NCBI RefSeq assembly: GCF_010119205.1 | Contig: NZ_WRXM01000001.1 | Span: 744,001-808,000, forward strand | Source of the DNA: Haloarcula limicola | Lineage (GTDB): Archaea; Halobacteriota; Halobacteria; Halobacteriales; Haloarculaceae | Reading direction: 5' to 3' | DNA: 64,000 bases | Shown: piece after piece, positions 1 through 64,000 of the stretch | Numbering within the stretch: position 1 is the first letter of the stretch | Layout of the letters: each line of letters begins with the position of its first letter | Translations under genes and position numbers: made by a program | Notes under the pieces: generated by a model | Databases searched by the model: none | The model's input: only the letters and a program-made list of their open reading frames with translations | What the model was told of the DNA's origin: nothing

Positions 1-409
1 TTCCGCTCCCGATGACCGCGAGGTCGGTGGCGTCCCGTCGCGCGAGCGCGTCGACACCGACCGCGCCCGCGGCACCGGTCTTCAGGGGATTCATGCTCGC
101 GCCGTCTAAGAGCGCCAGCGGGTCGCCCGACTCCGCATCGAAGATGGGCAGCGAGAAATGGGCGTCGCGGCCGCCGAATCCCGCGGCGTACGTGTATCCG
201 CCCATCGCGCCCGTCTCGGGGAGGATGGCGAGATACCCCGTGAGCATCCCGGTGGGGTCGTCGTTGAACAGCGTCGTTCGCGGCTCCGCCGGCGCGCCCT
301 CGCCCCGTTCCCGGTACCCCTCGCGGACGGGATCCACGTAGTCGGCGGGGTCGGCGAGGTCGGCGATCTCGTCGCTCGTGAGGAACAGCGCAGTCGCGTC
401 GGTGGCCAT
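1..409 (-). CDS. Ornithine cyclodeaminase / mu-crystallin family protein (3' end outside window)
   Basis: Only the first 136 codons are visible; the gene runs off the left edge of the window. The family uses NAD(P) and includes ornithine cyclodeaminase and archaeal alanine dehydrogenase. The N-terminal substrate domain ends with LLDGASMNPLKTGAAGA around residues 100-114, the family's conserved substrate-site block with its Lys and Thr-Gly. It is followed by AVIGSG (131-136), the start of the Rossmann nucleotide-binding loop. The ATG at 409 gives a normal family N-terminus. The substrate (ornithine, alanine or another amino acid) cannot be decided from this fragment. Confidence 0.85.
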   Translation of the reverse strand, partial: MATDATALFLTSDEIADLADPADYVDPVREGYRERGEGAPAEPRTTLFNDDPTGMLTGYLAILPETGAMGGYTYAAGFGGRDAHFSLPIFDAESGDPLALLDGASMNPLKTGAAGAVGVDALARRDATDLAVIGSG

Positions 410-487
410 ACGCCACGTTTCGAGCGACCGCTTGTTAACGTACGGGACAGCGAAACCAGCAGAAGTCGGGACCGACGGGCGACGGGC

Positions 488-721
488 TCAGTCTGCGCTC
501 TGGAGCGAGTCGGACTGCATCGCGTCCGCTTGCGCGGCCGGCTCCGGGACCGGGTCTACGGGCGCGCGGACGAACATCGCGTGGCCGATGAGGCCGACCG
601 CGACGACAGAGGCCATCGGAATGGCGGTCGTCAGCGCGAACCCGGAGATCGAGAGCACACCGGTGATTCCAGCCATCGCGAGCGGGATGAGACCGAGGAC
701 AATGTCGTAGTAACCCGTCAT
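488..721 (-). CDS. Small two-helix membrane protein (77 aa)
   Basis: A 77-residue protein with two hydrophobic segments, about residues 6-26 and 31-50, and a short proline-, glutamate- and aspartate-rich tail. It looks like a conserved small haloarchaeal inner-membrane protein of unknown role. Upstream on its own strand is an A/T-rich TATA-like stretch about 25-35 nt before the ATG, which fits an independently transcribed leaderless gene. No enzymatic motif is present. Confidence 0.7.
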   Translation of the reverse strand: MTGYYDIVLGLIPLAMAGITGVLSISGFALTTAIPMASVVAVGLIGHAMFVRAPVDPVPEPAAQADAMQSDSLQSAD

Positions 722-1181
722 AAGTGTGAACTATACTTTGTGCTATGGGTACATAAGTGTTTCCCGTAATCACTGCATAGTATTTCATATAGGCATTCGA
801 TATTCTGTATAACTGCCTTGCAGACTATTTCTATAACTTATGAGAAGGTACCACTGAGGATCACACCGTAGCGGCCCGATATCCCCCTATTCTCGGAGAA
901 ACGTACCGGAGGCTACCCAGCGGTGTTGAAGGGCCGAAGAGACGTAACCGACTCTGTCAGTTTTGTTACGTTCGACCGCGAGTAGGCTATCCGATGCAGT
1001 CAGCGTCTGAGCGAAGCCGCGGCTTCGCGAGCCGTTTCAGCTTCTGAGAACTAGATATGCGGGACTACCGCCCGATCGCTGCCTGTTTTCTCGGGTGATA
1101 ATTGGGTCCGAGCGCTTATTATATGTGCCAGGATAGGCTCGATAGAGGGAGAAGCGAACCCGCTGACTTCCCTCGTGACCA
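722..1181. other. Intergenic region between divergent small genes
   Basis: This 460-nt stretch is clearly more A/T-rich than the neighbouring genes and contains no convincing ORF. It must hold the promoters of the two flanking small genes. A perfect 18-bp palindrome lies at 1011-1028. A TATA-like element CTTATTATATG lies at 1116-1126 in front of the downstream gene. Confidence 0.6.
1116..1126 (+). promoter_or_regulatory. TATA box for the 55-aa gene at 1182
   Basis: CTTATTATATG matches the haloarchaeal TATA consensus. Its distance from the ATG at 1182 predicts a start of transcription near 1147 and a short leader of about 35 nt. Confidence 0.5.
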
Positions 1182-1349
1182 ATGAGTACGAACGCCACGG
1201 ACGACACGAACGACGCCGCGATGGACGAATCGGCACGACGCTACGCCGAGCTGAACATCGGTGACGAAGAGTTCGTCATCTACGACCGGGAGAACCACCA
1301 GGCGTGGATCCAGTCGACAGTGTCGCTACACGTAGACGAACTCCGTTGA
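1182..1349 (+). CDS. Small conserved haloarchaeal protein, DUF7331-like (55 aa)
   Basis: A 55-residue acidic protein. Its core, RYAELNIGDEEFVIYDRENH around residues 20-39, is the recognisable part of a small haloarchaeal family (I believe DUF7331). It has no membrane segment or signal peptide, and no function is known to me. The ORF is preceded by a TATA-like box and stands alone, convergent with the DUF3054 gene. Confidence 0.65.
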   Translation: MSTNATDDTNDAAMDESARRYAELNIGDEEFVIYDRENHQAWIQSTVSLHVDELR

Positions 1350-1428
1350 CCGTGGCGCGTTACTCGCTGTGGTAACGGACGCGACGACGGTGGACTGACG
1401 CGACATCTCTCAGACCCATTTTTCATTT

Positions 1429-1851
1429 TTAAAACCGCGAGAGCGCGAGCGTCGCGGCCGCTCGCCAGAGACAGAGGAGCGTCCCGCCGATCAGCACCGA
1501 GACGACAGCGAAGGTCAGCGCCGCGTCCCCGTGAAACACCGCGGTCGCGCGCAGCCCCATCGCGACGACGACGGCCAGTATCCAGCTGACAAGAGTGACG
1601 CCGAGCGTTCGTCGGAGGTCCGCCGTCGCGTCGGTCGCGTAGAGCCCCGCTGCTCCGGCCATCAGCACCCAGCCGACGAGAAACGGCGCGAACGTGCCGG
1701 CGACGCGCCCCACGTCGACGAGCGGGTTGTAGCCGTGTTGGTACTCGCCGGCCGCGACGAAGAGGAGGATCGCCGCGAGGTCTCCGACCGCCAGTACCGC
1801 CGTCCGCGCGGACGGCTCGATGCGTCGCCATCCGACCGTCGAGACGCTCAT
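1429..1851 (-). CDS. DUF3054 family membrane protein
   Basis: A 140-residue integral membrane protein with four predicted helices (about residues 17-36, 50-69, 82-101 and 108-135). The N-terminal GDLAAILLFVAAG and the PFLVGW motif near residue 56 are typical of DUF3054, a family of unknown function in archaea and actinobacteria. The ATG at 1851 overlaps the stop of the upstream methyltransferase by 4 nt (ATGA), so the two are probably translated together. Confidence 0.75.
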   Translation of the reverse strand: MSVSTVGWRRIEPSARTAVLAVGDLAAILLFVAAGEYQHGYNPLVDVGRVAGTFAPFLVGWVLMAGAAGLYATDATADLRRTLGVTLVSWILAVVVAMGLRATAVFHGDAALTFAVVSVLIGGTLLCLWRAAATLALSRF

Positions 1852-2450
1852 ACGTCGCGTTCGGACTCCCCGTACTTCCCTGTCCCGCTCGTGACGCCGG
1901 CGACCGTGTAGCCGAAGCCCCGTTCGACCACGCGCGGGGCGAACTCCGCCGTCGCCATCCGCATCGTCAGTTCGTCCGGTCGGAAGAAGGTAGATTCGAA
2001 GCCCACGAGGTGCTCTACGGCCACCAGCGCCCGTCCTCGGAGCGTCCCCGGGTCGAACTCCCTGACGACGAGGACGCCGCCCGGACGCAGGACGCGACGG
2101 GCCTCGGCCAGTACAGCGTCGACTGCACCCATGTGGTGCAACGCGTCGACGATCAGCACCGCGTCCACGCTCGCTGTGGCGACCGGGAGCCTGCCCGCGT
2201 CGCCGACGACGGTATCGAGTCCATGTCGCCGTGCCTGTCGAAGCATGCCCGGTGCGGCGTCCACGACGATCCGTCGCGGGACGTCGAGCGACCGGACGGC
2301 CCGTCCCGAACCGCCGCCGACGTCGAGCACCCGTCGAACGTCCCGCTCTGCGGCTCCGAACCCTCGACGCAACTCGCTCGCTCGAGCCGGCGGCATCAGG
2401 CGGTCGTATGCCCACCCGAAGCGGTCGAACGGACCGACGTCGCTCTGCAT
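1848..2450 (-). CDS. Class I SAM-dependent methyltransferase
   Basis: A 200-residue methyltransferase of the UbiE/Methyltransf_11 type. Motif I is VLDVGGGSGRAV (about residues 41-52), the acidic motif II is IVVDAAPGML, and the later LPVATASVDAVLIVDALHHM block is typical of this group. The post-motif LRPGGVLVVREF is also present. The substrate is not identifiable. The gene is first in a two-gene unit with the DUF3054 membrane protein, overlapping it by 4 nt. Confidence 0.8.
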   Translation of the reverse strand: MQSDVGPFDRFGWAYDRLMPPARASELRRGFGAAERDVRRVLDVGGGSGRAVRSLDVPRRIVVDAAPGMLRQARRHGLDTVVGDAGRLPVATASVDAVLIVDALHHMGAVDAVLAEARRVLRPGGVLVVREFDPGTLRGRALVAVEHLVGFESTFFRPDELTMRMATAEFAPRVVERGFGYTVAGVTSGTGKYGESERDV

Positions 2451-2526
2451 ACCCCTCGTTTGGAGAGCGAGCCCTAAATCGCTCGCCCGCCACAGCGTAC
2501 AACTTTCCGGACCCCGAACCCCGCGT

Positions 2527-3051
2527 ATGGAGTTCGTGTTGCTGGGGTGGCCCGAGGACGGCCACCGCCTGCGCCTCGATCACCGGCGCTTCGCCTACGC
2601 CGGGAAGTTCGTCATGACCTCGACGGGCAAGGCCGTCGTCGGCGACGACGGCGTGGTCGCCGCCGCGGCGTTCGACGCCGACCGAACCGACGCCGAGACG
2701 CTCTGTGTCCGTTACGTCACCGTCCGAGACGACCGGCGGGGGGAGCGGCTGGGCGCTCGGCTCCTGCGTTTCGTCAGAGAGCGGGCGAGAGAGCGGGGCT
2801 ACGAGCGGGTGACCATCGGCGTCAACAACCCCTTCTCCTATCAGGCGGCCTACCGCGCGGGGCTGTGTTTCACGGGCGAGGAGAGCGGCCTCGCGGAGCT
2901 CACTCTCGCCTGGCCCGGTGACCGAAGTACGTCTCGGTACCAAGCGGGACTGGACGTGTTTCGCCAGCGCGACCTCTCGGCGGAAGAGGTATCGTTTCTT
3001 GACGACAAACGCGAGAGCGACCCGCCGACAGTGCTGCCCCCGCCGGCTTAG
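2527..3051 (+). CDS. GNAT-family N-acetyltransferase
   Basis: A 174-residue GNAT acetyltransferase. The acetyl-CoA binding loop is visible as RRGERLGARLL (about residues 70-80), after the beta-4 strand VRYVTV. The later NPFSYQAAYRAGL segment matches the C-terminal GNAT helix and strand. The acceptor substrate is unknown. The stop codon overlaps the stop of the convergent gene at 3048, so the two genes share their ends. Confidence 0.75.
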   Translation: MEFVLLGWPEDGHRLRLDHRRFAYAGKFVMTSTGKAVVGDDGVVAAAAFDADRTDAETLCVRYVTVRDDRRGERLGARLLRFVRERARERGYERVTIGVNNPFSYQAAYRAGLCFTGEESGLAELTLAWPGDRSTSRYQAGLDVFRQRDLSAEEVSFLDDKRESDPPTVLPPPA

Positions 3052-3860
3052 ACCGGTTCGGACTCGAAGAGGCGCGCGTCGCAGTCCCCGCAGGCGACCG
3101 CGGCCACGTCGTACTCGCTGCAACAGGACTGGACCGTCTCCGTCCCGAACGTCGGGGTGCCGCCACATGCCGGGCAGGTGTCGAGGAACAGTCGCAGGCC
3201 GTTCAGTACTTGCCCACGCTGGCGGACCGACAGCCGTTCCCAATCGTCGTACTGGTCTTCGAGCACCCGCGCGGCGGCGATGTCGGCTTCGAACGCCGCA
3301 CGCGACTCCCACGTCCCGACGTACCCCTCGTCGACTCGCGCGCGGAACGCCTCGCCGTGGTCCTCGAACTCGATCTCCGTGTCGTCGAGGTTCAGTTGCG
3401 CGAGCAGCGCCGTCCGGTCCGGGTCGGCCTCGTCCAGCGCGCCGCGCCACGCCTCGCTGTACCACTCGGTCAGACAGAGGTCGTCGCCGCACGGTTCGAG
3501 CGCGCCGATGTCGAGCAGCAACTGTTCGACGTCGACGGCCTCCTCGGGCGTCGTCGCGGTCTCCGACGGCTCCGCCGCCGGTCCCTTGCCGAACAGCGCC
3601 AGCGCGCTCGCGGGCATGTATCGCTTCGTCAGCGTCGGCGTCCCCGGCACCAGATACCCCCGGAGGTAGATCGCGGCGGCGGCGGGCAACAGGACGGCAG
3701 CCGCGGCGAGCGTCGCGACCGTCGAGCCACCGGCGCGGAAACCGAGAGCGGCGGCGACCAGCGCGAGACCGACGGCGATGACGCCGTTGACGACCGTACA
3801 GGGGAGACAGCGGTTCTCGCCGATGTACTCCGGTCGCTTGAGGCGGTCGACTACGCGCAT
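3048..3860 (-). CDS. Membrane-anchored protein with C-terminal zinc ribbon (unknown function)
   Basis: A 270-residue protein. An N-terminal CLPC pair is followed by two hydrophobic helices (about residues 25-70), which place it in the membrane. A soluble acidic region follows, ending in a cysteine-rich domain near residues 227-260 (CPACGG, then a CC pair, then CGDCD) that looks like a zinc ribbon. I do not recognise a named family. It ends convergently on the acetyltransferase gene with overlapping stops. Confidence 0.6.
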
Positions 3861-3940
3861 CGACGGATAATTCGGCGTGCTCCCTGTTGAATCTTACCCG
3901 TCCCGGGAGATTCAAACCGCTGTCCCACCAACGAGGGCCA

Positions 3941-4921
3941 ATGGGAAACGCAGACCTCCGGTCGCTCGCGGTCATCGAAGACGTCTCCTTCGACGATCTG
4001 GACGGAACCGTCGTCGCCGTGGACGCGCACAACTGGCTCTATCGCTATCTGACGACGACGGTCAAGTTCACGAGCGACGGGAAGTACACGACCAGCGACG
4101 GCACTGAGGTGGCGAACCTCATCGGCGTCGTCCAGGGGCTCCCGAAGTTCTTCGAGCACGGCCTGACGCCGGTGTTCGTCTTCGACGGCGCGGTCACCGA
4201 CCTCAAGGACGACGAGGTCGAGAAGCGCCGACAGCAGCGGGAGCGCTACGAGGCGGAACTCGAAGAGGCCCGCGAGAGCGGCGACAGCGTCCGCGCTTCC
4301 AAACTCGACTCGCGCACCCAGCGACTCACCGAGACCATCGTCGAGACGACGCGTGACCTGCTTGAACTGCTCGACGTGCCCATCGTCGATGCTCCGGCAG
4401 AGGGCGAGGGGCAGGCCTCCTACATGGCGCGACAGGGCGACGTGGACTACGTCGGCAGCGAGGACTACGACGCCCTGCTGTTCGGCGCGCCCTACACGCT
4501 CCGGCAACTCACCTCCAAGGGCGACCCCGAACTGATGGACTTCGAGGCGACGCTCGACGAGCACGACCTCACCTGGGAGCAACTCGTCGACGCCGCCATC
4601 CTCATGGGGACCGACTTCAACGAGGGGATCGCCGGCATCGGTCCCAAGACCGCCGTCAAGGAGCTGCGCGAGCACGGCGACCTCTACGCCGTCCTGGAGG
4701 CGCGCGGCGACCACATCGACCACGCCGACCGCATCAGGAACCTGTTTCTCGACCCCGCCGTCACCGACGACTACGAGGTCAGGACAGATATCGAACCGGA
4801 CGTGGCGGCCGCTCGCCGATTCGTCACCGAGGAGTGGGAGGTCGACCCCGAGGAAGTCACTCGCGGGTTCGAGCGCCTCGAAGAATCCGTCGTGCAGACG
4901 GGGCTGGACCGCTGGACGTAG
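3941..4921 (+). CDS. fen: Flap endonuclease 1 (FEN-1)
   Basis: A 326-residue structure-specific nuclease that removes 5' flaps during lagging-strand maturation and repair. The N-terminal XPG domain has [12 protein letters not shown] and FVFDGAV with metal-binding aspartates. The internal domain has [20 protein letters not shown] and [17 protein letters not shown] (acidic cluster plus helix-hairpin-helix). The C-terminus QTGLDRWT is a PIP box for the PCNA clamp. Length and motif order match archaeal FEN-1. The ATG at 3941 starts exactly at the conserved N-terminus. Confidence 0.96.
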
Positions 4922-4961
4922 TCGGAAAACGGGCCCCGTCGCGAGCGGAGAACGACCGCCG

Positions 4962-6104
4962 TCAGACGACGGACTGGACCTTCTCGACGGAGTCGAGATT
5001 CCGGTTCCGAACTGCCTCGCCGGAGCGCGAATCGAAGACGTGAATCGCCTCCTCGGGGAACCGGACCGCGACGCGTTCCCCGCCCTCGACGTCTCGCATC
5101 CCGTCGACGGTGGCGATGAAGTGTGACTCCTCGCTCCCGTCGAACGTGAGGTGGACCGTGTTCTCGTTCCCGCGCGGTTCGACCACGTCGACGACGGCGT
5201 CGTAGTCGTGACGGCCCGACGCCGTCTCGACCACTTCGACGTCCTCCGGGCGAACCCCGAGCGTGACGTCGGTGCGGTCGCCCAGTTCGTCGACGGTCCG
5301 CTCCGAGAGTTCGTACTCGAAGTGATCGGTGACGAGCGTCGAGCCCCGTCGGTCGGCCTCGAAGAAGTTCATCGATGGCTCGCCGATGAACCCCGCGACG
5401 AAGAGGTTGTTGGGCTCGTGATAGCACTCGAGCGGCGTCGCCGCCTGCTGGAGTCGCCCGTCGTTGAGGATAGCGATGCGGTCGGACATCGTCATCGCCT
5501 CGGTCTGGTCGTGGGTGACGTAGACGGTCGTCACGTCCAGATCCTCTTGCAGGTGCTGGAGTTCCGTCCGCATCTCCGAGCGAAGCTTCGCGTCCAGATT
5601 GGCCAGCGGTTCGTCCATCAGGAACACTTCGGGGTCACGAACGATCGCGCGGCCCAGCGCTACGCGCTGTTGTTGCCCGCCGGAGAGTTCGCCCGGTTTC
5701 CGGTCGATGAGGTCGTGGATACCGAGCAGTTGCGTCGCGTCGGTGACGCGCTCGTCGATCTCGTCGTCCGAGAGCTTCGTCGATTGTTCCAGCCCGAACG
5801 CCATGTTCTCCCTGACGGTCATGTGGGGGTACAGCGCGTAGGACTGGAACACCATCGCCACGTTCCGCTGGGCGGGTGGCTGGTCGTTGATGATGTCGTT
5901 TCCGAGTCGAATCTCGCCGGACGTGATGTCTTCGAGGCCGGCGATCATCCGAAGCGTCGTCGACTTCCCGCATCCGGAGGGGCCGACCACACAGAGGAAC
6001 TCGCCGTCCTGGATGTCGACCGACACTTCGTCGACGGCGACGATTTCGCCCTCGTCGTCGTCGTGGAATACCTTCGTTACGTCGTCGAGTGTTAGATTTG
6101 CCAT
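4962..6104 (-). CDS. Sugar-type ABC transporter ATP-binding protein (MalK/UgpC class)
   Basis: A 380-residue ATPase. The Walker A motif GPSGCGKST is at about residues 41-49, the Q-loop in VFQSYALYP, the signature LSGGQQQR at 140-147, Walker B FLMDEPLANLD near 161, and the switch histidine in VTHDQ. The C-terminal OB-fold (TOBE) regulatory domain from about residue 240, with GVRPEDVEV, marks the carbohydrate-importer class. It lies 12 nt downstream of two permeases and is the last gene of the operon. The sugar imported cannot be read from the sequence. Confidence 0.92.
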   Translation of the reverse strand: MANLTLDDVTKVFHDDDEGEIVAVDEVSVDIQDGEFLCVVGPSGCGKSTTLRMIAGLEDITSGEIRLGNDIINDQPPAQRNVAMVFQSYALYPHMTVRENMAFGLEQSTKLSDDEIDERVTDATQLLGIHDLIDRKPGELSGGQQQRVALGRAIVRDPEVFLMDEPLANLDAKLRSEMRTELQHLQEDLDVTTVYVTHDQTEAMTMSDRIAILNDGRLQQAATPLECYHEPNNLFVAGFIGEPSMNFFEADRRGSTLVTDHFEYELSERTVDELGDRTDVTLGVRPEDVEVVETASGRHDYDAVVDVVEPRGNENTVHLTFDGSEESHFIATVDGMRDVEGGERVAVRFPEEAIHVFDSRSGEAVRNRNLDSVEKVQSVV

Positions 6105-6116
6105 TCTGTGGACCTC

Positions 6117-7043
6117 CTATTCAGCGACACCCTTTGCGAACTGTTCACCGAAGAAGACGTACACGAGCAGCGTCGGCAGCGCGGCGACGATCGCCCCGGC
6201 CATCGTGGTGTTGAACGACTGGACGACGCCGCCGGTCAGGGCGGTGAGCCGCTGGGTCGCGACGTTGGCCGCCGGCTCGTTGACCAGCACGAGCGCGAAC
6301 AGCAGGTCGTTGTACACCTGCGTGAACTGGTAGATGAGCGTCACCGCGAACATCGGGAGCGACAGCGGCAGGATGATGTTCTTGTAGATGCTGAACGCCG
6401 TCGCGCCGTCTAAGCGCGCGGCCTCGATCATCTCGTCGGAGATGCTCTTGTAGTACGACCGGAACAACAGCGTACAGATGGGCAGCCCGTATGCGGCGTG
6501 GGTGATCGATAGCTGCACGAGCTGCACGTCGCCGTTTCGACTCGGGTACACCCAGTTGCCGTCGGTGTAGAACCCGAAGACGGTGTTGACGAAGCCGTTC
6601 ATGAGGTCCGGGAGGATCTGGTACCAGAACTGCGAGAGCGGCACCAGCACGGCCTGGTAGGGGATGAAGATACCCGCGATGATGAGCACGACGACGCCGA
6701 CCTGTCCGCGCCAGTCGAGCGTCGTGAGCCCGTAGGCGGTCAGGCTGCCGAGCAGCGCCGACAGGATCGTCGCCGGGATCGCCATCAGCATGGAGTTAAC
6801 GAGCCCCGGACGGAGCGTGTTCCACGCCGTCTGGAGCGCGGCCAACGTGAAGCCGTCGGCCGACGGTGGCGCGAACGGGACGGTCTGTGCGAACGCCTGC
6901 TGGGTCTTGAACATCGTCATCACGGCCGTCTCCATCGGGAAGAGATAGAAGACGATGCCGAACAGCAAGACGACGTAGAGGCCGATACGGCTGCGCTCCA
7001 TGTTCCGGAGCCGCTGAATGGGATTTCGATCAGACGTACTCAT
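6117..7043 (-). CDS. Sugar-type ABC transporter permease (MalG-like)
   Basis: A 308-residue inner-membrane permease with about six helices. The cytoplasmic EAA loop EAARLDGATAFSIYKNIILP is the contact site for the ATPase. The short cytoplasmic N-terminus and single first helix resemble MalG-type subunits. Its ATG overlaps the end of the preceding permease gene by 4 nt (7040-7043), so the two are probably translationally coupled. An insertion between the central helices (GFYTDGNWVYPSRNGD) is extracytoplasmic. Confidence 0.9.
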   Translation of the reverse strand: MSTSDRNPIQRLRNMERSRIGLYVVLLFGIVFYLFPMETAVMTMFKTQQAFAQTVPFAPPSADGFTLAALQTAWNTLRPGLVNSMLMAIPATILSALLGSLTAYGLTTLDWRGQVGVVVLIIAGIFIPYQAVLVPLSQFWYQILPDLMNGFVNTVFGFYTDGNWVYPSRNGDVQLVQLSITHAAYGLPICTLLFRSYYKSISDEMIEAARLDGATAFSIYKNIILPLSLPMFAVTLIYQFTQVYNDLLFALVLVNEPAANVATQRLTALTGGVVQSFNTTMAGAIVAALPTLLVYVFFGEQFAKGVAE

Positions 7044-8110
7044 AGCTGACCTCGCTTGTATTCACTGTAGAGATACGGGCCGATGACGAGCAGCGCGAGA
7101 ACGAACAACACGATGGCGATCGCGGAGCCGTAGGCCCACCGGAGGCTGCTGAACGCGACGCGGTACATCATCGTCGCCAGGATGTCCAGGTTCGCGCCCG
7201 GCTGTGAGCCGCGGAGCGCGTAGATGAAGTCGAACGCTTTCAGCGCGAACACCATCAGCACGACCGACGCCGAGACGGCCGAAGCGCGCAGTTGCGGGAT
7301 GATGACGCGGAGGTACATCCGCACCGTCGACGCGCCGTCGACGCGCGCGGCCTCGTAGTGTTCGTCGGGGATCGCGCGCAGTCCGGCGAGGAACACGACC
7401 ATCGCGTAGCCGCTGAACTGCCAGATGAGCGCGAAGATGACGGCCGCGAGGGCCGTCGTGTTCCAGGAGAGCCACTGGACGACGGTGGCGTTGACCGTCT
7501 CGGGTTTCAGCAGCGAGACGACCACCCCCTCGAGATTCAACAGCCGGAGTAGCTGATTGAACACGCCGTTCTTGGCGTTGTACACCCACGCCCACATCGT
7601 CGCCGTCACGACGAACGAGAGGCTCATCGGGAGCAGGTAGATGGTCCGGAACGTGTTCTCGAAGCGGATGTTCTGGTCTATCAGTATGGCGACCAGCATC
7701 CCGAGGGCCAGACAGAGGATAGTGAACACCACCAGTAAGACGATGGTGTTCTGCGTCGCCTGCCAGAACGCCCCGTCGCTCAGCATCGTCGCGTACATGC
7801 TGAGATCGAGCTGGCCGTAGTTGGGTTCGCCGAGGCCCTGGAAGTCCGTCATCGAGAGGAGGACGTTCCAGAAGATCGCACCGTAGACGAAAAAGCCCGC
7901 CAGCAACACCGGCGGTAGCCAGAACGGGGCCGATTCGATCAGTTCCCACTGGACGGGCAGCGAATCTCGGAGCGTGTCCCGTCGTCGGTCGCCGACGACG
8001 GTCTCTGTCCCACCGTCTGTCGCTACTTGTCTATCACCCGATTCCTCCCGCGATGTCGCCGACCGGAGGGTATCCCCGGCTTTTCGGAGTCTATTGAGTA
8101 TCTCGCGCAT
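7040..8110 (-). CDS. Sugar-type ABC transporter permease (MalF-like)
   Basis: A 356-residue permease with a long, charged cytoplasmic N-terminus of about 60 residues before the first helix, then six or more membrane helices. The EAA loop reads YEAARVDGASTVRMYLRVII. It pairs with the MalG-like subunit immediately downstream. Upstream, where haloarchaeal sugar ABC operons normally carry the extracellular binding protein, there is only a 108-residue ORF of poor coding quality. Confidence 0.9.
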   Translation of the reverse strand: MREILNRLRKAGDTLRSATSREESGDRQVATDGGTETVVGDRRRDTLRDSLPVQWELIESAPFWLPPVLLAGFFVYGAIFWNVLLSMTDFQGLGEPNYGQLDLSMYATMLSDGAFWQATQNTIVLLVVFTILCLALGMLVAILIDQNIRFENTFRTIYLLPMSLSFVVTATMWAWVYNAKNGVFNQLLRLLNLEGVVVSLLKPETVNATVVQWLSWNTTALAAVIFALIWQFSGYAMVVFLAGLRAIPDEHYEAARVDGASTVRMYLRVIIPQLRASAVSASVVLMVFALKAFDFIYALRGSQPGANLDILATMMYRVAFSSLRWAYGSAIAIVLFVLALLVIGPYLYSEYKRGQL

Positions 8111-8122
8111 GGTTGTGTCAGT

Positions 8123-8449
8123 CTACGCGGACGTGAGTTCGTCGTACACCGCGTCGACGGCGTCGTCTGTGTCGGAACCCGACGCCCACGGTGGTAGTAC
8201 CGTGGACGCCGCCGGTCCCCGCTCGGTCGCGGGGACGGTCACTACGTCGCTCACCCACCAGTGAGCGAGTCGTCGCGCCGCCGACACCGCTGGTGTACCA
8301 CTAGCACCCGTCGTCGCCTCGCCGTTCTGTGGCTCCTCGCTGGAGCGACCGCTGCGGTCGGCGGAGGCGTCCGCGGCTACCGTCGCTCGCGTGCAGGTGG
8401 CGCGAGCGCGTGATAGCTGCGGATGTGGGTCGTCAGTCGCGGTTGTCAC
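8123..8449 (-). pseudogene. ORF upstream of the permeases; possible remnant of the solute-binding protein
   Basis: A 108-residue ORF ending 12 nt before the permease start. The first 60 residues are low-complexity (Ala, Thr, Ser, Arg) and look non-functional. The last part, ending WASGSDTDDAVDAVYDELTSA, resembles the C-terminal helix of carbohydrate-binding proteins that usually precede such permeases. No signal peptide or lipobox is present. It could be the decayed tail of a deleted binding-protein gene, or a chance ORF. Confidence 0.3.
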
Positions 8450-8868
8450 CGCGGAGTCGAACTCATCCTAAGTGGTAAGACCCAACACTTAATGCTTCCG
8501 AATATTCATGCATATCGGACGGCGGCTGAAACGCCGAAATTCGCCGCTATCGCCGTTCTATGGTGATAATTCGTGATTTTATTCGTCGCTCTCTTGGCTT
8601 GGGGTGTCATGCTCTCTATATTCCTCTGTAAGCATTCGAAATTCCGATATTCGTGAAAATCCTACGTAGGCATCGAAGAGTTCCCTCGCAGTTCCCCGAA
8701 CGACGAGTCCGTCAGTCGACAGCGAGCTGAGAATACCCCTATTTCGTGTGGAGTTCGATAAATTGTGGTGAATAACTACGTAACGATTAGCGACCGACGG
8801 CTGTCGATGCGGGGAAGTCCCGAACGTACCGGTGGGTTTTACGCGGGGGCGTTCGACCGGTCGTACGT
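8450..8868. other. Intergenic region between the ABC operon and fumC
   Basis: This 419-nt, relatively A/T-rich stretch separates divergent transcription units. A TATA-like element TTTTAC precedes fumC at 8837-8842. The left half (8480-8520) has A/T-rich segments that could serve the ABC operon. I see no convincing gene or strong repeat. Confidence 0.55.
8837..8842 (+). promoter_or_regulatory. TATA box of fumC
   Basis: TTTTAC centred 29 nt before the ATG at 8869 predicts a leaderless mRNA and supports the chosen start. Confidence 0.55.
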
Positions 8869-10272
8869 ATGAGTGACGAGTTCAGGACCGAACAGGACAG
8901 TCTCGGTGAGATGGAGGTCCCGGCCGACGCGTACTGGGGCGCACAGACCCAGCGCGCGGTAGAGAACTTCCCCATCAGCGAGGTCACGTTCGGCCGGCGG
9001 TTCATCCGCGCACTCGGCATCGTCAAGAAGGCCGCGGCGCAGGCCAACCGCGACCTCGAAATGATCCCCGAGGAGAAGGCCGACTGCATCGTCGAGGCGG
9101 CCGACGAGGTCATCGCGGGCGAACACGACGATCAGTTCCCCGTCGACGTCTTCCAGACCGGCTCCGGGACGTCCTCGAACATGAACGCGAACGAGGTCAT
9201 CTCGAACCGGGCGACCGAGCTCTACGGCGGCGAGATCGGCACCCGCGAGATCCATCCCAACGATCACGTCAACTTCGGCCAGTCCTCGAACGACGTCATC
9301 CCGACGGCGATGCACGTCGCCTCGCTCGAAGCGGTCGAGAAGGACGTCCTCCCGGCGCTGAAGTCGCTGCGCGACGCGCTGAAGGAGAAGGAAGACGAGT
9401 TCGAGAACGTCGTCAAGACCGGCCGAACCCATCTGCAGGACGCGACGCCCATCACGCTGGGTCAGGAGTTCTCGGGCTATCGCACGCAGGTCGAGAAGGG
9501 CATCTCGCGCGCACAGGACGTCGAGGGCCGGCTCTCGGAACTCGCGTTGGGCGGCACCGCCGTCGGGACGGGGCTCAACACCCACCCCGAGTTCCCCGCG
9601 AAGGCCGCCGAGTACATCAGCGAGGAGAGCGGCGTCGAGTTCCGCGAGGCCGACAACCACTTCGAGGCACAGGCCGCCCACGACGCGATGTCGGAGGCCC
9701 ACGGCGCGCTGCGGACCGTCGCCGGGTCGCTGAACAAGATCGCCAACGACCTCCGACTGCTCGCCTCCGGCCCGCGAAACGGCCTCGGCGAGATCGACCA
9801 GCCGGAGAACCAGCCCGGCTCCTCGATCATGCCCGGCAAGATCAACCCCGTGGTCGCCGAGGCGGTCAATCAGCTCCACAAGCAGGTCGTCGGCAACGAC
9901 GCCGCCGTCTCCGCCGGGGCCGCGGAGGGACAGATCGACCTCAACCTCTACAAGCCCGTCCTGGCCTCGAACTTCCTGCAGTCCGCGCGGCTCATCGCCA
10001 ACGGGAGCGAGGTGTTCGCCGAGAAGTTCGTCGCCAAGCTCGAAGCCGACGAGGAACACTGTGCCGAGCGCGTCGAGCAGAGCATGGCGCTGGCGACGGC
10101 GCTCAACCCCGCCATCGGCTACGACAAGGCCAGCAAAGTCGCCAAGAAGGCGCTCGCCGAGGACAAGACCATCCGCGAGGTCGTCCTCGAAGAGGGCTAC
10201 CTCGACGAAGACGAGGTCGACGAGGTGCTGGACCCGAAGAAGATGACCGAACGCGGGATTCTGGGGGAATAG
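8869..10272 (+). CDS. fumC: Class II fumarate hydratase
   Basis: A 467-residue cytoplasmic enzyme that interconverts fumarate and malate in the citric acid cycle. The fumarase/aspartase signature GSSIMPGKINP is present. The substrate-binding blocks SGTSSNMNANEV, HPNDHVNFGQSSND and TGRTHLQDATPI are in the normal order and spacing. Full length and tetrameric class II architecture are expected. A TATA box at the leaderless distance precedes the start. Confidence 0.96.
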   Translation: MSDEFRTEQDSLGEMEVPADAYWGAQTQRAVENFPISEVTFGRRFIRALGIVKKAAAQANRDLEMIPEEKADCIVEAADEVIAGEHDDQFPVDVFQTGSGTSSNMNANEVISNRATELYGGEIGTREIHPNDHVNFGQSSNDVIPTAMHVASLEAVEKDVLPALKSLRDALKEKEDEFENVVKTGRTHLQDATPITLGQEFSGYRTQVEKGISRAQDVEGRLSELALGGTAVGTGLNTHPEFPAKAAEYISEESGVEFREADNHFEAQAAHDAMSEAHGALRTVAGSLNKIANDLRLLASGPRNGLGEIDQPENQPGSSIMPGKINPVVAEAVNQLHKQVVGNDAAVSAGAAEGQIDLNLYKPVLASNFLQSARLIANGSEVFAEKFVAKLEADEEHCAERVEQSMALATALNPAIGYDKASKVAKKALAEDKTIREVVLEEGYLDEDEVDEVLDPKKMTERGILGE

Positions 10273-10357
10273 CGAGGGGCGCGACTGAAAGAAGCGGCCC
10301 TCGCCAAAGCGCAGCGACCACAAAGATAGTTGTCTTCGAGGATAGAACGGTGAACCG

Positions 10358-11539
10358 ATGCCCTCCAGACGTAGCTTCCTCGCATCGGCGGGAGTCGCAA
10401 CAATAGCCGGCGTCGCAGGCTGTCAGACCGACTCGGGATACGACGACGCGGCGGACGCCGCCGGCGACGACACGGACTGGCCGACGACCGGCCACGACCG
10501 CCAGCACACGCGATACGTCCCGGCGGGATCGGGGCCTCGGTCCGGCGTCACCGAGCGCTGGCGTGTGGCATCGGGGCTGGTCACCGCCGAGCCGGTCGTC
10601 GTCGGCGACACCGTCCTCGCGACCGTCGGCAGCGACATGGTGGCACTCGACGCGGAGAGCGGCGAGAAACGCTGGTCGGCCGACCCGGAGAACCAGGGAG
10701 CGAGCTATTGGGCCGCACCGTCGGTCTACGACGGGACCGCGTACGTCACCGGCGACGGGCGGGCCCGGGCGTTCGACATCGAATCGGGCGAGCAGCAGTG
10801 GTCCCGAGAGTTCGAGTCTCCCACCGCCGGCTCGACGGTCGGGTACGAGGGGAGCGGGCTGTTCGTCGCCGCCGGAGAGACCGTCTACCGCCTCGACCGC
10901 GAGACCGGCGAGATAGCGTGGCAGCGCCGTCTGTTCGGCCAGATTCGACAGCCGGTCGCGGTGAGACCGCCGTTCGTCGTCGCCGTGACCGAGGGCGGCG
11001 ACGTGTACGCACTCGACGAGAGCGACGGCGACGGATACTGGCGGACGGGATTGCCCGACGCGGTCCAGTGTACGCCGACGATGGCGGGCCGGCGCATCTT
11101 CGTCGGCTGTTTCGACGGCAACCTGTACGCGCTGGGCCACCGCGGTCAACGCGAGTGGAGAACCGAGATCGGCGGGTTCGCGAAGGGCGGTATCGGCGTC
11201 GCCGACGGCGCGGTGTACGCCGATGGCGGCCGCGAACTCCACGCCGTCGGGGTCGAGAGCGGCGATCGCCGGTGGCGGGTCGATCTGGGAACGACCGGCG
11301 ACCACGCCCCGGTCATCGTCGGCGACACCGTCTACGTCGGCGGCGACCGCCTCCGCGCGCTCAGGCCCGGCGGCGGCGTCGGCGTCGGCGACGTCCGCGT
11401 CGAAGCCGCGCGGTTCACGGCGACTATCGGCCGCTACGTCGGCCAGTTGTCCGCCGCGAACGGCTCGCTGTACGCTCACGTGACCGAGGAGACGGCCGAA
11501 GGGAAGCGGAACGTCTTGGTCCGACTGGACCCCGAGTGA
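10358..11539 (+). CDS. Tat-exported lipoprotein with PQQ-like beta-propeller repeats
   Basis: A 393-residue surface protein. The N-terminus MPSRRSFLASAGVATIAG carries the twin arginine, followed by a lipobox VAGC, so it is probably exported folded and lipid-anchored. The body consists of repeated strands such as VALDAESGEKRWSA, AFDIESGEQQW, YRLDRETGEIAWQ and YALGHRGQREW, spaced about 40 residues apart. This is the pattern of an eight-bladed PQQ/BamB-type propeller. The ligand or partner is unknown. Confidence 0.85.
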   Translation: MPSRRSFLASAGVATIAGVAGCQTDSGYDDAADAAGDDTDWPTTGHDRQHTRYVPAGSGPRSGVTERWRVASGLVTAEPVVVGDTVLATVGSDMVALDAESGEKRWSADPENQGASYWAAPSVYDGTAYVTGDGRARAFDIESGEQQWSREFESPTAGSTVGYEGSGLFVAAGETVYRLDRETGEIAWQRRLFGQIRQPVAVRPPFVVAVTEGGDVYALDESDGDGYWRTGLPDAVQCTPTMAGRRIFVGCFDGNLYALGHRGQREWRTEIGGFAKGGIGVADGAVYADGGRELHAVGVESGDRRWRVDLGTTGDHAPVIVGDTVYVGGDRLRALRPGGGVGVGDVRVEAARFTATIGRYVGQLSAANGSLYAHVTEETAEGKRNVLVRLDPE

Positions 11540-11570
11540 ACCGAGCGCTATCGAGACGTCCGCTTCCCGT

Positions 11571-12359
11571 TCAGTCGATGCCGTCTACCCAGCGCGGCGT
11601 CGAGACGCCCGTGCTGTCGAACCCGCGGTATCGAAAACTGTACGTCACCCGGTCCGTCTCCGTCCGGTAGTGAACCTCCAGTCGGTGGACGACGCCGCGG
11701 GCGTCGACGAGGAGCGAGACCCGGTACGACTGCACGGCAGACCTGGACGGCGGGGTTCCACCGGACCCGGTCACGCGGAAGAACGGATCGCCGTCTCGTC
11801 GAACGATCCGAGTCCGGCTCCGCGGGACGGCCGCGTACTGCTCGATATAGAACGCGGCCTCGTAGGCGAACTGGTCCTGCGTGAACCGGATGCGGCCGCC
11901 GGTCTCGGTGACGTTCCCGTCGTCGCTGCGCTCGTACCAGCGCCGGCCGTCGGCGAACGTGGTCTGTCGGTAGTCGGCGACCGACTCGTCGTCCAGATAC
12001 CGCTGGCGGTGCAGGCGATGGAGATAGCGCTTCGCGTCAGCCACTCGGGTCGTCTCGTTGCGGGCGAGGACGACGGTGCCGTTCGGCGTCTCGGTCGTTC
12101 GTCGATACCGCTCGTAGAAGGTGTACGAGCGGTTCCGCAGCGCCTGTCGGTGCGTCGTCGCGAGGACGTCCGCCCGTCGCAGCCCGTCCTCGGTGATGCC
12201 GGGCGGGAAGTCGAGTTGCGCCCGGGTCGCCGTCGGCGGGTCGGGGACCGGCGCTGGCGTGACTGTCGGCGAGCGCGGATCGTCACCGAAGCCCGAGAGA
12301 CCGCTACACCCGGCAGTCGTGACGAGCAGGCCGACGAGGAGGGCGGACTGCCAGCGCAC
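11571..12359 (-). CDS. Haloarchaeal lipoprotein of unknown function (DUF7537-like)
   Basis: A 262-residue protein with a Sec-type lipoprotein signal (MRWQSALLVGLLVTTAGC, lipobox TAGC). A Pro/Thr-rich linker and a soluble domain follow, with the segments SYTFYERYRRT, RRWYERSDDGNVT and VSLLVDARGVVHRLEVHY. This outline fits the large haloarchaeal lipoprotein family that I know as DUF7537. The outer-surface role is unknown. It is convergent with the PQQ lipoprotein and divergent from gatE, with about 80 nt for both promoters. Confidence 0.7.
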   Translation of the reverse strand: MRWQSALLVGLLVTTAGCSGLSGFGDDPRSPTVTPAPVPDPPTATRAQLDFPPGITEDGLRRADVLATTHRQALRNRSYTFYERYRRTTETPNGTVVLARNETTRVADAKRYLHRLHRQRYLDDESVADYRQTTFADGRRWYERSDDGNVTETGGRIRFTQDQFAYEAAFYIEQYAAVPRSRTRIVRRDGDPFFRVTGSGGTPPSRSAVQSYRVSLLVDARGVVHRLEVHYRTETDRVTYSFRYRGFDSTGVSTPRWVDGID

Positions 12360-12441
12360 ACCCGATGCAGGGACGCGACGGGCAAAAGCGCGAGGGAGGG
12401 AAGGGAGCGTTTTTTGCCCCCCGGTCCCGGACCATCCGACA

Positions 12442-14319
12442 ATGACTGCCGCCGACTTCGACTACGAGGATCTGGGACTGGTGGCCGGACTGGAGATACA
12501 CCAGCAACTGGACACCGCGACCAAACTGTTCTGTGAGTGCCCGACGGCCATCCGCGAACCGGAGGAGTCCGACCGGCGCTTCACCCGCTATCTCCATCCG
12601 ACCAAGAGCGAGCTCGGCGAGATCGACGAGGCCGCCCTAGAGGAGAGCATGGTCGACCGCGAGTTCGAGTATCTGGCCTACGACTCGACCTGTCTGGTCG
12701 AGGAGGACGACGAACCGCCGCACCGCGTCGACCGCGAGGCGATGGAGACGGCGATGGAGATCGGCCAGCTCATGGACATGAGCGTCGTCGACCAGGTGAA
12801 CGTCATGCGGAAGATCGTCGTCGACGGGTCGAACACGACCGGCTTCCAGCGGTCGATGCTCGTCGCCAACGACGGCGCGATCGAGACCAGCGACGGGCAG
12901 GTCGGCATCGAGGACATGCTCTTGGAGGAGGAGTCCTGCCAGCGCGTCGAGGAGACCGAAGACGGCGTCCGCTTCTCGCTGGACCGCCTCGGCATTCCGC
13001 TGGTCGAGATCGGCACGAAACCCGACATCCGCTCGCCCGAACAGGCCCGCGAGGCCGCCGAGCGGATCGGGATGCTACTGCGCTCGACCGGGAAGGTGAA
13101 GCGCGGGCTGGGGACCATCCGGCAGGACGTGAACGTCTCCATCGCCGAGGGCGCGCGTATCGAACTCAAGGGCGTCCAGAGCCTCGACGATATCGACGAC
13201 CTCGTGCGCAACGAGGTCCGCCGACAGGTCGAACTGCTCGACATCGCCGAGGAACTCGACGAGCGGGACGCGGGCGTCGGCGACCCGCAGGACGTGACCG
13301 AAACCTTCGAAGAGACCGACTCGGGCGTCATCCGCGGCGCGCTCGACGACGGTGGTCGCGTGCAGGCCGTCCGTCTCTCCGGCTTCGACGGCCTCGTCGG
13401 CCGAGAGCTCCAGCCCGACCGCCGCCTCGGAACGGAGTTCTCGGACCACGCCAAGCGCCACGGCGCGGGCGGCATCTTCCACACGGACGAACTGCCGGCC
13501 TACGGCGTCACCGAGGCCGAAGTCGAGGCGCTGCGGGAGGCCGTCGGCGCGGGTCCCGAGGACGCCGTCGCCATCGTCGCCGACGACTCCAGCACTGCTG
13601 ACCTCGCCATCGAAGCCGTCGCCGAGCGCGCCGAGACGGCGATCTCCGGCGTGCCCGAAGAGACGCGCGACGCGCTGGAGGACGGCACCTCACGCTACCT
13701 CCGGCCGCTGCCCGGAGCCGCGCGGATGTACCCCGAGACGGACGTGCCGCCGGTCGAACCGGACGTGACCGACGTGGAGACGCCGGAACTGCTGACCGAG
13801 AAGGTCGAGCGCTACGAGGAGGAGTTCGGCCTCGACTCCGGGCTGGCCGAGCAGGTCGCCTACGGACAGCGGTGGCCGCTGTTCGAGTCCCTCGTCGGAC
13901 AGGACGCCGTCGACGCGACGCTGGCCGCCGGGACGCTCGAATCCACGCTGACCGAACTCCGCCGCGACGACGTGCCCGTCGAGCGGTTGACAGACGATCA
14001 CCTCCGGGAAACGATTCTGCTCGTCGACAGCGGCGAGGTCCCGCGGGAGGGCATCGAAGACCTGCTCACGGCGCTCGCCGAGAACCCCGACTTCACGGCG
14101 GAGGAAGCGGTCGAACAGGAGGACTTAGGCGGTGTGGACGAGAGCGAGGTCCGCGAGGCCGTCGCGGAAGTGGTCGAGCGGAACGCGGAACAGGTCGAAA
14201 CCGAGGGGATGGGCGCGTTCTCCGGCCTCATGGGCGAGTGCATGGGCGCGCTGCGCGGGAAGGCCGACGGCGACACGGTCAGCAGCGTGCTGCGCGAGGA
14301 GATTCAGAAGCGGGCCTGA
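12442..14319 (+). CDS. gatE: Glu-tRNA(Gln) amidotransferase subunit E
   Basis: A 625-residue subunit of the archaeal GatDE enzyme, which converts Glu-tRNA(Gln) to Gln-tRNA(Gln). The GatB/E kinase domain begins GLVAGLEIHQQLDT and includes SCQRVEE, GIPLVEIGTKPDI and the IRQDVNVSI block. An inserted GAD-like domain (GVIRGALDDGG to the mid-400s) distinguishes GatE from GatB. The C-terminus forms the helical tRNA-binding YqeY-like tail. The glutaminase partner GatD is not in this window. The start at 12442 gives the canonical short N-terminus. Confidence 0.95.
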   Translation: MTAADFDYEDLGLVAGLEIHQQLDTATKLFCECPTAIREPEESDRRFTRYLHPTKSELGEIDEAALEESMVDREFEYLAYDSTCLVEEDDEPPHRVDREAMETAMEIGQLMDMSVVDQVNVMRKIVVDGSNTTGFQRSMLVANDGAIETSDGQVGIEDMLLEEESCQRVEETEDGVRFSLDRLGIPLVEIGTKPDIRSPEQAREAAERIGMLLRSTGKVKRGLGTIRQDVNVSIAEGARIELKGVQSLDDIDDLVRNEVRRQVELLDIAEELDERDAGVGDPQDVTETFEETDSGVIRGALDDGGRVQAVRLSGFDGLVGRELQPDRRLGTEFSDHAKRHGAGGIFHTDELPAYGVTEAEVEALREAVGAGPEDAVAIVADDSSTADLAIEAVAERAETAISGVPEETRDALEDGTSRYLRPLPGAARMYPETDVPPVEPDVTDVETPELLTEKVERYEEEFGLDSGLAEQVAYGQRWPLFESLVGQDAVDATLAAGTLESTLTELRRDDVPVERLTDDHLRETILLVDSGEVPREGIEDLLTALAENPDFTAEEAVEQEDLGGVDESEVREAVAEVVERNAEQVETEGMGAFSGLMGECMGALRGKADGDTVSSVLREEIQKRA

Positions 14320-14325
14320 GCGGTT

Positions 14326-15063
14326 TTACCGCGAACGTTCTTCGTTCTCCGCGCGTTCGATGCGCTGTCGCGCTTTCCGGAAGACGCCCCTGAGCGTGCG
14401 GGTCTCGCGACCGGTGGGATGCGCGCGACCGAGCAGCCGGCGGAACAGGCGTCGGGTCTTGGGCTGTTTCTCGTCGGGATGGCCGCTGGCGGCGAGGAAC
14501 CGCTCGAACTCGCCGTGGAGGCCTTCGACGGCACTCTCGTCGGCCCGAGCGTGTAGTTCGTCGGGGTGCTGGTCGCGCTCGACGGTCAGCTCGCGCAGCT
14601 CGTAGAGGACGATCGTCGCGGCCTGCCCGAGGTTCAACACGGGATAGTCCGCGTTTGCCGGTATCGAGCAGAGTTCGTCGAGGCGAGCGAGTTCGTCGTT
14701 CGTCAGGCCGACGCGCTCGCGGCCGAAGACGACGCAGGTGTCGCTCTCGACGCCCCGCAGCGAGTCGGCGAGTTCGGCGGGCGTCTTCGCCGGGTAGCGG
14801 ACGTGGTTCGAGGCGTCTTCGTTCGTCGTGGCGGTGCAGGCGACGGTGTGGTAGTTCTCGACGATGTAGTCGAAGGTCACTTCGCGGGCGTTCGGCAAGA
14901 TGTCCTCGCGGGCCTGCCCGGCGAACCCGTAGGCCTCCCCGTCGGGATCCAGTTCCGGCGGGTCGACGAGCAGCAGTTCCGAGAGCCCGAAGTTCTTCAT
15001 CGACCGGGCGATGGTGCCGACGTTTCCGGGCGTCTCGGCGTCGACGACGGCGACCGAGATCAT
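14326..15063 (-). CDS. trmJ: SPOUT-class RNA 2'-O-methyltransferase (TrmJ-like)
   Basis: A 245-residue SpoU/TrmH-superfamily methyltransferase, probably methylating tRNA position 32. The N-terminal PGNVGTIARSMKNFGL is SPOUT motif 1. VVFGRERVGLTNDEL and SIPANADYPVLNLGQAATIVLYEL are motifs 2 and 3, which form the trefoil knot. An arginine-rich helical tail of about 90 residues follows, likely for RNA contact. The ATG overlaps the stop of the upstream gene by 4 nt. Confidence 0.85.
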   Translation of the reverse strand: MISVAVVDAETPGNVGTIARSMKNFGLSELLLVDPPELDPDGEAYGFAGQAREDILPNAREVTFDYIVENYHTVACTATTNEDASNHVRYPAKTPAELADSLRGVESDTCVVFGRERVGLTNDELARLDELCSIPANADYPVLNLGQAATIVLYELRELTVERDQHPDELHARADESAVEGLHGEFERFLAASGHPDEKQPKTRRLFRRLLGRAHPTGRETRTLRGVFRKARQRIERAENEERSR

Positions 15064-15584
15064 ACGTCGAGGTCGCTGAAGTCCAAGTCCATCGCCGCCT
15101 GCTCCTCGTCGTCGAGTTCCTGTAGTTCCTCTTCGAGACTCGGGACGGCGTCGGCGCGAGTCGGTGCCTCGGGTAGTGCCGTCGGGTCCTCGTCGACGTG
15201 CTCCAGCCCCTCGTAGCCGTCGGGCGCGCGGTTGCCGTCGAGGAACCACTGGTGGAACGCCTCCTGCAGTTCGAGGTCTCCGGCGTACTCGTCGCCGCCC
15301 GCCTCGCGGAACCAGTAGAGGAAGTCCGGCTCGTGGACCGAACAGAGGATGACCTCGCCGCCGGGTTCGCCGTAGATGACTTCGGCGACGTTACACTCCT
15401 CGATCTGCCCGTCGCCGTACTCCAACCAGCAGGCGTCACAGGGGTCGACCACCCGGTCGGCCAGCACGAGGAGGCGCTGACGCACCTCCGGTTCCAGCCC
15501 CGACAGCGGCCGAATCCGTCCCTCCTCGTTCAGTACGCCCTCGTCGAACCGCCAGCCCCGCAGCCCGATGTTGACCTTCGCCAT
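15060..15584 (-). CDS. Conserved haloarchaeal protein of unknown function (174 aa)
   Basis: A 174-residue acidic soluble protein with no membrane segment. It has a CDAC pair near residue 50, another cysteine in EECN and one in ILCSVHEPDF, which might bind a metal. The last 50 residues are very acidic and low in complexity. It is coupled by a 4-nt overlap to the trmJ-like gene, suggesting a role in RNA modification or a shared expression need. I do not recognise a family name. Confidence 0.65.
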   Translation of the reverse strand: MAKVNIGLRGWRFDEGVLNEEGRIRPLSGLEPEVRQRLLVLADRVVDPCDACWLEYGDGQIEECNVAEVIYGEPGGEVILCSVHEPDFLYWFREAGGDEYAGDLELQEAFHQWFLDGNRAPDGYEGLEHVDEDPTALPEAPTRADAVPSLEEELQELDDEEQAAMDLDFSDLDV

Positions 15585-15632
15585 GGACGGCGGTAGTCGA
15601 TAGCGAGACTAAAAGAGCGCGATGTGGTCGCC

Positions 15633-16205
15633 TCAGCCCAGAAGCGCCCGGAGCCAGGGATTGTTCTCGACGAGGTCGGTGTCCTCGATGTAGCTGTCGA
15701 GGCCGAGGATGCGTCCGGCACCGAACGCGCCCAGCCCGAACAGCAAGACGGCGTAGACTATGTGGTCGTCGACGACCCAGCCGTGAGCGACGGGCAGGCC
15801 GGCCAACAGCCCGCCCTCCAACGCCGCGAGCCAGTAGAACAGCATCATCACCGCGCCCCAGAACGCGGCGAAGCGGACGAGCGCGCCGGCGAGCAACGCC
15901 AGCCCGGCCAGCGTCAGTCCGAGCATGTTCAGCCAGTCGATCGCGGGATTGCCGGCCATCGCGGCGAACGTGCCGGTCAGCGGGTTCCCCTCGGGAATTC
16001 CGTTCGTCAGGAACCCCGCCGCGGTCCAGTCGTTCGCCGGGTCGCCGTCGAGGTAGGTGACGAGCTTCGTGACGCCGCCCTGAAACAGCGTCCAGCCCAT
16101 CACGACCCGGAGGAAGAACAGCGAGTAGCCGACCCACGTCTCGGAGTAGTCGAAGCTCACCGGTCGTCCGAGCACCTCCGATCGCAGCGTCTGTCTGGTA
16201 CTCAT
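15633..16205 (-). CDS. DoxX-family membrane protein
   Basis: A 190-residue inner-membrane protein with four predicted helices. The segment LRVVMGWTLFQGGVTKLVTYLDG at the first helix and the late GAGRILGLDSYIED match DoxX/TQO-small-subunit-like proteins, including the second one in this window at 50107. The start at 16205 is chosen because a TATA box (16231-16238) lies about 29 nt upstream. The biochemical role in archaea is not settled. Confidence 0.8.
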   Translation of the reverse strand: MSTRQTLRSEVLGRPVSFDYSETWVGYSLFFLRVVMGWTLFQGGVTKLVTYLDGDPANDWTAAGFLTNGIPEGNPLTGTFAAMAGNPAIDWLNMLGLTLAGLALLAGALVRFAAFWGAVMMLFYWLAALEGGLLAGLPVAHGWVVDDHIVYAVLLFGLGAFGAGRILGLDSYIEDTDLVENNPWLRALLG

Positions 16206-16230
16206 ACGCACAGCTAAGATGTAGTTCAAA

Positions 16231-16238
16231 ATATATAT
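16231..16238 (-). promoter_or_regulatory. TATA box of the DoxX gene at 16205
   Basis: The sequence TATATAT (read on the minus strand) is centred 29 nt before the ATG at 16205. This predicts a leaderless transcript and favours that start over an in-frame ATG further upstream. Confidence 0.6.
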
Positions 16239-16332
16239 GAGGGATAGTTCCGAAATCTTGGGGACCGGTATCCATCCATTATCGACGCCGCTCGCTCGTC
16301 GAGACCGACGGGAGGGGGGACGATAGCGGGTT

Positions 16333-17799
16333 TCAATCCGGCCCGGCCCGGAACTGCCGCTCGACCCAGTTCGTGCTGTCGAGCGCCTCGATACTCGCCT
16401 GCAGGCGGCCGAGTCTGTCGCGGCGGTCGCGCTCGTCGAGTTCGAGGGCTCGTTCGAGCGCGTCGGCGATCTCGGCGATGTCGTGTGGGTTGACGGTGAG
16501 CGCGCCGTCGAGCTGCGTCGCCGCGCCGGCCAGTTCGCTCAGGACGAGCGCGCCGTCGCCGTCGACGCAGGCCGTCGGATACTCGTGGGCGACGAGGTTC
16601 ATCCCGTCGCGGTGGGGTGTCACGAGTGCCACGTCGGCCACCCGGTAGAGTCCGGCGAGCGTCTCGGCGGAGAGTCGCCGCTCCGTGTAGACGGCGGGGT
16701 GCCAGTCGTCGGTGCCGTACCGCTCGTTGATGCGCTGCATCTCGGCGACCACGTCCTGTCGGTACCGGCGGTAATCGGCGATCCCCTCGCGGGTCCGACT
16801 GGCCTTCTGGACGTACGTGAACGCCCCCCGGAGGTCCGGGCGGCGTTCCCAGAGGTGGTCGAGCGCGGCGATGCGTTCGGGAATCCCCTTCGAGTAGTCG
16901 AGCCGTTCGACGCCGAGGACGACGGGAATCGACGGGTCCGGCACCGTATCGCCGAGCATCTGCCGGCGCACGGCGTCAGTATCCGACGCCTCGGCGCGGC
17001 TGCGGACGCCGTCCACGTCGATGCCGAGCGGGTTTGCCACCGCTCGCGTCTCCGTGCCCTCGTAGCGGACCACGCCGTCGTCGAGGTCGACCGTCGCATC
17101 GGGGACGGTGGCCTCGACACAGCGACAGAAGTGGTCGGCGTCGGGTTCCGTATGGAAGCCGACGACGTCACAGGCCAGCAGGCCGTCGAGGACCGCTTCC
17201 CCCCGGGGACAGTGGTCGAACACCGTCGGCGCGGGCCACGGGATATGCCAGAAGTGATGCAGCGTCGCGTCGGGTCGCGCCGCCCGCACGCGACGGGGGG
17301 CCAATGCGAAGTGGTAGTCCTGGAACCAGACGGTGTCTTCGGGGTCGGTCACCTCTCGAACGGCCTCGGCGAACCGTTCGTTGACCGCCCGGTACTGCTC
17401 CCAGTACGTCGGCTTCGCCCAGATCCGGCCGGACTCTTCGTGGCACAGCGGCCAGAGGACCTGATTGGCGTAGCCGTGGTAGTAGCCCTCGATCTCCGCC
17501 TCGGAGAGGGGGACTCGCTTGAGGTCGTAGGACTCCTCGCCGGGCGGCACCGCCACGATGCCCTCGTCGGCGACGGCCATGTCGGCGTCGCCGCTGGCCC
17601 AGGCGACCCACGTCCCGCCGAGCGAGCGCATCAGCGGGTCGAGCGCGCTCGTCACGCCGCCCGTCGCCGTCGTGACCGCGACGTCGTCCGTCGTGATCGC
17701 GCCCTCGACCGGGTCGGCCGTCCACTCGTGGCTGTACGGCTGACGGTTCGAGACCACGACCAGCGACTCGGGAAGCGCGTCGGCACTCGACTGGCTCAT
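16333..17799 (-). CDS. otsA: Trehalose-6-phosphate synthase
   Basis: A 488-residue GT20 glycosyltransferase making trehalose 6-phosphate from UDP-glucose (or another NDP-glucose) and glucose 6-phosphate. Family blocks are VWFQDYHFALAPRRVRA, HFWHIPWPAP, VLGVERLDYSKGIPERIAAL and VTPHRDGMNLVAHEY. Trehalose is an osmolyte and stress solute in some haloarchaea. No trehalose-6-phosphate phosphatase gene lies next to it. The start could be 17799 (MSQSS) or the in-frame ATG at 17808. Confidence 0.92.
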   Translation of the reverse strand: MSQSSADALPESLVVVSNRQPYSHEWTADPVEGAITTDDVAVTTATGGVTSALDPLMRSLGGTWVAWASGDADMAVADEGIVAVPPGEESYDLKRVPLSEAEIEGYYHGYANQVLWPLCHEESGRIWAKPTYWEQYRAVNERFAEAVREVTDPEDTVWFQDYHFALAPRRVRAARPDATLHHFWHIPWPAPTVFDHCPRGEAVLDGLLACDVVGFHTEPDADHFCRCVEATVPDATVDLDDGVVRYEGTETRAVANPLGIDVDGVRSRAEASDTDAVRRQMLGDTVPDPSIPVVLGVERLDYSKGIPERIAALDHLWERRPDLRGAFTYVQKASRTREGIADYRRYRQDVVAEMQRINERYGTDDWHPAVYTERRLSAETLAGLYRVADVALVTPHRDGMNLVAHEYPTACVDGDGALVLSELAGAATQLDGALTVNPHDIAEIADALERALELDERDRRDRLGRLQASIEALDSTNWVERQFRAGPD

Positions 17800-17891
17800 C
17801 GCTCTCACGTTCGTCCGTGGCCGTCTTAGGGCTATCGCGGCGATGAGAACAAGTGGCGAATGGGCGTCAAGCAGGTGGCAGTAAGAGAAAG

Positions 17892-17898
17892 CTTATAC
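17892..17898 (+). promoter_or_regulatory. Upstream TATA-like element before the mptE leader hairpin
   Basis: CTTATAC is a good TATA match. The usual spacing predicts transcription starting near 17922, just before the stem-loop at 17925-17972. Confidence 0.45.
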
Positions 17899-17924
17899 CG
17901 CAGGGGTCGAAATACGGGCGTGAA

Positions 17925-17972
17925 AGCCGAAAGGGCACCCGGGTAGGGGTACACGGACGTGCCATTTCGGCT
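17925..17972 (+). ncRNA. Stem-loop RNA candidate upstream of mptE
   Basis: The left arm 17925-17938 (AGCCGAAAGGGCAC) pairs with the right arm 17959-17972 (GTGCCATTTCGGCT), giving 8 plus 5 base pairs around one G-A mismatch and a 20-nt loop. A TATA-like box at 17892-17898 would start transcription at its 5' edge. It could be a small RNA, a 5' leader element or a DNA operator. Confidence 0.4.
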
Positions 17973-17980
17973 CAATCCGG

Positions 17981-17986
17981 TTTATC
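17981..17986 (+). promoter_or_regulatory. Proximal TATA box of mptE
   Basis: TTTATC is centred 29 nt before the ATG at 18013 and predicts a leaderless mptE mRNA. It lies directly after the hairpin at 17925-17972. Confidence 0.5.
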
Positions 17987-18012
17987 TGGGCGCTACGCTC
18001 GCAGTACCAACT

Positions 18013-18708
18013 ATGCAATTCGACACGTGGGAACCGGTGTACGAAGCGATCCTCGCCGACTTCGGCTATCCGCGCGACGGCGACGAGACCGCCCGAGACG
18101 CGCTCGGCGAACTGCTGCGGGAAACCGACACCTACCGACCGGAAGGCGTGGGATTCGACGGGAAAACGGTCGCTATCGCCGGTGCGGGTCCGTCGCTCGA
18201 AGCCGAGGCCGACCGAGCCGACGAGGCCGACGTCGTCGTCGCCGCCTCGGTGGCCGCCGACCGCCTCCGAGACGCCAGCGTCGCCGTCGACGCGATGGTG
18301 ACCGACCTCGATAAGAACCCCGAGACCGGCCGCGACCTCACGCGGGCGGGGACGCCCGTGTTCGTCCACGCTCACGGCGACAACGTCTCCGCGCTCGAAG
18401 AGCACGTTCCGACCTACGACGCCGCCTTCGTCGTGCCGACGACGCAGGCCGCACCCACCGAGGCGGTCCACGACTTCGGCGGGTTCACCGACGGCGACCG
18501 GGCCGCGTTCGCCGCCGATCACTTCGGGGCCGAGCGGTTGACGTTCCTCGGGTGGAACTTCGACGACCCGGACGTCTCCCCGGAGAAACGCCGCAAGCTC
18601 GGCTGGGCCGAGCGGCTGCTGTACTGGCTCGAACGCCGCCGCGACGAACGCTTCTCGGTCCTCGACGGGCGGCGGACCGACATCGACCCGGTAGTCAGTC
18701 CGCGGTAG
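18013..18708 (+). CDS. mptE: 6-hydroxymethyl-7,8-dihydropterin diphosphokinase, archaeal MptE type
   Basis: A 231-residue DUF115-family enzyme that replaces FolK in archaea, adding pyrophosphate to 6-hydroxymethyl-dihydropterin for folate or methanopterin synthesis. Key segments are KTVAIAGAGPSLEAEADRA (about 52-70), AMVTDLDKNPET (about 95-107), FVHAHGDNV and LTFLGWNFDD. The order matches MptE. folP and folA lie 4-6 kb downstream on the other strand, which supports a folate role. Two promoters and a hairpin precede it. Confidence 0.88.
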   Translation: MQFDTWEPVYEAILADFGYPRDGDETARDALGELLRETDTYRPEGVGFDGKTVAIAGAGPSLEAEADRADEADVVVAASVAADRLRDASVAVDAMVTDLDKNPETGRDLTRAGTPVFVHAHGDNVSALEEHVPTYDAAFVVPTTQAAPTEAVHDFGGFTDGDRAAFAADHFGAERLTFLGWNFDDPDVSPEKRRKLGWAERLLYWLERRRDERFSVLDGRRTDIDPVVSPR

Positions 18709-18762
18709 CGAGGGACGCGAGCGACGCGAGTCGCCTCGAAGCGATCGGGTGAAAAATTCCGC

Positions 18763-19761
18763 TCACGGGGCCAGCACGTCGATGGTCGCGTCGATCACGT
18801 CGCGCTCGGCCGCGCGCGGGAACGAGACGTTGACGGCGTCGACGCCGTCGATATCCTCGAAGCGGGCGATCTGGTCCCGACACTCCTCGGGCGTGCCCGC
18901 GGCGGCGATCTCGTCCAGTAAGTCGTCGCCGACGGCCGCCGTGGCGGCTTCCTGTTCGCCGGAGGCCCACCGCTGGGCCACTTCGTCGGCCGTCGCCTCG
19001 TAGCCCTGTCTGGCCAGCGCGTCCCGGTAGTAGGTCCCCATCCCGCCGACGTAGAACGCGATGTGCTGGCGAGTCAGCTCCCTGGCGCGCTCGCGGTCCT
19101 CCAGTGCACAGCAGGGCAGCGAGAGCGTGACGCGCTGGCTCTCCCTGTTCCGGTCGCCCAGCTCCGTGCCGCGCTCGAAGTCGTCAAGTCGCTCGGCGAC
19201 GCCGTCGGCCGTCAACAGCAGGGCGTGCCAACCGTCGGCGAAGCGGCCGGCGAGTTCGACCGACTTCGGGCCGAGCCCGCCCGCGTCCACCGGCGGCACC
19301 GGGTCCGGAGGGTCACAGCGCAGGCGAAAGCCCGACAGCTGGAAGACGTCCCCGTCGTAGTTCACCGTCTCGCCGGAGAGGACTCGCTTGACGATATCGA
19401 CGGTCTCGCGGGTCCGCTTGAGCGGTCGCTCGAAGTCCACGCCGTGCCACCCCTCGATGACGATGGGACCCGACGGCCCGACGCCCAGCCGCAGGCGGCC
19501 GTCCGAGACCTCCTGTAACGTCGCCGCCGTCTGCCCGATGAGCGCGGGCGACCGGGAGTAGACGTTCATGACCGAGGTGCCGATACCGATCTCGTCGGTG
19601 TGCTCGGCGACGCTCGAGAGCGTCGTGACGGCGTCCCGACCCCACGTCTCCGGGAGCCAGACGCGGTCGTAACCGCTCGTTTCGGCGAGTCGGCTCATCC
19701 CGACGAGCGTCTCGACGGAGGGCTGTGCGGCGACGGGCAGGTAGACGTCTCGGTCCGTCAT
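18763..19761 (-). CDS. LLM-class F420-dependent oxidoreductase
   Basis: A 332-residue luciferase-like TIM-barrel enzyme, expected to use reduced F420. The N-terminal YDRVWLPETWGRDAVTTLS, IGIGTSVMNVYSRSPALIGQTAATL and LGVGPSGPIVIEGWHGVDFERPL blocks are typical of the Mer-like group, and the haloarchaeal version is a recognised subfamily. The substrate is unknown. Its ATG overlaps the stop of the upstream SDR by 4 nt, so the two redox enzymes are probably co-translated and may act on the same pathway. Confidence 0.87.
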   Translation of the reverse strand: MTDRDVYLPVAAQPSVETLVGMSRLAETSGYDRVWLPETWGRDAVTTLSSVAEHTDEIGIGTSVMNVYSRSPALIGQTAATLQEVSDGRLRLGVGPSGPIVIEGWHGVDFERPLKRTRETVDIVKRVLSGETVNYDGDVFQLSGFRLRCDPPDPVPPVDAGGLGPKSVELAGRFADGWHALLLTADGVAERLDDFERGTELGDRNRESQRVTLSLPCCALEDRERARELTRQHIAFYVGGMGTYYRDALARQGYEATADEVAQRWASGEQEAATAAVGDDLLDEIAAAGTPEECRDQIARFEDIDGVDAVNVSFPRAAERDVIDATIDVLAP

Positions 19762-20519
19762 AGCTCCGGGGTCTCCTCTATCGACGGCACGCCGCGCGGG
19801 GAGAGGGTCTGGCCGGTGACGAAGGAGGCGGCGTCGCTGGCGAGGAACCGAACGGCGTCGGCGATCTCCGCGCTGACGCCGACATTGCGGTCGACGGACT
19901 CGCGGTCTACCTCCTCGGCGCTGATGCCCATCTGGGATTCGAGGCCCGGCGTCGCCACGTATCCCGGTGCGACGCAGTTGACCCGGACGTCTCTCCCGGC
20001 CCACTCGTAGGCCAGCGTGCGCGTGAGGTTGACGACGGCCGCCTTCGAGGCGGCGTAGTGGCTCATGTACGGCGCGCCGTCCGTGCCGGCCACGCTGGCG
20101 ACGTTGACGACGCTGCCGCCGTCGAGGTGGTCGCTCGCCGCCTGTGAGCAGTTGACCGTCCCCGTGAGGTTCACGTCGACGACAGACTGCCACCCGTTCG
20201 CGGAGATGTCGTCGAACGACGACACGAACGACGCGCCGGCGTTGTTCACCAGCACGTCGAGCCCGCCGAACGCCTCGACGGCCGCCTCGACGAACGCGCC
20301 GACGCCCTCCCGGTCGCGGACGTCGCACTCGACGCCGATGGCGTCGCCCGGGTGCTCGTCGCTGATTTCGCTTGCCGCCGCAGTTATCTCGCTTTCGTCG
20401 CGCGAGCAGACGGCGACGTCGGCCCCGTCGGCGGCGAACGATTCCGCGACGGCCCGCCCGATACCCCGCGACGCCCCCGTGACCACCGCCGGTCCGTCGA
20501 CGCTGAACCTGCCAGACAT
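19758..20519 (-). CDS. Short-chain dehydrogenase/reductase (SDR)
   Basis: A 253-residue classical SDR. The nucleotide-binding motif TGASRGIG lies near residues 14-21, NNAGAS near 88-93, the catalytic serine in the VASVAGTDG region, and the YAASKAA catalytic Tyr-Lys pair near 152-158. The NAD(P)-dependent alcohol or ketone substrate is unknown. The start at 20519 (MSGRF) is preferred because the upstream in-frame codons have no family similarity. It is first in a pair with the F420-type enzyme. Confidence 0.87.
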   Translation of the reverse strand: MSGRFSVDGPAVVTGASRGIGRAVAESFAADGADVAVCSRDESEITAAASEISDEHPGDAIGVECDVRDREGVGAFVEAAVEAFGGLDVLVNNAGASFVSSFDDISANGWQSVVDVNLTGTVNCSQAASDHLDGGSVVNVASVAGTDGAPYMSHYAASKAAVVNLTRTLAYEWAGRDVRVNCVAPGYVATPGLESQMGISAEEVDRESVDRNVGVSAEIADAVRFLASDAASFVTGQTLSPRGVPSIEETPEL

Positions 20520-20635
20520 GGGCCGCACTCCGGCCGCGCGTGGCATAAACCCACAGGCACGTCCGACTCGGCCTGTTGAAACGGATTTCAATCTCCCGGC
20601 GGTTCCTTATCCGACTGGCTCGCCTACGAGCGCCC

Positions 20636-21316
20636 ATGCCTTTCGACCCCGACGCCGTGACGACGGTCACGTTCGACTCCTACAGCACCATCGTCGACGT
20701 CGAAGCGGCCGAGGCGGCGTTACGAGAACGGGTTCCGGACCCCGAACCAGTCTCGCGGCTCTGGCGTTCCCGTTCGCTGGCCTACACGTTCATCGCCAAC
20801 GCCATCGACGCGTACAAACCGTTCTACGAGATGAACCGCGACGCGCTCCAGTACGCGCTGGAGGCCCACGGCGTCGACCTCGACACGGCGGAGCGCGACG
20901 AGATTCTGGCCGTGTACCACGAACTGGACGTCTTCGACGACGTGCGCGACGGGATGAGCCGCCTCTCCGAGGCCGGCTACGACCTCTACGTCGTCTCGAA
21001 CGGCAACCCCGAGATGCTGGAGTCGATGGTCGCCCACGCCGACATCGGCGGTCTCGTCGAGGACACCGTCAGCGCCGACGAGATTCGAACGTTCAAACCC
21101 GCCGCGGAACTGTACCGCCACGCGGCCGCGCGGACGGGGACGCCCATCGACGAGATCGCCCACGTCACGGCGGGGTACTTCGACGTCTACGGCGCGATGC
21201 ACGCCGGAGCGCAGGGCGTGTGGGTGAACCGCGACGACGGCCCGTGGGACGCCTTCGCCGGCGATCCGGACCTGACTATCGAGTCGTTCCACGACCTCGT
21301 CGAGGAGCTGGCCTGA
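20636..21316 (+). CDS. HAD-superfamily hydrolase (haloacid dehalogenase type II-like)
   Basis: A 226-residue HAD hydrolase. The nucleophile motif is FDSYSTIVDV (about residues 13-22), where Tyr replaces the second Asp, as in type II 2-haloacid dehalogenases (DxYGT). Motif II is VVSNGNP, and motif III is the Lys of FKPAAELY. The downstream VTAGYFDVYGAMHAGAQGVWVNR matches motif IV. Actual dehalogenation is not established, and a phosphatase role is also possible. The ATG at 20636 is at the conserved N-terminus. Confidence 0.82.
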   Translation: MPFDPDAVTTVTFDSYSTIVDVEAAEAALRERVPDPEPVSRLWRSRSLAYTFIANAIDAYKPFYEMNRDALQYALEAHGVDLDTAERDEILAVYHELDVFDDVRDGMSRLSEAGYDLYVVSNGNPEMLESMVAHADIGGLVEDTVSADEIRTFKPAAELYRHAAARTGTPIDEIAHVTAGYFDVYGAMHAGAQGVWVNRDDGPWDAFAGDPDLTIESFHDLVEELA

Positions 21317-21350
21317 GCGGCAGGAATGGACGACGCAGACGACCGTCGCG

Positions 21351-22460
21351 TCAGTCGAGTGAGCTGTCGCAGCGCCGTTCGAGCGCGTCCCGCGAGGCGT
21401 CGACGACCGCCGACGGCGCGAGGCCGGCGTCGACCCACGCCGGGAGCCGGTCGTCCGGCCCCGGCGGCCGGATGCTCTCTTCGTACTCCGAGATCTGTGC
21501 TCGCTCCCCGTCGGGGTCGTAGTCGAGGCCGTTGAACGCCGCGTCCGCGGCGTACTGCTTGATGTAGCGGTCCGCGGCCGTCCGGTACGCGTCGGGAAGC
21601 GTCCCGTAGTTCGGGGCGACGCCGCCGTCTTCGAGGGCGCGGAACAGCGCCTCGCCGACTTCGGTCGCCATCGTCGAGAGGCCGCCGCGGCCGCCGACCG
21701 GTCGGTGGTCGTGTCGGTGAATTCCGAGGTCGACCTGCGCGGTGCCCGTCTCGCCGGCCACGCTGTAAGTCTCGCCGAGCATCCCGAGTTCCAATCCCCA
21801 CGCTCGCTGAGCGCGAATCCGTCTCGCGGCGTCGGCGGTGACCGCGAACTCGCCGGCCAGCGGATACCGGAACGCGGAGAGGTACCCCAGCAACGGGTCC
21901 GTGTGCCGGTCCTCCAGGGCGCGCAACAGCGGCGCGACGAACAGCCGCGCGAGGCGGCCGTACAACCGGTCGTCCTCGACGCGCGCGTAGTAGCCCTTGA
22001 CGAACTCGTGGCCCATCGTCAGCGGGGCCAGCAGTCGGGGAACGTGCTTCTCGGCGTACGTCGTCGCGTCGGCGTCGTGGACCGCGACGTAGTCGGCCCG
22101 ACTCGCGGCGACGCCGAGGCCGAGCCAGACGTCCCGCCCTTTGCCCGTCCCCCCGCCTAGGCCGCGGTCGTCGAGGAGCGTCTCTAACGGCGGGGAATCA
22201 CACCACAGCACCGTCACCGGGACGGCGAACTCGCTCGCCCACTCTCGGAACGCGAGGGCGACCTCCCGGGGCGCGCGAAGCGGGACGACGACTTCGCTCG
22301 GTCCGACCGCCGCGAGCGTCTCGAAGACGTGGGCGGGCGTCACGGCCGCCTCCGTCTCGCCGGCGATGGGGACGACGACGGCGCTCTCGGCGACCGGCGC
22401 GTCCGGCGTCGGGTCGGTCAGGTCGTGCAGCGTCGTGATCCGCTCCTGGGCGTAGTCCAT
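21351..22460 (-). CDS. Glycosyltransferase, glucosyl-3-phosphoglycerate synthase-like (GT-A fold)
   Basis: A 369-residue protein with a GT-A nucleotide-sugar fold. It opens with VVVPIAGETEA, has a GLGLGVAASRADYVAVHDAD donor-site region in which DAD acts as the metal-binding motif, and later GYLSAFRYPLAGEFAVTAD. The layout resembles GpgS/MpgS enzymes of compatible-solute synthesis, but the product is not certain. It starts 25 nt after the folP stop and is probably in the same transcript. Confidence 0.7.
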   Translation of the reverse strand: MDYAQERITTLHDLTDPTPDAPVAESAVVVPIAGETEAAVTPAHVFETLAAVGPSEVVVPLRAPREVALAFREWASEFAVPVTVLWCDSPPLETLLDDRGLGGGTGKGRDVWLGLGVAASRADYVAVHDADATTYAEKHVPRLLAPLTMGHEFVKGYYARVEDDRLYGRLARLFVAPLLRALEDRHTDPLLGYLSAFRYPLAGEFAVTADAARRIRAQRAWGLELGMLGETYSVAGETGTAQVDLGIHRHDHRPVGGRGGLSTMATEVGEALFRALEDGGVAPNYGTLPDAYRTAADRYIKQYAADAAFNGLDYDPDGERAQISEYEESIRPPGPDDRLPAWVDAGLAPSAVVDASRDALERRCDSSLD

Positions 22461-22485
22461 CAGTTCGCCTCCGGTGATCGGTCAG

Positions 22486-23664
22486 TCATGGGTCGAGCGC
22501 CTCGGCGAGCGGTTCGAACGCCGCCGTCTCCGGGAGCCGCGCCGTCGCCTCCCGCAGCGCGTCGAGGCGGCCGCCGACGAGGAGGCCGCTCTCTCCCACT
22601 CGGACGACGAGACCGGCCCTCTCGGCGACGGTCAGCAGTTCGTCCACGGACTCGGAGTCGAGCCCGTTCACTTCGAAGACCCGGCCGACGTACGCCTCGC
22701 TCGCGTCCCCGTCCGCACCGATGCGTTCGAGGTGACGAGCGACCTCCATCGGCCGGCGGACGTCCAGTTCGCTCACCGTGACGCCGTCTCGAACGACGCG
22801 CGAGCGCTCGGTGAACGCCTCTCCGACGAGCGCCGCGTCCCGCGTCTCGGCCACGTCGTGCGTGCGAACGACGTGCGCGCCGCGTTCGACCGCCATCGAC
22901 GTGGCGGCGAGGCTGACCGGCAGCGCGTCTTCGGTCGAGCGGTCGGCGACGGACTTCAGGAAGTTCTTGCGGTTGATGGAGACGAGTATCGGACGGGCGT
23001 GACCGCGGAACTCCCGAAGGCGGCGGAACGTCTCGCGGTCGTCTTCCAGGGTCTTTTCCTCGCTCCACCCGCCGAAAGCGGGGTCGACGATGGTCTTGTC
23101 GGTGAAGCCGTTCTGTTCCAGCGCCGCGTATATCTCGTCGACGTAGTCGGCGCGCTCGGCCCACTCCGGGGAGCGGGCCGCTTCCCAGTCGGTCTCCTCG
23201 ACCGCGCCGGGCCGCGCGAGGTCCGGCGGGCTCGCCATCTTGGCGACGGCGGCGTCGTGCTCACGACAGACCGCCGGCATCTCCGGATCCGCGAAGCCGC
23301 AGATGTCGTTGACCATGTCGAAGCCCCGCTTCAGCGCCGCGTCGGCGACCTCGGCGTAGCGCGTCTCGATCGAGAAGACGGCGTCGCCGCTCACCGACTC
23401 GATGGTTTCGACGGCGGTGTCCAGCCGCGCCAGTTCCTGCTCGGGCGTGAGCACGTCCAGGCGCTTGTTCGCCGATTCGAGCCCGATATCGACGATGTCC
23501 GCTCCCTCCGCGACGAGTTCCTCGTCGACGTACGCGGCGGCCTCGCTCGGGTCGTCGTAGACCGACGGGTCGTACGGCGACTCCTCGCTGACGTTCAGTA
23601 CCCCCATGATGCGGGGCGGGTGGTCGTCACCAATTCCCAACCCTGCCGCCTCGACCGTTTGCAT
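22486..23664 (-). CDS. folP: Dihydropteroate synthase with C-terminal extension
   Basis: A 392-residue folate enzyme joining p-aminobenzoate to the pterin pyrophosphate made by MptE. The barrel motifs are IMGVLNVSEESPYD, DIVDIGLESANKRLD, MVNDICGFAD, KTIVDPAFGGWS and AHVVRTHDVAETRDA. The usual enzyme ends near residue 275; about 110 further residues form an extra domain (VSELDVRRPMEVARHLERIG onward) that I cannot assign. It is followed by the glycosyltransferase and preceded by folA. Confidence 0.93.
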   Translation of the reverse strand: MQTVEAAGLGIGDDHPPRIMGVLNVSEESPYDPSVYDDPSEAAAYVDEELVAEGADIVDIGLESANKRLDVLTPEQELARLDTAVETIESVSGDAVFSIETRYAEVADAALKRGFDMVNDICGFADPEMPAVCREHDAAVAKMASPPDLARPGAVEETDWEAARSPEWAERADYVDEIYAALEQNGFTDKTIVDPAFGGWSEEKTLEDDRETFRRLREFRGHARPILVSINRKNFLKSVADRSTEDALPVSLAATSMAVERGAHVVRTHDVAETRDAALVGEAFTERSRVVRDGVTVSELDVRRPMEVARHLERIGADGDASEAYVGRVFEVNGLDSESVDELLTVAERAGLVVRVGESGLLVGGRLDALREATARLPETAAFEPLAEALDP

Positions 23665-23722
23665 GTCCGTCCGAACGGACCGGAGTAGCTAAGGGTTGAT
23701 GATATCGAAGGACGCGCCCCGC

Positions 23723-24217
23723 TCACTCGCCGCTCGGCGGCGAGCGGGGGTCGTCGTGGACGTACTCGACGACGTCGAAGGTGTCGTAGGCGTGGCGGGC
23801 GGTCACGGTCCAGTCGGTCCCGAGGTAGGGGAAGACGCGGCTCCCCACCTCGTACTCGGGCAGTTCGGAGACGAGCGCTCGGTCGGCGTAGGGGAGAAAC
23901 ATCGAGTAGACGGACTGCCCGCCGATGACGTAGCCCCGCTCGTCGCGCGCCGCGACGGCGTCGACCGCGTCCGCGACAGTCGAGACGTAAGTCACCCCCT
24001 CCTCGTCGTACCTGTCCGGGTTTCGAGTGACGACGACCGGGTGGGTGCCCCGGATCCGACTCATCCCCTCGTGGGTCCGCCGCCCGACGACGACGGGATG
24101 GTCAGCGACGCGCTCCTTGTACTGCGTCTCGTCTTCCTCGTAGTACCACGGGATCGTCTCGCCGTCGCCGATGGCGCCGGTCCGGGCGACGCCGGCGATC
24201 AGCGTCAGTTCGGGCAT
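23723..24217 (-). CDS. folA: Dihydrofolate reductase
   Basis: A 164-residue NADPH-dependent DHFR. The N-terminus LTLIAGVARTGAIGDGETIPW matches the halophilic enzymes, the segment VVVGRRTHEGM carries the cofactor arginine pair, and GYVIGGQSVYSMFLPYADR is the late glycine-rich motif. Active-site Trp and acidic residues are in place. It lies just upstream of folP on the same strand, so reduced-folate synthesis is clustered here. Confidence 0.94.
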   Translation of the reverse strand: MPELTLIAGVARTGAIGDGETIPWYYEEDETQYKERVADHPVVVGRRTHEGMSRIRGTHPVVVTRNPDRYDEEGVTYVSTVADAVDAVAARDERGYVIGGQSVYSMFLPYADRALVSELPEYEVGSRVFPYLGTDWTVTARHAYDTFDVVEYVHDDPRSPPSGE

Positions 24218-24309
24218 GTGCGGGGTTACGCCCGCACCGACAAGCGAGTGTCGGCTACGGAATCGGACCCGGCTTCGACCCGAGTTCGGCCGAGTGAGGC
24301 GACTGACAC

Positions 24310-24318
24310 TTTTATTTA
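24310..24318 (+). promoter_or_regulatory. TATA box of the phosphotransferase gene
   Basis: TTTTATTTA is centred 28 nt before the GTG at 24342. It supports the GTG as a leaderless start rather than the more upstream ATGs in frame. Confidence 0.6.
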
Positions 24319-24341
24319 GCCCTCCGTCCTACCCGCTTGCA

Positions 24342-25355
24342 GTGTCGACACCGGAACGGGACATCGAAGCGGTGCTCGACGAGTCGGGTCCCGACTACGA
24401 GGGGTTCTCGTTCGAGACGCCGGCGGGGGGCCACCAGAGCGACGTCTACATGGTGACGCTCCGGCACGGCGGCGAGTCCTACGAGGTCGTGGTGAAGTTC
24501 AAACCGGCGGGCGACGCGCCCTTCGCCGTCGAACCGAAGCTCCACGAGTACGTCGCCGACCGCACCGACGTCCCGGTGCCGCGCATCCTCGTCTTCAAGG
24601 AGGACCCCGAGATGGACGTTCGGCCCTACTTCGTCACCGAGCGCGTCCACGGCGAGAACTTGGCCGAGGAGTTCGCGGGTCTCTCGACTGAGGACCGACG
24701 ACGCGTCATGCGACAGGCCGGGGCCGTCCTCGGCGACATGCACTCCGAGGTCGGCTTCGAGGCGTTCGGTCGCCTCGATCTCCACGACGGCCGGCTCATC
24801 GTCCGAGACTGGATGGGCAGTTGGCGCGAGTACTTCGAGACGCTGACTCGGACGCACCTCTCTCGGCTCGACGATACGCCGTTCGCGGACGTGGCCGAAC
24901 GGGCCGAAGAGCGCATCGAACCCGCGCTCGACCTCGTCCCGGAGGACGGCGTGCCGCGGCTCGTCCACGACGATTTCCGCCCGGCGAACCTCCTGTTCGA
25001 CCCCGGGGCCGACGAGCCGATCACGGCCGTCCTCGACTGGCAGGACGTGCTGGCGGCCCTCCCCGAGTACAACCTCGCACAGACGGAGTTCCTCTTCGTC
25101 GACTCGTCGTTTCGGGACCCCGAGGTCCGCCAGCGGCTCCGCGCGGAGTTTCGCGACGGCTATCTCGAACAACGACCGATGGAGTTCGGCGGCGGCTACG
25201 AAGAGCGCCGACCGCTGTATCAGCTCTCGACGCTGCTGTGGCGGATGGCCGGGTTCGAGGCCGCCTTCGCCGAGCAGTCCGGCTTGGCACAGGCCCGGGC
25301 CGAGGCCCAGTACCGCCAGCAGTTCGAGCGGTTGCTCGACGGTATCCCGCTCTGA
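24342..25355 (+). CDS. Aminoglycoside-phosphotransferase-family kinase
   Basis: A 337-residue APH/choline-kinase-fold protein. The ATP loop region GGHQSDVYMV and Lys in VVVKFKP are near residues 30-55. The catalytic Brenner motif is HDDFRPANLLFD (about 210-221), and the metal site is VLDWQDV. The phosphate acceptor is unknown; homologues phosphorylate small molecules, not only antibiotics. The GTG start at 24342 is chosen from the TATA box at leaderless distance. Confidence 0.82.
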   Translation: MSTPERDIEAVLDESGPDYEGFSFETPAGGHQSDVYMVTLRHGGESYEVVVKFKPAGDAPFAVEPKLHEYVADRTDVPVPRILVFKEDPEMDVRPYFVTERVHGENLAEEFAGLSTEDRRRVMRQAGAVLGDMHSEVGFEAFGRLDLHDGRLIVRDWMGSWREYFETLTRTHLSRLDDTPFADVAERAEERIEPALDLVPEDGVPRLVHDDFRPANLLFDPGADEPITAVLDWQDVLAALPEYNLAQTEFLFVDSSFRDPEVRQRLRAEFRDGYLEQRPMEFGGGYEERRPLYQLSTLLWRMAGFEAAFAEQSGLAQARAEAQYRQQFERLLDGIPL

Positions 25356-25437
25356 GAGCCGTCTCCGGCCACCGTCGCGGTCGGCGGTCGCGTCGCTCGC
25401 CGAAAATTTCACGGTCGTGACAGGATACTTTCACCAG

Positions 25438-25445
25438 TTATAAAT
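25438..25445 (+). promoter_or_regulatory. TATA box upstream of the MacB-type ABC operon
   Basis: TTATAAAT predicts transcription starting near 25467-25469, which coincides with an ATG opening a 30-codon ORF rather than with the main gene start at 25549. Confidence 0.55.
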
Positions 25446-25468
25446 CGTAGTCGAGTGGACGGAGACAC

Positions 25469-25561
25469 ATGGAACAGGTCCCCATCTGTCGCGAGGTCGC
25501 CCTCCAGCCCGAACCTCGAACGAACGTTCGACCGGCGAGGGAGGGACGATGCGGCGTCTGA
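25469..25561 (+). CDS. Predicted leaderless upstream ORF (30 aa) overlapping the next gene
   Basis: An ATG at the predicted transcription start opens 30 codons that end at TGA 25559-25561, 12 nt inside the following gene (start 25549). The peptide is arginine- and proline-rich with two cysteines and no known domain. It could be a regulatory upstream ORF or simply untranslated leader. Confidence 0.3.
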   Translation: MEQVPICREVALQPEPRTNVRPAREGRCGV

Positions 25562-27030
25562 CGGCGCTCGTCCTGATAGCGAGCGTCGCCGTCGTCCCGG
25601 TGACGGTCGCCGGTGCGGGCGTCGACGCGTCGGTGTCTAACGTCACCATCTCGCCCGCCAGCCCGGCGCCCGGCGAGTCGATCACGTTCACGCCGACGAT
25701 CCGGAACGCGCAGTCGAGTACCGCGCCGCTACAGGTGAACGCGATCGCCATCAGAAGGGCGTCGGGGCAGGGGATCACCGAGTACGAACGCGTCACGGAC
25801 GTCGGAACGATATCCCCCGGGTCGGACATACAGGTCCCGCTGACCCACACCTTCGACGAGGCCGGCACCCGGAACCTCCGGCTCATCGTCTACGGCGAGA
25901 ACGCGAACACGAACGCGTCCGTCCAGTTGCGCTATCCGATATCGCTCTCGGTCGAAGAGAACCACCCGCAGCTCGACGTCCGAGCCAACGAGTCGGTCGC
26001 CGGCGTCCCCGCCTCGGGAGCCGTCACCGTGGCGAACGGGCTCGACACCCCGGTCTCGAACGTCGAGATAACCGTCTCCGGCGACGGCGTCACGATGCTC
26101 GAAGACCGGACCGTGCTGGCGACGCTCCCCGCCGGGAACACCGCCTCGGCCCCGTTCCGGTTCCGCCCCGAGAGCGACGGAGCGCACGAACTCGAAGCGA
26201 CGCTCTCCTACACCGTCCCCGGCGGCACGGACCGGACCGTGACGCGGACGCAGACGATCCGAACGGAGGAACTCCGTGAGGGCGTCGTCCTCGACGCATC
26301 TGGCGTCGGCACCGGCACCGACCGCGCTCTGGCCGTCGACGTGATCAATCAGGGGAACGCGCCCGCGGAGGACGTGGTCGTCACGGCCTCGTCTGCCAAC
26401 GCGACGTTCCAGCGGGCGATCGTTTCGTCGGTACCCGCCGGCTCCTCGAAGCGGGTCCGGCTCAACGCCACGATGTCGGAGGGGAGCGCGGACGTCTCGG
26501 TCGACGCGAACTACGAGATCGGAACGCGACAGCGAAGCGCCGGCACGACCGCGCAGCTCCGCTCGGTTCCGGGCGCGATCCGGCTGACCGGCGTCTCCGT
26601 CAGCCGAGAGGGAGGTCACCTCCAGATAAGCGGGAGCGCGAGCAACGTCGGGATGTCGAGCGCGAACAGCGTCATCGTCGGCGTCGCTCCCACCGAGAAC
26701 GTCGAGCCCGTCGAACCGAACAAGGACTACTTCGTCGGGACGGTCCCCTCCTCGGACTTCGTCTCCTTCGACGTCACGGCCCGCACGACCGGCAACGTCT
26801 CCTCGGTCCCCGTCCAGGTGTCCTATCTCGTAGACGGGACCCGCAAGCAGCGGACGTTCCAGGTCGAGACCGGAACGACGTCGACCGGACCGGTGCAGAC
26901 GCCGGCCCAATCGAACGACAGCGGCGGCGGCCTGCTCCCGATACTCGCCGTCGGGGCCGTCGCGGTGGTCGTCGTCGCCGGCATCCTCATCCGCTGGTCC
27001 CGTCGCTCCGACGAGCCCGACGACATATGA
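25549..27030 (+). CDS. Secreted, C-terminally anchored adhesin-like protein (CARDB/S-layer-type repeats)
   Basis: A 493-residue protein with a Sec signal peptide (residues 1-22), several immunoglobulin-like beta domains and a C-terminal membrane helix (about 460-480) followed by a short basic, then acidic tail. The beta domains contain VTISPASPAPGESITFTPTI and VDVINQGNAPAEDVVVTASS, typical of CARDB/COG1361 modules. It lies outside the cell. The stop overlaps the ABC ATPase start by 4 nt, so it is the dedicated extracellular partner of the transporter. Confidence 0.85.
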   Translation: MRRLTALVLIASVAVVPVTVAGAGVDASVSNVTISPASPAPGESITFTPTIRNAQSSTAPLQVNAIAIRRASGQGITEYERVTDVGTISPGSDIQVPLTHTFDEAGTRNLRLIVYGENANTNASVQLRYPISLSVEENHPQLDVRANESVAGVPASGAVTVANGLDTPVSNVEITVSGDGVTMLEDRTVLATLPAGNTASAPFRFRPESDGAHELEATLSYTVPGGTDRTVTRTQTIRTEELREGVVLDASGVGTGTDRALAVDVINQGNAPAEDVVVTASSANATFQRAIVSSVPAGSSKRVRLNATMSEGSADVSVDANYEIGTRQRSAGTTAQLRSVPGAIRLTGVSVSREGGHLQISGSASNVGMSSANSVIVGVAPTENVEPVEPNKDYFVGTVPSSDFVSFDVTARTTGNVSSVPVQVSYLVDGTRKQRTFQVETGTTSTGPVQTPAQSNDSGGGLLPILAVGAVAVVVVAGILIRWSRRSDEPDDI

Positions 27031-27707
27031 CTGTCATCGACGCCCGAAACATCGTCAAGCGGTACCGGACCGGCGGCGAGACGCTGGAGGCCCTCGGCGG
27101 TATCGACTTCGCGCTCGAAGCCGGCGAGTTCGTCTCCATCATGGGGCCCAGCGGGAGCGGGAAGTCCACACTGCTCAACATCCTCGGCCTGTTAGCGACG
27201 CCGACGGAGGGCCGAGTCATTCTGAACGGCCGGGACGTGACCGACCTCGGCGACCGCAAGCGGACCGCCCTCCGGAAGCGGACCATCGGGTTCGTCTTCC
27301 AGCACTTCTACCTCCTGCCGACGCTGAACGCCGTCGAGAACGTCGAGGTCCCGCGCCTGTTCGACCGCGACCCCGACCGTGCGGCCCGCGCTCGCGACCT
27401 GCTCACGCGGGTCGGCCTCGGCGACCGCTTCGACCACAGACCCGACCAGCTCTCGGGCGGGCAGAAACAGCGCGTCGCCATCGCCCGCTCGCTCATCAAC
27501 GACCCGGCGATCGTCCTCGCCGACGAGCCGACGGGGAGCCTCGACCGCGAGACCGGTCGGCAGATCCTCGACGAGTTCCGCCGCATCGCCGACGAACAGG
27601 ACGTCGCCATCGTCGCGGTGACCCACGACGAACTGGTCAATCAGTACGTCGACCGGACGGTCCACCTCGTCGACGGCACCGTCGGAAAGGAGATATTGGA
27701 TGCTTGA
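27027..27707 (+). CDS. ABC transporter ATP-binding protein, MacB/LolD type
   Basis: A 226-residue stand-alone ATPase. Walker A is [13 protein letters not shown] near residues 39-51, the Q-loop is [12 protein letters not shown], the signature [15 protein letters not shown], Walker [13 protein letters not shown], and the switch region VAVTHDE. The sequence class is the MacB/LolD/FtsE group, whose transporters act on proteins, lipids or peptides in the envelope rather than on small-solute import. It overlaps both neighbours by a few nucleotides. Confidence 0.93.
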
Positions 27708-28845
27708 GCCGCTGTATCGCCGCTTCCCCGCGGCGCTGATGGCCAGCCGCAACCTCACGCGGACGAAGATGCGGTCGCTGCTGGCGTCGCTCGGTATCGT
27801 CATCGGCGTCGTCGCGATCGCGTCGCTCGGGATGTTCGGCGTCGCGCTGCAGTACTCGTTCACGCAGAACCTCGGGGGCGTCGGCAACCAGCTGACCGTC
27901 TCGCCGAATCAGGAGGCGGGCTTCGATTCGCTCTCGGAACGGGACGTCAGAGACATCAGACGCGCCGCGGGACCGGACGCGACGGTGTCGCCGGTCAAGC
28001 AGGGCGTCCAACCGGTCGCTTTCGACCGCAATCAGAACACGACGCAGTTAGTCTACGGGCTTCAAAACCCGGCGGAGGTATACAACGCTACCGAGGGACG
28101 CGTCCCGGAGCCGTTCCGCTCCGGCGCGCTCGTCGGTAGCGCTCTCGCAGAGCAACACGACTTGCATCCGGGGAGCACGATCGCCGTCAACGGGAGCGCC
28201 GTCAGGGTGCGCGCGGTGCTCGAATCGGGCGACGCGTTCTCGCCGCTCAACCCGGCGAACAGGCTCGTTCTCCCGGCCAGTAGCTTCGACCAGCGCGGGT
28301 ACTCGCAGGTGTACATCACCGCTCAGTCGGGGTCACAGGCCAACGAGACGGCAATGGCGATCCGGGAGTCGCTCAACGGCCGGCAGGAGCGGGTCACCGT
28401 CACGGAGTTCGGCGACATAGTCGACCTCATCGAACAGCAGTTCCAGATCATCAACACCGTCCTCGTCGGCATCGCCTCCATCTCGCTGTTCGTGGCCGGC
28501 ATCTCCATCCTCAACGTGATGCTGATGTCGACCGTCGAGCGCCGAGAGGAGATCGGCGTCCTGCGCGCGGTCGGCTATCAGAAGCGCGACGTGCTCAAGG
28601 TGATGCTGACCGAAGCGACGCTCCTGGGCGTCATCGGCGGGCTCGTCGGCGTCCTCATCAGCCTCGTCGCCGGACTGGCCATCAACCACTACACCGTCGG
28701 CGACGCGATGGCCGTCTTCCGGATGGCCAACGCGTGGTATCTGCTCGCGGCGTTCGGCTTCGGCGTGGTGACGAGCATCCTGAGCGGCCTCTATCCGGCG
28801 TGGAAAGCCGCCAGCGAAGAACCGGTCGAGGCGCTACGCGGCTAG
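27700..28845 (+). CDS. ABC transporter permease, MacB/FtsX type
   Basis: A 381-residue permease with the MacB layout: one N-terminal helix (SLLASLGIVIGVVAIASLG), a large extracellular MacB_PCD domain of about 200 residues, and three C-terminal helices with FtsX motifs (LNVMLMSTVERREEIGVLRAVGYQKRDV). It has no N-terminal nucleotide domain, so it works with the adjacent ATPase. It starts 8 nt inside the ATPase gene. The substrate is unknown. Confidence 0.92.
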   Translation: MLEPLYRRFPAALMASRNLTRTKMRSLLASLGIVIGVVAIASLGMFGVALQYSFTQNLGGVGNQLTVSPNQEAGFDSLSERDVRDIRRAAGPDATVSPVKQGVQPVAFDRNQNTTQLVYGLQNPAEVYNATEGRVPEPFRSGALVGSALAEQHDLHPGSTIAVNGSAVRVRAVLESGDAFSPLNPANRLVLPASSFDQRGYSQVYITAQSGSQANETAMAIRESLNGRQERVTVTEFGDIVDLIEQQFQIINTVLVGIASISLFVAGISILNVMLMSTVERREEIGVLRAVGYQKRDVLKVMLTEATLLGVIGGLVGVLISLVAGLAINHYTVGDAMAVFRMANAWYLLAAFGFGVVTSILSGLYPAWKAASEEPVEALRG

Positions 28846-29354
28846 GGCGTCGTCTCGACGCCGGGTTCGAGCCACGGTTCGGTGCGGCCGACGGTGACGG
28901 TGTCGAACTGCGCGAGCCACTCCTCGTCGCCGCGTTCGAAGGCGTCCAGCGCGTCGCCCACCGTGTAGGTGTACTCGCCGTCGGTACACGGGAAGACGGC
29001 CTCTAACTGCGTGTCGTCGTAGATCGCCAGCGAGACGACCGGGAAGACGACGACGTCGTCGACCCGGTCCAGCCCGACGTAGCTCCGGGTCCGCCGTTCG
29101 AAGGCCGGTTCCAGCGACGTGGCGTTGCGCTCGGCCCAGTCGCGGAACTCCTCGTAGGTCGCCAGCGCGCCCGACCGCTTGTCCTCGGCCATCGTCCGGA
29201 TCCGCTGCCACTCGCCGGCGACCATCGACTCCGTGAACACGCCGTTGGCTTCGAGCCGCTTGACTCGGTTCAGGACCTGCTGTTGGGCGTCGAAGGTGCC
29301 GTACGTGTCGCCGCGAAGATACAGTTCCGCCCGAAGGTGTGTGTCGTCAGTCAT
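28842..29354 (-). CDS. Conserved haloarchaeal protein of unknown function (170 aa)
   Basis: A 170-residue soluble acidic protein. The N-terminal half, GDTYGTFDAQQQVLNRVKRLEANGVF to about residue 70, is helical and could be a winged-helix domain. The C-terminal half has beta strands with VVFPVVSLAIYDD and a FPCTDGEYTYTVGDALDAF segment. I cannot name the family. Its stop overlaps that of the convergent ABC permease by 4 nt. Confidence 0.65.
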   Translation of the reverse strand: MTDDTHLRAELYLRGDTYGTFDAQQQVLNRVKRLEANGVFTESMVAGEWQRIRTMAEDKRSGALATYEEFRDWAERNATSLEPAFERRTRSYVGLDRVDDVVVFPVVSLAIYDDTQLEAVFPCTDGEYTYTVGDALDAFERGDEEWLAQFDTVTVGRTEPWLEPGVETTP

Positions 29355-29720
29355 GTTCTCTCGTCGTGAGTCAACACCCGAGAGTGACTAAACTCTTTCC
29401 CAGAGTGTCACTGTTTGCCACTCTATGGTTCCTACGTGAAATATCGGGCCAAAGAATCGCTAAAGACCACCGCAACGGCAATTTAGATGAAACAATTCTC
29501 GGCGGTAAATGACAATCTACCTGAATCAATTGTGGTCGGTGGTCGATAGTAATTTCGGCTTTCGTCGAACTCCCGATAACACTTCCCACGCCTCGTGCGA
29601 CCTGTATTCGCATAACGCGGTTAGCCGTGAGAGACCGACGGCCGATCGGAGAGATGCAACAAAACGAAGTCCGAGCGATCGGAGAGGGGCCTGCTCGACG
29701 TCGAGGTTCTTCGCTCCGTC

Positions 29721-29743
29721 GTCGGGCGACACCGCCGCCCGAC
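29721..29743. repeat. Inverted repeat, 8-bp stem and 7-nt loop
   Basis: GTCGGGCG (29721-29728) and CGCCCGAC (29736-29743) are perfectly complementary. It is the first of two adjacent hairpins behind the metE-like gene. Confidence 0.7.
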
Positions 29744-29747
29744 TGCC

Positions 29748-29768
29748 CGAGAGACCGACGGTCTCTCG
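29748..29768. repeat. Perfect inverted repeat, 9-bp stem and 3-nt loop
   Basis: CGAGAGACC and GGTCTCTCG flank a GAC loop. The hairpin is about 70 nt past the stop of the metE-like gene on its transcribed side, so it may end or stabilise that mRNA. It is followed by the tail CTCGCTGCTCACGGGTCA, related to tails near 33.6 kb and 61.2 kb. Confidence 0.7.
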
Positions 29769-29838
29769 CTGCTCAGAACCTCGCTGCTCACGGGTCACTC
29801 CGTTCCCCGCTCGCTTCCGAGATTTCGGAGAAATCCCG

Positions 29839-30915
29839 CTAGTCGTCCGCGCTCGCTTCCGCACCACCGCTCGCGACGACGTCGATCTCGCCGGCGTCGA
29901 GTTCCTCCTCGATCTCGCGGGCCGCCTGCACCATGTTCTCCATCTTGCCGTAGGCGACCTCGCGGGGCAGGAGTTTCACGCCGCAGTCCGGCGAGACGGT
30001 GAGTCGCTCCGGCGGAACGACCTCCAGTCCCTTCTTGATGTTCTCCTTTATCTCCTCGACGGACTCGACCTCGGCCGTGTGAGCGTCCAGAACACCCATC
30101 GCGAAGTCCTTCGTGAACTCGTGCTCCTTGAAGACGTCGAGCTGCTCGTAGTCGCCGTTGGCGAGTTCGAGGTCGTACTCGTGGACCGGGTACTCCAGAA
30201 TCTCGGGGTAGATGCGCGAGTAGTCGCCGTAACAGACGTGCAGGCCGAGGCGGACGTCCTCGGGCACGTCGTCGACGATGCGTTCGAGGCACTCGCCGAC
30301 GATGGCGTGGTCGTCCGGCGTCGTCGCCAGCGCCGGTTCGTCGATCTGGATGTAGCGCGCGCCGGCCTCGACCAGCGCCTCGATCTCCTCGTTGACGAGG
30401 TCGGCCAGCTCGTAGGCCAGTTCCTCCTCGCTGTCGTAGACCTCGTTGAACGACCAGTTGGCCAGCGTGTAGGGGCCGGTGATGGGCACCTTGACCGGGC
30501 GCTCGGCCACCTCGTCGGTGAACTCGAACTCCTCGACGAGCCACTGCTCGCCGTACTCGACCTCGTCGGCGACCGAGGGCTTATCGAAGTAGTTGTGGCC
30601 CCAGACCTTCACGCGGCCGTTGAACTCGTAGCCGTCGATGCGGTGGGCGAAGTACTCGACCATCTCGTTGCGGCGCATCTCGCCGTCGCAGATGACGTCG
30701 AGACCCGAGCGCTCGTGTTCGTGGGTGATGAGCCGCGAGGCGTCGTCTTTCGACTCCTCCCACTCGTCCTCGCCGAAGTCGGCGTCCCCGTCCTCGAACA
30801 TCTCGCGGGCGCGGTCGTGCCACTTCGGCTTGGGGTAGGAGCCGACCACCGTGGTCAGTAGGAAGTGATCGTTCGGGTGATTCTCCGGTCGGAACTGCTC
30901 GCGTGGTCCAGTCAT
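29839..30915 (-). CDS. metE: Methionine synthase, cobalamin-independent type, catalytic half
   Basis: A 358-residue UROD/MetE-like TIM-barrel protein, equivalent to the C-terminal catalytic half of bacterial MetE. Visible blocks are LLTTVVGSYPKP at the start, EMRRNEMVEYFA, VPITGPYTLANWSF, YIQIDEPALA, LHVCYGDY with zinc-ligand His and Cys, and LTVSPDCGVKLLPR with the later zinc cysteine. It makes methionine from homocysteine; the archaeal methyl donor is uncertain. The second half is encoded by the next gene upstream, 2 nt away. Confidence 0.88.
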   Translation of the reverse strand: MTGPREQFRPENHPNDHFLLTTVVGSYPKPKWHDRAREMFEDGDADFGEDEWEESKDDASRLITHEHERSGLDVICDGEMRRNEMVEYFAHRIDGYEFNGRVKVWGHNYFDKPSVADEVEYGEQWLVEEFEFTDEVAERPVKVPITGPYTLANWSFNEVYDSEEELAYELADLVNEEIEALVEAGARYIQIDEPALATTPDDHAIVGECLERIVDDVPEDVRLGLHVCYGDYSRIYPEILEYPVHEYDLELANGDYEQLDVFKEHEFTKDFAMGVLDAHTAEVESVEEIKENIKKGLEVVPPERLTVSPDCGVKLLPREVAYGKMENMVQAAREIEEELDAGEIDVVASGGAEASADD

Positions 30916-30917
30916 GG

Positions 30918-31910
30918 TTATGCCTCCACCTCCAGCGTCGTCGCGTTCGCAAGCGACTGTAGTTTATCCGCGAACTTGTTGACGGGAAGATAGAACAGCT
31001 CGGTGTTCGCGGTGGCGTAGACGGTGTCGTAGACGGTGTTGGTCTGCTGTTCGAACCAGTCGATGCGGTCGCGAATCGTCTCGGGCGCTTCGACGAGCGT
31101 GTTCTGTCCGTCGACGACGCCGAGCGCCACGTCGTCTTTCGTGCCGTACTCCTGGACGTTGTAGACGTTCTGGTCGTGGTTCGCTATCAGATCGAAGCCG
31201 ATGGCCTCGACGTCTGCGTCCATCAGGTGGGCGTACACCTTCTCCTCGATCGCTCCCCAGTAGGTGTGCGCGACGACGTCGGCGTCGACGGCGTCGGCGA
31301 CGGTGTCGATGGCCTCGCTGGCTCGTTCGTCCTCCCCGTCTTCGGGGGCGTTCTCGACCAGCGACGGTTCCAACAGGAACAGCGTCTCGACGTCGGGGAA
31401 CTGCTCGGCCTCGCCGGCGAGGAAGTCGGCGATGGCGTCGAGGAAGGCGGCGTCGTCGCCGTAGTGCTCGTCCGTGGCGAGGTCCGCGAGCGAGTACGGG
31501 CCGGGCAGCACCGCCTGCAGCCCGTCGTCGACGAGTTCGGCGGCCGCGTTCAGGTCGGCGGCGACGTCGCCGTCGGCCGAGAGGTCGCCCTGCACGACCG
31601 GCTCTCGGTAGAAGTTGTTGTTGTCGTAGTAACGGACGATCCCGCGCGTCTCGACGCTGTCGTGGACCGCCAGCGGGTGAGCGAGCATGTCGTCCCACCG
31701 GAGCTGGCCCTCGACGACGCGGTCGAGCCCCGCTTCCTGCTGGAGCGAGACGACTTCCTCGCGGGCGCGGTCGTAGGCCTGCGTGATCTCTCCGCCCTCG
31801 TCACCGCTGATGAGGTCGGTCTTCTGGTGTCCCTTCAGATCGGACAGTTCGTCCTTGGCCCAGTCCGGCAGCGGGAACAGACCGGGGGTCGTGGCGACTA
31901 TCTCTGTCAT
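30918..31910 (-). CDS. MetE N-terminal-half-like protein (methionine synthase partner)
   Basis: A 330-residue barrel protein of the same superfamily, resembling the N-terminal half of MetE (TPGLFPLPDWAKDELSDLKG, GLDRVVEGQLRWDDMLAHP, VLPGPYSLADLATDEHYGD, GVVDGQNTLVEAPETIRDRI). It lacks the zinc-binding His/Cys set, so it probably contributes substrate binding or structure. It is first in the two-gene operon, with a TATA box at 31936-31945 placed for a leaderless mRNA. Confidence 0.82.
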   Translation of the reverse strand: MTEIVATTPGLFPLPDWAKDELSDLKGHQKTDLISGDEGGEITQAYDRAREEVVSLQQEAGLDRVVEGQLRWDDMLAHPLAVHDSVETRGIVRYYDNNNFYREPVVQGDLSADGDVAADLNAAAELVDDGLQAVLPGPYSLADLATDEHYGDDAAFLDAIADFLAGEAEQFPDVETLFLLEPSLVENAPEDGEDERASEAIDTVADAVDADVVAHTYWGAIEEKVYAHLMDADVEAIGFDLIANHDQNVYNVQEYGTKDDVALGVVDGQNTLVEAPETIRDRIDWFEQQTNTVYDTVYATANTELFYLPVNKFADKLQSLANATTLEVEA

Positions 31911-31935
31911 TGCGCCCGCCTACGAAATGACGGGC

Positions 31936-31945
31936 TTTAATATTT
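31936..31945 (-). promoter_or_regulatory. TATA box of the methionine synthase operon
   Basis: AAATATTAAA (minus strand) is centred about 30 nt before the ATG at 31910, consistent with a leaderless or near-leaderless transcript. Confidence 0.6.
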
Positions 31946-31972
31946 CCTATTCGAGAAAATGCCCTATGGTAA

Positions 31973-32623
31973 TTACTGACGAGTGAACCGCAGGACGACG
32001 AGCTCCTCGTACGGATGCTTCTCGCTCGCGACCCGCTCGCTCGCTAGTCCGCGTTCGCGGCCGTACTCGCGGACGGCGTCGGGGTCGGTGAGGCTGCTGA
32101 CGAGCAAGAGCGCCGCGCCGTCGGGCGCGAGGACGCGACCGACGGACGCCAGAAACGGGTCGACGAGGCGGCGACCGTCTTCGCCGCCCGAGAGGGCGTG
32201 TTCCATCCAGTCGTCCCACTCCTCCTCTTCCGGCGTCGGGAGATACGGCGGATTGAACGTCACGAGGTCGAAGACGCCGTCGCGGAACGGTTCGAGCAGG
32301 TCGCCGCGGACGACCCGCACGCCGTTTTCCCGGGCCTGCCGACACGCGAGCGGGTTCACGTCCGCGCCGACGCTCTCGGCCCCCGCCTCGGCCATCGTCG
32401 CCGCGACGTAGCCCGATCCGGTGCCCACGTCGAGGACCCTGTCGCCCGCGCCCACCCGCTCGGACGCCGCCCGCGCCAACAGATCGGAGTCCTCCGCCGG
32501 TTGATACACGGACTCCACGTCGCGCCGATCGGCCAGCGCGGGCCGACCGCCGGTGTGAGTCACGTCGTCCGGGCCTCCTGTGTCGTCTGCGTCGCTGGTT
32601 CGCTCACCCTCCCTCATCCTCAC
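31973..32623 (-). CDS. HemK2-type protein glutamine methyltransferase
   Basis: A 216-residue SAM-dependent methyltransferase of the archaeal/eukaryotic HemK2 (N6AMT1) group, which methylates the GGQ glutamine of release factor aRF1. Motif I is VLDVGTGSGYVAATM and motif IV is FNPPYLPT, the NPPY signature for amide-nitrogen methylation. A disordered acidic extension of about 40 residues precedes the domain. Its start overlaps the ksgA stop by 4 nt, a common translation-related pairing in archaea. Confidence 0.88.
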   Translation of the reverse strand: MRMREGERTSDADDTGGPDDVTHTGGRPALADRRDVESVYQPAEDSDLLARAASERVGAGDRVLDVGTGSGYVAATMAEAGAESVGADVNPLACRQARENGVRVVRGDLLEPFRDGVFDLVTFNPPYLPTPEEEEWDDWMEHALSGGEDGRRLVDPFLASVGRVLAPDGAALLLVSSLTDPDAVREYGRERGLASERVASEKHPYEELVVLRFTRQ

Positions 32624-33477
32624 GCCTCCGGCTCGCCGACTTCGTAGGCCAACGTCGCCAGGTCGGCGAAGTCCGCCGGCGCGAGATTCCCGGCGCGGGC
32701 GCTCATCAGGTCCTCGTCGGCCGCCTCGACGACGGCGTCGGGGTCGCCCAGTCCCGAGATATGGGCGGTGTTCCGGACGGCGTTGCGCATCGTCTTCCGG
32801 CGCTGGGTGAACACCCCCTTCAGGAAGTCCATGAAGAAGGCGTCGTCGGGCACCGTGTACGCCGGTTCCCGCGGCGTCGTCCGCACGAGCGCGCTCGTCA
32901 CGCGCGGCTGCGGGTCGAACGCCTCCTTGGGAACCGTCTCGACGACATCCACGTCGGCGTAGTGGCCCGCCGTCACGGAGAGGCGGCCGTAGTCGTCTGT
33001 GCCGGGCTCGGCGGCCATCCGCTCGGCGAACTCCCGCTGGAACATCAGGACGAGCGGTCGCTTCCGCGGGAGGAGTCGAAACGCGATCTCGGAGGACGCG
33101 CCGTAGGGGAGATTCGAGATGCTGGCCGTGAACTCCGGCAGCGAGACGTCGAGCGCGTCGCCTTCGCGGACGGTCAGCCGGTCCGCCGCTCGCTCGGCGG
33201 CGAACTCCTCGCGGAGGTGCGCCGCGAAGTCCGGGTCGCGTTCGACGACGGTCACCTCCTCGGCGTGGCCGAGCAAGCGGTCGGTCAGCGCGCCGGGACC
33301 GCCGCCGATCTCGAGGACGTGAGAGAGGTCTACGTCCGCTTCGACGGCGTACTCGGGGATGCGATCGAGCACTCGGTCGTCGACGAGGAAGTGCTGGTCC
33401 TGTCGGGTGTCGGCCCGCTTGCCCGCTCGGCGGACGAGCGCGTCGGGGTTGCGACGCCCGGTCTGCGTGTCGGTCAT
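32620..33477 (-). CDS. ksgA: 16S rRNA (adenine dimethyl)transferase KsgA/RsmA/Dim1
   Basis: A 285-residue methyltransferase that dimethylates two adjacent adenines near the 3' end of 16S rRNA. QHFLVDDRVLDRI is the N-terminal signature, LEIGGGPGALTDRLL is the SAM-binding motif, and ISNLPYGASS is the NLPY catalytic motif. The C-terminal helical domain contains FFMDFLKGVFTQRRKTMRNAV. It is first in the pair with the HemK2-type gene and separated from the upstream DUF655 gene by a repeat-rich gap. Confidence 0.94.
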   Translation of the reverse strand: MTDTQTGRRNPDALVRRAGKRADTRQDQHFLVDDRVLDRIPEYAVEADVDLSHVLEIGGGPGALTDRLLGHAEEVTVVERDPDFAAHLREEFAAERAADRLTVREGDALDVSLPEFTASISNLPYGASSEIAFRLLPRKRPLVLMFQREFAERMAAEPGTDDYGRLSVTAGHYADVDVVETVPKEAFDPQPRVTSALVRTTPREPAYTVPDDAFFMDFLKGVFTQRRKTMRNAVRNTAHISGLGDPDAVVEAADEDLMSARAGNLAPADFADLATLAYEVGEPEA

Positions 33478-33530
33478 TGCGTCTCCGTAGGCGGTCGGCG
33501 ATTGAAAAGGTCGCCTACTCGCTGGCCGAC

Positions 33531-33770
33531 TTAGCTATCTGCCTCGCCCTGCTCTACGGCTCCCTACGATCGCCGTTTCGCCCCGAGGCGGAGTGAGGGA
33601 CGAACTCCGCCTCGCCCTGCTCCACGGGTCGTTTCACTCCCCGTTCCGCTTCGAGGCAGATAGCTTGGCTCCGCTCAGCTATCTGCCTCGCCCTGCTCTG
33701 CGGGTCGCTCTGCTCCCCGCTTCGCTTCGAAGCCTCGTTTCACTCGGCTTCGCCCTGCTCGCTTCGGCGA
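33531..33770. repeat. Array of about four degenerate 62-76-nt repeats with long hairpins
   Basis: Copies of GCCTCGCCCTGCTC or a close variant start at 33541, 33609, 33685 and 33747. Most are followed by a related CGGGTCG-CTCCCCG-TTCGCTTCGA tail. Two perfect hairpins lie in the array: 33584-33594 with 33604-33614 (11 bp), and 33653-33665 with 33677-33689 (13 bp). The right end enters the last codons of the DUF655 gene. Confidence 0.75.
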
Positions 33771-34315
33771 ACGAACGTCCGATACTTCAGGTCGTCTTCG
33801 CGCAGCTCTTCGAGAATGCGCTCTACGAGTACCTCTTCGGGATTGTGGAGACCGCCGACGCGCTCTTCGAGCTCCTCGAAGCTCTCGAAGGGCTGGCGCT
33901 TTCGCTCGTCGAGAATCGTGTTCCGCAGTTTCTTCCCGATCCCGGGCAGGAGATTCAACTGGTGGAGTCGCAGCGTGATCGGCTGGGCGTCGTTGTAGAA
34001 GTCGACGAAGCGCCGTTCGTCGGCCTCGACGATCTCCTCGACGGCGTAGTCGATCTCGGACTGCGCGCTGCTCGGCAGCTCCTCGTACTCGATTTCGTTC
34101 ACCCGACCGAACGCCGTGAGGTCGACCCGGTCGCCGATAGAGACGTCGTGGTCGTCGTCGAGAACGAGCTCGTAGAGATAGAACTCATCGATATCGAGAA
34201 CGAACGCGAGCGGCTCTTTCTGGTGCTGTGGCCGGTCGTCGTCGCTCCGTCCGCGCGGGAGGAGATCGAGGACCGCCGCGACCATCTCGTCACCACCGCT
34301 CTCCGTGTTGGTCAT
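33740..34315 (-). CDS. DUF655 family protein with helix-hairpin-helix domain
   Basis: A 191-residue archaeal DUF655 protein, a likely nucleic-acid binder. The first part is a beta domain with FVLDIDEFYLYELVLDDDHD and VNEIEYEELPSSAQSEIDY. The second is a tandem HhH motif, NLLPGIGKKLRNTILDERKR followed by PFESFEELEERV. In archaea it is found next to rpoF, L21e and ksgA, as here, implying a role in translation or rRNA processing. The C-terminus lies inside a repeat array and may have been altered by it. Confidence 0.85.
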   Translation of the reverse strand: MTNTESGGDEMVAAVLDLLPRGRSDDDRPQHQKEPLAFVLDIDEFYLYELVLDDDHDVSIGDRVDLTAFGRVNEIEYEELPSSAQSEIDYAVEEIVEADERRFVDFYNDAQPITLRLHQLNLLPGIGKKLRNTILDERKRQPFESFEELEERVGGLHNPEEVLVERILEELREDDLKYRTFVRRSEQGEAE

Positions 34316-34402
34316 GCGCTGCGATACGACGAGAGTACACTTAATGGCCGTGGATGAGCGGACAGAAACGGGAGACTGCCGTACGACCGCCCGTCGTCTC
34401 TA

Positions 34403-34759
34403 TCAGGCGTACTGCCTGACGATATCGAGAATCTCGTCGAGTTCGTCGCCCGAGAGTGTGTACCGCTCCTGGGCGAAGACCGCGCGAAGCTCGTCCCGGT
34501 CGAGGGGCCGCAGGTTCGCTATCTTGTAGGCGGTCGGCTCGTCGACCTTCTCCAGTTCCCGCAGTTGCGAGACGAACTCGCGGGACTCCTCGGGGTCGAG
34601 TAAGGCGAAGCGGTTGACGTGCTCGATGGCCCGCTTGAGCTCGTAGCGCATCTCGCGGTCCTCGTCGGCCGCCCGCTCGACTTCGAGGTCTTCGAGCACC
34701 GCTTTGGTCTCGGCGAGGGTGAGGTACTCCTCGTCGAGCTTCGCTTTGAAGATGGTCAT
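34403..34759 (-). CDS. rpoF: DNA-directed RNA polymerase subunit Rpo4/F
   Basis: A 118-residue homologue of eukaryotic Rpb4, which forms the stalk of RNA polymerase with Rpo7/E. The helical HRDC-like fold is visible: the N-terminal LTLAETKAVLEDLE tip segment, the central FVSQLRELEKVDEPTAYKIANLRP helices, and the C-terminal DELRAVFAQERYTLSGDELDEILDIV. It starts 1 nt after the L21e stop, within the archaeal L21e-rpoF-DUF655-ksgA gene order. Confidence 0.94.
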   Translation of the reverse strand: MTIFKAKLDEEYLTLAETKAVLEDLEVERAADEDREMRYELKRAIEHVNRFALLDPEESREFVSQLRELEKVDEPTAYKIANLRPLDRDELRAVFAQERYTLSGDELDEILDIVRQYA

Positions 34760-34760
34760 C

Positions 34761-35054
34761 TCAGTTCTCTTGCCGACGCAGGTGTGCGGGCTTGGCGATG
34801 ACCGTCTTCGTCTTGCCGCCGTCGACGATCTCGACCTTGTAGGCCGTGCCCTGCTCGCCGAGGACGGTGCCGGTCAGGCCGTTGAATCGCGGGTGGAAGC
34901 GGCCGTCGGGGACCGAGGGGTCGATCTTCAGGTGGACCTTCTCGTCCTCCTCGAACTGCTCGACGGAGCGCTGGGGCGGGGACGTACCGCGTTCTCGGGC
35001 GTCGTTCTTGAGCTTGTCGCGAGTTCCTTCGAGAGGACCGTTTGAACTAGGCAT
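34761..35054 (-). CDS. rpl21e: Large-subunit ribosomal protein L21e
   Basis: A 97-residue ribosomal protein with the eL21 SH3-like core. Motifs are [20 protein letters not shown] at the start, [20 protein letters not shown] in the centre, and [28 protein letters not shown] at the end. Length and order match archaeal L21e. It leads the transcript with rpoF and probably DUF655. Confidence 0.96.
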
Positions 35055-35219
35055 TCTTGCCCATCGCTTGTCCGGTCGCCGTAATAAAACGTGCGTTCTA
35101 CGTCCGCGAGTGGGGGTCCAGAACTGCGTCGAGAACTGCGTGACCGGTGGAACCGGCGTGGTCGCTTACACGCAGTCGTCACTGGCCGGTCGGAGAACGC
35201 GAAAACGGGAGCCAGTCGC

Positions 35220-35486
35220 TTACAGGCGGCCGACGGTGTCGACGTCGACCGACTCGACGCCGTCGACGTCCGCGAACGCTTCCTCGACGGCGTCGGTCCC
35301 ACCGGCTTCGTCGGGGATGATGACCGTCGGGAAGAGGGCGACGAGACCGAACGCGACGTCGTCGCGCTCGAAGCCCTTGATCTTCGCTCCCTCGGGAAGC
35401 GACCCTTCGAGGCGCTCCTGGAGGTCGTCGAGGTCGACGTCCGGGCTCTCCGGCATGACCTTGATCTTGGCGGCTACCTTCCCCAT
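35220..35486 (-). CDS. ef1b: Translation elongation factor 1-beta (nucleotide exchange)
   Basis: An 88-residue aEF1-beta, the exchange factor that reloads aEF1-alpha with GTP. It is a compact alpha-beta sandwich with [20 protein letters not shown] at the start and the conserved [20 protein letters not shown] centre, and ends with VDTVGRL. The gene for the zinc microprotein lies 2 nt upstream and belongs to the same transcript. Confidence 0.95.
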
Positions 35487-35488
35487 CG

Positions 35489-35668
35489 TTATGGCCCCGT
35501 GAAGCCGCAGTCAGGACACTTGTAGAGGTTGCTCTGCTTCCGGCAGGTCGAACAGCGGTAGATCTGCTGCCCGCAGTCCGGGCACTTGAACGCCGCGGCG
35601 TTGTTGCCGGCGATGTTGATGCCACACGAGACGCACTTCTGCGTCCGCTTCTGCTGGCTCTCGCTCAT
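35489..35668 (-). CDS. HVO_2753-type small zinc-finger protein (59 aa)
   Basis: A 59-residue microprotein with four CPxCG-like knuckles: CVSCG, CPDCG, CSTCR and CPDCG. These form two zinc-binding sites. It closely resembles Haloferax HVO_2753, a zinc-finger microprotein with a solved structure that has been linked to swarming and biofilm formation. The start at 35668 (MSESQQ) matches that protein. Its position before aEF1-beta is conserved in haloarchaea and suggests a translation link. Confidence 0.88.
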
Positions 35669-35760
35669 ACCACCCCGTATCCGACCGCGGCTTTTAACGG
35701 TTGCCAAACGTCGCCGTCAGCGGGACTCGGTGCCACGGACTCCCGACAGGTCGGCGCGAA

Positions 35761-36348
35761 TCAGCTGCCGGGGAGGATGTCGCCCAGCGCCGCGCCGATG
35801 GCCATCGGGACGAAGGCCACGGTACACGTACAGAGCGACTGCCAGACGACGATGGGGTCCGTCGACCATTCGACCAACCCCCACCCGGTCAGGAGTGCCA
35901 CGGAGACAGCGAACGCGGTAGCCGTGACGACCGCGAGACGGCGCGGGACGATTCCCAGGATGCGATTGGCGACCCGGACGTCCTGAAAGTCCGCGACGTA
36001 GAGGATACCGAACACCATCGCTACCGCCGCCGTCAGCGTTCCGAAGAAGTACAGCGGATGCCTCGCGATATGCTGACCCGCATCTATCGTGCCCCCTTCG
36101 ACGGCCATCGGGATACCGAAGAGGAGCGACCCGAGGACGGCCTCGGCGAAGTCCTCGCGGTCGAAGCCCCAGATGACGCGGCCGAAGACGACGGGATCGC
36201 GGTCCTGTGCCGCCGTCGCCGCCCGCATCGCCTCGCGGACCTGCTCGCGCTCGGTCTCGCTGTCGACGATCTCCTCCAGCTCTTCGAGTTCGTCGAACAG
36301 TTCGTTGAGTCCGTCGCCGTCGTCAGTTTCGGGCCGGTCGTCGGTCAT
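35761..36348 (-). CDS. DUF2391 family membrane protein
   Basis: A 195-residue protein with an acidic soluble N-terminus (about 60 residues, ELEELEEIVDSETERE) and four to five membrane helices. The GFDREDFAEAVLGSLLFGIPMAVEGGT segment and the later CTCTVAFVPMAIGAALGDIL match DUF2391, a family of unknown function. It overlaps the upstream 3-hydroxyacyl-CoA dehydrogenase-like gene by 4 nt. Confidence 0.8.
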   Translation of the reverse strand: MTDDRPETDDGDGLNELFDELEELEEIVDSETEREQVREAMRAATAAQDRDPVVFGRVIWGFDREDFAEAVLGSLLFGIPMAVEGGTIDAGQHIARHPLYFFGTLTAAVAMVFGILYVADFQDVRVANRILGIVPRRLAVVTATAFAVSVALLTGWGLVEWSTDPIVVWQSLCTCTVAFVPMAIGAALGDILPGS

Positions 36349-37214
36349 CCCTCGTCGGAGTCGTCACCGGGGGCGGCGTCGCGCTGACCCAGCTCCGCGG
36401 CCGAGGACGGCTCGCCGTTCTTCCAGACGTAGAACCCCTCGCCGGTCGATTTCCCGAGGTGGCCGTCGGCGACTCGCTGACGGAGGAGCGCCGGCGGTTC
36501 GAAGCGGTCGTCGAGGGTCGACGCGAGGCGATCGAGCGATTCGAGGACGCCGTCGAGTCCGCGTTCGTCCGCCCGAGCGAGCGGGCCGCGCTCCTCTTCC
36601 GTTCGCGTCGCCGCGAGGTCCGCGTCGGGAACGGTAGCGACGCCGGATTCGACGACGCGTATCGCCTCGACCAGTTCGGCGAGTTCGAGGCGCGCCGCGG
36701 CGAATCCCGGCGCGTCTCGGACGGCCAGCGGGACGCCGCCCAGTTCCTCGACGAACTCGCGAACACGTTCGCGCGTGGCGTCGGTCGTCTGGTCGGCGAG
36801 AATCACTTCGACGAGTCCGGACTCCGCCGGCTCGACGAAGTGGAGACCCGCGGCGCGCCCGGGTCGCTCTAGTCCGGTGGCGACGGCGGTGACCGATTCC
36901 TCCGTCTCGCTGACGAGGATCGTCTCGTCGGCTACGAACTGTTCGACCTCGGTGAGCAGTTCGCGGCGTTCGTCTACGTCACCGGCCGTCGTATCGAGGA
37001 CGAGGTCGACGCCTGAGACCGCGCTCTGCAGCCCCGTCGTCCCGTCGACGTGGTCGCTGATCTCGCGTTCCGGAAGCCGCTGTCCGACAGCGTCGATGCT
37101 GTCCATGACGGCGTGGGCGTCCGAGTCGTACAAGCGTACCTCGTGTCCCGCGCGCAGGCACCTGCGGGTGGCGTTGCGCCCGCGCGGGCCAGCCCCCAGT
37201 ACGGCCACATTCAT
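36345..37214 (-). CDS. 3-hydroxyacyl-CoA dehydrogenase family protein
   Basis: A 289-residue NAD-binding protein. The N-terminal Rossmann fold has VAVLGAGPRGRNATR, then VDLVLDTTAGD and ILVSETEESVTAVATGLERPGRAAGLHFVEPAESGLVEVI. The C-terminal helical domain contains PGFAAARLELAELVEAIRVVESG and GKSTGEGFYVWKNGEP. The usual catalytic HFFNP motif is HFVEP here, so activity on standard 3-hydroxyacyl-CoA is uncertain. Confidence 0.78.
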   Translation of the reverse strand: MNVAVLGAGPRGRNATRRCLRAGHEVRLYDSDAHAVMDSIDAVGQRLPEREISDHVDGTTGLQSAVSGVDLVLDTTAGDVDERRELLTEVEQFVADETILVSETEESVTAVATGLERPGRAAGLHFVEPAESGLVEVILADQTTDATRERVREFVEELGGVPLAVRDAPGFAAARLELAELVEAIRVVESGVATVPDADLAATRTEEERGPLARADERGLDGVLESLDRLASTLDDRFEPPALLRQRVADGHLGKSTGEGFYVWKNGEPSSAAELGQRDAAPGDDSDEG

Positions 37215-37327
37215 GCCACTACCACCGGCCGCCCCCCGGTTAAACCTTTACGCACCGCCGATGTGCCCCCGATTCGACACCAGTAGCAGGCACTTACCCG
37301 GGGTAATGCACTGCCTTAGCCAAAACA

Positions 37328-37334
37328 TTTATAC
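37328..37334 (+). promoter_or_regulatory. TATA box of tfb
   Basis: TTTATAC, centred 33 nt before the ATG at 37364, predicts a leader of only a few nucleotides. Confidence 0.6.
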
Positions 37335-37363
37335 GTGATAGGCCGTTCTCCGTAAAAGAACAC

Positions 37364-38323
37364 ATGGAAAGGCCGACGCGCCAGCGGGAAACGGACCAGC
37401 AGGAGCGTGAGCAGGAGTCCGAGGACACAGGTCAGCAGACCTGTCCGGAGTGTGAGTCGGAATCCATCACCAGCGACGGCGGTGGTGAACTCGTCTGTGA
37501 GGACTGCGGCCTCGTCATCGAGGACGAGAACATCGACCGCGGGCCGGAGTGGCGCGCGTTCAATCACTCCGAGCGCCAATCGAAGTCACGCGTCGGCGCG
37601 CCGACGACCCAGACGATGCACGACAAGGGGCTGACCACCCAGATCGACTGGAAGGACAAGGACGCCTACGGTCGGTCGCTCTCCTCGGAGAAGCGCTCCC
37701 AGATGCACCGCCTGCGAAAGTGGCAAGAGCGCATCCGGACGAAAGACGCCGGCGAGCGCAACCTCCAGTTCGCGCTCTCGGAGATCGACCGCATGGCCTC
37801 GGCGCTGGGTGTCCCGCGCTCGGTGCGAGAGGTCGCCTCGGTCATCTACCGACGCGCGCTCAACGAGGACCTCATCCGCGGCCGCTCCATCGAGGGCGTG
37901 GCGACGGCCTGCCTGTACGCCGCCTGCCGACAGGAGGGCATCCCGCGGAGCCTCGAAGAGGTCTCGGACGTCTCCCGAGTCGAGCAGAAGGAGATCGGGC
38001 GAACGTATCGCTACGTCGCCCAGGAGCTCGAACTCAAGATGGAGCCGGTAGACCCCAAGCAGTACGTCCCCCGGTTCGCCTCGGAGCTCGAACTCTCCGA
38101 GGAGGTCCAGTCGAAGGCCAACGAGATCATCGACACGACGGCCGAGCAGGGCCTGCTCTCGGGGAAGTCCCCCACGGGCTACGCCGCCGCGGCCATCTAC
38201 GCCGCGTCCCTGCTCTGCAACGAGAAGAAGACCCAGCGCGAGGTCGCGGACGTCGCGCAGGTGACGGAAGTCACCATCCGGAACCGGTATCAAGAGCAGA
38301 TCGAAGCGATGGGCATCCACTGA
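37364..38323 (+). CDS. tfb: Transcription initiation factor TFB (TFIIB homologue)
   Basis: A 319-residue general transcription factor that binds TBP-DNA and recruits RNA polymerase. The N-terminal zinc ribbon has cysteines at about 27, 30, 45 and 48. The B-finger/linker follows ([20 protein letters not shown]), then two cyclin folds including [18 protein letters not shown] and [20 protein letters not shown]. The C-terminal helix-turn-helix contacts the BRE. Haloarchaea carry several TFBs; this one is complete and monocistronic. Confidence 0.96.
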
Positions 38324-38506
38324 CGGCCACGTCGCTGCTTCCGTTTCCGACTCCGTTCTTTTGTGCGGTCCGCACTCGACGGTGAGCGGCCGGCAGGTCC
38401 GCCTCGGGTCGGAGCCTCGAAAAATAGGGGAAAGTGTTCGCTATGCGGTGAATAACTGGACAGTGTACGCTCGGTACGGACTCCGCTCCGTCGATCGCCC
38501 GCATTC

Positions 38507-38514
38507 TTTTTATC
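38507..38514 (+). promoter_or_regulatory. TATA box of the quinone reductase gene
   Basis: TTTTTATC is centred about 27 nt before the ATG at 38537, the leaderless distance. Confidence 0.6.
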
Positions 38515-38536
38515 CGTACCCCGTGACCCGCCGGAC

Positions 38537-39493
38537 ATGCGCGCTGTCAGATTTCACGAATACGGCGGACCGGACGTCCTCACGGTCGACGAGATCCAGC
38601 GGCCGGAACCGGGGGCGGACGAGGTACTGGTCGACGTCGAGGCCGCGGCGGTCAACCCCGTCGACACCTACTTCCGCGAGGGCGGCTACGAACCGGGCGA
38701 CCTCCCGTGGATTCCGGGGTCGGACTGCGCTGGCACGGTCGCCGCGATCGGCGAGTCGGTCTCGGAGTACGCCGAGGGCGACCGCGTCTTCGCCACCGGC
38801 CTCGGCAACTGGCTCCAGGGGACCTGTGCCGAGTACGCCGTTGTCCCCGAATCCCACCTGGCTCGCCTGCCCGAGAGCGTCGACTTCGAGACCGGGGCGG
38901 CGATCGCCCTGGTCGGCGTCACGGCGTGGGAGTCGCTGGTCGCCGCCTGCTCGCTGAAACCCGCCGAGCGCGCCCTGATTCACGGGGGAAGCGGCGGCGT
39001 CGGTCACGTCGCCGTCCAGCTCGCCGCCGCGAGCGGCGCGCGGGTCACCACGACGGCCTCGCCGACGTATCACGACCGGCTCCGCGAACTGGGTGCCGAC
39101 GACGTGTTGGACTACTCCCGGGACGACCTCGCGGACGCCGTCGTCGCGGCCGGTCGCCCGGACGTGATCCTGGACCACCGCCTCGACGACTACCTCTCGT
39201 TCGACGCCGAGGTGGCCGCACAGGGCGGGCGGGTCGCCGCCATCGGCAACGGCGACGCGGCGGCCACGTTCGAGAGCGTCCCGAACTGCCGGTCGAAGTC
39301 GCTGTCGGTCCACCACGTCCTGATGTTCAACGCGCCCGACTTCGGCGGGGTGCTCGCGTCGCTGGCGACGCTCCTCGAAGACGACCACCTCACCGCCGAA
39401 GTCGCGCAGACGTACAATCTCGCCGAGGTTGCCGACGCACACCGGGACGTGCTCGAAGAGAGCTTCCTCGGCAAACTCGTCGTCACCCCCTGA
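38537..39493 (+). CDS. NADPH:quinone reductase family oxidoreductase (MDR superfamily)
   Basis: A 318-residue zinc-independent medium-chain dehydrogenase. The GroES-like N-terminus has VNPVDTYFREGGY and PGSDCAGTVAAIGE. The Rossmann domain has the glycine motif LIHGGSGGVGHVAVQLA near residue 150, and catalytic zinc ligands are absent. It probably reduces quinones or activated alkenes with NADPH. It may be co-transcribed with the SDR 54 nt downstream. Confidence 0.85.
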   Translation: MRAVRFHEYGGPDVLTVDEIQRPEPGADEVLVDVEAAAVNPVDTYFREGGYEPGDLPWIPGSDCAGTVAAIGESVSEYAEGDRVFATGLGNWLQGTCAEYAVVPESHLARLPESVDFETGAAIALVGVTAWESLVAACSLKPAERALIHGGSGGVGHVAVQLAAASGARVTTTASPTYHDRLRELGADDVLDYSRDDLADAVVAAGRPDVILDHRLDDYLSFDAEVAAQGGRVAAIGNGDAAATFESVPNCRSKSLSVHHVLMFNAPDFGGVLASLATLLEDDHLTAEVAQTYNLAEVADAHRDVLEESFLGKLVVTP

Positions 39494-39547
39494 GTCCGCC
39501 GGCGGACTGGGCTGAGCTTTATCGGGCCGTCGCCCCTCTCACCGCGC

Positions 39548-40258
39548 ATGTCCGTCACCTTCGATATGGACGGCGAGGTCGCACTGGTCACCGGTGTCGG
39601 CGGCGCACTGGGCAGTTCCGTGGCGAACGCCTTCCTCGAAGCGGGGGCGACCGTCTGCGGGGCCGACGTGGTCGAGCCGGGCAGCGAGGACTTCCAGCTG
39701 TCGGACCCCGACCGCATCGACTTCCACGGCGGCGACTTCACCGAGGAGGAGGACGTCGCGGAGGTAGTCGAGGCCGTCGTCGACGAACACGGCCGACTGG
39801 ACTACCTCCTCAACATCGCGGGGACGTGGCGCGGCGGCGACCCGATAGCGGAGACGGGCGTCGATACGTTCGACTTCCTCTTCGACGTCAACCTGAAGAC
39901 GATGTTCCTCGCCTCGAAACACGCCCTGCCCCACTTACAGGACAGCGAGGGGGCTATCGTCTCCGTCTCCGCCCGGTCGTCGCTCGAAGGCGGCGAGGGC
40001 GACGGTATCTACCGCGCGACGAAGGCCGGCGTCCGCCTGCTGACCGAGACCATCGCCGAGGAGAACCTGGGCACCGTCCGAGCCAACAGCGTCATGCCGA
40101 GCGTCATCGACACGCCGATGAACCGGGAGATGATGCCTGACGCCGACTTCGGGGAGTGGGTCGACCCCGCGGATATCGCCGCGGTGATGCTGTTCCTCTG
40201 TTCGGACGCCGCGGCGGTCACCAGCGGCGCGGCGGTGCCGGTCTACGGCGAGGCCTGA
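39548..40258 (+). CDS. Short-chain dehydrogenase/reductase (SDR)
   Basis: A 236-residue SDR. The cofactor motif is TGVGGALGSSVA (about 15-26), the structural NIAG near 82, the serine in VSVSARSS, and the catalytic pair in IYRATKAGV (Tyr and Lys). The C-terminal region has NSVMPSVIDTPMN. It is distinct from the SDR at 19758. The substrate is unknown. Confidence 0.85.
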   Translation: MSVTFDMDGEVALVTGVGGALGSSVANAFLEAGATVCGADVVEPGSEDFQLSDPDRIDFHGGDFTEEEDVAEVVEAVVDEHGRLDYLLNIAGTWRGGDPIAETGVDTFDFLFDVNLKTMFLASKHALPHLQDSEGAIVSVSARSSLEGGEGDGIYRATKAGVRLLTETIAEENLGTVRANSVMPSVIDTPMNREMMPDADFGEWVDPADIAAVMLFLCSDAAAVTSGAAVPVYGEA

Positions 40259-40547
40259 GACACCGGAAAAGGCGGGGCCGAGGGGAGACCCCCCGGAGAG
40301 AAGGGGGCACATGACTGACTGTCCACACTGTGGATAGACGGAACACCATGACGATGGGTCGCTGACTGGTTCGTGGTCGGCGGCCGAGTGTGGACGGGCG
40401 GACCTGCGTCGTCGTCTCATTAGTACGTTGATAATATCGCTATATAGCGCTCTATCACCGACCGGTGCCGCGGTCGGCGTCGACCACGACGCGATATCTC
40501 GCCGGAATCACAGCCGTTAACCGGGAAAGTGGTACATACGTTGCACT
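40259..40547. other. Intergenic region before the NSS transporters
   Basis: This 289-nt stretch holds a C-tract/G-tract hairpin (40289-40294 with 40303-40307) that may end the SDR transcript. It also holds an eight-codon ORF with a CPHCG knuckle at 40311-40337, and a 12-bp palindrome centred on TATATA at 40438-40449. Confidence 0.5.
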
Positions 40548-41891
40548 ATGTCAGAACGAGAGACGTGGACGACGCGTGTCGGATTCCTCCTCGCGGCCAT
40601 CGGGAGCGCAGTCGGTCTCGGGAACCTCTGGCAGTTCCCGTTCAAGACCGCCACCAACGGCGGCGCGGCGTTCGTCGCGTTCTACCTCGTCGCCGTCCTC
40701 GTCGTCGGATTCCCGGCGATGCTGGCGGAGTTCGTCCTCGGCAGGCGGACGAACGTCAACGCCGTCGACGCCTTCGAGGAGATGGGCCACCGCAACTGGC
40801 GTCTCGTCGGCGGCTTCGCCGTCTTCACCGGGTTCTGGATCCTCTCGTACTACAACGTCGTCGGCGGGTGGGTCCTCCGGTACATCCTCGGGAGCGTCCG
40901 CGGCGCGTACTTCGGCGACCCCGCCGGCTACTTCGGGGCCGTCTCCTCGGGTCCCGAGGCGGTGCTGGCACAGGCGATCTTCCTCGGCATCGTCGTCGGC
41001 ATCGTCGCCTTCGGCATCGAGGACGGCATCGAGAAGGCGACGAAGGTGATGGTCCCGAGCATCGTCGTCCTCATGATCGCGCTGGCGGCGTGGGTGGCGA
41101 CGCTTCCGGGCGCCGGCGAGGGCTACGCCTTCTTCCTCTCGCCGGACCTCGGGACGATGGTGGCGAACGCCGGGTCCATCATCCCCTTCGCCGTCGGACA
41201 GGCCTTCTTCACGCTCTCGCTGGGGATGGCCATCATGATAACGTACTCCTCGTACGTCGGCGAGGACGACAACCTGATCTTCGACGGCGGCGTCATCGTC
41301 GTCTCGAACACGCTCGTCGGTATCCTCGCCGGTATCGTGGTCTTCCCCATTCTGCTCACCATCGGCGCGGAGATCACCACCCAGACCGGCGGCGCGGGCG
41401 CGCTGTTCGTCGCGACGGCCGCCGGGTTCGGCACGCTCCCGTACAGCCGCGTCTTCGGCGTCGTCTTCTTCGGCGTCGTCCTCATCGCGGCGCTGTCCTC
41501 GGCCATCAGTCTGCTGGAGGTGACCGTCGCCTACGCGAACGACAACTACGGCGTTCCGCGACCGTACCTCGCCGGGGCCGCCGGCCTCGGCCTGTTCGTG
41601 CTCGGGCTGCCCTCCGCGTGGGACACGGCGTGGCTGACGTGGTTCGACAACTTCGCCTACCAGCTGTTCCTCCCCCTCTCGGGACTGCTATTGACCGTGT
41701 TCGTCGGCTGGATCGTCGGCCGCGACGCCGTCGACGAACTCCGGCGCGGCGCGGACGGCCTCGGCTCGTTCAGCGACGTCTGGCTCTGGACGCTCCGACT
41801 CGTCGTGCTCGTCGCGCTCCTCGGGACGCTCGCCCTCGGCGTCCAGACGATGTTCCTCGGTTCCGACGCCGCGTTCTTCGCACCGTTCTGA
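40548..41891 (+). CDS. Sodium-dependent transporter, NSS/SNF family (paralogue 1)
   Basis: A 447-residue LeuT-fold symporter with about 11-12 helices, probably importing an amino acid or similar solute with sodium. The TM1 sodium/substrate motif is IGSAVGLGNLWQFPFKTA, where Gln replaces the arginine of LeuT Arg30. TM8 has VLIAALSSAISLLEVTVAY, the second sodium-site block. A paralogue of the same length class follows 54 nt downstream. Confidence 0.9.
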   Translation: MSERETWTTRVGFLLAAIGSAVGLGNLWQFPFKTATNGGAAFVAFYLVAVLVVGFPAMLAEFVLGRRTNVNAVDAFEEMGHRNWRLVGGFAVFTGFWILSYYNVVGGWVLRYILGSVRGAYFGDPAGYFGAVSSGPEAVLAQAIFLGIVVGIVAFGIEDGIEKATKVMVPSIVVLMIALAAWVATLPGAGEGYAFFLSPDLGTMVANAGSIIPFAVGQAFFTLSLGMAIMITYSSYVGEDDNLIFDGGVIVVSNTLVGILAGIVVFPILLTIGAEITTQTGGAGALFVATAAGFGTLPYSRVFGVVFFGVVLIAALSSAISLLEVTVAYANDNYGVPRPYLAGAAGLGLFVLGLPSAWDTAWLTWFDNFAYQLFLPLSGLLLTVFVGWIVGRDAVDELRRGADGLGSFSDVWLWTLRLVVLVALLGTLALGVQTMFLGSDAAFFAPF

Positions 41892-41945
41892 CGTGTCTGG
41901 CCCGCTCTCGACACGCTTTTCGGTGTCGACGCGGACGCTGAGACG

Positions 41946-43346
41946 ATGAGTAGAGCTACGTGGCGCACGCGAGTCGGGTTCGTCCTCGCCGCCGTCGGGA
42001 GCGCGGTCGGGCTGGGCAACATCTGGCGGTTCCCGTGGCTGACCGCCCAGAACGGCGGCGCGGCCTTCTTGCTGTTGTACGTCCTCGTTATCGTCCTCGT
42101 CGGCGTCCCCGGACTGCTGGGCGAGATGGTCATCGGGCGGCGGAGTCGCCGCAACCCGGTCGGCGCGTTCGGCGAACTGGGCGGAAGACGCTGGCGAGTC
42201 CTCGGCGGCGTCGCGTTGCTCGCGTCCGTCGTCGTCCTCTCCTTCTACTCGGTCGTCGGCGGGTGGATCCTCCGCTATACGCTCGCCAGCGCCACCGGCG
42301 CGTACTTCGGGGACCCGCAGGGGTACTTCGCGGCCATCGACTACGGCGTCGGCGCGGCGGGCTTTCACGCGCTGTTCCTCCTGGCGACGGTCGGTGTCGT
42401 CTACGCCGGCGTCGACCGCGGCATCGAGGCGGCGACGAAAGTGATGGTCCCCGGTATCGTCCTCCTGTTCGGCGGCCTCGCGGCGTGGGCCGCGACGCTG
42501 CCGGGGAGCGCCGGCGGCTACGAGTTCTTCCTCTCGCTGGACGTGGGGTACCTCCGGGCGAACTTCTTCGACGTCCTCGTTGCCGCGGCTGGACAGGCCC
42601 TGTTCACGCTCTCGGTCGGCGCGGGGGCGATGTTGACCTACGCCTCCTACGTCGGCGAGGACCGCTCGCTGGCCGCCGACGGGACGCTCATCGCCGGACT
42701 GAACACCGGCATCGGCGTCCTCGCCGGACTGGTCATCTTCCCGCTGTTGTTCTCGCTGGGCGTCTCGCCGGGCGAGGGCGGCCCGGGCGCGCTGTTCGTC
42801 AGTCTGGCCGGAGCGTTCGCGGACCTGCCCTACAGCCGCGTCGTCGGGATCGTCTTCTTCGGCGTCGTCCTGCTGGCGGCGCTGTCCTCGGCCATCAGCA
42901 TCTTCGAGGTGCTCGTCGCCTATCTCGTCGACGAACACGGCCTCGACCGGTCGAGCGCCACGGTCGGCGTCGGTGGCCTCTTCCTCCTCACCGGGAGCGC
43001 CGCCGCGCTCTCGCCGTCGCTGTTCGCCCTGCTGGCCGACACCCTCGCCAACCTCGTCCTGACCGCCGGGCTGCTCGGCTTCCTGCTGTTCGACGGCTGG
43101 GTGCTCGGCAAGGCGGCGCTCGACGAGTACGAGCGCGGCGCGGGTCGCCTGGCCCGACTGGCCGGTCGCCCGTGGTACTACGCCGTCGCCGTGGTCCTCC
43201 CGCTGTTCCTCGCGTTCACGCTCGTCTCCGGGCTGGGCGGTCTCCTCGGCGTCGCGGTCACGGCGACGCAGGCCGCCGCCGTCGCTCTCGTCGGCGTCGC
43301 CGCCTTCGTCGCCGCCGTGCGGTTCCGCGGTCGGCCCGCGAGCTGA
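41946..43346 (+). CDS. Sodium-dependent transporter, NSS/SNF family (paralogue 2)
   Basis: A 466-residue second LeuT-fold symporter with the canonical TM1 motif VGSAVGLGNIWRFPW (gating arginine present) and the TM8 block LLAALSSAISIFEVLVAY. The two paralogues are clearly homologous over their length and arose by tandem duplication, then diverged. It ends with extra hydrophobic helices (VVLPLFLAFTLVSGLGG and VALVGVAAFVAAVRF). The transported solute is unknown. Confidence 0.9.
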   Translation: MSRATWRTRVGFVLAAVGSAVGLGNIWRFPWLTAQNGGAAFLLLYVLVIVLVGVPGLLGEMVIGRRSRRNPVGAFGELGGRRWRVLGGVALLASVVVLSFYSVVGGWILRYTLASATGAYFGDPQGYFAAIDYGVGAAGFHALFLLATVGVVYAGVDRGIEAATKVMVPGIVLLFGGLAAWAATLPGSAGGYEFFLSLDVGYLRANFFDVLVAAAGQALFTLSVGAGAMLTYASYVGEDRSLAADGTLIAGLNTGIGVLAGLVIFPLLFSLGVSPGEGGPGALFVSLAGAFADLPYSRVVGIVFFGVVLLAALSSAISIFEVLVAYLVDEHGLDRSSATVGVGGLFLLTGSAAALSPSLFALLADTLANLVLTAGLLGFLLFDGWVLGKAALDEYERGAGRLARLAGRPWYYAVAVVLPLFLAFTLVSGLGGLLGVAVTATQAAAVALVGVAAFVAAVRFRGRPAS

Positions 43347-43399
43347 TCGAGAGCGGGAGATAGAAACCCGGAAACCGCTCCGCTCCCTCCGACGACGTA

Positions 43400-44305
43400 A
43401 TGGAACGGGGCACCATCGACGTCACCTCTCTGGCAGGCGGACTGGACCTGCAGGCCACCGTCGAGAGCGGGCAGTCCTACCTCTGGGACCGCGAGGACGG
43501 CCGGATGTACGAGCGGGAAGCGGCCAGCGGCGGCGACGCGTGGTACTGGACGACGCTCCGAACCGACGAGGGGCCGGTCGTCGTCCGCGTCCGCCAGGCC
43601 GACGGTGAACTGGTCTGGGAGTCGTCGATCGACGCCGAATCGCGCGTCCGGACGCTGCTCGGCCTCGACGACGACCTGCCGGCGATACGCGAGACGGCAC
43701 CGCCCGACGCGGTCGTCGAGGAAGCGTTCGACGCCTACTGGGGAATGCGGATCGTCCGCGACCCGGCGTTTCCCACTCTGATCGCGTTCATCTGCTCGGC
43801 CCAGATGCGCGTCGGACGCATCCACGGCATGCAGCGGGCGCTCCGCCGGGAGTTCGGCGAGACTGTCTCCTTCGACGGGCGGACCTACGACGCCTTTCCG
43901 ACCCCCGACGCGCTGGCGGCCGCGAGCGAGGCGGAGCTCCGGGACCTCAATCTGGGCTACCGCGCCCCCTACGTCAAGCGGAGCGCGGAGATGGTCGCCA
44001 ACGGCGAGGCCCGCCCCGAGGACGCGCTCGGCTTGGAGTACGAGGACGCCCGCGACGCGCTGACGGCGTTCGTCGGGGTCGGCGATAAAGTAGCCGACTG
44101 TATCCTCCTGTTCTCGCTGGGCTACCTCGAAGCGGTGCCGCTGGACACGTGGATTCGGGGCACCATCGAGGAGTACTACCCCGAGTGCGACCGCGGCAAC
44201 TACGCGGAGACCTCGCGTGCCATCCGCGAGACCCTCGGCGGCGAGTACGCCGGCTACACGCAGACGTATCTCTTTCACTATCTCCGATCCGGCGGGCGGG
44301 ACTAA
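43400..44305 (+). CDS. 8-oxoguanine DNA glycosylase-like HhH-GPD protein
   Basis: A 301-residue DNA repair glycosylase of the Ogg1/AlkA-type. The N-terminal domain (GLDLQATVESGQSYLWDRED) resembles OGG_N. The HhH-GPD core carries FVGVGDKVADCILLFSLGYLEAVPLDTWIRG, in which Lys is the likely Schiff-base nucleophile and Asp (PLDTW) the catalytic acid. It should excise oxidised purines. The gene stands between the transporters and the ATP-grasp gene. Confidence 0.85.
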   Translation: MERGTIDVTSLAGGLDLQATVESGQSYLWDREDGRMYEREAASGGDAWYWTTLRTDEGPVVVRVRQADGELVWESSIDAESRVRTLLGLDDDLPAIRETAPPDAVVEEAFDAYWGMRIVRDPAFPTLIAFICSAQMRVGRIHGMQRALRREFGETVSFDGRTYDAFPTPDALAAASEAELRDLNLGYRAPYVKRSAEMVANGEARPEDALGLEYEDARDALTAFVGVGDKVADCILLFSLGYLEAVPLDTWIRGTIEEYYPECDRGNYAETSRAIRETLGGEYAGYTQTYLFHYLRSGGRD

Positions 44306-44410
44306 GCGACGGGCGACAGAGCGAGTTATACGCGCCGTATTGAAGTAAGGTCGGCGCACCGGGGAATAGCGCGCGACTTACTTTCTACGTCCTGTCTGCT
44401 ATTATGTCGC

Positions 44411-45718
44411 ATGGACAACCCCGCGGTTCCGGACGGGTCGGCCGTAGTGATATCGAACGACGCGCCCGGCTCGGTGACCACGGTCAGGTCGCTGGGCAAG
44501 CGCGGCGTCAGAACCATCGTCGCGTCCGACAGCGACCGCTCGCCGGCGTTCGCCTCGAAGTACTGCGACGAGCGGGTGCGGTTGCCCAGTCCGTACGACG
44601 ACCTGCTCTCGTACCGAGACGTGCTCCTCGACCTCGCGGCGCGCCCCTCCGTGAAGACGATCGTCCCCGTCAGAGAGGAGGACGTCTACGTCCTCTCGAG
44701 ATACCGCGAGGCGTTCGAGGACTACCTCACGCCGGTGTGGCCGACGATGGAGACGCTGGCGGCGGTCCACGACAGACTCGCCCTCTTCTCGGCCGCTGAG
44801 CGGGCCGGCGTCGCCGTTCCGGAGACCAGACTGCTCACCGACGTGGACGACTGGGACCGTCGTCTCATCGCGAAGGGCCGCTACGGTGCGCTCACCGACT
44901 ACTACGTCGACGAGATCCCGCCGACGGAGTCGTGGTCGATGCCGAACACGCAGTATTTCGAGCCGGGCGACCCCCCCGACGTCGAGGACCTGATCGACCG
45001 CATGGGCCACGTCCCCATCGTCCAGGAGTACGTCGCCGGGACCGAGTACACGATCCGGGCGCTGTACGACGAGGGCGAGGCGCTGTTCAGCACGCAGAAG
45101 GCCCTCCGTCGCGGGTTCAAGTACCCCCGCGGCCCCAGCGTCTACCACGAAGCGGTCGACATCCCGGAACTCCGCGAAGCGGGGCTCGCGGTGTTGGACG
45201 AGTTGGGGTGGCACGGCGTGGCGTCGGTCGGGTTCATCCGCGACGACGAGACGGGCGAGTTCAAGATCCTCGAAGTCAATCCGCGGTTCTGGTCGTCGCT
45301 CCCCTGTGACCTCCACGCGGGGGTCGACTACCCGCTGTACTACTGGCGGCTCGCCAACGGGGACCGCGGCCCGTTCGCGCCCGACTACCGCCCCGGAACG
45401 GCGTCGCACTTCCTCCGCGGCGAGATCAGTCACCTGCACAGCGTCGCGACGGAGGAGTACCCCTTCGTCGAGAAGCCGTCGCTTTCGCGAACCGCGGCGG
45501 CGACGGTCGGATCGATGGTCGCGCAGCCGCACTTCGACTTTCTCGATCGCGACGACGTGCGGCCGTTCGTGCGCGACACGGTGAACGCCGTCCTGGAGAA
45601 AGGAGGGATCGGTACGTCGCGTCCGACGACCACAGTGTCAGCGGAGAGTCGTCCCGTCGACACGGAGTCGAGTACCGACGGTCCCGAACGAGAGGTGAGC
45701 GCCGACCGCCGGGCCTAA
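44411..45718 (+). CDS. ATP-grasp domain carboxylate-amine ligase-like protein
   Basis: A 435-residue ATP-grasp enzyme. The N-terminal pre-grasp domain has VVISNDAPGSVTTVRSLGKRG. The ATP-grasp core includes the Lys in LIAKGRYGALTDY, the adenine loop VPIVQEYVAGTEYTIRALYDEG, and the metal-binding FKILEVNPRFWSSL. It probably joins a carboxylate to an amine, but the product is unknown. The last 50 residues are disordered. Confidence 0.8.
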   Translation: MDNPAVPDGSAVVISNDAPGSVTTVRSLGKRGVRTIVASDSDRSPAFASKYCDERVRLPSPYDDLLSYRDVLLDLAARPSVKTIVPVREEDVYVLSRYREAFEDYLTPVWPTMETLAAVHDRLALFSAAERAGVAVPETRLLTDVDDWDRRLIAKGRYGALTDYYVDEIPPTESWSMPNTQYFEPGDPPDVEDLIDRMGHVPIVQEYVAGTEYTIRALYDEGEALFSTQKALRRGFKYPRGPSVYHEAVDIPELREAGLAVLDELGWHGVASVGFIRDDETGEFKILEVNPRFWSSLPCDLHAGVDYPLYYWRLANGDRGPFAPDYRPGTASHFLRGEISHLHSVATEEYPFVEKPSLSRTAAATVGSMVAQPHFDFLDRDDVRPFVRDTVNAVLEKGGIGTSRPTTTVSAESRPVDTESSTDGPEREVSADRRA

Positions 45719-45743
45719 CTGCCCGCCTCGAGTAGGCGCTGAC

Positions 45744-46019
45744 ATGGCGCGCCGACGCGTTCACGTCTACGTCTCCGGGCGAGTACAGGGCGTCTACTAC
45801 CGTGCGACGACGCGGGACACGGCCCGCGACCACGGCGTCGACGGCTGGGTGACGAACTTAGACGACGGCCGCGTCGAGGCGGTGTTCGAGGGCGACCCCG
45901 ACGCCGTCGAGTCGATGGTCGAGTTCTGTCACGAGGGGAGTTCCCGAGCGGACGTCGTCGACGTCGACGTGACCGAAGAGGATCCCGAAGGCATCGAGGG
46001 CTTCGAAGTCCGCTGGTAG
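45744..46019 (+). CDS. acyP: Acylphosphatase
   Basis: A 91-residue enzyme hydrolysing acyl phosphates. The signature RVQGVYYRATTRDTARDHGV contains the phosphate-binding arginine, and GWVTNLDDGRVEAVFEG contains the catalytic asparagine. The ferredoxin-like fold is complete. Confidence 0.93.
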   Translation: MARRRVHVYVSGRVQGVYYRATTRDTARDHGVDGWVTNLDDGRVEAVFEGDPDAVESMVEFCHEGSSRADVVDVDVTEEDPEGIEGFEVRW

Positions 46020-46085
46020 AGGCGTACCGCCCGCCGCTCCGCTGTCGCCGTCATCGTTACCACGCTGGCGGGCGAACCGCCGCCC

Positions 46086-47513
46086 ATGCTCACCGGTACT
46101 GAGATGGGCGTCGTCGACGAGAACGCCGCGGCCCTCGGCGTACCGCGCAAACAGTTGATGGAGTCCTCCGGCAACGCCGTCGCGCGGGCGGTCCGGGACC
46201 ACGCCGACCCCGGCGACGCGGTGACTATCGTCGCCGGCCGCGGGAACAACGGCGGGGACGCCCTCGTCGCCGCGCGCTTCCTCGACGAGTTCGACCTCCG
46301 CGTCCTGCTGTTGGGCCGCCCGGAGACCATCACGACCGACATCGCCCGCGAGAACTGGGACGCGCTCCAGTCCGCCGAATACGCCACCGAAGAGGTCCGC
46401 GACGCCAGTGATCTCTCGCTCGCCGACCCCGCCGTCGTCGTCGACGCGATGCTCGGCACCGGAATCGGCGGCGCGCTGCGAGAGCCCGAAGCCACTGCCG
46501 CGAGCGCGATGAACGACGCCGACGCCCGGGTCCTCTCGGTGGACGTGCCCTCGGGACTCGACGCGGCGGACGGGACGCTCGCGGACAACGCGGTGGAAGC
46601 CGACCACGTCGTCACGTTCCACGACACGAAGCCCGGGCTCTCGGAACTGGACGCCGAGGTCACCGTCGCGGACATCGGCATCCCCGACGCCGCCGAACTG
46701 TTCGTCGAGCGCGGCGACCTCACGCGACTGAGCCGAGCCGGCGACGCGCACAAGGGCGACAGCGGCGAGGTGCTCGTCGTCGGCGGCGGCCCTTACACCG
46801 GCGCGCCGGCGCTCTCCGCCCAGGCCGCGCTCCGCGGCGGTGCCGACCTCGTCCGCGTCGCCGCCCCCGAGTCGGTCGCCCGCGAGATACAGGGTTACAC
46901 GGAGAACCTCATCGTCCGGGAGTACGAGGCCGACTTCCTCGGTCCCGAACAGGTCGACTGGCTCTCCGGCCTCGCGGCCGACCACGACACAGTCGTCCTC
47001 GGTCCCGGGATGGGCGACGCCGACGAGACGCTGTCGGCCGTCGAGGAGTTCCTCGGCGGCTACGAGGGCACCGCCGTCGTGGACGCGGACCCGCTCGCCG
47101 TCGTTCCCGACATCGAGACCGACGCCGAACTCGTCTGTACCCCTCATCAGGGCGAACTCCAGAAGATGGGCGGGGAGACGAGCGACGACTGGCGCGAGCG
47201 GGCCGGCCTCGTCGAGTCATTCGCCGCCGACATCGGCCACACGCTGCTCGTGAAGGGGGCCTACGACGTGATCACCGACGGCGACGAGACGCGAATCAAC
47301 CGCACCGGCAATCCGGGAATGACCGTCGGCGGCACCGGCGACGTGCTGGCCGGCGTCACCGGCGCGCTGACCTGCGTGCAGGAGCCGCGCCACGCGGCCG
47401 CCATCGCCGCCCACGCCGTCGGTGACGCCGGCGATTCGGTCGTGGACGAACGCGGCTACGGACTGGTCGCGACCGACCTGCTGGCGGAAGTACCGCCGGC
47501 GCTCTGGAAGTGA
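46086..47513 (+). CDS. nnr: Bifunctional NAD(P)H-hydrate epimerase / ADP-dependent dehydratase
   Basis: A 475-residue fused metabolite-repair enzyme that restores hydrated NAD(P)H. The N-terminal YjeF domain has the epimerase loop AGRGNNGGDALVAARFL, then VVVDAMLGTGIGG and VLSVDVPSGLDA. The C-terminal ribokinase-like dehydratase domain has SGEVLVVGGGPYTGAPALSA and the ATP-site motif GNPGMTVGGTGDVLAGVTGAL. The fusion is normal in archaea and many bacteria. Confidence 0.93.
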   Translation: MLTGTEMGVVDENAAALGVPRKQLMESSGNAVARAVRDHADPGDAVTIVAGRGNNGGDALVAARFLDEFDLRVLLLGRPETITTDIARENWDALQSAEYATEEVRDASDLSLADPAVVVDAMLGTGIGGALREPEATAASAMNDADARVLSVDVPSGLDAADGTLADNAVEADHVVTFHDTKPGLSELDAEVTVADIGIPDAAELFVERGDLTRLSRAGDAHKGDSGEVLVVGGGPYTGAPALSAQAALRGGADLVRVAAPESVAREIQGYTENLIVREYEADFLGPEQVDWLSGLAADHDTVVLGPGMGDADETLSAVEEFLGGYEGTAVVDADPLAVVPDIETDAELVCTPHQGELQKMGGETSDDWRERAGLVESFAADIGHTLLVKGAYDVITDGDETRINRTGNPGMTVGGTGDVLAGVTGALTCVQEPRHAAAIAAHAVGDAGDSVVDERGYGLVATDLLAEVPPALWK

Positions 47514-47516
47514 CGA

Positions 47517-48116
47517 TCAGACGCCGAGCCACTCGTCGTTCCGGACCGTATAGCCGTTGCTCCGACAGAACTTCGCCGCCTGCCGGCGCACCTCTCGGGA
47601 CCCGGGGAGCCTCTCTTTCTCGCGGATCCGCTCGACGATCCAGTCGCTGATGACCCGGACACCCTCGTCCTCGTCGTCCTCCTCGATCGCCTTGAGCTCC
47701 CGAAGCGTCCTCTCGTAGGCTTCCCGCTGTGACGCGCCGAGTTCCGCGTTCGGGAGCGACTCGGTCGCTTCCGCGATTCGCTTCATCGCCGTGGCGATTC
47801 TCGGCCGTCGTACCCGCACTCGGACGGCGGCGACCGAGCCGAACCACTCCTCGTCCGTGTCCGGGACGAGTTCCTCGACGGCGTAGCGCTCGTCGCCGTC
47901 GGTCAGGGTTCGGTCGCCGGCCGCCGCGACGACGTCGCTCCCCGTCGCCGGGAACTCGACCGCGTCGAGCGCCGCCTCCAAGTCGTCGAGTTCGGCTGGG
48001 TCGACCGGCGGTTCCGTCTCGTCTCCGCGCTCGAGTTCCGCGACGATGTCGCGCTCTCGCTGGCGTCTCTCCGCGTCGCGTGCTTGCTTCTCTCTGCCTG
48101 ATTTATCGTCTGCCAT
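47517..48116 (-). CDS. Conserved haloarchaeal protein, DUF5789-like domain (199 aa)
   Basis: A 199-residue acidic soluble protein. The N-terminal helix is charged (REKQARDAERRQRERDIVAE). The central LEAALDAVEFPATGSDVVAAAGDRTL segment resembles DUF5789/DUF2795-type domains of haloarchaea. The C-terminus IREKERLPGSREVRRQAAKF is basic and might bind nucleic acid. The gene is convergent with nnr (3 nt between stops). Confidence 0.65.
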   Translation of the reverse strand: MADDKSGREKQARDAERRQRERDIVAELERGDETEPPVDPAELDDLEAALDAVEFPATGSDVVAAAGDRTLTDGDERYAVEELVPDTDEEWFGSVAAVRVRVRRPRIATAMKRIAEATESLPNAELGASQREAYERTLRELKAIEEDDEDEGVRVISDWIVERIREKERLPGSREVRRQAAKFCRSNGYTVRNDEWLGV

Positions 48117-48192
48117 CACTACGTGTAGGATTTACAACTGGATAACCCTATGGACGGATGAGCCGGCGACGGTCGCTGTCAGCGAACCGAAA

Positions 48193-49503
48193 TTACGCGG
48201 ACGCGCCGACGAGGTCGCCCGCTTTCGCCCGTGACTGCTCGACGATGGCTGGGCGGGCCTCGAACTCGATGACGACCTGGTCGCCGTAGTCGACGGTCTC
48301 GACGTGGGCGTGGTCGTGAATCCACGACACGACGCTCATCGTCTCGTCGGTCATCGGGAGGACGAGGCGCTCGCGCTCGTAGTCGGGGAGCTCCGCGTCG
48401 ATGCGGGCGGCGAGTTCCTCGACGTTCAGCCCCTCCTTGCCGCTGACGGCCACGGGGTTGGGCGCGAGTTTCGAGAGCGCCTCCCGCTTCCGACGGACCT
48501 CCTCGTCGTCTACCACGTCGGTCTTGTTGAGCACCGTCACGATGGGGGCCTGGTTGCGCTCGTAGAGCGTGTCGTGACTCGTCACCAGTTTCTCGCGGAT
48601 CTCCTCGATAGACTCGGAGACGTCGACGACCAGCAGGACGAGGTCGGCCCGATACACCGAGTCGAGCGTGGACTTGAAGGACTCGACCAGCCAGTGCGGG
48701 AGGTCCTGGATGAACCCGACGGTGTCGGTCACGAGGACGTCGCGTTTGCCCACCTGCGCCCGGCGCGTAGTCGTCCCCAGCGTCGTGAACAGGCGGTCCT
48801 CGCTCTCGGCGGTCGTATCGAGGTCGGGGTGGAGGTCGTCGTTCTCGTCGACCTCCAGATCGTCTGCGAGCCGGCGAAGCAGCGTCGACTTCCCGGCGTT
48901 GGTGTAGCCCGCGAGCGCGACGAGGTCGAAGCCGGACTCCCGGCGCTGTTCGCGGCGGTGTTGCTCGGTCTCCTCGATGGATTCGAGCTCGTCGCGGATG
49001 TTCGAGATCTGCTTTTTGATGTCCTCTTCGCGGGTCTCGTCGTACTCGCCCAGCCCCATGAACCCGGGGCGCTCGTCGCGCTTGGCGAGGCTCGCCTTGG
49101 CCTCCGCTCTGGGCAGTTCGTAGCGCAGTTCGGCCAGTTCGACCTGTAGCTGCGCCTTCCGCGTCTGGGCGCGCTGGCCGAATATCTCGAGGATGAGGCG
49201 GAACCGGTCGACGGCCTGGGCACCTTTCGGGAGTTCGTTCCCGATGTTGTACGTCTGATAGGGACCCAATTGGTTGTCGAAGATGACCGTGGTGGCATCT
49301 TCGAGCGCCACTTTGTTGGCCAGTCGCGTCACCTTCCCCTCGCCGAGGTGATACCCCGGGTCTTCGGTTCTGGTCTGTGTGACTTCCCCGACCACTCGGT
49401 ACCCGGCGGCCCGGGCGAGGTCGCGAATCTCTTCGGTGTCTGCCGTGCCGCTGTCGACCCGCTTTACGACAACCGCACGCTCGGTGGTGTGTGTCGCCGT
49501 CAC
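48193..49503 (-). CDS. hflX: GTPase HflX
   Basis: A 436-residue ribosome-associated GTPase. The N-terminal HflX domain has YHLGEGKVTRLANKVALEDA and FDNQLGPYQTYNIGNEL, followed by a coiled-coil (TRKAQLQVELAELRYELPRA). The G domain has G1 ALAGYTNAGKSTLLRRLADD, G3 VTDTVGFIQDLP and G4 VLNKTDVV. The C-terminal extension is short. It is monocistronic and divergent from the FUN14 gene, with A/T-rich promoter sequence between. Confidence 0.94.
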   Translation of the reverse strand: MTATHTTERAVVVKRVDSGTADTEEIRDLARAAGYRVVGEVTQTRTEDPGYHLGEGKVTRLANKVALEDATTVIFDNQLGPYQTYNIGNELPKGAQAVDRFRLILEIFGQRAQTRKAQLQVELAELRYELPRAEAKASLAKRDERPGFMGLGEYDETREEDIKKQISNIRDELESIEETEQHRREQRRESGFDLVALAGYTNAGKSTLLRRLADDLEVDENDDLHPDLDTTAESEDRLFTTLGTTTRRAQVGKRDVLVTDTVGFIQDLPHWLVESFKSTLDSVYRADLVLLVVDVSESIEEIREKLVTSHDTLYERNQAPIVTVLNKTDVVDDEEVRRKREALSKLAPNPVAVSGKEGLNVEELAARIDAELPDYERERLVLPMTDETMSVVSWIHDHAHVETVDYGDQVVIEFEARPAIVEQSRAKAGDLVGASA

Positions 49504-49613
49504 TTACGCGACAGTACGCCGTCCGATTATTTAATCTGCGGGGTGGCTCGCGCGGCTCTATCAGTGATACTCCGAGCACAAAGGATTTAATAGATGATAT
49601 TCTGGTAGCCAGT

Positions 49614-49961
49614 ATGGTCGAATTTGTGTTACAACTAGATGGGTTCAATCTCCCGCAGATGGGCCTCGAGCTGGGGACTGGCGGCCTCATCGGCGGTATT
49701 ATCGGATTCGCTGCCAAAAAAATCGCGAAGGTCATCGCCGTCATCGTCGGCCTCGAACTGGCGCTCTTTAAGTTCTTAGAGACCCGCGGCATCCTCGAAG
49801 TGAACTGGCAGGCGATCGGCGGGGCCGCACAGAACGCGACGCAGGGGGCGACCGAGACCGCCGCGGGACAGCCGCCGTCGTGGATGATGTCGATCATCTC
49901 GGCGCTCCCGGTCAGCGCGGGCTTCACGGGCGGCTTCCTCGTCGGCTTCAAGCAGGGATGA
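49614..49961 (+). CDS. FUN14-domain membrane protein
   Basis: A 115-residue membrane protein with three helices. The motif GLELGTGGLIGGIIGFAAKK, then IAVIVGLELALFKFLETRG, and the final PVSAGFTGGFLVGFKQG are typical of the FUN14 family. Function in archaea is unknown. The ATG at 49614 is at the conserved N-terminus; TTTAATAG about 26 nt upstream could be the TATA element. A 6-bp hairpin follows the stop. Confidence 0.85.
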   Translation: MVEFVLQLDGFNLPQMGLELGTGGLIGGIIGFAAKKIAKVIAVIVGLELALFKFLETRGILEVNWQAIGGAAQNATQGATETAAGQPPSWMMSIISALPVSAGFTGGFLVGFKQG

Positions 49962-50106
49962 CCGACCTCGTCGAATCACTCACGAAGTGAGTTCGGCAGA
50001 CGATATCCGTTCTCTGCGCGTCCGACGGCGGCCGATCCGCTTACGACTGGAACGAGGACGGAAGTGGACTCGTGATCACCCCGATAGATCTATACGGTGA
50101 GACGGC

Positions 50107-50661
50107 TCACCCCAAGAAGTATCGCGTCCACGGGTAACGTTCAACGAGCGGTACTCCGTCGACCTCGTACTGTTCGATATAGGCATCGAGACCGAAGATT
50201 CTGCCAGCACCGAACGCGGCCACGGAGAGGAACACCAGCAGATACGCGAAGTCGCCGTTGATGTAGCCGTGAGCGATGTCCCAGTTGCCGAAGTAGAACA
50301 ACACCATCATGAACGCGCCCCAGAACGCCGCCAGCCGCGTCAGGCACCCGACTATCAGCCCGAGACCGATGAGCACCTGTCCCCACGGGACGGCGACGTT
50401 CACGAAGTCCATAAACCAGGCCGTCTGTGCCATCGAGACGAAGAGGTCCGCCAGCGGGCTACCGTTCGCCGACGGCGCGTTCTGGAGATACCCCGCTGCG
50501 CTGAAATCACCGCCGAGGAGCTTTCCCGAACCGGCCTGTAGGAACGCGAGCCCCATCATGAGACGGAGAGCGAGGATGAACCAGACGCTCAGAGTGTGGA
50601 GTTTTCCCTCCGCGGTCAGTCCGGCGACGATGCTTCTGAGTTCTACCTCTCCAGCGGACAT
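50107..50661 (-). CDS. DoxX-family membrane protein (second in window)
   Basis: A 184-residue membrane protein with four helices. It shares with the protein at 15633 the segments LRLMMGLAFLQAGSGKLLGG, WGQVLIGLGLIVGCLTRLAAFWGA and GAGRIFGLDAYIEQY. The two are paralogues. The DoxX family includes a quinol-oxidase subunit and catechol- or redox-linked proteins, so the role is open. It is a single gene facing FUN14. Confidence 0.82.
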   Translation of the reverse strand: MSAGEVELRSIVAGLTAEGKLHTLSVWFILALRLMMGLAFLQAGSGKLLGGDFSAAGYLQNAPSANGSPLADLFVSMAQTAWFMDFVNVAVPWGQVLIGLGLIVGCLTRLAAFWGAFMMVLFYFGNWDIAHGYINGDFAYLLVFLSVAAFGAGRIFGLDAYIEQYEVDGVPLVERYPWTRYFLG

Positions 50662-50783
50662 ACGTCACCGTGAAAACGCCACTTGTAAATAATTTATCGG
50701 CGAGGCTGGTTGTTAAACCAGCCATCGAGCTGAATCTTCGACGATGTCGACGAGGGAGAACGAGGTCCTTTCGCGGTCGTTAT

Positions 50784-51509
50784 TCAACGAGTGCCGATGT
50801 CGTCTTCGTCCTTGAGGATCTGCGTCTCGGCTTCGCCGCTCGTGTGCTCGTTGACGAGGTCGTAGAACTCGTTTTGCATCCCCGCCGGGAAGGTGAGCAC
50901 GCCGACCCACGAGCCGTCGGACTGCCACTCCTCGCGTTCCAAGTCGCCGAACTGCCGGATCTGGGCCTGCGCGCTGCCGGCGTAGTCGGCGGGCACCTGC
51001 ACGGCGACGGTCACCTCGTCGAACCGGATGGGGATGACCGGCCGCAGGGCGTCTAAGGCCTCGTCGACCTGCGTCTCGACGGGCTCCATCGGGTCGACGC
51101 GGAAGTCCGTCTCTTCGAGCGCCGACTCGATGCGCTCGGGCGGATGGGGCGCGTCGTCCATCTGCGGGTTGACGGCGTTGCGGGTTATCTGCTGGACGAG
51201 TTGCTTGTGCTTCTGTTCCTGCATCTCGCGGCGCTGATCGGCCGTGATCTGTATCTCGCCGCGTTCGACGACTTCGGGGATTATCTCCATCGGCTCGGTC
51301 GTCCCGAACACCTCTTTCAGACTCTCCTCGGGCGGTCTGTCACCTCGCGAGGCGTCCTCGAAGACGTCCTCGGCCGCGATGACGTCCTCTAACTCGCCGT
51401 CGAACTCACCGCGTTTCATCGCCAGTGCGGCGTCGGGGTCGACCAGTACCTCGAAGCGCTGTCCGTGCGACTCGAGGCGCGCCGTCACAGCCTCGTCAAG
51501 CGATATCAT
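50784..51509 (-). CDS. sdo1: Ribosome maturation protein SDO1 (SBDS homologue)
   Basis: A 241-residue homologue of human SBDS, which releases the anti-association factor aIF6 from the large subunit. The N-terminal SBDS domain has RFEVLVDPDAALAMKRGEFD, the middle helical bundle QITADQRREMQEQKHKQLVQ, and the C-terminal ferredoxin-like domain IPIRFDEVTVAVQVPADYAG. It lies downstream of psmA, as in many archaea. The exosome genes that usually follow are absent. Confidence 0.95.
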   Translation of the reverse strand: MISLDEAVTARLESHGQRFEVLVDPDAALAMKRGEFDGELEDVIAAEDVFEDASRGDRPPEESLKEVFGTTEPMEIIPEVVERGEIQITADQRREMQEQKHKQLVQQITRNAVNPQMDDAPHPPERIESALEETDFRVDPMEPVETQVDEALDALRPVIPIRFDEVTVAVQVPADYAGSAQAQIRQFGDLEREEWQSDGSWVGVLTFPAGMQNEFYDLVNEHTSGEAETQILKDEDDIGTR

Positions 51510-51605
51510 ACCCGTCGGTAACGGGGGGTCGGTTAAAGTCCTTACTGCGTCGGTCGATTCGAACGCCCGCAGACGCGGCGAGAGCGAGAGAAGAGGGCGC
51601 GGCGT

Positions 51606-52391
51606 TTACTCCTCGTCTTCCGGTTCGTCTGTCTCGTCGGTCCCCTCGGCCTCGCCCTCAGCCGGGAGCAGGTCGGCGTCGGCGAGGTGGTCCGCCTTCT
51701 CTTCGTCCGTGAGTTCTCGGAACCGCTCGGTCTCGACGTCGATGACGGCCACGCCGATCCCTTCGGGCGTAAGCTCGTCGTCGTTTGCCGAGGCCAGCGC
51801 CGCGAGCGCCAGGTCGACACCAGCGTCTAAGTCCATCTCCTCGTCGTAGTGCTCTTCGAGGTAGTCCCGGATGTCGCTGCGGTCGGCCCCGACCGCGAGC
51901 GCCTTCCACTCGTAGGGGGTCCCCGAGGGGTCGGTCTCGTACAGGCGGGGTTCGCCGTTGGCGATGCCGGCGATGATGAGCGCGACGCCGAACGGCCGCG
52001 CGCCGCCGACCTGCGTGTACTGCTGGATGTAGTCGGTGATCTCCTTCGTGAGCGTCTCGACGCCGACGGGTTCGCCGTAGCGCAGCTGGTTGACCTGTGC
52101 CTGCCGGCGGGCGAAGTCGATGAGCTGGCGGGCGTCGGCGACGTGGCCGGCGGAGGCGATGCCGATGTGGTCGTCGGCCTTGTGGATCTTCTCGACCGAG
52201 GAGCGCTCCATCAGCGGCGAGCGGATGCGCTTGTCGACGGCCAGTACGACGCCGTCCTTGGTCCGGATGCCGATGCTCGCTGTGCCGCGCTTGACCGCCT
52301 CGCGGGCGTACTCTACCTGATAGAGGCGTCCGTCCGGCGAGAAGATAGTGATTCCCCGGTCGTAGGCCTGCTGTTGATTTTGTCCCTGCAT
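51606..52391 (-). CDS. psmA: 20S proteasome alpha subunit
   Basis: A 261-residue non-catalytic outer-ring subunit. The N-terminal signature AYDRGITIFSPDGRLYQVEYAREAVKRGT is complete, containing the gate-forming residues. GVVLAVDKRIRSPLMERSSVEKI and VGGARPFGVALIIAGI follow, then a very acidic tail of about 25 residues typical of haloarchaea. It starts 2 nt after the Pop5 stop and is part of the RNase P/proteasome superoperon. Confidence 0.96.
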   Translation of the reverse strand: MQGQNQQQAYDRGITIFSPDGRLYQVEYAREAVKRGTASIGIRTKDGVVLAVDKRIRSPLMERSSVEKIHKADDHIGIASAGHVADARQLIDFARRQAQVNQLRYGEPVGVETLTKEITDYIQQYTQVGGARPFGVALIIAGIANGEPRLYETDPSGTPYEWKALAVGADRSDIRDYLEEHYDEEMDLDAGVDLALAALASANDDELTPEGIGVAVIDVETERFRELTDEEKADHLADADLLPAEGEAEGTDETDEPEDEE

Positions 52392-52393
52392 AG

Positions 52394-52873
52394 TTATCGG
52401 AAATCGAGGTCTGTCGCGCCCGCGAACGCGTCGTCCGTGCGCACGTCGACTCGCTTTCCACGGGCGTCGGCGTGCCTCTCTGCGTTCTCGAACACGACGT
52501 GTCTCTGTTCGAACGGTTCCGCCGGCCCGCCTATATACTTTTCTTCACACGCACGTACGGTGCCGCTCGTTCCCGTCACGCGAAGCCCGACCGGATGCCC
52601 GTCGATGGCGTCGATACAGGCCAGCGCGGCCCGCGCCTCGTCGATGTGCCCGCGGCGGACCCGGACGATCGCGTGGCCCGTCCCGTCGTTGTGGGCGAAG
52701 CGAATGACGGTCATATCGGCGTCGGCGCTGCCCGGGTCGCCGAGGAGGTTCTGTGCGGCGTACCAGACTTCGCGCTGGAACGCCCGGCGGCCCACGTCGG
52801 CGTCGGGCCACGTCTCGACGCGGACCGCGAGATAGCGCCAGCGCGGCCGGAGGTGTTTCGGGAGGTGCTTCAT
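52394..52873 (-). CDS. rnp2: Ribonuclease P protein component 2 (Pop5/Rpp14)
   Basis: A 159-residue RNase P subunit for tRNA 5' maturation. The N-terminus KHLPKHLRPRWRYLAVRVET is the Pop5 signature, and FAHNDGTGHAIVRVRRGHIDEARAAL is the core RNP-like segment. An additional acidic C-terminal region is present. It is coupled to psmA (2-nt gap). The upstream partner Rpp30 is separated from it by an inserted membrane-protein gene. Confidence 0.9.
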   Translation of the reverse strand: MKHLPKHLRPRWRYLAVRVETWPDADVGRRAFQREVWYAAQNLLGDPGSADADMTVIRFAHNDGTGHAIVRVRRGHIDEARAALACIDAIDGHPVGLRVTGTSGTVRACEEKYIGGPAEPFEQRHVVFENAERHADARGKRVDVRTDDAFAGATDLDFR

Positions 52874-52979
52874 GGTTCTGTCGTCGCACTCCGCATACCC
52901 GACAGTGGCCCGCGGGAGTCAAGAACAGTCCGATACGGATCGAGTGTCGAAAACGGGCCGCGTTCGGTCTCGCGTTCGA

Positions 52980-53399
52980 CTAGCGCAGCGTCGACCCGAT
53001 TCGACTGGCGCTGTCGTCCTCGTCGACCCGCCGCGGCGACTCGTCCTCGATCGGATCTCGGACGAGTAGATACGCCGACGCGAGCCCCATCCCCACAGTC
53101 TCGGTGACGATGATGGGATCGAGCGCGAGCAGGGCGGGAGCGCTGAGCGCCGCGACGAGCGGGAACGTGAGGACGGTCGCCGCTCGCGCCCACCCCGCGC
53201 CGTCGACGATTCCGCCCGCGACCACCGCCAGCAGGAGTCCGGCGGCGAACGTCGCCGGGACCGACCCGGTGACCAGCATCGCGTCGCTCACCGCGGTCTC
53301 CACCATCGCCAACGCCCCGCCGATGAGGTACTTCGCCCCGACGACGGCCGCGAGCGAGGCGACGACGAGCGCGCCGAACCTCGGGGTCCGCTCGGTCAT
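52980..53399 (-). CDS. Small membrane protein inserted between the RNase P genes
   Basis: A 139-residue protein with four hydrophobic segments (from ALVVASLAAVVGAKYLIGG to TVGMGLASAYLLV) and a short charged tail. It has no family I recognise. The ATG at 53399 (MTERTP) is preferred to an in-frame ATG 27 nt upstream because the added residues are not hydrophobic or conserved-looking. It splits the usual rpp30-pop5 pair. Confidence 0.65.
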   Translation of the reverse strand: MTERTPRFGALVVASLAAVVGAKYLIGGALAMVETAVSDAMLVTGSVPATFAAGLLLAVVAGGIVDGAGWARAATVLTFPLVAALSAPALLALDPIIVTETVGMGLASAYLLVRDPIEDESPRRVDEDDSASRIGSTLR

Positions 53400-53460
53400 A
53401 TCGGAGGTGACGCCTGCGGGACACATAAGTGTGTCATACTGTCCGCGGCGAAAATTTGGG

Positions 53461-54162
53461 TTATGAGTCGTCTAATTCCTCGATTCGGACCCCCGGCTCG
53501 ACGAACGCGTCGTCGGTGAGCCGCCGGTTGCGCTCGGCGAGTGACCCCCACTCTTCCAGCCCCGCCGTTATCTGCTCGGCGTCGAACCCGATGCGCTCGC
53601 CGAGCGCGGCGAGTTCGCGGGGGGCGCGAAACTCGAGGTGGCCGCGCGGGTCGGCGCTGACGACGTAGGGCGCGTCGGCGTCGACGACGAGTTCCCGGAG
53701 CTTTCTGAGGTCCTGTAGCGCCCGGACGCGACTGCCGCCGCTCTCGCGCAGTATCGAGCGAAGCGAGAACTCCACCCGGACGCCGTTCTCGGCGGCCGCC
53801 TTCGCCAGCACGTGGTTGAAGTCGCCGTCGCCGCGCATCGGATGGGCGAGGACGTCGACGGCCGGTTGCTCGACGGCGAACCGGTTGATGTCCCGAGTGC
53901 CGCCGTGGACGGCGACGACCGTCCGCTTCGAGCGGTGATTCCCGACGAGACCGCTGGCCTGCGAGCGGGCGTCGGCGCGCACCTCGACGCCGTCGACGAC
54001 GTCGACGCCGTACTCCTCGGCGATGGCCTCGGGGTCGTAGTCGGCCGGTTCGTCGCCGTGGTTCCGGACGACGATGCCGTCGAAGCCGTACTCGGCGGCG
54101 GTCAGCGCCTGTCGGGCGACGGTGCTCTCACCGTCCGGGTGAGCGTGGACGGCCTCGTACAT
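53461..54162 (-). CDS. rnp3: Ribonuclease P protein component 3 (Rpp30)
   Basis: A 233-residue PHP-like TIM-barrel RNase P subunit. It has VHAHPDGESTVARQALTAAE at the start, GFDGIVVRNHGDEPADYDP, then VVAVHGGTRDINRFAVEQPA and DVLAHPMRGDGDFNHVLAKA, which are Rpp30 blocks. It pairs with Pop5 in the holoenzyme. Its ATG overlaps the stop of the RNA-binding protein upstream (TGATG arrangement). Confidence 0.9.
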   Translation of the reverse strand: MYEAVHAHPDGESTVARQALTAAEYGFDGIVVRNHGDEPADYDPEAIAEEYGVDVVDGVEVRADARSQASGLVGNHRSKRTVVAVHGGTRDINRFAVEQPAVDVLAHPMRGDGDFNHVLAKAAAENGVRVEFSLRSILRESGGSRVRALQDLRKLRELVVDADAPYVVSADPRGHLEFRAPRELAALGERIGFDAEQITAGLEEWGSLAERNRRLTDDAFVEPGVRIEELDDS

Positions 54163-54587
54163 CACAGCTCGTCTAAGACGGCGCGGGCGTTCGCCACCGC
54201 CTTCTCTCGCTTGGCGGGGTAGGCCTCGACTTTGGCCCGCAGGGTGATACCGTCGCCGCGACGCACCTCGCCGCCGAAGGCGGCCTGCTTGTCGAAGGTC
54301 AGAAAGAACGAGCAGTTGTCGTCGACCCTGTCGCCCAGTTCCGATCTGACGGCGTCGATGTCCGAGAGCGTCGCCACCTGCGAGAGGACGTGGCGCACGT
54401 CGTCGGCGTTCTCGACGCGCGCCGAGAGGACGACGATCCGGTCGCCGTAGTGGCCCTCGCTCTCGGCCCGTTCGATGGGGTACTCCGCGGGCAGAAAGGT
54501 GCGGAGCGCGTCCTCGACGCGTTTGTCGTCCTCCGTGGCGTAACAGAACGTCCGGAGGTCGACGTAGTGGAACGGAACCGACGACAT
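54162..54587 (-). CDS. COG1325-type RNA-binding protein
   Basis: A 141-residue protein of the archaeal exosome-associated/RNA-binding family COG1325. It begins VPFHYVDLRTFCYATEDDKR, with later DRIVVLSARVENADDVRHVL and FFLTFDKQAAFGGEVRRGDG. In many archaea it precedes rpp30 and pop5, as it does here, so an RNA-processing role is likely. The exact target is unknown. Confidence 0.82.
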   Translation of the reverse strand: MSSVPFHYVDLRTFCYATEDDKRVEDALRTFLPAEYPIERAESEGHYGDRIVVLSARVENADDVRHVLSQVATLSDIDAVRSELGDRVDDNCSFFLTFDKQAAFGGEVRRGDGITLRAKVEAYPAKREKAVANARAVLDEL

Positions 54588-54593
54588 GGATAC

Positions 54594-54782
54594 CTACGCG
54601 TCGTCCTCGGCCGCTTCGAGGTTGTCCTCCGGGACGCCCTGCTCCTGGCCGTCCTCGAAGGAGACGGTGTAGTTGGCGTCGCCGAACATCGTCTCGACGA
54701 CCTGCGTGACCGTCCCCGTCTGCCCGTCGTAGTCGCTGTGCTCGTCGTGAAGCGTGACGCTGTCGTCTTCCTCGAATGCCAT
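54594..54782 (-). CDS. Small SH3-like protein (62 aa, DUF1918-like)
   Basis: A 62-residue acidic protein with a single beta-barrel-like motif: DDSVTLHDEHSDYDGQTGTV then TMFGDANYTVSFEDGQEQGV. This resembles KOW/SH3-type small domains (DUF1918-like). It lies 6 nt upstream of the RNA-binding gene and probably starts the RNase P/proteasome transcript. The ATG at 54782 leaves a normal N-terminus. Confidence 0.7.
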   Translation of the reverse strand: MAFEEDDSVTLHDEHSDYDGQTGTVTQVVETMFGDANYTVSFEDGQEQGVPEDNLEAAEDDA

Positions 54783-54909
54783 GTCCCGCGGTACTCGATG
54801 GCCGGTCAAAAAGGGACTGATTCGCCGCGGGGACCGGCTTCGCTCCGGAACTGTCGCAGACGTTCGCTTACCGGTCGCTGTCTCTTCCATTCGACCGAGT
54901 GTCGAAGAG

Positions 54910-54920
54910 TTATAGTAATT
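54910..54920 (+). promoter_or_regulatory. TATA box upstream of the Nudix gene
   Basis: TTATAGTAATT predicts transcription starting near 54938-54940, which coincides with an ATG at 54940 opening a 24-codon ORF. Confidence 0.5.
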
Positions 54921-54939
54921 CTTGCCCCTACGTAGTGGT

Positions 54940-55014
54940 ATGACCGGTTCGTCTCTCTCCTTCCGACCCCCGTCTCCGTGCGGCAGATGCGACGCGCTCA
55001 CCGACGGCAGATGA
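54940..55014 (+). CDS. Predicted leaderless upstream ORF (24 aa) coupled to the Nudix gene
   Basis: An ATG at the predicted transcription start opens 24 codons ending at TGA 55012-55014, which overlaps the Nudix ATG at 55011 (ATGA). The peptide contains CGRC and is serine- and proline-rich. No known family. It could be translated to control or couple the Nudix gene, or it may be leader only. Confidence 0.35.
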   Translation: MTGSSLSFRPPSPCGRCDALTDGR

Positions 55015-55571
55015 CCACCGTCGACGACCTGTGGTATCTCGCCGACGTCGCCAGCCAACAGGCCGAGCAGACGTATCACGAACTGACCGACGGCCGCGAC
55101 GCCGTCGTGGAGTTCACGCGCCACCACCGCATCCCGCGGCGACGGTTCCGGCGCGTCGCCGAGGACGCGAGAGACCACGGCGCGCCCTACGGCGCACACA
55201 CGCTCACCTATCGCCCGTCCGGCGAGCTGCTGTTGGTCCGCCACGAGGGCGTCGACATGTGGGTATTACCGGGGGGCGAACTCGACGGCGACGAGTCGTT
55301 CCGCGAGGCGGCGATCCGCGAACTCGCCGAGGAGGGCGGCATCGAGGCGACGATCGAGGGACTGGGAATGGTCGGCCGCATCGAGTTCCACTGCGACGGC
55401 AACAGCACGTGGGGCGTCCTGCCGGTGTTCGAGGCCCGCGCCGAGACGACCGACGTCGCCGTCGCGGACCCGGACGGGGAGATAAGCGACGCGCGCTGGT
55501 TCGCCGAGTTACCCGAGGACACCCGGGACCGCGCGGAGATCCTCCGGTGGCGCGACCGCCGGTTCGCGTAG
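55011..55571 (+). CDS. Nudix hydrolase
   Basis: A 186-residue Nudix enzyme. The Nudix box reads GGELDGDESFREAAIRELAEEGG, with the REXXEE helix. An N-terminal helical region (DLWYLADVASQQAEQTYHEL) of about 50 residues and a basic RRRFRRVAEDAR stretch precede it; these are common in haloarchaeal Nudix proteins. The substrate, a nucleoside diphosphate derivative, is unknown. An alternative start at 54978 is in frame; 55011 is chosen for its overlap with the upstream ORF. Confidence 0.85.
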   Translation: MTTVDDLWYLADVASQQAEQTYHELTDGRDAVVEFTRHHRIPRRRFRRVAEDARDHGAPYGAHTLTYRPSGELLLVRHEGVDMWVLPGGELDGDESFREAAIRELAEEGGIEATIEGLGMVGRIEFHCDGNSTWGVLPVFEARAETTDVAVADPDGEISDARWFAELPEDTRDRAEILRWRDRRFA

Positions 55572-55636
55572 CTCGCGCTATCGGTGGTCCCGACGCTCGC
55601 GAGGGAGAGACGACCGAAAAACCGAGTCGGCTACGC

Positions 55637-55930
55637 TTACGCTTGCTCTTGGCTCTGTGACTCCGCGGACTGCTTGGACCGGCGCGACTTGGCCTTCTCG
55701 ACGAACGGCGCGGCCACGCCCAGGTTGTCGGAGGTCGTCGAGCGCGCTTTCTCCACGAACGGCGCGGCGCTGGCCCACTTCTCGCCGACGAATGCGCCCA
55801 CGAGGGCACCGAAGCCAGCGCCGGTGCTGGCGGCGCTCCGACCGACGAGTCCGCCGAGCGCGCCGCCGACTGCGCCGCCGATTGCTGCGTACTTTGCCCG
55901 ACTGACCGCTCGTCCGACGCGTTCTTTCAT
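55637..55930 (-). CDS. Glycine-zipper-like small protein with repeated APFVEKA motif (97 aa)
   Basis: A 97-residue protein. Residues about 13-50 form a Gly/Ala-rich hydrophobic stretch (YAAIGGAVGGALGGLVGRSA and TGAGFGALVGAFVGEKWASA) like a glycine-zipper membrane segment. Then two copies of A-APFVEKA(R/K)S, about 19 residues apart, lead to a charged tail. I do not recognise a family. Membrane association is likely; function is unknown. Confidence 0.6.
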   Translation of the reverse strand: MKERVGRAVSRAKYAAIGGAVGGALGGLVGRSAASTGAGFGALVGAFVGEKWASAAPFVEKARSTTSDNLGVAAPFVEKAKSRRSKQSAESQSQEQA

Positions 55931-56004
55931 ACGTGTACTGTCGGGGGTCGGACGTATAAAAGTGACCGCCGAGAGCCGACATGTAGCTCTCGGATCACGT
56001 CCGC

Positions 56005-56829
56005 TCACTCCGGTCCGTAGGACTTCCCCTCGCGGGCATCGGCGTTCATCCGCCGCACCGTCGCTCGGGCGTTGCTGGCGTCGTAGCCGAACAGCACCGA
56101 ACGACCGTACTCCTCGGCGACCTCGACCGCCTTGGCGAGGTCGTCTACGTCGACGTCGACGGCGTACAGTTCGATGCTGAACGGGGCGTCGAGGCGGTCG
56201 ACGAACCCCTTTGCGAGTATCTCCAGCCAGTAGGTCGTCGAGTAGGCCATGTCGTAGATGGGGACGACGAACTCGTCGGCGTACTCCGAGATATCGTCGA
56301 CGCTGACGCCGGTGCGGGCTTCCAGATGGCCCGGGTAGGGGTCGGGATAGACGGTCACGTAGAGGTCGCCCGGCACGCGCTCTCGGGCGTCGGCGACGAA
56401 CTCCGTGATGACGTTCGTGCGCCACGCCGACCAGTCCTCGAACTCGCTCTCGGCGAACTTCCGCTCGCAGCGCTCGCAGTGGCAGTACTCCTCTCGGGGG
56501 AACCCCACGTCGTCTAAGCGCACGTCCTCGTTGACGCCGGCGGCCTCCTCGATGATGTCGAGCAGCCCCTCGCGGTAGCGCTCGTGGGTCGGACAGACGT
56601 ACGTCCAGTCGAAGTACGGTTCGTTCCGCGTCGCGGCGGTGCCCTCGTCGTCGAACGCCAGCAGTTCCTCCTCGCCCTCGACGGCGTTGTCCCCGAAACA
56701 CGACACCATGTTGACCGCGTCCTCGATGGGTTCGACGGCCCGGCCGGTGACGTCTTTGACCTCGTAGAACGCCCGGTCGAACTCGGACCACCGGGTCTCC
56801 TCCTCGTTGCGCGTGACGACGCCGTACAT
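56005..56829 (-). CDS. Uncharacterised protein resembling glycosyl-hydrolase-like barrels (274 aa)
   Basis: A 274-residue soluble protein. The segment RLDDVGFPREEYCHCERCER near the middle, followed by WSAWRTNVITEFVADARERV and the DEFVVPIYDMAYS block, resembles glycoside-hydrolase-like TIM-barrel families in which a line with DD-FP and a CxCxxC motif recurs. The catalytic identity is unproved. It has no signal peptide, so a cytoplasmic role is expected. Confidence 0.55.
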   Translation of the reverse strand: MYGVVTRNEEETRWSEFDRAFYEVKDVTGRAVEPIEDAVNMVSCFGDNAVEGEEELLAFDDEGTAATRNEPYFDWTYVCPTHERYREGLLDIIEEAAGVNEDVRLDDVGFPREEYCHCERCERKFAESEFEDWSAWRTNVITEFVADARERVPGDLYVTVYPDPYPGHLEARTGVSVDDISEYADEFVVPIYDMAYSTTYWLEILAKGFVDRLDAPFSIELYAVDVDVDDLAKAVEVAEEYGRSVLFGYDASNARATVRRMNADAREGKSYGPE

Positions 56830-56907
56830 GGGCGGCCGTAGGACGGTAGGCCGGGTAAGGGTTCTGAAAAGGGTGGTCGGAAACGATGCGACTGCGTCAC
56901 CCCCGCG

Positions 56908-56976
56908 CTATCGCTTGGTGGCGTACACCAGCACGAGGGCGACGACGGCGACCAGGGCAAGTACCTTCTTCGACAT
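56908..56976 (-). CDS. Single-helix microprotein (22 aa)
   Basis: A 22-codon ORF starting MSKK, then a hydrophobic run VLALVAVVALVLVYAT and a C-terminal KR. The charge pattern fits a minimal membrane-spanning peptide. It stands alone between the 274-aa gene and the palindromic element before thiC. Real expression is not certain at this size. Confidence 0.4.
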   Translation of the reverse strand: MSKKVLALVAVVALVLVYATKR

Positions 56977-57035
56977 CGTTTCGAGATGCGAACGGCGCTC
57001 GTAAAATACTATCGCTCAGATGACCACTCGATCAT

Positions 57036-57113
57036 ACTGGTGGCTGTAAGTTCGTAAAGATATTCGCCACCCCAGGGTGGCGAATTACTTCAGTTTGTTA
57101 CAGCCACCAGTAT
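57036..57113. mobile_element. 78-bp palindromic MITE-like element
   Basis: The ends ATACTGGTGGCTGTAA (57036-57051) and TTACAGCCACCAGTAT (57098-57113) are a perfect 16-bp inverted repeat. Inside lies a second perfect 10-bp hairpin, ATTCGCCACC / GGTGGCGAAT, with a CCAG loop. The element is A/T-richer than its surroundings, carries no gene, and ends at the first base of the thiC stop codon triplet. This is the structure of a miniature inverted-repeat transposable element; no related transposase is in the window. Confidence 0.6.
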
Positions 57114-58546
57114 CAGTCGTCGTCGGCCCGCGTCGCGTCGTCCGGTGTCCCGTCGTCCGTCGCCGCGGCGTCGTGCGTCCCGACCGGCGGGCGGTTGACC
57201 TCGGCGGCCGCGGTCGCCGACGCGTCGGTTCGGTCGTCGCCATCGGTCTCGATGTCGGCCATCTCGCCGCTCTCGCGGGCGTCCTGGTCGATGCGCATCG
57301 AGCAGAAGTCGACGCCGCACATCGAGCAGAAACGGGCGTCCTCGTAGTTGTCGCCGGGCAGGGTCTGGTCGTGGTACTCGCGGGCGCGGTCGGGGTCCAG
57401 CGCCAGTTCGAACTGCTCGCGCCAGTCGAAGGCGTAGCGGGCCTCCGAGAGCGCGTCGTCCCACGCGCGAGCGCCGTCCCGCCCGTCGGCCACGTCGGCG
57501 GCGTGGGCGGCGATCCGGTACGCGGCCAGTCCCTCCCGAACGTCCTCTTCCTCGGGGAGACCGAGGTGCTCTTTGGGCGTGACGTAACACAACATCGCGG
57601 CACCGGCGCGGGCTGCCTCCGTCGCGCCGATGGCGCTCGTGATGTGGTCGTAGCCCGGCGCGACGTCGGTCACCAGCGGCCCGAGGACGTAGAACGGCGC
57701 GCCGTCGCAGACCTCCCGCTGGCGCTCGACCTGTCCGGCGATCTGGTCCATCGGCACGTGACCCGGCCCCTCGACCATCACCTGTACGCCGTGATTCCAC
57801 GCCGTCCGCGTGAGTTCGCCGAGCGTGTCCAACTCGGCGAACTGCGCGTCGTCGCCCGAATCCGCGAGACAGCCGGGTCGGAGGCCGTCGCCGAGGCTGA
57901 ACGTCACGTCGTGCTCGACGAATATCTCGCATATCTCGTCGAATTTCGCGTACAGCGGGTTCTGCATCCCGTTTTCCTCTATCCACCGTGCGAGGATGGA
58001 CCCGCCGCGCGAGACGATGCCGGTCTTGCGGCCGTCGGTCAGTGGCAGGTGTTCCAGCAGGACACCGGCGTGTATCGTCATGTAGTCGACGCCCTGTCCG
58101 GCCTGTTTCTCGATGACGTCGAGCAGTAGTTCGTGAGTGATGTCGGTCGCGTCGCCGGCGCGCTTGACGGCCTCGTATATCGGCACCGTGCCGATGGGGA
58201 CCGGCGAGCGCTCGACGTTCGCCTCCCGGATCGCGTCCAGGTCGCTCCCCGTCGAGAGATCCATTACGGTGTCAGCCCCGTAGTGGACGGCGGTGTGCAG
58301 TTTCGACAGTTCGCTTTCGATATCGCTCGTCTCCTCGCTGTTGCCGATGTTGGCGTTGACTTTCGTTCCGAACGCCCGGCCAATGACCATCGGGTCCAGC
58401 GCCTCGTGCCGAACGTTGTTCGGGATCACGGCCTGCCCCTCGGCGACTCGCTCGCGGACGAACTCCGGCGAGACGCGCTCCCTCTCGGCGACTCGGTCCA
58501 TCGCTTCCGTGACGGTACCGCGCCGTGCAGCCTCCAGTTGCGTCAT
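57113..58546 (-). CDS. thiC: Phosphomethylpyrimidine synthase ThiC
   Basis: A 477-residue radical-SAM enzyme making the pyrimidine part of thiamine from aminoimidazole ribotide. The family blocks include [71 protein letters not shown] and [15 protein letters not shown]. The iron-sulfur motif [12 protein letters not shown] is near the C-terminus. The last 40 residues are acidic and repetitive, and the stop codon touches a palindromic element. A TATA box lies at 58571-58577, giving a leaderless start; no thiamine riboswitch is apparent. Confidence 0.96.
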
Positions 58547-58570
58547 GGATAATCTAGTTATATTACTGAG

Positions 58571-58577
58571 TTATAAA
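58571..58577 (-). promoter_or_regulatory. TATA box of thiC
   Basis: TTTATAA (minus strand) is centred 28-29 nt before the ATG at 58546 and predicts a leaderless thiC mRNA. The divergent tungstate operon starts at 58643, so the two share this A/T-rich region. Confidence 0.55.
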
Positions 58578-58642
58578 TCTGGGGTCGGCGGTTCTCGCGC
58601 GCATCCGAACAGCAAAGTGGGCGACTCGCCAATCCCGATGTG

Positions 58643-59527
58643 ATGAGTGACTGGCGTCGGCGGGACGTCCTCGCCGCCCTCGGCAGCGGCGTCGTCGCCG
58701 GAATCGGTGGGTGCTCCGGACTGGCACAGTCCCGGGTACGGACGCTCGTCGCCGGGAGCATGCAAGCGGCCGCGAGCGGGACTCTCCAGCGGGAGACGAC
58801 CGCCGAGCTGGCAGTCGAATCGCACGGCTCCGTCCACGCCGCGCGGCTCGTCGCCGACGGGAAGCGCGACCCCGGTATACTGGCACTGGCCGACCCGGCG
58901 CTGTTCGAGCGACTCCTCGAAACGCCGTGGCACGCCGTCGTCGCCGGCAACGAACTGGTGCTCTCGTACAACCCGAAGACCGACGGCGGCCAACGGGTCG
59001 CCGACGCGCAGACGTGGACCGCACCGCTAACCGAGGACGGCGTCTCCTTCGGCCGGACCGACCCCGACCTCGACCCGCTGGGCTACCGGACGGTCTTCGC
59101 GCTCGAACTGGCGGCTCGCCGGCGCGACGAACCGACGCTCGCCGAGGACGTACTGGAACCGGACCAGCGCTACCCCGAGACGCAACTGCTGGCGCAGTTC
59201 GAGACCGGGAGCGTCGACGCCGCCGTCGTCTATCGGAGCATGGCCGTCGAGCGCGACTACCCCTTCCGGGAACTGCCGCCGGCCGTCAACCTCGGCGACC
59301 CCGCCTTCGCAGACGAGTACGCGTCGGTCCGGTACGAACTCCCCGACGGGACCGTCGCCCGCGGGTCGCCCATCGAGTACGCCGCGACCCGCCGAACCGA
59401 CGACGACGCGACGACAGCGGTGTTCGAAACGATGCTCGCGGGTTCGTGGTTGAGCGAACACGGTTTCACCGTCCGCGACCAGTACCCGCGTATGGAGGGC
59501 GATGTCCCGAACGGTCTCCGAGGCTGA
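58643..59527 (+). CDS. Tungstate/molybdate-type ABC transporter substrate-binding lipoprotein
   Basis: A 294-residue exported lipoprotein. The twin-arginine signal RRRDVLAALGSGVVAGIGGC ends in a lipobox. The binding domain is a WtpA/ModA-like class: GSMQAAASGTLQRETTAELAV (oxyanion pocket segment), NELVLSYNPKT, PDLDPLGYRTVFALELA and GSVDAAVVYRSMAVE. The mature protein should capture tungstate or molybdate outside the cell. It overlaps the permease gene by 26 nt. The start at 58643 (MSDWRRR) is preferred to the GTG just before it. Confidence 0.83.
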   Translation: MSDWRRRDVLAALGSGVVAGIGGCSGLAQSRVRTLVAGSMQAAASGTLQRETTAELAVESHGSVHAARLVADGKRDPGILALADPALFERLLETPWHAVVAGNELVLSYNPKTDGGQRVADAQTWTAPLTEDGVSFGRTDPDLDPLGYRTVFALELAARRRDEPTLAEDVLEPDQRYPETQLLAQFETGSVDAAVVYRSMAVERDYPFRELPPAVNLGDPAFADEYASVRYELPDGTVARGSPIEYAATRRTDDDATTAVFETMLAGSWLSEHGFTVRDQYPRMEGDVPNGLRG

Positions 59528-60302
59528 GACGCCGACCCGCGGCGCCGGTCCCGAACTCCGACACCTCGTTCCGGTCCTCGGAGCGGTGCTGCTGCTGTAC
59601 TTCGTCGTCCCGCTCGCCGTTCTCGCGGTGACGTACTCGCCGACCGCGCTGACGCAGGTGACCGCGGGATACGTCGTCGACGCCGCGACGACCTCGCTGG
59701 CGGCCGCGCTCGCCAGTACGGCCATCGCGCTCGTCTTCGGCTTACCGCTCGCCTACTGGCTCTCGCGAAGCGACCACGCTCTCGCGACGCTGGCGCTCGG
59801 CGTCGTCGTCCTCCCGCTGGTCCTGCCGCCCATCGTCAGCGGGATGCTCCTGCTGACCGTCGTCGGTCCGGCGGGGCTGGGGGGGCTCACGGACCTCCGT
59901 CTGACTCGCTCACTGATCGGCGTCGTCGCCGCACAGACGTTCGTCGCCGCGCCGTTCTTCGTCGTGACGGCGAAGGCCGCCTTCGACGGCGTCGACGACC
60001 ACTTCGAGGAAGCGGCCCGCTCGCTCGGTCGGAGCTGGGGCGAGACGATGCGGTCGGTGACGGTCCCCTTAGCGAAACCCGGAATTCTCGCGGGTCTCGT
60101 CCTCACGTTCGCCCGAGCGCTCGGCGAGTTCGGTGCGACGATGATGCTCGCGTACTACCCGCGCACCCTCCCGGTCCAGATCTGGGCGTCGTTCATCTCG
60201 ACGGGACTGGACGCCGCGCTCCCCGTCGCCGTCATCCTGCTCAGCGTCGCGCTCGGGACGCTACTCGTCGTGCACGCGCTTCGGGCGACGCCGTGGCGGT
60301 GA
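59502..60302 (+). CDS. Tungstate/molybdate-type ABC transporter permease
   Basis: A 266-residue permease with about six helices. The ATPase-contact EAA loop reads FEEAARSLGRSWGETMRSVTVPLAKPGI, and GLVLTFARALGEFGATMMLA follows, both typical of WtpB/ModB/CysW. It follows its binding protein with an overlap. No ATP-binding gene follows; the next 300 nt are hairpin-rich non-coding DNA. A shared ATPase elsewhere would be needed. Confidence 0.87.
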   Translation: MSRTVSEAETPTRGAGPELRHLVPVLGAVLLLYFVVPLAVLAVTYSPTALTQVTAGYVVDAATTSLAAALASTAIALVFGLPLAYWLSRSDHALATLALGVVVLPLVLPPIVSGMLLLTVVGPAGLGGLTDLRLTRSLIGVVAAQTFVAAPFFVVTAKAAFDGVDDHFEEAARSLGRSWGETMRSVTVPLAKPGILAGLVLTFARALGEFGATMMLAYYPRTLPVQIWASFISTGLDAALPVAVILLSVALGTLLVVHALRATPWR

Positions 60303-60608
60303 CCGCGGGTCAAGGAGGCTTCCGGGTCATCGAATCCTAGATGACTGACCGGCACAGGTCCCGGTTCGGTCAGTACGGACCACCTTTTTCCCGGTCGGGA
60401 TTCCTCGCTCGCTTCGCTCGCTGCGGGACCCCTCCCGGCAAAAACGTGGGCGAAAAAGGCCGACGGCTCGGCGATGCCTCGCCGTCGGTGAACCACGCTC
60501 GCTCCGCTCGCGTGGATGCTTACAATCAGTACGCAACCCTAACTAACGGCTATTTCGAGTAGGAATCTTCAGAAAATATGATTTTTTATCAGCGTCGACC
60601 TGCTCCTA
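60303..60608. repeat. Intergenic hairpin-rich region after the permease
   Basis: Left and right arms at 60380-60394 and 60435-60449 form a 15-nt inverted repeat with two mismatches and a 40-nt GC-rich loop. A nested hairpin occupies 60460-60488 (8-bp outer stem). A T6 run at 60582-60587 may end the plus-strand transcript. No part of an ABC ATPase is recognisable here. Confidence 0.6.
60582..60587 (+). terminator. Possible T-tract terminator of the tungstate pair
   Basis: A TTTTTT run lies 280 nt after the permease stop on the transcribed strand, in otherwise A/T-rich sequence. Archaeal termination commonly uses such U-tracts. It is the first clear candidate in this gap. Confidence 0.4.
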
Positions 60609-61085
60609 TCAGGCGCGCTCGACCGACTTCTCCACGACGCGAACGTTTTCGATGGCGGTCACCGGATATTCGCCGTCGTCGTCCTTCTCGCTGGCTTTCA
60701 CCATGTCCCAGACGACGTTCAGTCCGGTCGTCACGCCCTCCAGCGCTTCCATCTCACAGCCCGTCTTGCCGACCGTCTCGACGGCGACGGTGAGTTCGAC
60801 CGCGCCCTCGTTCACGTCGAATTCGACGTCGACGTTCGTGATGGGGATCTGGTGACACATCGGAATCGTCTCCCACGTGTGTTTGACGGCCTGGATCGCG
60901 CCGATACGCGCCGTCGCCAACACGTCTCCCTTCGCCACGTCGTCCGTAGTGATGGCGTCGACCGTGCTCTCCGAGAGGCGGATCTCGCCTCGGGCGACCG
61001 CCCGGCGCTCGCTGTCGGCCTTCTCGCCGACGTCGACCATCTGTGCGTCCCCGTCGTCGTCGACGTGCGTGAACTCGTCGCTCAT
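60609..61085 (-). CDS. moaC: Cyclic pyranopterin monophosphate synthase MoaC
   Basis: A 158-residue enzyme of molybdenum/tungsten cofactor synthesis. It has QMVDVGEKADSERRAVARGE near the start, then GAIQAVKHTWETIPMCHQIP with the active-site MCHQIP segment, and KTGCEMEALEGVTTGLNVVWDM with catalytic Lys and Glu blocks. It acts with MoaA, not present here. It lies next to the oxyanion transport pair (opposite strand) and moaB, which supports cofactor function for the locus. Confidence 0.94.
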   Translation of the reverse strand: MSDEFTHVDDDGDAQMVDVGEKADSERRAVARGEIRLSESTVDAITTDDVAKGDVLATARIGAIQAVKHTWETIPMCHQIPITNVDVEFDVNEGAVELTVAVETVGKTGCEMEALEGVTTGLNVVWDMVKASEKDDDGEYPVTAIENVRVVEKSVERA

Positions 61086-61155
61086 GCCCGAGGGTAGCCG
61101 GACGCGCCGCAAAACGGTGGCGGGTTCGCTGCTTCTTCGACGGCTGTTCGCTTTT

Positions 61156-61264
61156 CGAGGGTCTTCCCTGCGGTCAGACCCTCGCTCCTGTTCCACGGTT
61201 CGCTGTCTCGCGGGCAGTGCCCGCTCGACTCGTCGAGGGTCTTCCCTGCGGTCAGACCCTCGCT
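61156..61264. repeat. Duplicated 31-nt hairpin element between moaB and moaC
   Basis: Two identical 31-nt copies lie at 61156-61186 and 61234-61264. Each begins CGAGGGTCT and ends AGACCCTCGCT, forming a 9-bp stem. A third hairpin GCGGGC-AGT-GCCCGC lies between them (61210-61224). The right copy covers two bases of the moaB stop codon (61263-61265). Confidence 0.8.
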
Positions 61265-61787
61265 ATCGCCTCACCAGCCCGAGCAGATGCCCGACGGCGG
61301 GCGCTATCAGCTCCTCGCTCCCGAGGCGGGCGGCGTTCTCGCTACCGGGCAGACAGAAGACGAGCCGGTCGTCGACGACGCCCGCCGTCGCCCGCGAGGC
61401 CATCGCCATCGGGCCGACCTCCTCGTAAGAGAGCCAGCGGAACAGCTCGCCGAAGCCGGGTATCTCGCGGTCGAACAGCGCGCCGACGGCCTCGACGGTC
61501 ACGTCGTCCTCGGTCAGGCCGGTGCCGCCCGTCGTCACGACGACGTCCGCACCGTCGTCAAGCGCCGCGGCGACGGCATCCGCGATCGCGGCGGCGTCGT
61601 CGTCGGCGAGCCGGCGGTCAAGCACCTCGTGGCCGGTGTCTTCGAGAGCCGCTTCGATAGCGTCGCCGCCGGGGTCGTCGTCCAGTGATCGCGAGGAGGT
61701 GACGGTGAGGACGCCCACCGCTACAGCGTCCGCGTCGTGGTGATGATGGCCGCCGTCGTGGTGGTCATCGTCGTGATCGTGACTCAT
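61263..61787 (-). CDS. moaB: Molybdenum cofactor biosynthesis protein MoaB with His-rich N-terminus
   Basis: A 174-residue MoaB/MogA-type enzyme that adenylylates molybdopterin before metal insertion. The core has VGVLTVTSSRSLDDDPGG, DVVVTTGGTGLTEDDVTVEA (molybdopterin-binding loop), FGELFRWLSYEEVG and LVFCLPGSENAARLG. The first 19 residues are a run of His and Asp, likely metal-binding, that precedes the domain. It lies 177 nt from moaC. Confidence 0.9.
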   Translation of the reverse strand: MSHDHDDDHHDGGHHHHDADAVAVGVLTVTSSRSLDDDPGGDAIEAALEDTGHEVLDRRLADDDAAAIADAVAAALDDGADVVVTTGGTGLTEDDVTVEAVGALFDREIPGFGELFRWLSYEEVGPMAMASRATAGVVDDRLVFCLPGSENAARLGSEELIAPAVGHLLGLVRR

Positions 61788-61878
61788 GTGCGGTGACAGT
61801 CGCCGGCGAGTGAAAAACTGTCGGCGGGCTCGTCGGACCGTGAGCGATCGCGACACGACCGAATGCGCGGACGAGCGC

Positions 61879-62349
61879 TCAGTCGGCGAGGATGTGCGCC
61901 GGCAGTTCGTCGCGGATGATGGTGTCGCAGTACTCACAGCGCACGCCGTCGTCGACGACGGCGAAGCGGGACTGAACCGGTTCGTCCTCGGTCGTGATGC
62001 AGTTGTGGTTCGGGCATTCGAGGACGCCCACGACCACGGAGGGGCGCTCGACGCGGTGTTTCTCGACGACGTCGTAATCACGGACGATGTTGATGGACGC
62101 GGCTGGCGCGATGAGCGAGAGGACGTCGACCTCGTTCTGGGAGAGCTCCCGACCCTCGACCTTCACGATGTCTTTCTTGCCCAAGCGGTCCGACGGCATG
62201 TTCATCGCCACGGAGACGGACTCGCCGCTGGTGCCGTCGATACCGAGGATGGCGAGGACGTTCAGGGCCTGTCCGCCCGTGATGTGGTCGATGACGGTAC
62301 CGTTCTGAATCTTCGAGACGCGGAGCTGTTGGTCGTCGTCGCCGCTCAT
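61879..62349 (-). CDS. pyrI: Aspartate carbamoyltransferase regulatory subunit
   Basis: A 156-residue regulatory chain. The nucleotide-binding N-terminal domain has [20 protein letters not shown] and VNMPS-like segments ([20 protein letters not shown]). The C-terminal zinc domain has ECPNHNCIT and RCEYCDTII, four cysteines for zinc. It confers CTP/ATP control on PyrB. Its ATG overlaps the pyrB stop by 4 nt. Confidence 0.96.
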
Positions 62350-63260
62350 GCTTCACCTCCGAGTATCAGGTCCAGAAGCGCCATTCGAACCGGGACGCCG
62401 TTGTGGGCCTGCTGGAAGTACTTCGCGTGGTCGGTCGCGTCGACGTCGTGTGCGATCTCGTCGACGCGCGGCAGCGGATGCATCACCGTCAAGTCGTCTT
62501 TCGCCGATTCCAGGGTGTCGCTGTCGATCTGGTACTGGCCGGCGACCTCGCGGTATTCGCTCTCGTCGGGGAAGCGCTCGCGCTGGATGCGGGTGACGTA
62601 GAGCACGTCCAGTTCGGGCAGGACTTCCTCCAACCCGGTGTGTTCGCGGACCTCGGCTCCCTCCTGGTGGAGGTCGTAGCGAACCGAGCGGGGCAGTTGC
62701 AGCGATTCGGGGCTGACGAAGTGCTGGCGGGCGTCGACGTTCGTCAGGGCGTGGGCCAGCGAGTGGACCGTCCGACCGTACTTCAGGTCGCCCATGATGC
62801 CGATGGTGAGGTCGTCGAACCCCGCGTTCTCCCGAATCGTGTAGAGGTCGAGCAGGGTCTGGGTCGGATGCTGACCCGCCCCGTCGCCGGCGTTGACCAG
62901 CGGCACGTCGACGAACTCGCTGGCCATCTTCGCCGACCCCTCCATCGGGTGGCGGAGCACGAGCGCGTCGGCGTACCCCTCGACGACGCGGACCGTGTCG
63001 GCCAGCGACTCCCCCTTCTTGACGCTCGACGATTCGACCGAGCCCATGTCGACGATGTCGCCCCCGAGGCGCTTCATCGCCGTCATGAAGCTCATCTTCG
63101 TCCGCGTGCTCGGCTCGAAGAAGAGCATCCCGAGCAGCGTGTTCGCGTGCCGGTCCGCGAACGCCGCCGGGTCCTCGGCGATGTCGGCCGCGTGGTCGAG
63201 CACCTCCTCGATGTCGGCCCGCGACAGCTGTTTCGCGCTGATGATGTGGTCGTGCCGCAT
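62346..63260 (-). CDS. pyrB: Aspartate carbamoyltransferase catalytic subunit
   Basis: A 304-residue enzyme condensing carbamoyl phosphate and aspartate in pyrimidine synthesis. Motifs are [12 protein letters not shown] (STRT phosphate-binding loop), [12 protein letters not shown] (HPTQ), [11 protein letters not shown] and [17 protein letters not shown]. Length is normal. The start at 63260 (MRHDHII) is the conserved N-terminus. It is first in the pyrBI pair and divergent from the MinD/ParA gene. Confidence 0.97.
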
Positions 63261-63409
63261 CTCACTCGGAAGCGCGCCCCCGACGCTCTTGAATCTCCCG
63301 ACACGCCCCCAACGGCCACGATTTTTGACCATTTCCGCCGCCCGACGCGGCCGTCGCCGATGTGTTCGCTCGCCAAGGGTTCAAGGCCGATGCCGGAGCG
63401 AGGACCGGT

Positions 63410-64000
63410 ATGTTCGCAATCGCTGGCGGCAAAGGGGGCTGCGGGAAGACGACGACGGCGCTGGGTCTGGCTCGCGGACTCGCGACGCTCGGTGATCGCC
63501 CGCTCGTGGCCGACGCCGACCTCGACATGCCCGACCTCCATCACCGAGCGGGAGTCGACCACGCTGCCGGCGTCGCCGCCGTCGCCGGCGGTGAACGGCC
63601 GACCGCCGTCGCCGCGTCGTCGCCGCGGTTTCCGGATATCGATATCCTGCCGTGTCGAGAGAGCGACACCGCGACGGCCGCGTCGGCGTTCGAGCGACTC
63701 CACCGCTGTAACCGACCCGTCCTCCTCGACTGCCCGGCGGGGGCCAGCCCGGCCGCGGCAGCGCCGCTTCGAGCCGCCGACCGAACCGTCCTCGTCTCGA
63801 CGCCGGACGAGCAGAGCCTGCAGGACACCGCCAAGACGGCGGCGATGGCGCGCCAACTCGACGCGCCGCCCGCACTCCTCGTTCTCGTCCGCAGCGCCGG
63901 CCGCGTCGATCCCTCGCCGCTGTTCGACTGCCGGCGAGTCGTCCACGTGCCGAGACTACCATCACCGCCGCTCCGAACCGACGAATCGGCCGCTCGATAC
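63410..64000 (+). CDS. MinD/ParA-family ATPase (3' end outside window)
   Basis: The first 197 codons are visible. The deviant Walker A motif GGKGGCGKTTTALGLA lies near residues 6-21, PLVADADLDMPDLHH near 31-45, and the switch region VLLDCPAGASPAAA near 103-116. The rest continues past the window. MinD-like ATPases position protein complexes or partition DNA; haloarchaeal paralogues have varied roles, and this short A/P-rich member cannot be placed more closely. It is divergent from pyrB. Confidence 0.85.
   Translation, partial: MFAIAGGKGGCGKTTTALGLARGLATLGDRPLVADADLDMPDLHHRAGVDHAAGVAAVAGGERPTAVAASSPRFPDIDILPCRESDTATAASAFERLHRCNRPVLLDCPAGASPAAAAPLRAADRTVLVSTPDEQSLQDTAKTAAMARQLDAPPALLVLVRSAGRVDPSPLFDCRRVVHVPRLPSPPLRTDESAARY

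Follow-up and report, generated by a model that had tools for sequence, protein, structure and literature searches.

A candidate structured RNA with its own predicted promoter upstream of mptE in haloarchaea

Directly upstream of mptE, which encodes 6-hydroxymethyl-7,8-dihydropterin pyrophosphokinase (18013-18708, + strand; PF01973 MptE-like, E = 4.8e-16; nearest solved structure PDB 8sd5, E = 5.4e-23), the genome of Haloarcula limicola carries a hairpin that is real and no chance fold. All coordinates refer to the window, by which we mean the whole stretch of 64,000 nucleotides of contig NZ_WRXM01000001.1 that was analysed. The reading that we prefer, and regard as an evenly balanced proposition, is that the hairpin belongs to a new structured RNA with its own promoter, which would form the 5′ leader or a promoter-proximal part of mptE transcripts and would control mptE in cis.

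The initial annotation had described a stem, a mismatch, a 20-nt loop and two TATA-like boxes at this site, and direct reading of the letters agreed with it at every coordinate. On the + strand, the lower stem (stem P1) pairs AGCCGAAA (17925-17932) with TTTCGGCT (17965-17972), the mismatch G17933/A17964 separates it from an upper stem (stem P2) of GGCAC (17934-17938) and GTGCC (17959-17963), and the 20-nt loop spans 17939-17958. In the fold prediction this loop is itself structured, with CCG/CGG pairs and GUA/UAC pairs around a GGGG tetraloop, so that the hairpin ends in the apex GGGTAGGGGTAC (17941-17952), a GUA-GGGG-UAC tetraloop hairpin; the 3′ strands of both stems are supported by direct reading, fold and covariation alike. 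The 71 nt at 17915-17985 fold with -30.5 kcal/mol (z = -3.0, equalled by 2 of 200 shuffles), and the longer 17922-18030, taken whole, is unremarkable (z = -1.5, equalled by 13 shuffles). To compare relatives, we collected the mptE loci of the best 80 of 268 named relatives and added the window's own. Of these 81 loci, 72 show the hairpin core in the 400 nt ahead of mptE; for L074, one of the other nine, the upstream sequence comprises just 106 nt. The apex GGGUAGGGGUAC, like the tetraloop hairpin, is invariant in 65 of the 72 hairpin loci, and it varies slightly in seven.

A near-constant promoter precedes the hairpin in these loci. Promoter P1 of the window consists of a BRE-like element, AGAGAAAG (17884-17891, + strand), and the TATA box CTTATAC (17892-17898, + strand); CTTAT lies upstream in 72/72 hairpin loci, and in 55/72 it is preceded by AGAGAAAG or AGAGAAAA. 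The distance from the TATA box to the first G of the stem is 34-35 nt in 64/72 loci, where the stem start was set by a simple rule and some of the outliers may be artefacts. From this spacing, transcription is predicted to start a few bases before the stem, which in the window would give a start and a 5′ lead, GTGAA, at 17920-17924 (+ strand); a stem-adjacent TGGA or TGAA recurs in relatives.

Beyond the hairpin lies a second TATA-like box, TTTATC (17981-17986, + strand), probably serving a leaderless mptE mRNA that begins at the ATG at 18013. Past the hairpin, 63 of the 72 loci have an A/T box, which in 24 of the 72 stands 24-39 nt before the mptE ATG, a distance like that of leaderless genes. 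In the Natrialbaceae and in Haloarcula loci with longer gaps the second box is kept and mptE starts further downstream. In two Halorussus loci (L060 and L083) the mptE ATG falls about 15 nt past the hairpin, which leaves no room for a second promoter, so that transcription of mptE would there pass through the hairpin or come from folP. The leaderless mptE promoter proposed in the initial annotation is plausible, given the 24 loci with leaderless-like spacing, and not universal, given the two Halorussus loci. A bacterial-type scan of 17800-18100 found no terminator-like site. A further inverted repeat that surrounds the second TATA-like box looked attractive by eye and was rejected, as its swap test was weak (74 of 10,000 permutations reach it, with kinship uncorrected).

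Since conservation of letters alone could reflect a DNA site as well as an RNA, the stems were examined for compensatory change. The covariation alignment took 82 sources to 68 sequences (45 distinct) and 18 modelled pairs; the nine hairpin-less loci were dropped, as were L050, L061, L093, L096 and L108, which gave the weakest or no match to R1, a covariance model made from 18 sequences chosen for good alignment and hence biased to that type, and a threshold excluded antisense shadows of the hairpin from the rows. Upstream of mptE in haloarchaea, where the initial annotation had looked to covarying stem positions as a check on its hairpin, 12 of the 18 pairs have changed on both sides, against 5.9 +/- 1.0 after shuffling and with none of 500 shuffles reaching 12, although for four of the 12 the evidence comes from just one row, and fitting to the model makes the alignment lean towards the structure. 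The 12 include 6 of the 7 modelled pairs of stem P1 (three of them in one row only) and 4 of the 5 pairs of stem P2. Paired cells make up 91.8% of the alignment against 81.4 +/- 0.7 in shuffles, and the covariation score is 0.321 against 0.143, neither value being reached in 500 shuffles; further pair types number 27 against 21.8 (reached by 2/500), and controls in which the pairing was slid score far lower, with 0-7 pairs. Compensatory changes in the stems thus exceed both the shuffled and the slid controls, the pattern that a conserved structured RNA would leave.

An alignment-independent strand-swap test on 48 distinct sequences gave the same answer: native strand pairs fold at -29.6 kcal/mol and permuted ones at -23.6 +/- 0.5, a difference matched by 0 of 10,000 permutations, with kinship not fully corrected either here or in the covariation shuffles. 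Among the 48 5′ strands, 13 find no better partner than their own 3′ strand, and the others have 1 to 14 better ones, as expected among kin. Folded singly, all 43 distinct sequences listed give one hairpin with the core at its tip, three of them with a 7-nt loop in place of the GGGG loop. The upper stem is swapped between families (GGCAC/GUGCC, GCCUCC/GGAGGC, CCCCG/CGGGG) while the tip stays constant. RNAalifold, run on a 39-row MAFFT alignment (A1), returned a different structure of seven pairs without covariation; we rejected it because helices of unequal length are misaligned in A1, with P2 out of register, and because the 43 single folds agree. What the initial annotation had called a strong stem-loop is accordingly beyond chance by covariation, by the strand-swap test and by its conservation across the order.

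R1 matches 184 of 243 genomes of the order (173 of the 205 of good quality), and stem, apex and TATA box, far from being unconserved in relatives, which would have told against the initial annotation, are kept with covariation in 56 of the 77 genera sampled. In a draw across the phylum, a second model (R2), built from the 68-row alignment, matched 41 of 246 genomes, all 41 of them within the order. Six of the 59 genomes without an R1 match show no mptE (completeness 58-78%), and for the remaining 53 we read the 140 nt upstream of the mptE match: 36 have the folP stop within 46 nt of it, ten have neither the RNA nor an adjacent folP, one (G105) is masked there, and six carry diverged copies of the hairpin (G129, G156, G178, G194, G199 and G213). 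In three of these last, which belong to one genus (G156, G194 and G199; loci L319, L338 and L341), GGAG replaces the GGGG loop, and both stems are altered yet complementary by eye.

As a rule a genome holds one copy of the RNA. Of the 163 genomes that match a pattern of TATA box plus core, 161 do so exactly once; a second match in G230 was discarded by eye, as promoter and stem context are absent. A search of eight genomes at a looser limit gave second matches that are antisense shadows or weak (E 0.09 to 0.9; the one inspected, in G076, locus L126, is spurious by eye), with the exception of a copy in G229 that is taken up below. Viral records yielded no R1 match in the 80 loci listed by a loose pattern and nothing with two tighter patterns, and phage records held no relevant match. 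Among plasmid records, a Natrinema megaplasmid carries one folP-RNA-mptE block, and Rhizobium gave a short stray match.

In 100 of the 100 genomes that have both positions among the matches listed, the RNA starts under 500 nt ahead of mptE and on its strand; the usual order is folP, RNA, mptE. folP is found upstream on the same strand in 56 of the 72 hairpin loci (in one of them 1.1 kb off), and in 38 of those 56 its stop codon falls 56-61 nt ahead of the core, which puts the beginning of promoter P1 directly at that stop codon. In the window, the slot that folP fills in many relatives is occupied by a divergent gene for a glycosyltransferase of family 20, of the trehalose-phosphate synthase type (16333-17808, - strand; PF00982, E = 2e-110), and 8 of the 13 other Haloarcula-type loci likewise have a divergent homologue of it upstream. 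In fourteen Haloarcula-type loci and two from Halobiforma (L066 and L091) no folP was found in the 1.5 to 3 kb of upstream sequence covered, and in all of these the RNA is still at mptE. Where the RNA is missing, folP tends to abut mptE: it does so in 36 of 46 readable loci at the level of the order, and in all eight named hairpin-less loci with enough upstream sequence the gap between the two genes is -3 to 51 nt. On an mptE tree of 130 rows, built by a quick method, the RNA state changes about ten times, with three well-supported independent pairs. A link between loss of the RNA and abutment of folP is suggestive only, being not significant on the tree, and the correlation is in part trivial because deletion of the RNA itself joins the genes.

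Taken with the fold, this arrangement leads us to the cis-acting leader set out above. RNA polymerase would start a few bases ahead of the stem, and the 5′ end of the RNA would then be a stem-loop of about 50 nt, made up of the lower stem, a small internal loop, the upper stem and a GGGUA-GGGG-UAC apex. Such a hairpin would set the amount of MptE in cis, most likely through a protein that binds the apex; binding of this kind would account for an RNA that occurs at one gene and combines an invariant loop with variable stems. Action in cis is favoured by the linkage to a single gene, by the presence of the RNA at mptE in loci without a nearby folP and by the Halorussus layout. Against it, the second TATA-like box in 63/72 loci means that the main mptE mRNA may exclude the hairpin. 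Gene-specific mRNA leaders that bind proteins serve autogenous control, for example of ribosomal proteins, and the hairpin resembles them in being one structured RNA at one gene with a conserved loop on variable stems; it differs in that the downstream protein is a pterin enzyme, that a second TATA-like box usually follows the RNA and that the binding partner is hypothetical. A bolder form of the proposal holds that this would be the first described archaeal RNA leader to regulate folate (pterin) synthesis, with the GGGG apex bound by MptE or a pterin, feedback on mptE, great age within the haloarchaea and loss where mptE joins the folP operon; we think this combination rather unlikely.

The G229 copy lies away from mptE. 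This second, diverged copy (C29:835874-835925, minus strand; L120:1501-1552) has a TATA box of its own and a compensated lower stem, GUUGGA/UCCAAC, and is followed by a U-rich stretch and then by a same-strand ORF of 133 aa with no Pfam, PHROG or phage match. It is divergent to a TBP-like gene, in a stretch (L128; G229:C29:828000-840969) that also holds an MCM helicase, DNA methyltransferases, an integrase-like ORF and a phage-family ORF of unknown function. We read this stretch, from its gene content, as an integrative element, and the copy points to a unit that is able to move and may be self-sufficient.

The second TATA-like box and this mobile copy together keep a live rival in play, namely an independent sRNA gene of about 50-75 nt whose product acts in trans, with mptE merely downstream under its own leaderless promoter. 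We consider this possible, if on balance doubtful. A precise, private TATA box would suit it, as would the second box past the hairpin in 63/72 loci and a free copy in G229 that brings its own TATA, compensated stem and U-rich tail to an integrative element. A trans-acting RNA would not, however, need to stay at mptE in 100/100 genomes with both positions among the matches listed, nor in Haloarcula-type loci that have no folP nearby, and even the mobile copy precedes a same-strand ORF. Nor do targets stand out: complements of the apex are not enriched in mptE or its leader, and the four found elsewhere in the window's own genome (one inside a 912-aa ORF; two of the other three intergenic by eye) look like chance beside two hits of a control pattern.

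That the leader senses a folate precursor, as the initial annotation had ventured, found no specific support, and we judge a riboswitch that senses a pterin or folate compound and controls mptE quite unlikely. Its linkage to a pterin-pathway gene (again 100/100 genomes with both positions among the matches listed) and its conserved apex on covarying stems are what such a switch would show. Riboswitches usually, if not of necessity, recur ahead of several genes of a pathway. However, none of the copies seen stands at a folate gene other than mptE, with one match in 161/163 pattern-positive genomes; conservation is mostly confined to the tip, no switching partner is visible, the hairpin is small for a ligand pocket, and Rfam gives no match. 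Its restriction to one gene makes the RNA more readily seen as a gene-specific leader, perhaps bound by a protein, than as a general folate riboswitch. Tetrahydrofolate riboswitches are bacterial, larger and found at several genes; the hairpin shares with them a place ahead of a folate-pathway gene, and differs in being archaeal, smaller, limited to one gene and without an Rfam match.

A DNA element, an operator or cruciform governing the second promoter with no function as RNA, would be very improbable. The hairpin does sit a few bases ahead of the second TATA-like box, both in the window itself and in the majority of short-gap loci. An operator, however, has no need of stems that exchange their letters from family to family and still pair, what stays invariant is the tip, which is not palindromic, and the spacing from TATA box to stem is near-fixed at the distance from promoter to transcript. 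These points likewise disfavour the repressor site that the initial annotation had entertained, and an RNA is far better supported by the comparisons than a DNA site; its other suggestion, a small stable RNA or leader, is upheld as far as sequence goes by the conservation of stem, apex and TATA box and by the covariation.

Least credible is a leaderless micro-ORF (GTG ... TAG) whose stop codon lies in the loop and which would serve as a translational attenuator: 39 of 63 distinct sequences have a start codon within 33 nt of the loop UAG and in its frame, and start codons 20-33 nt before that triplet favour frame 0 (41/63, with 5 and 16 for the other two frames), but the frame is absent in 24 of the 63, four of which have CAG for UAG, Halobacterium loci are by eye among those frame-shifted by stem length, and the codons follow base pairing rather than a peptide (by eye).

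Rfam 15 has no match up to E = 10 in 17700-18200 of the window, nor up to E = 0.1 in the loci of six relatives. Box C/D and H/ACA guide RNAs are small stable RNAs of archaea, and the hairpin is like them in being small and archaeal; by eye, the RUGAUGA and CUGA boxes of box C/D RNAs are absent from 17920-17985, and in the window a 1x1 mismatch stands where the H/ACA pocket would be expected and CAAUCC, with no ACA, follows the stem. A literature search that left published sRNA tables, start-site lists and supplements outside its reach found no paper on the hairpin RNA, which may stand unnamed in a published sRNA table. Short intergenic sRNAs with their own BRE/TATA promoters are described in Haloferax volcanii (PMC4983044, PMC6490895), and the hairpin RNA is, like them, short, intergenic and equipped with a BRE/TATA promoter. 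It stands apart by its covarying fold and its conservation across the order; sRNA132, for one, is said to be confined to Haloferax (PMC6560208). Two intergenic sRNAs that are alike in Halobacterium and Haloferax, HVO_2908s and H3.2, are mentioned in PMC10927574, and either may correspond to the hairpin RNA. Judged against Rfam and the papers searched, we call the hairpin a new RNA family that belongs to a known general kind and has a candidate function.

Roughly three in four of the order's sampled genomes carry the RNA, which is tied to one folate-pathway gene and short enough to dissect. Copies are present in Haloferax (L102), Haloarcula (L039) and Halobacterium (L061), genera with laboratory genetics. 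To our knowledge, structured regulatory RNAs are few in archaea; if the RNA does control mptE, it would offer a direct route to RNA-based control of folate synthesis in archaea, and if it acts in trans, it would be an unusually widely conserved haloarchaeal sRNA.

Several smaller features of the mptE upstream region deserve mention. In the window, AGTACCAACT stands at 18003-18012, just ahead of the mptE ATG, and AGCGACAGCT is found immediately 5′ of the mptE ATG in several haloarchaea (for example L033, L036 and L106, the last of which is without a clear second TATA box). In Haloarcula loci whose mptE start lies further downstream, a close form of AGCGACAGCT keeps its distance to the TATA box, as judged by eye. 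The mptE match of one genome of the window's genus (L031, G005) has a single in-frame TGA and is a pseudogene or a sequencing error. In Natrialba sp. SSL1 the long region upstream of mptE has about 4.9 copies of a 34-nt tandem repeat just before the start codon (L059:2585-2750); the same inspection of L069 gave no such repeat.
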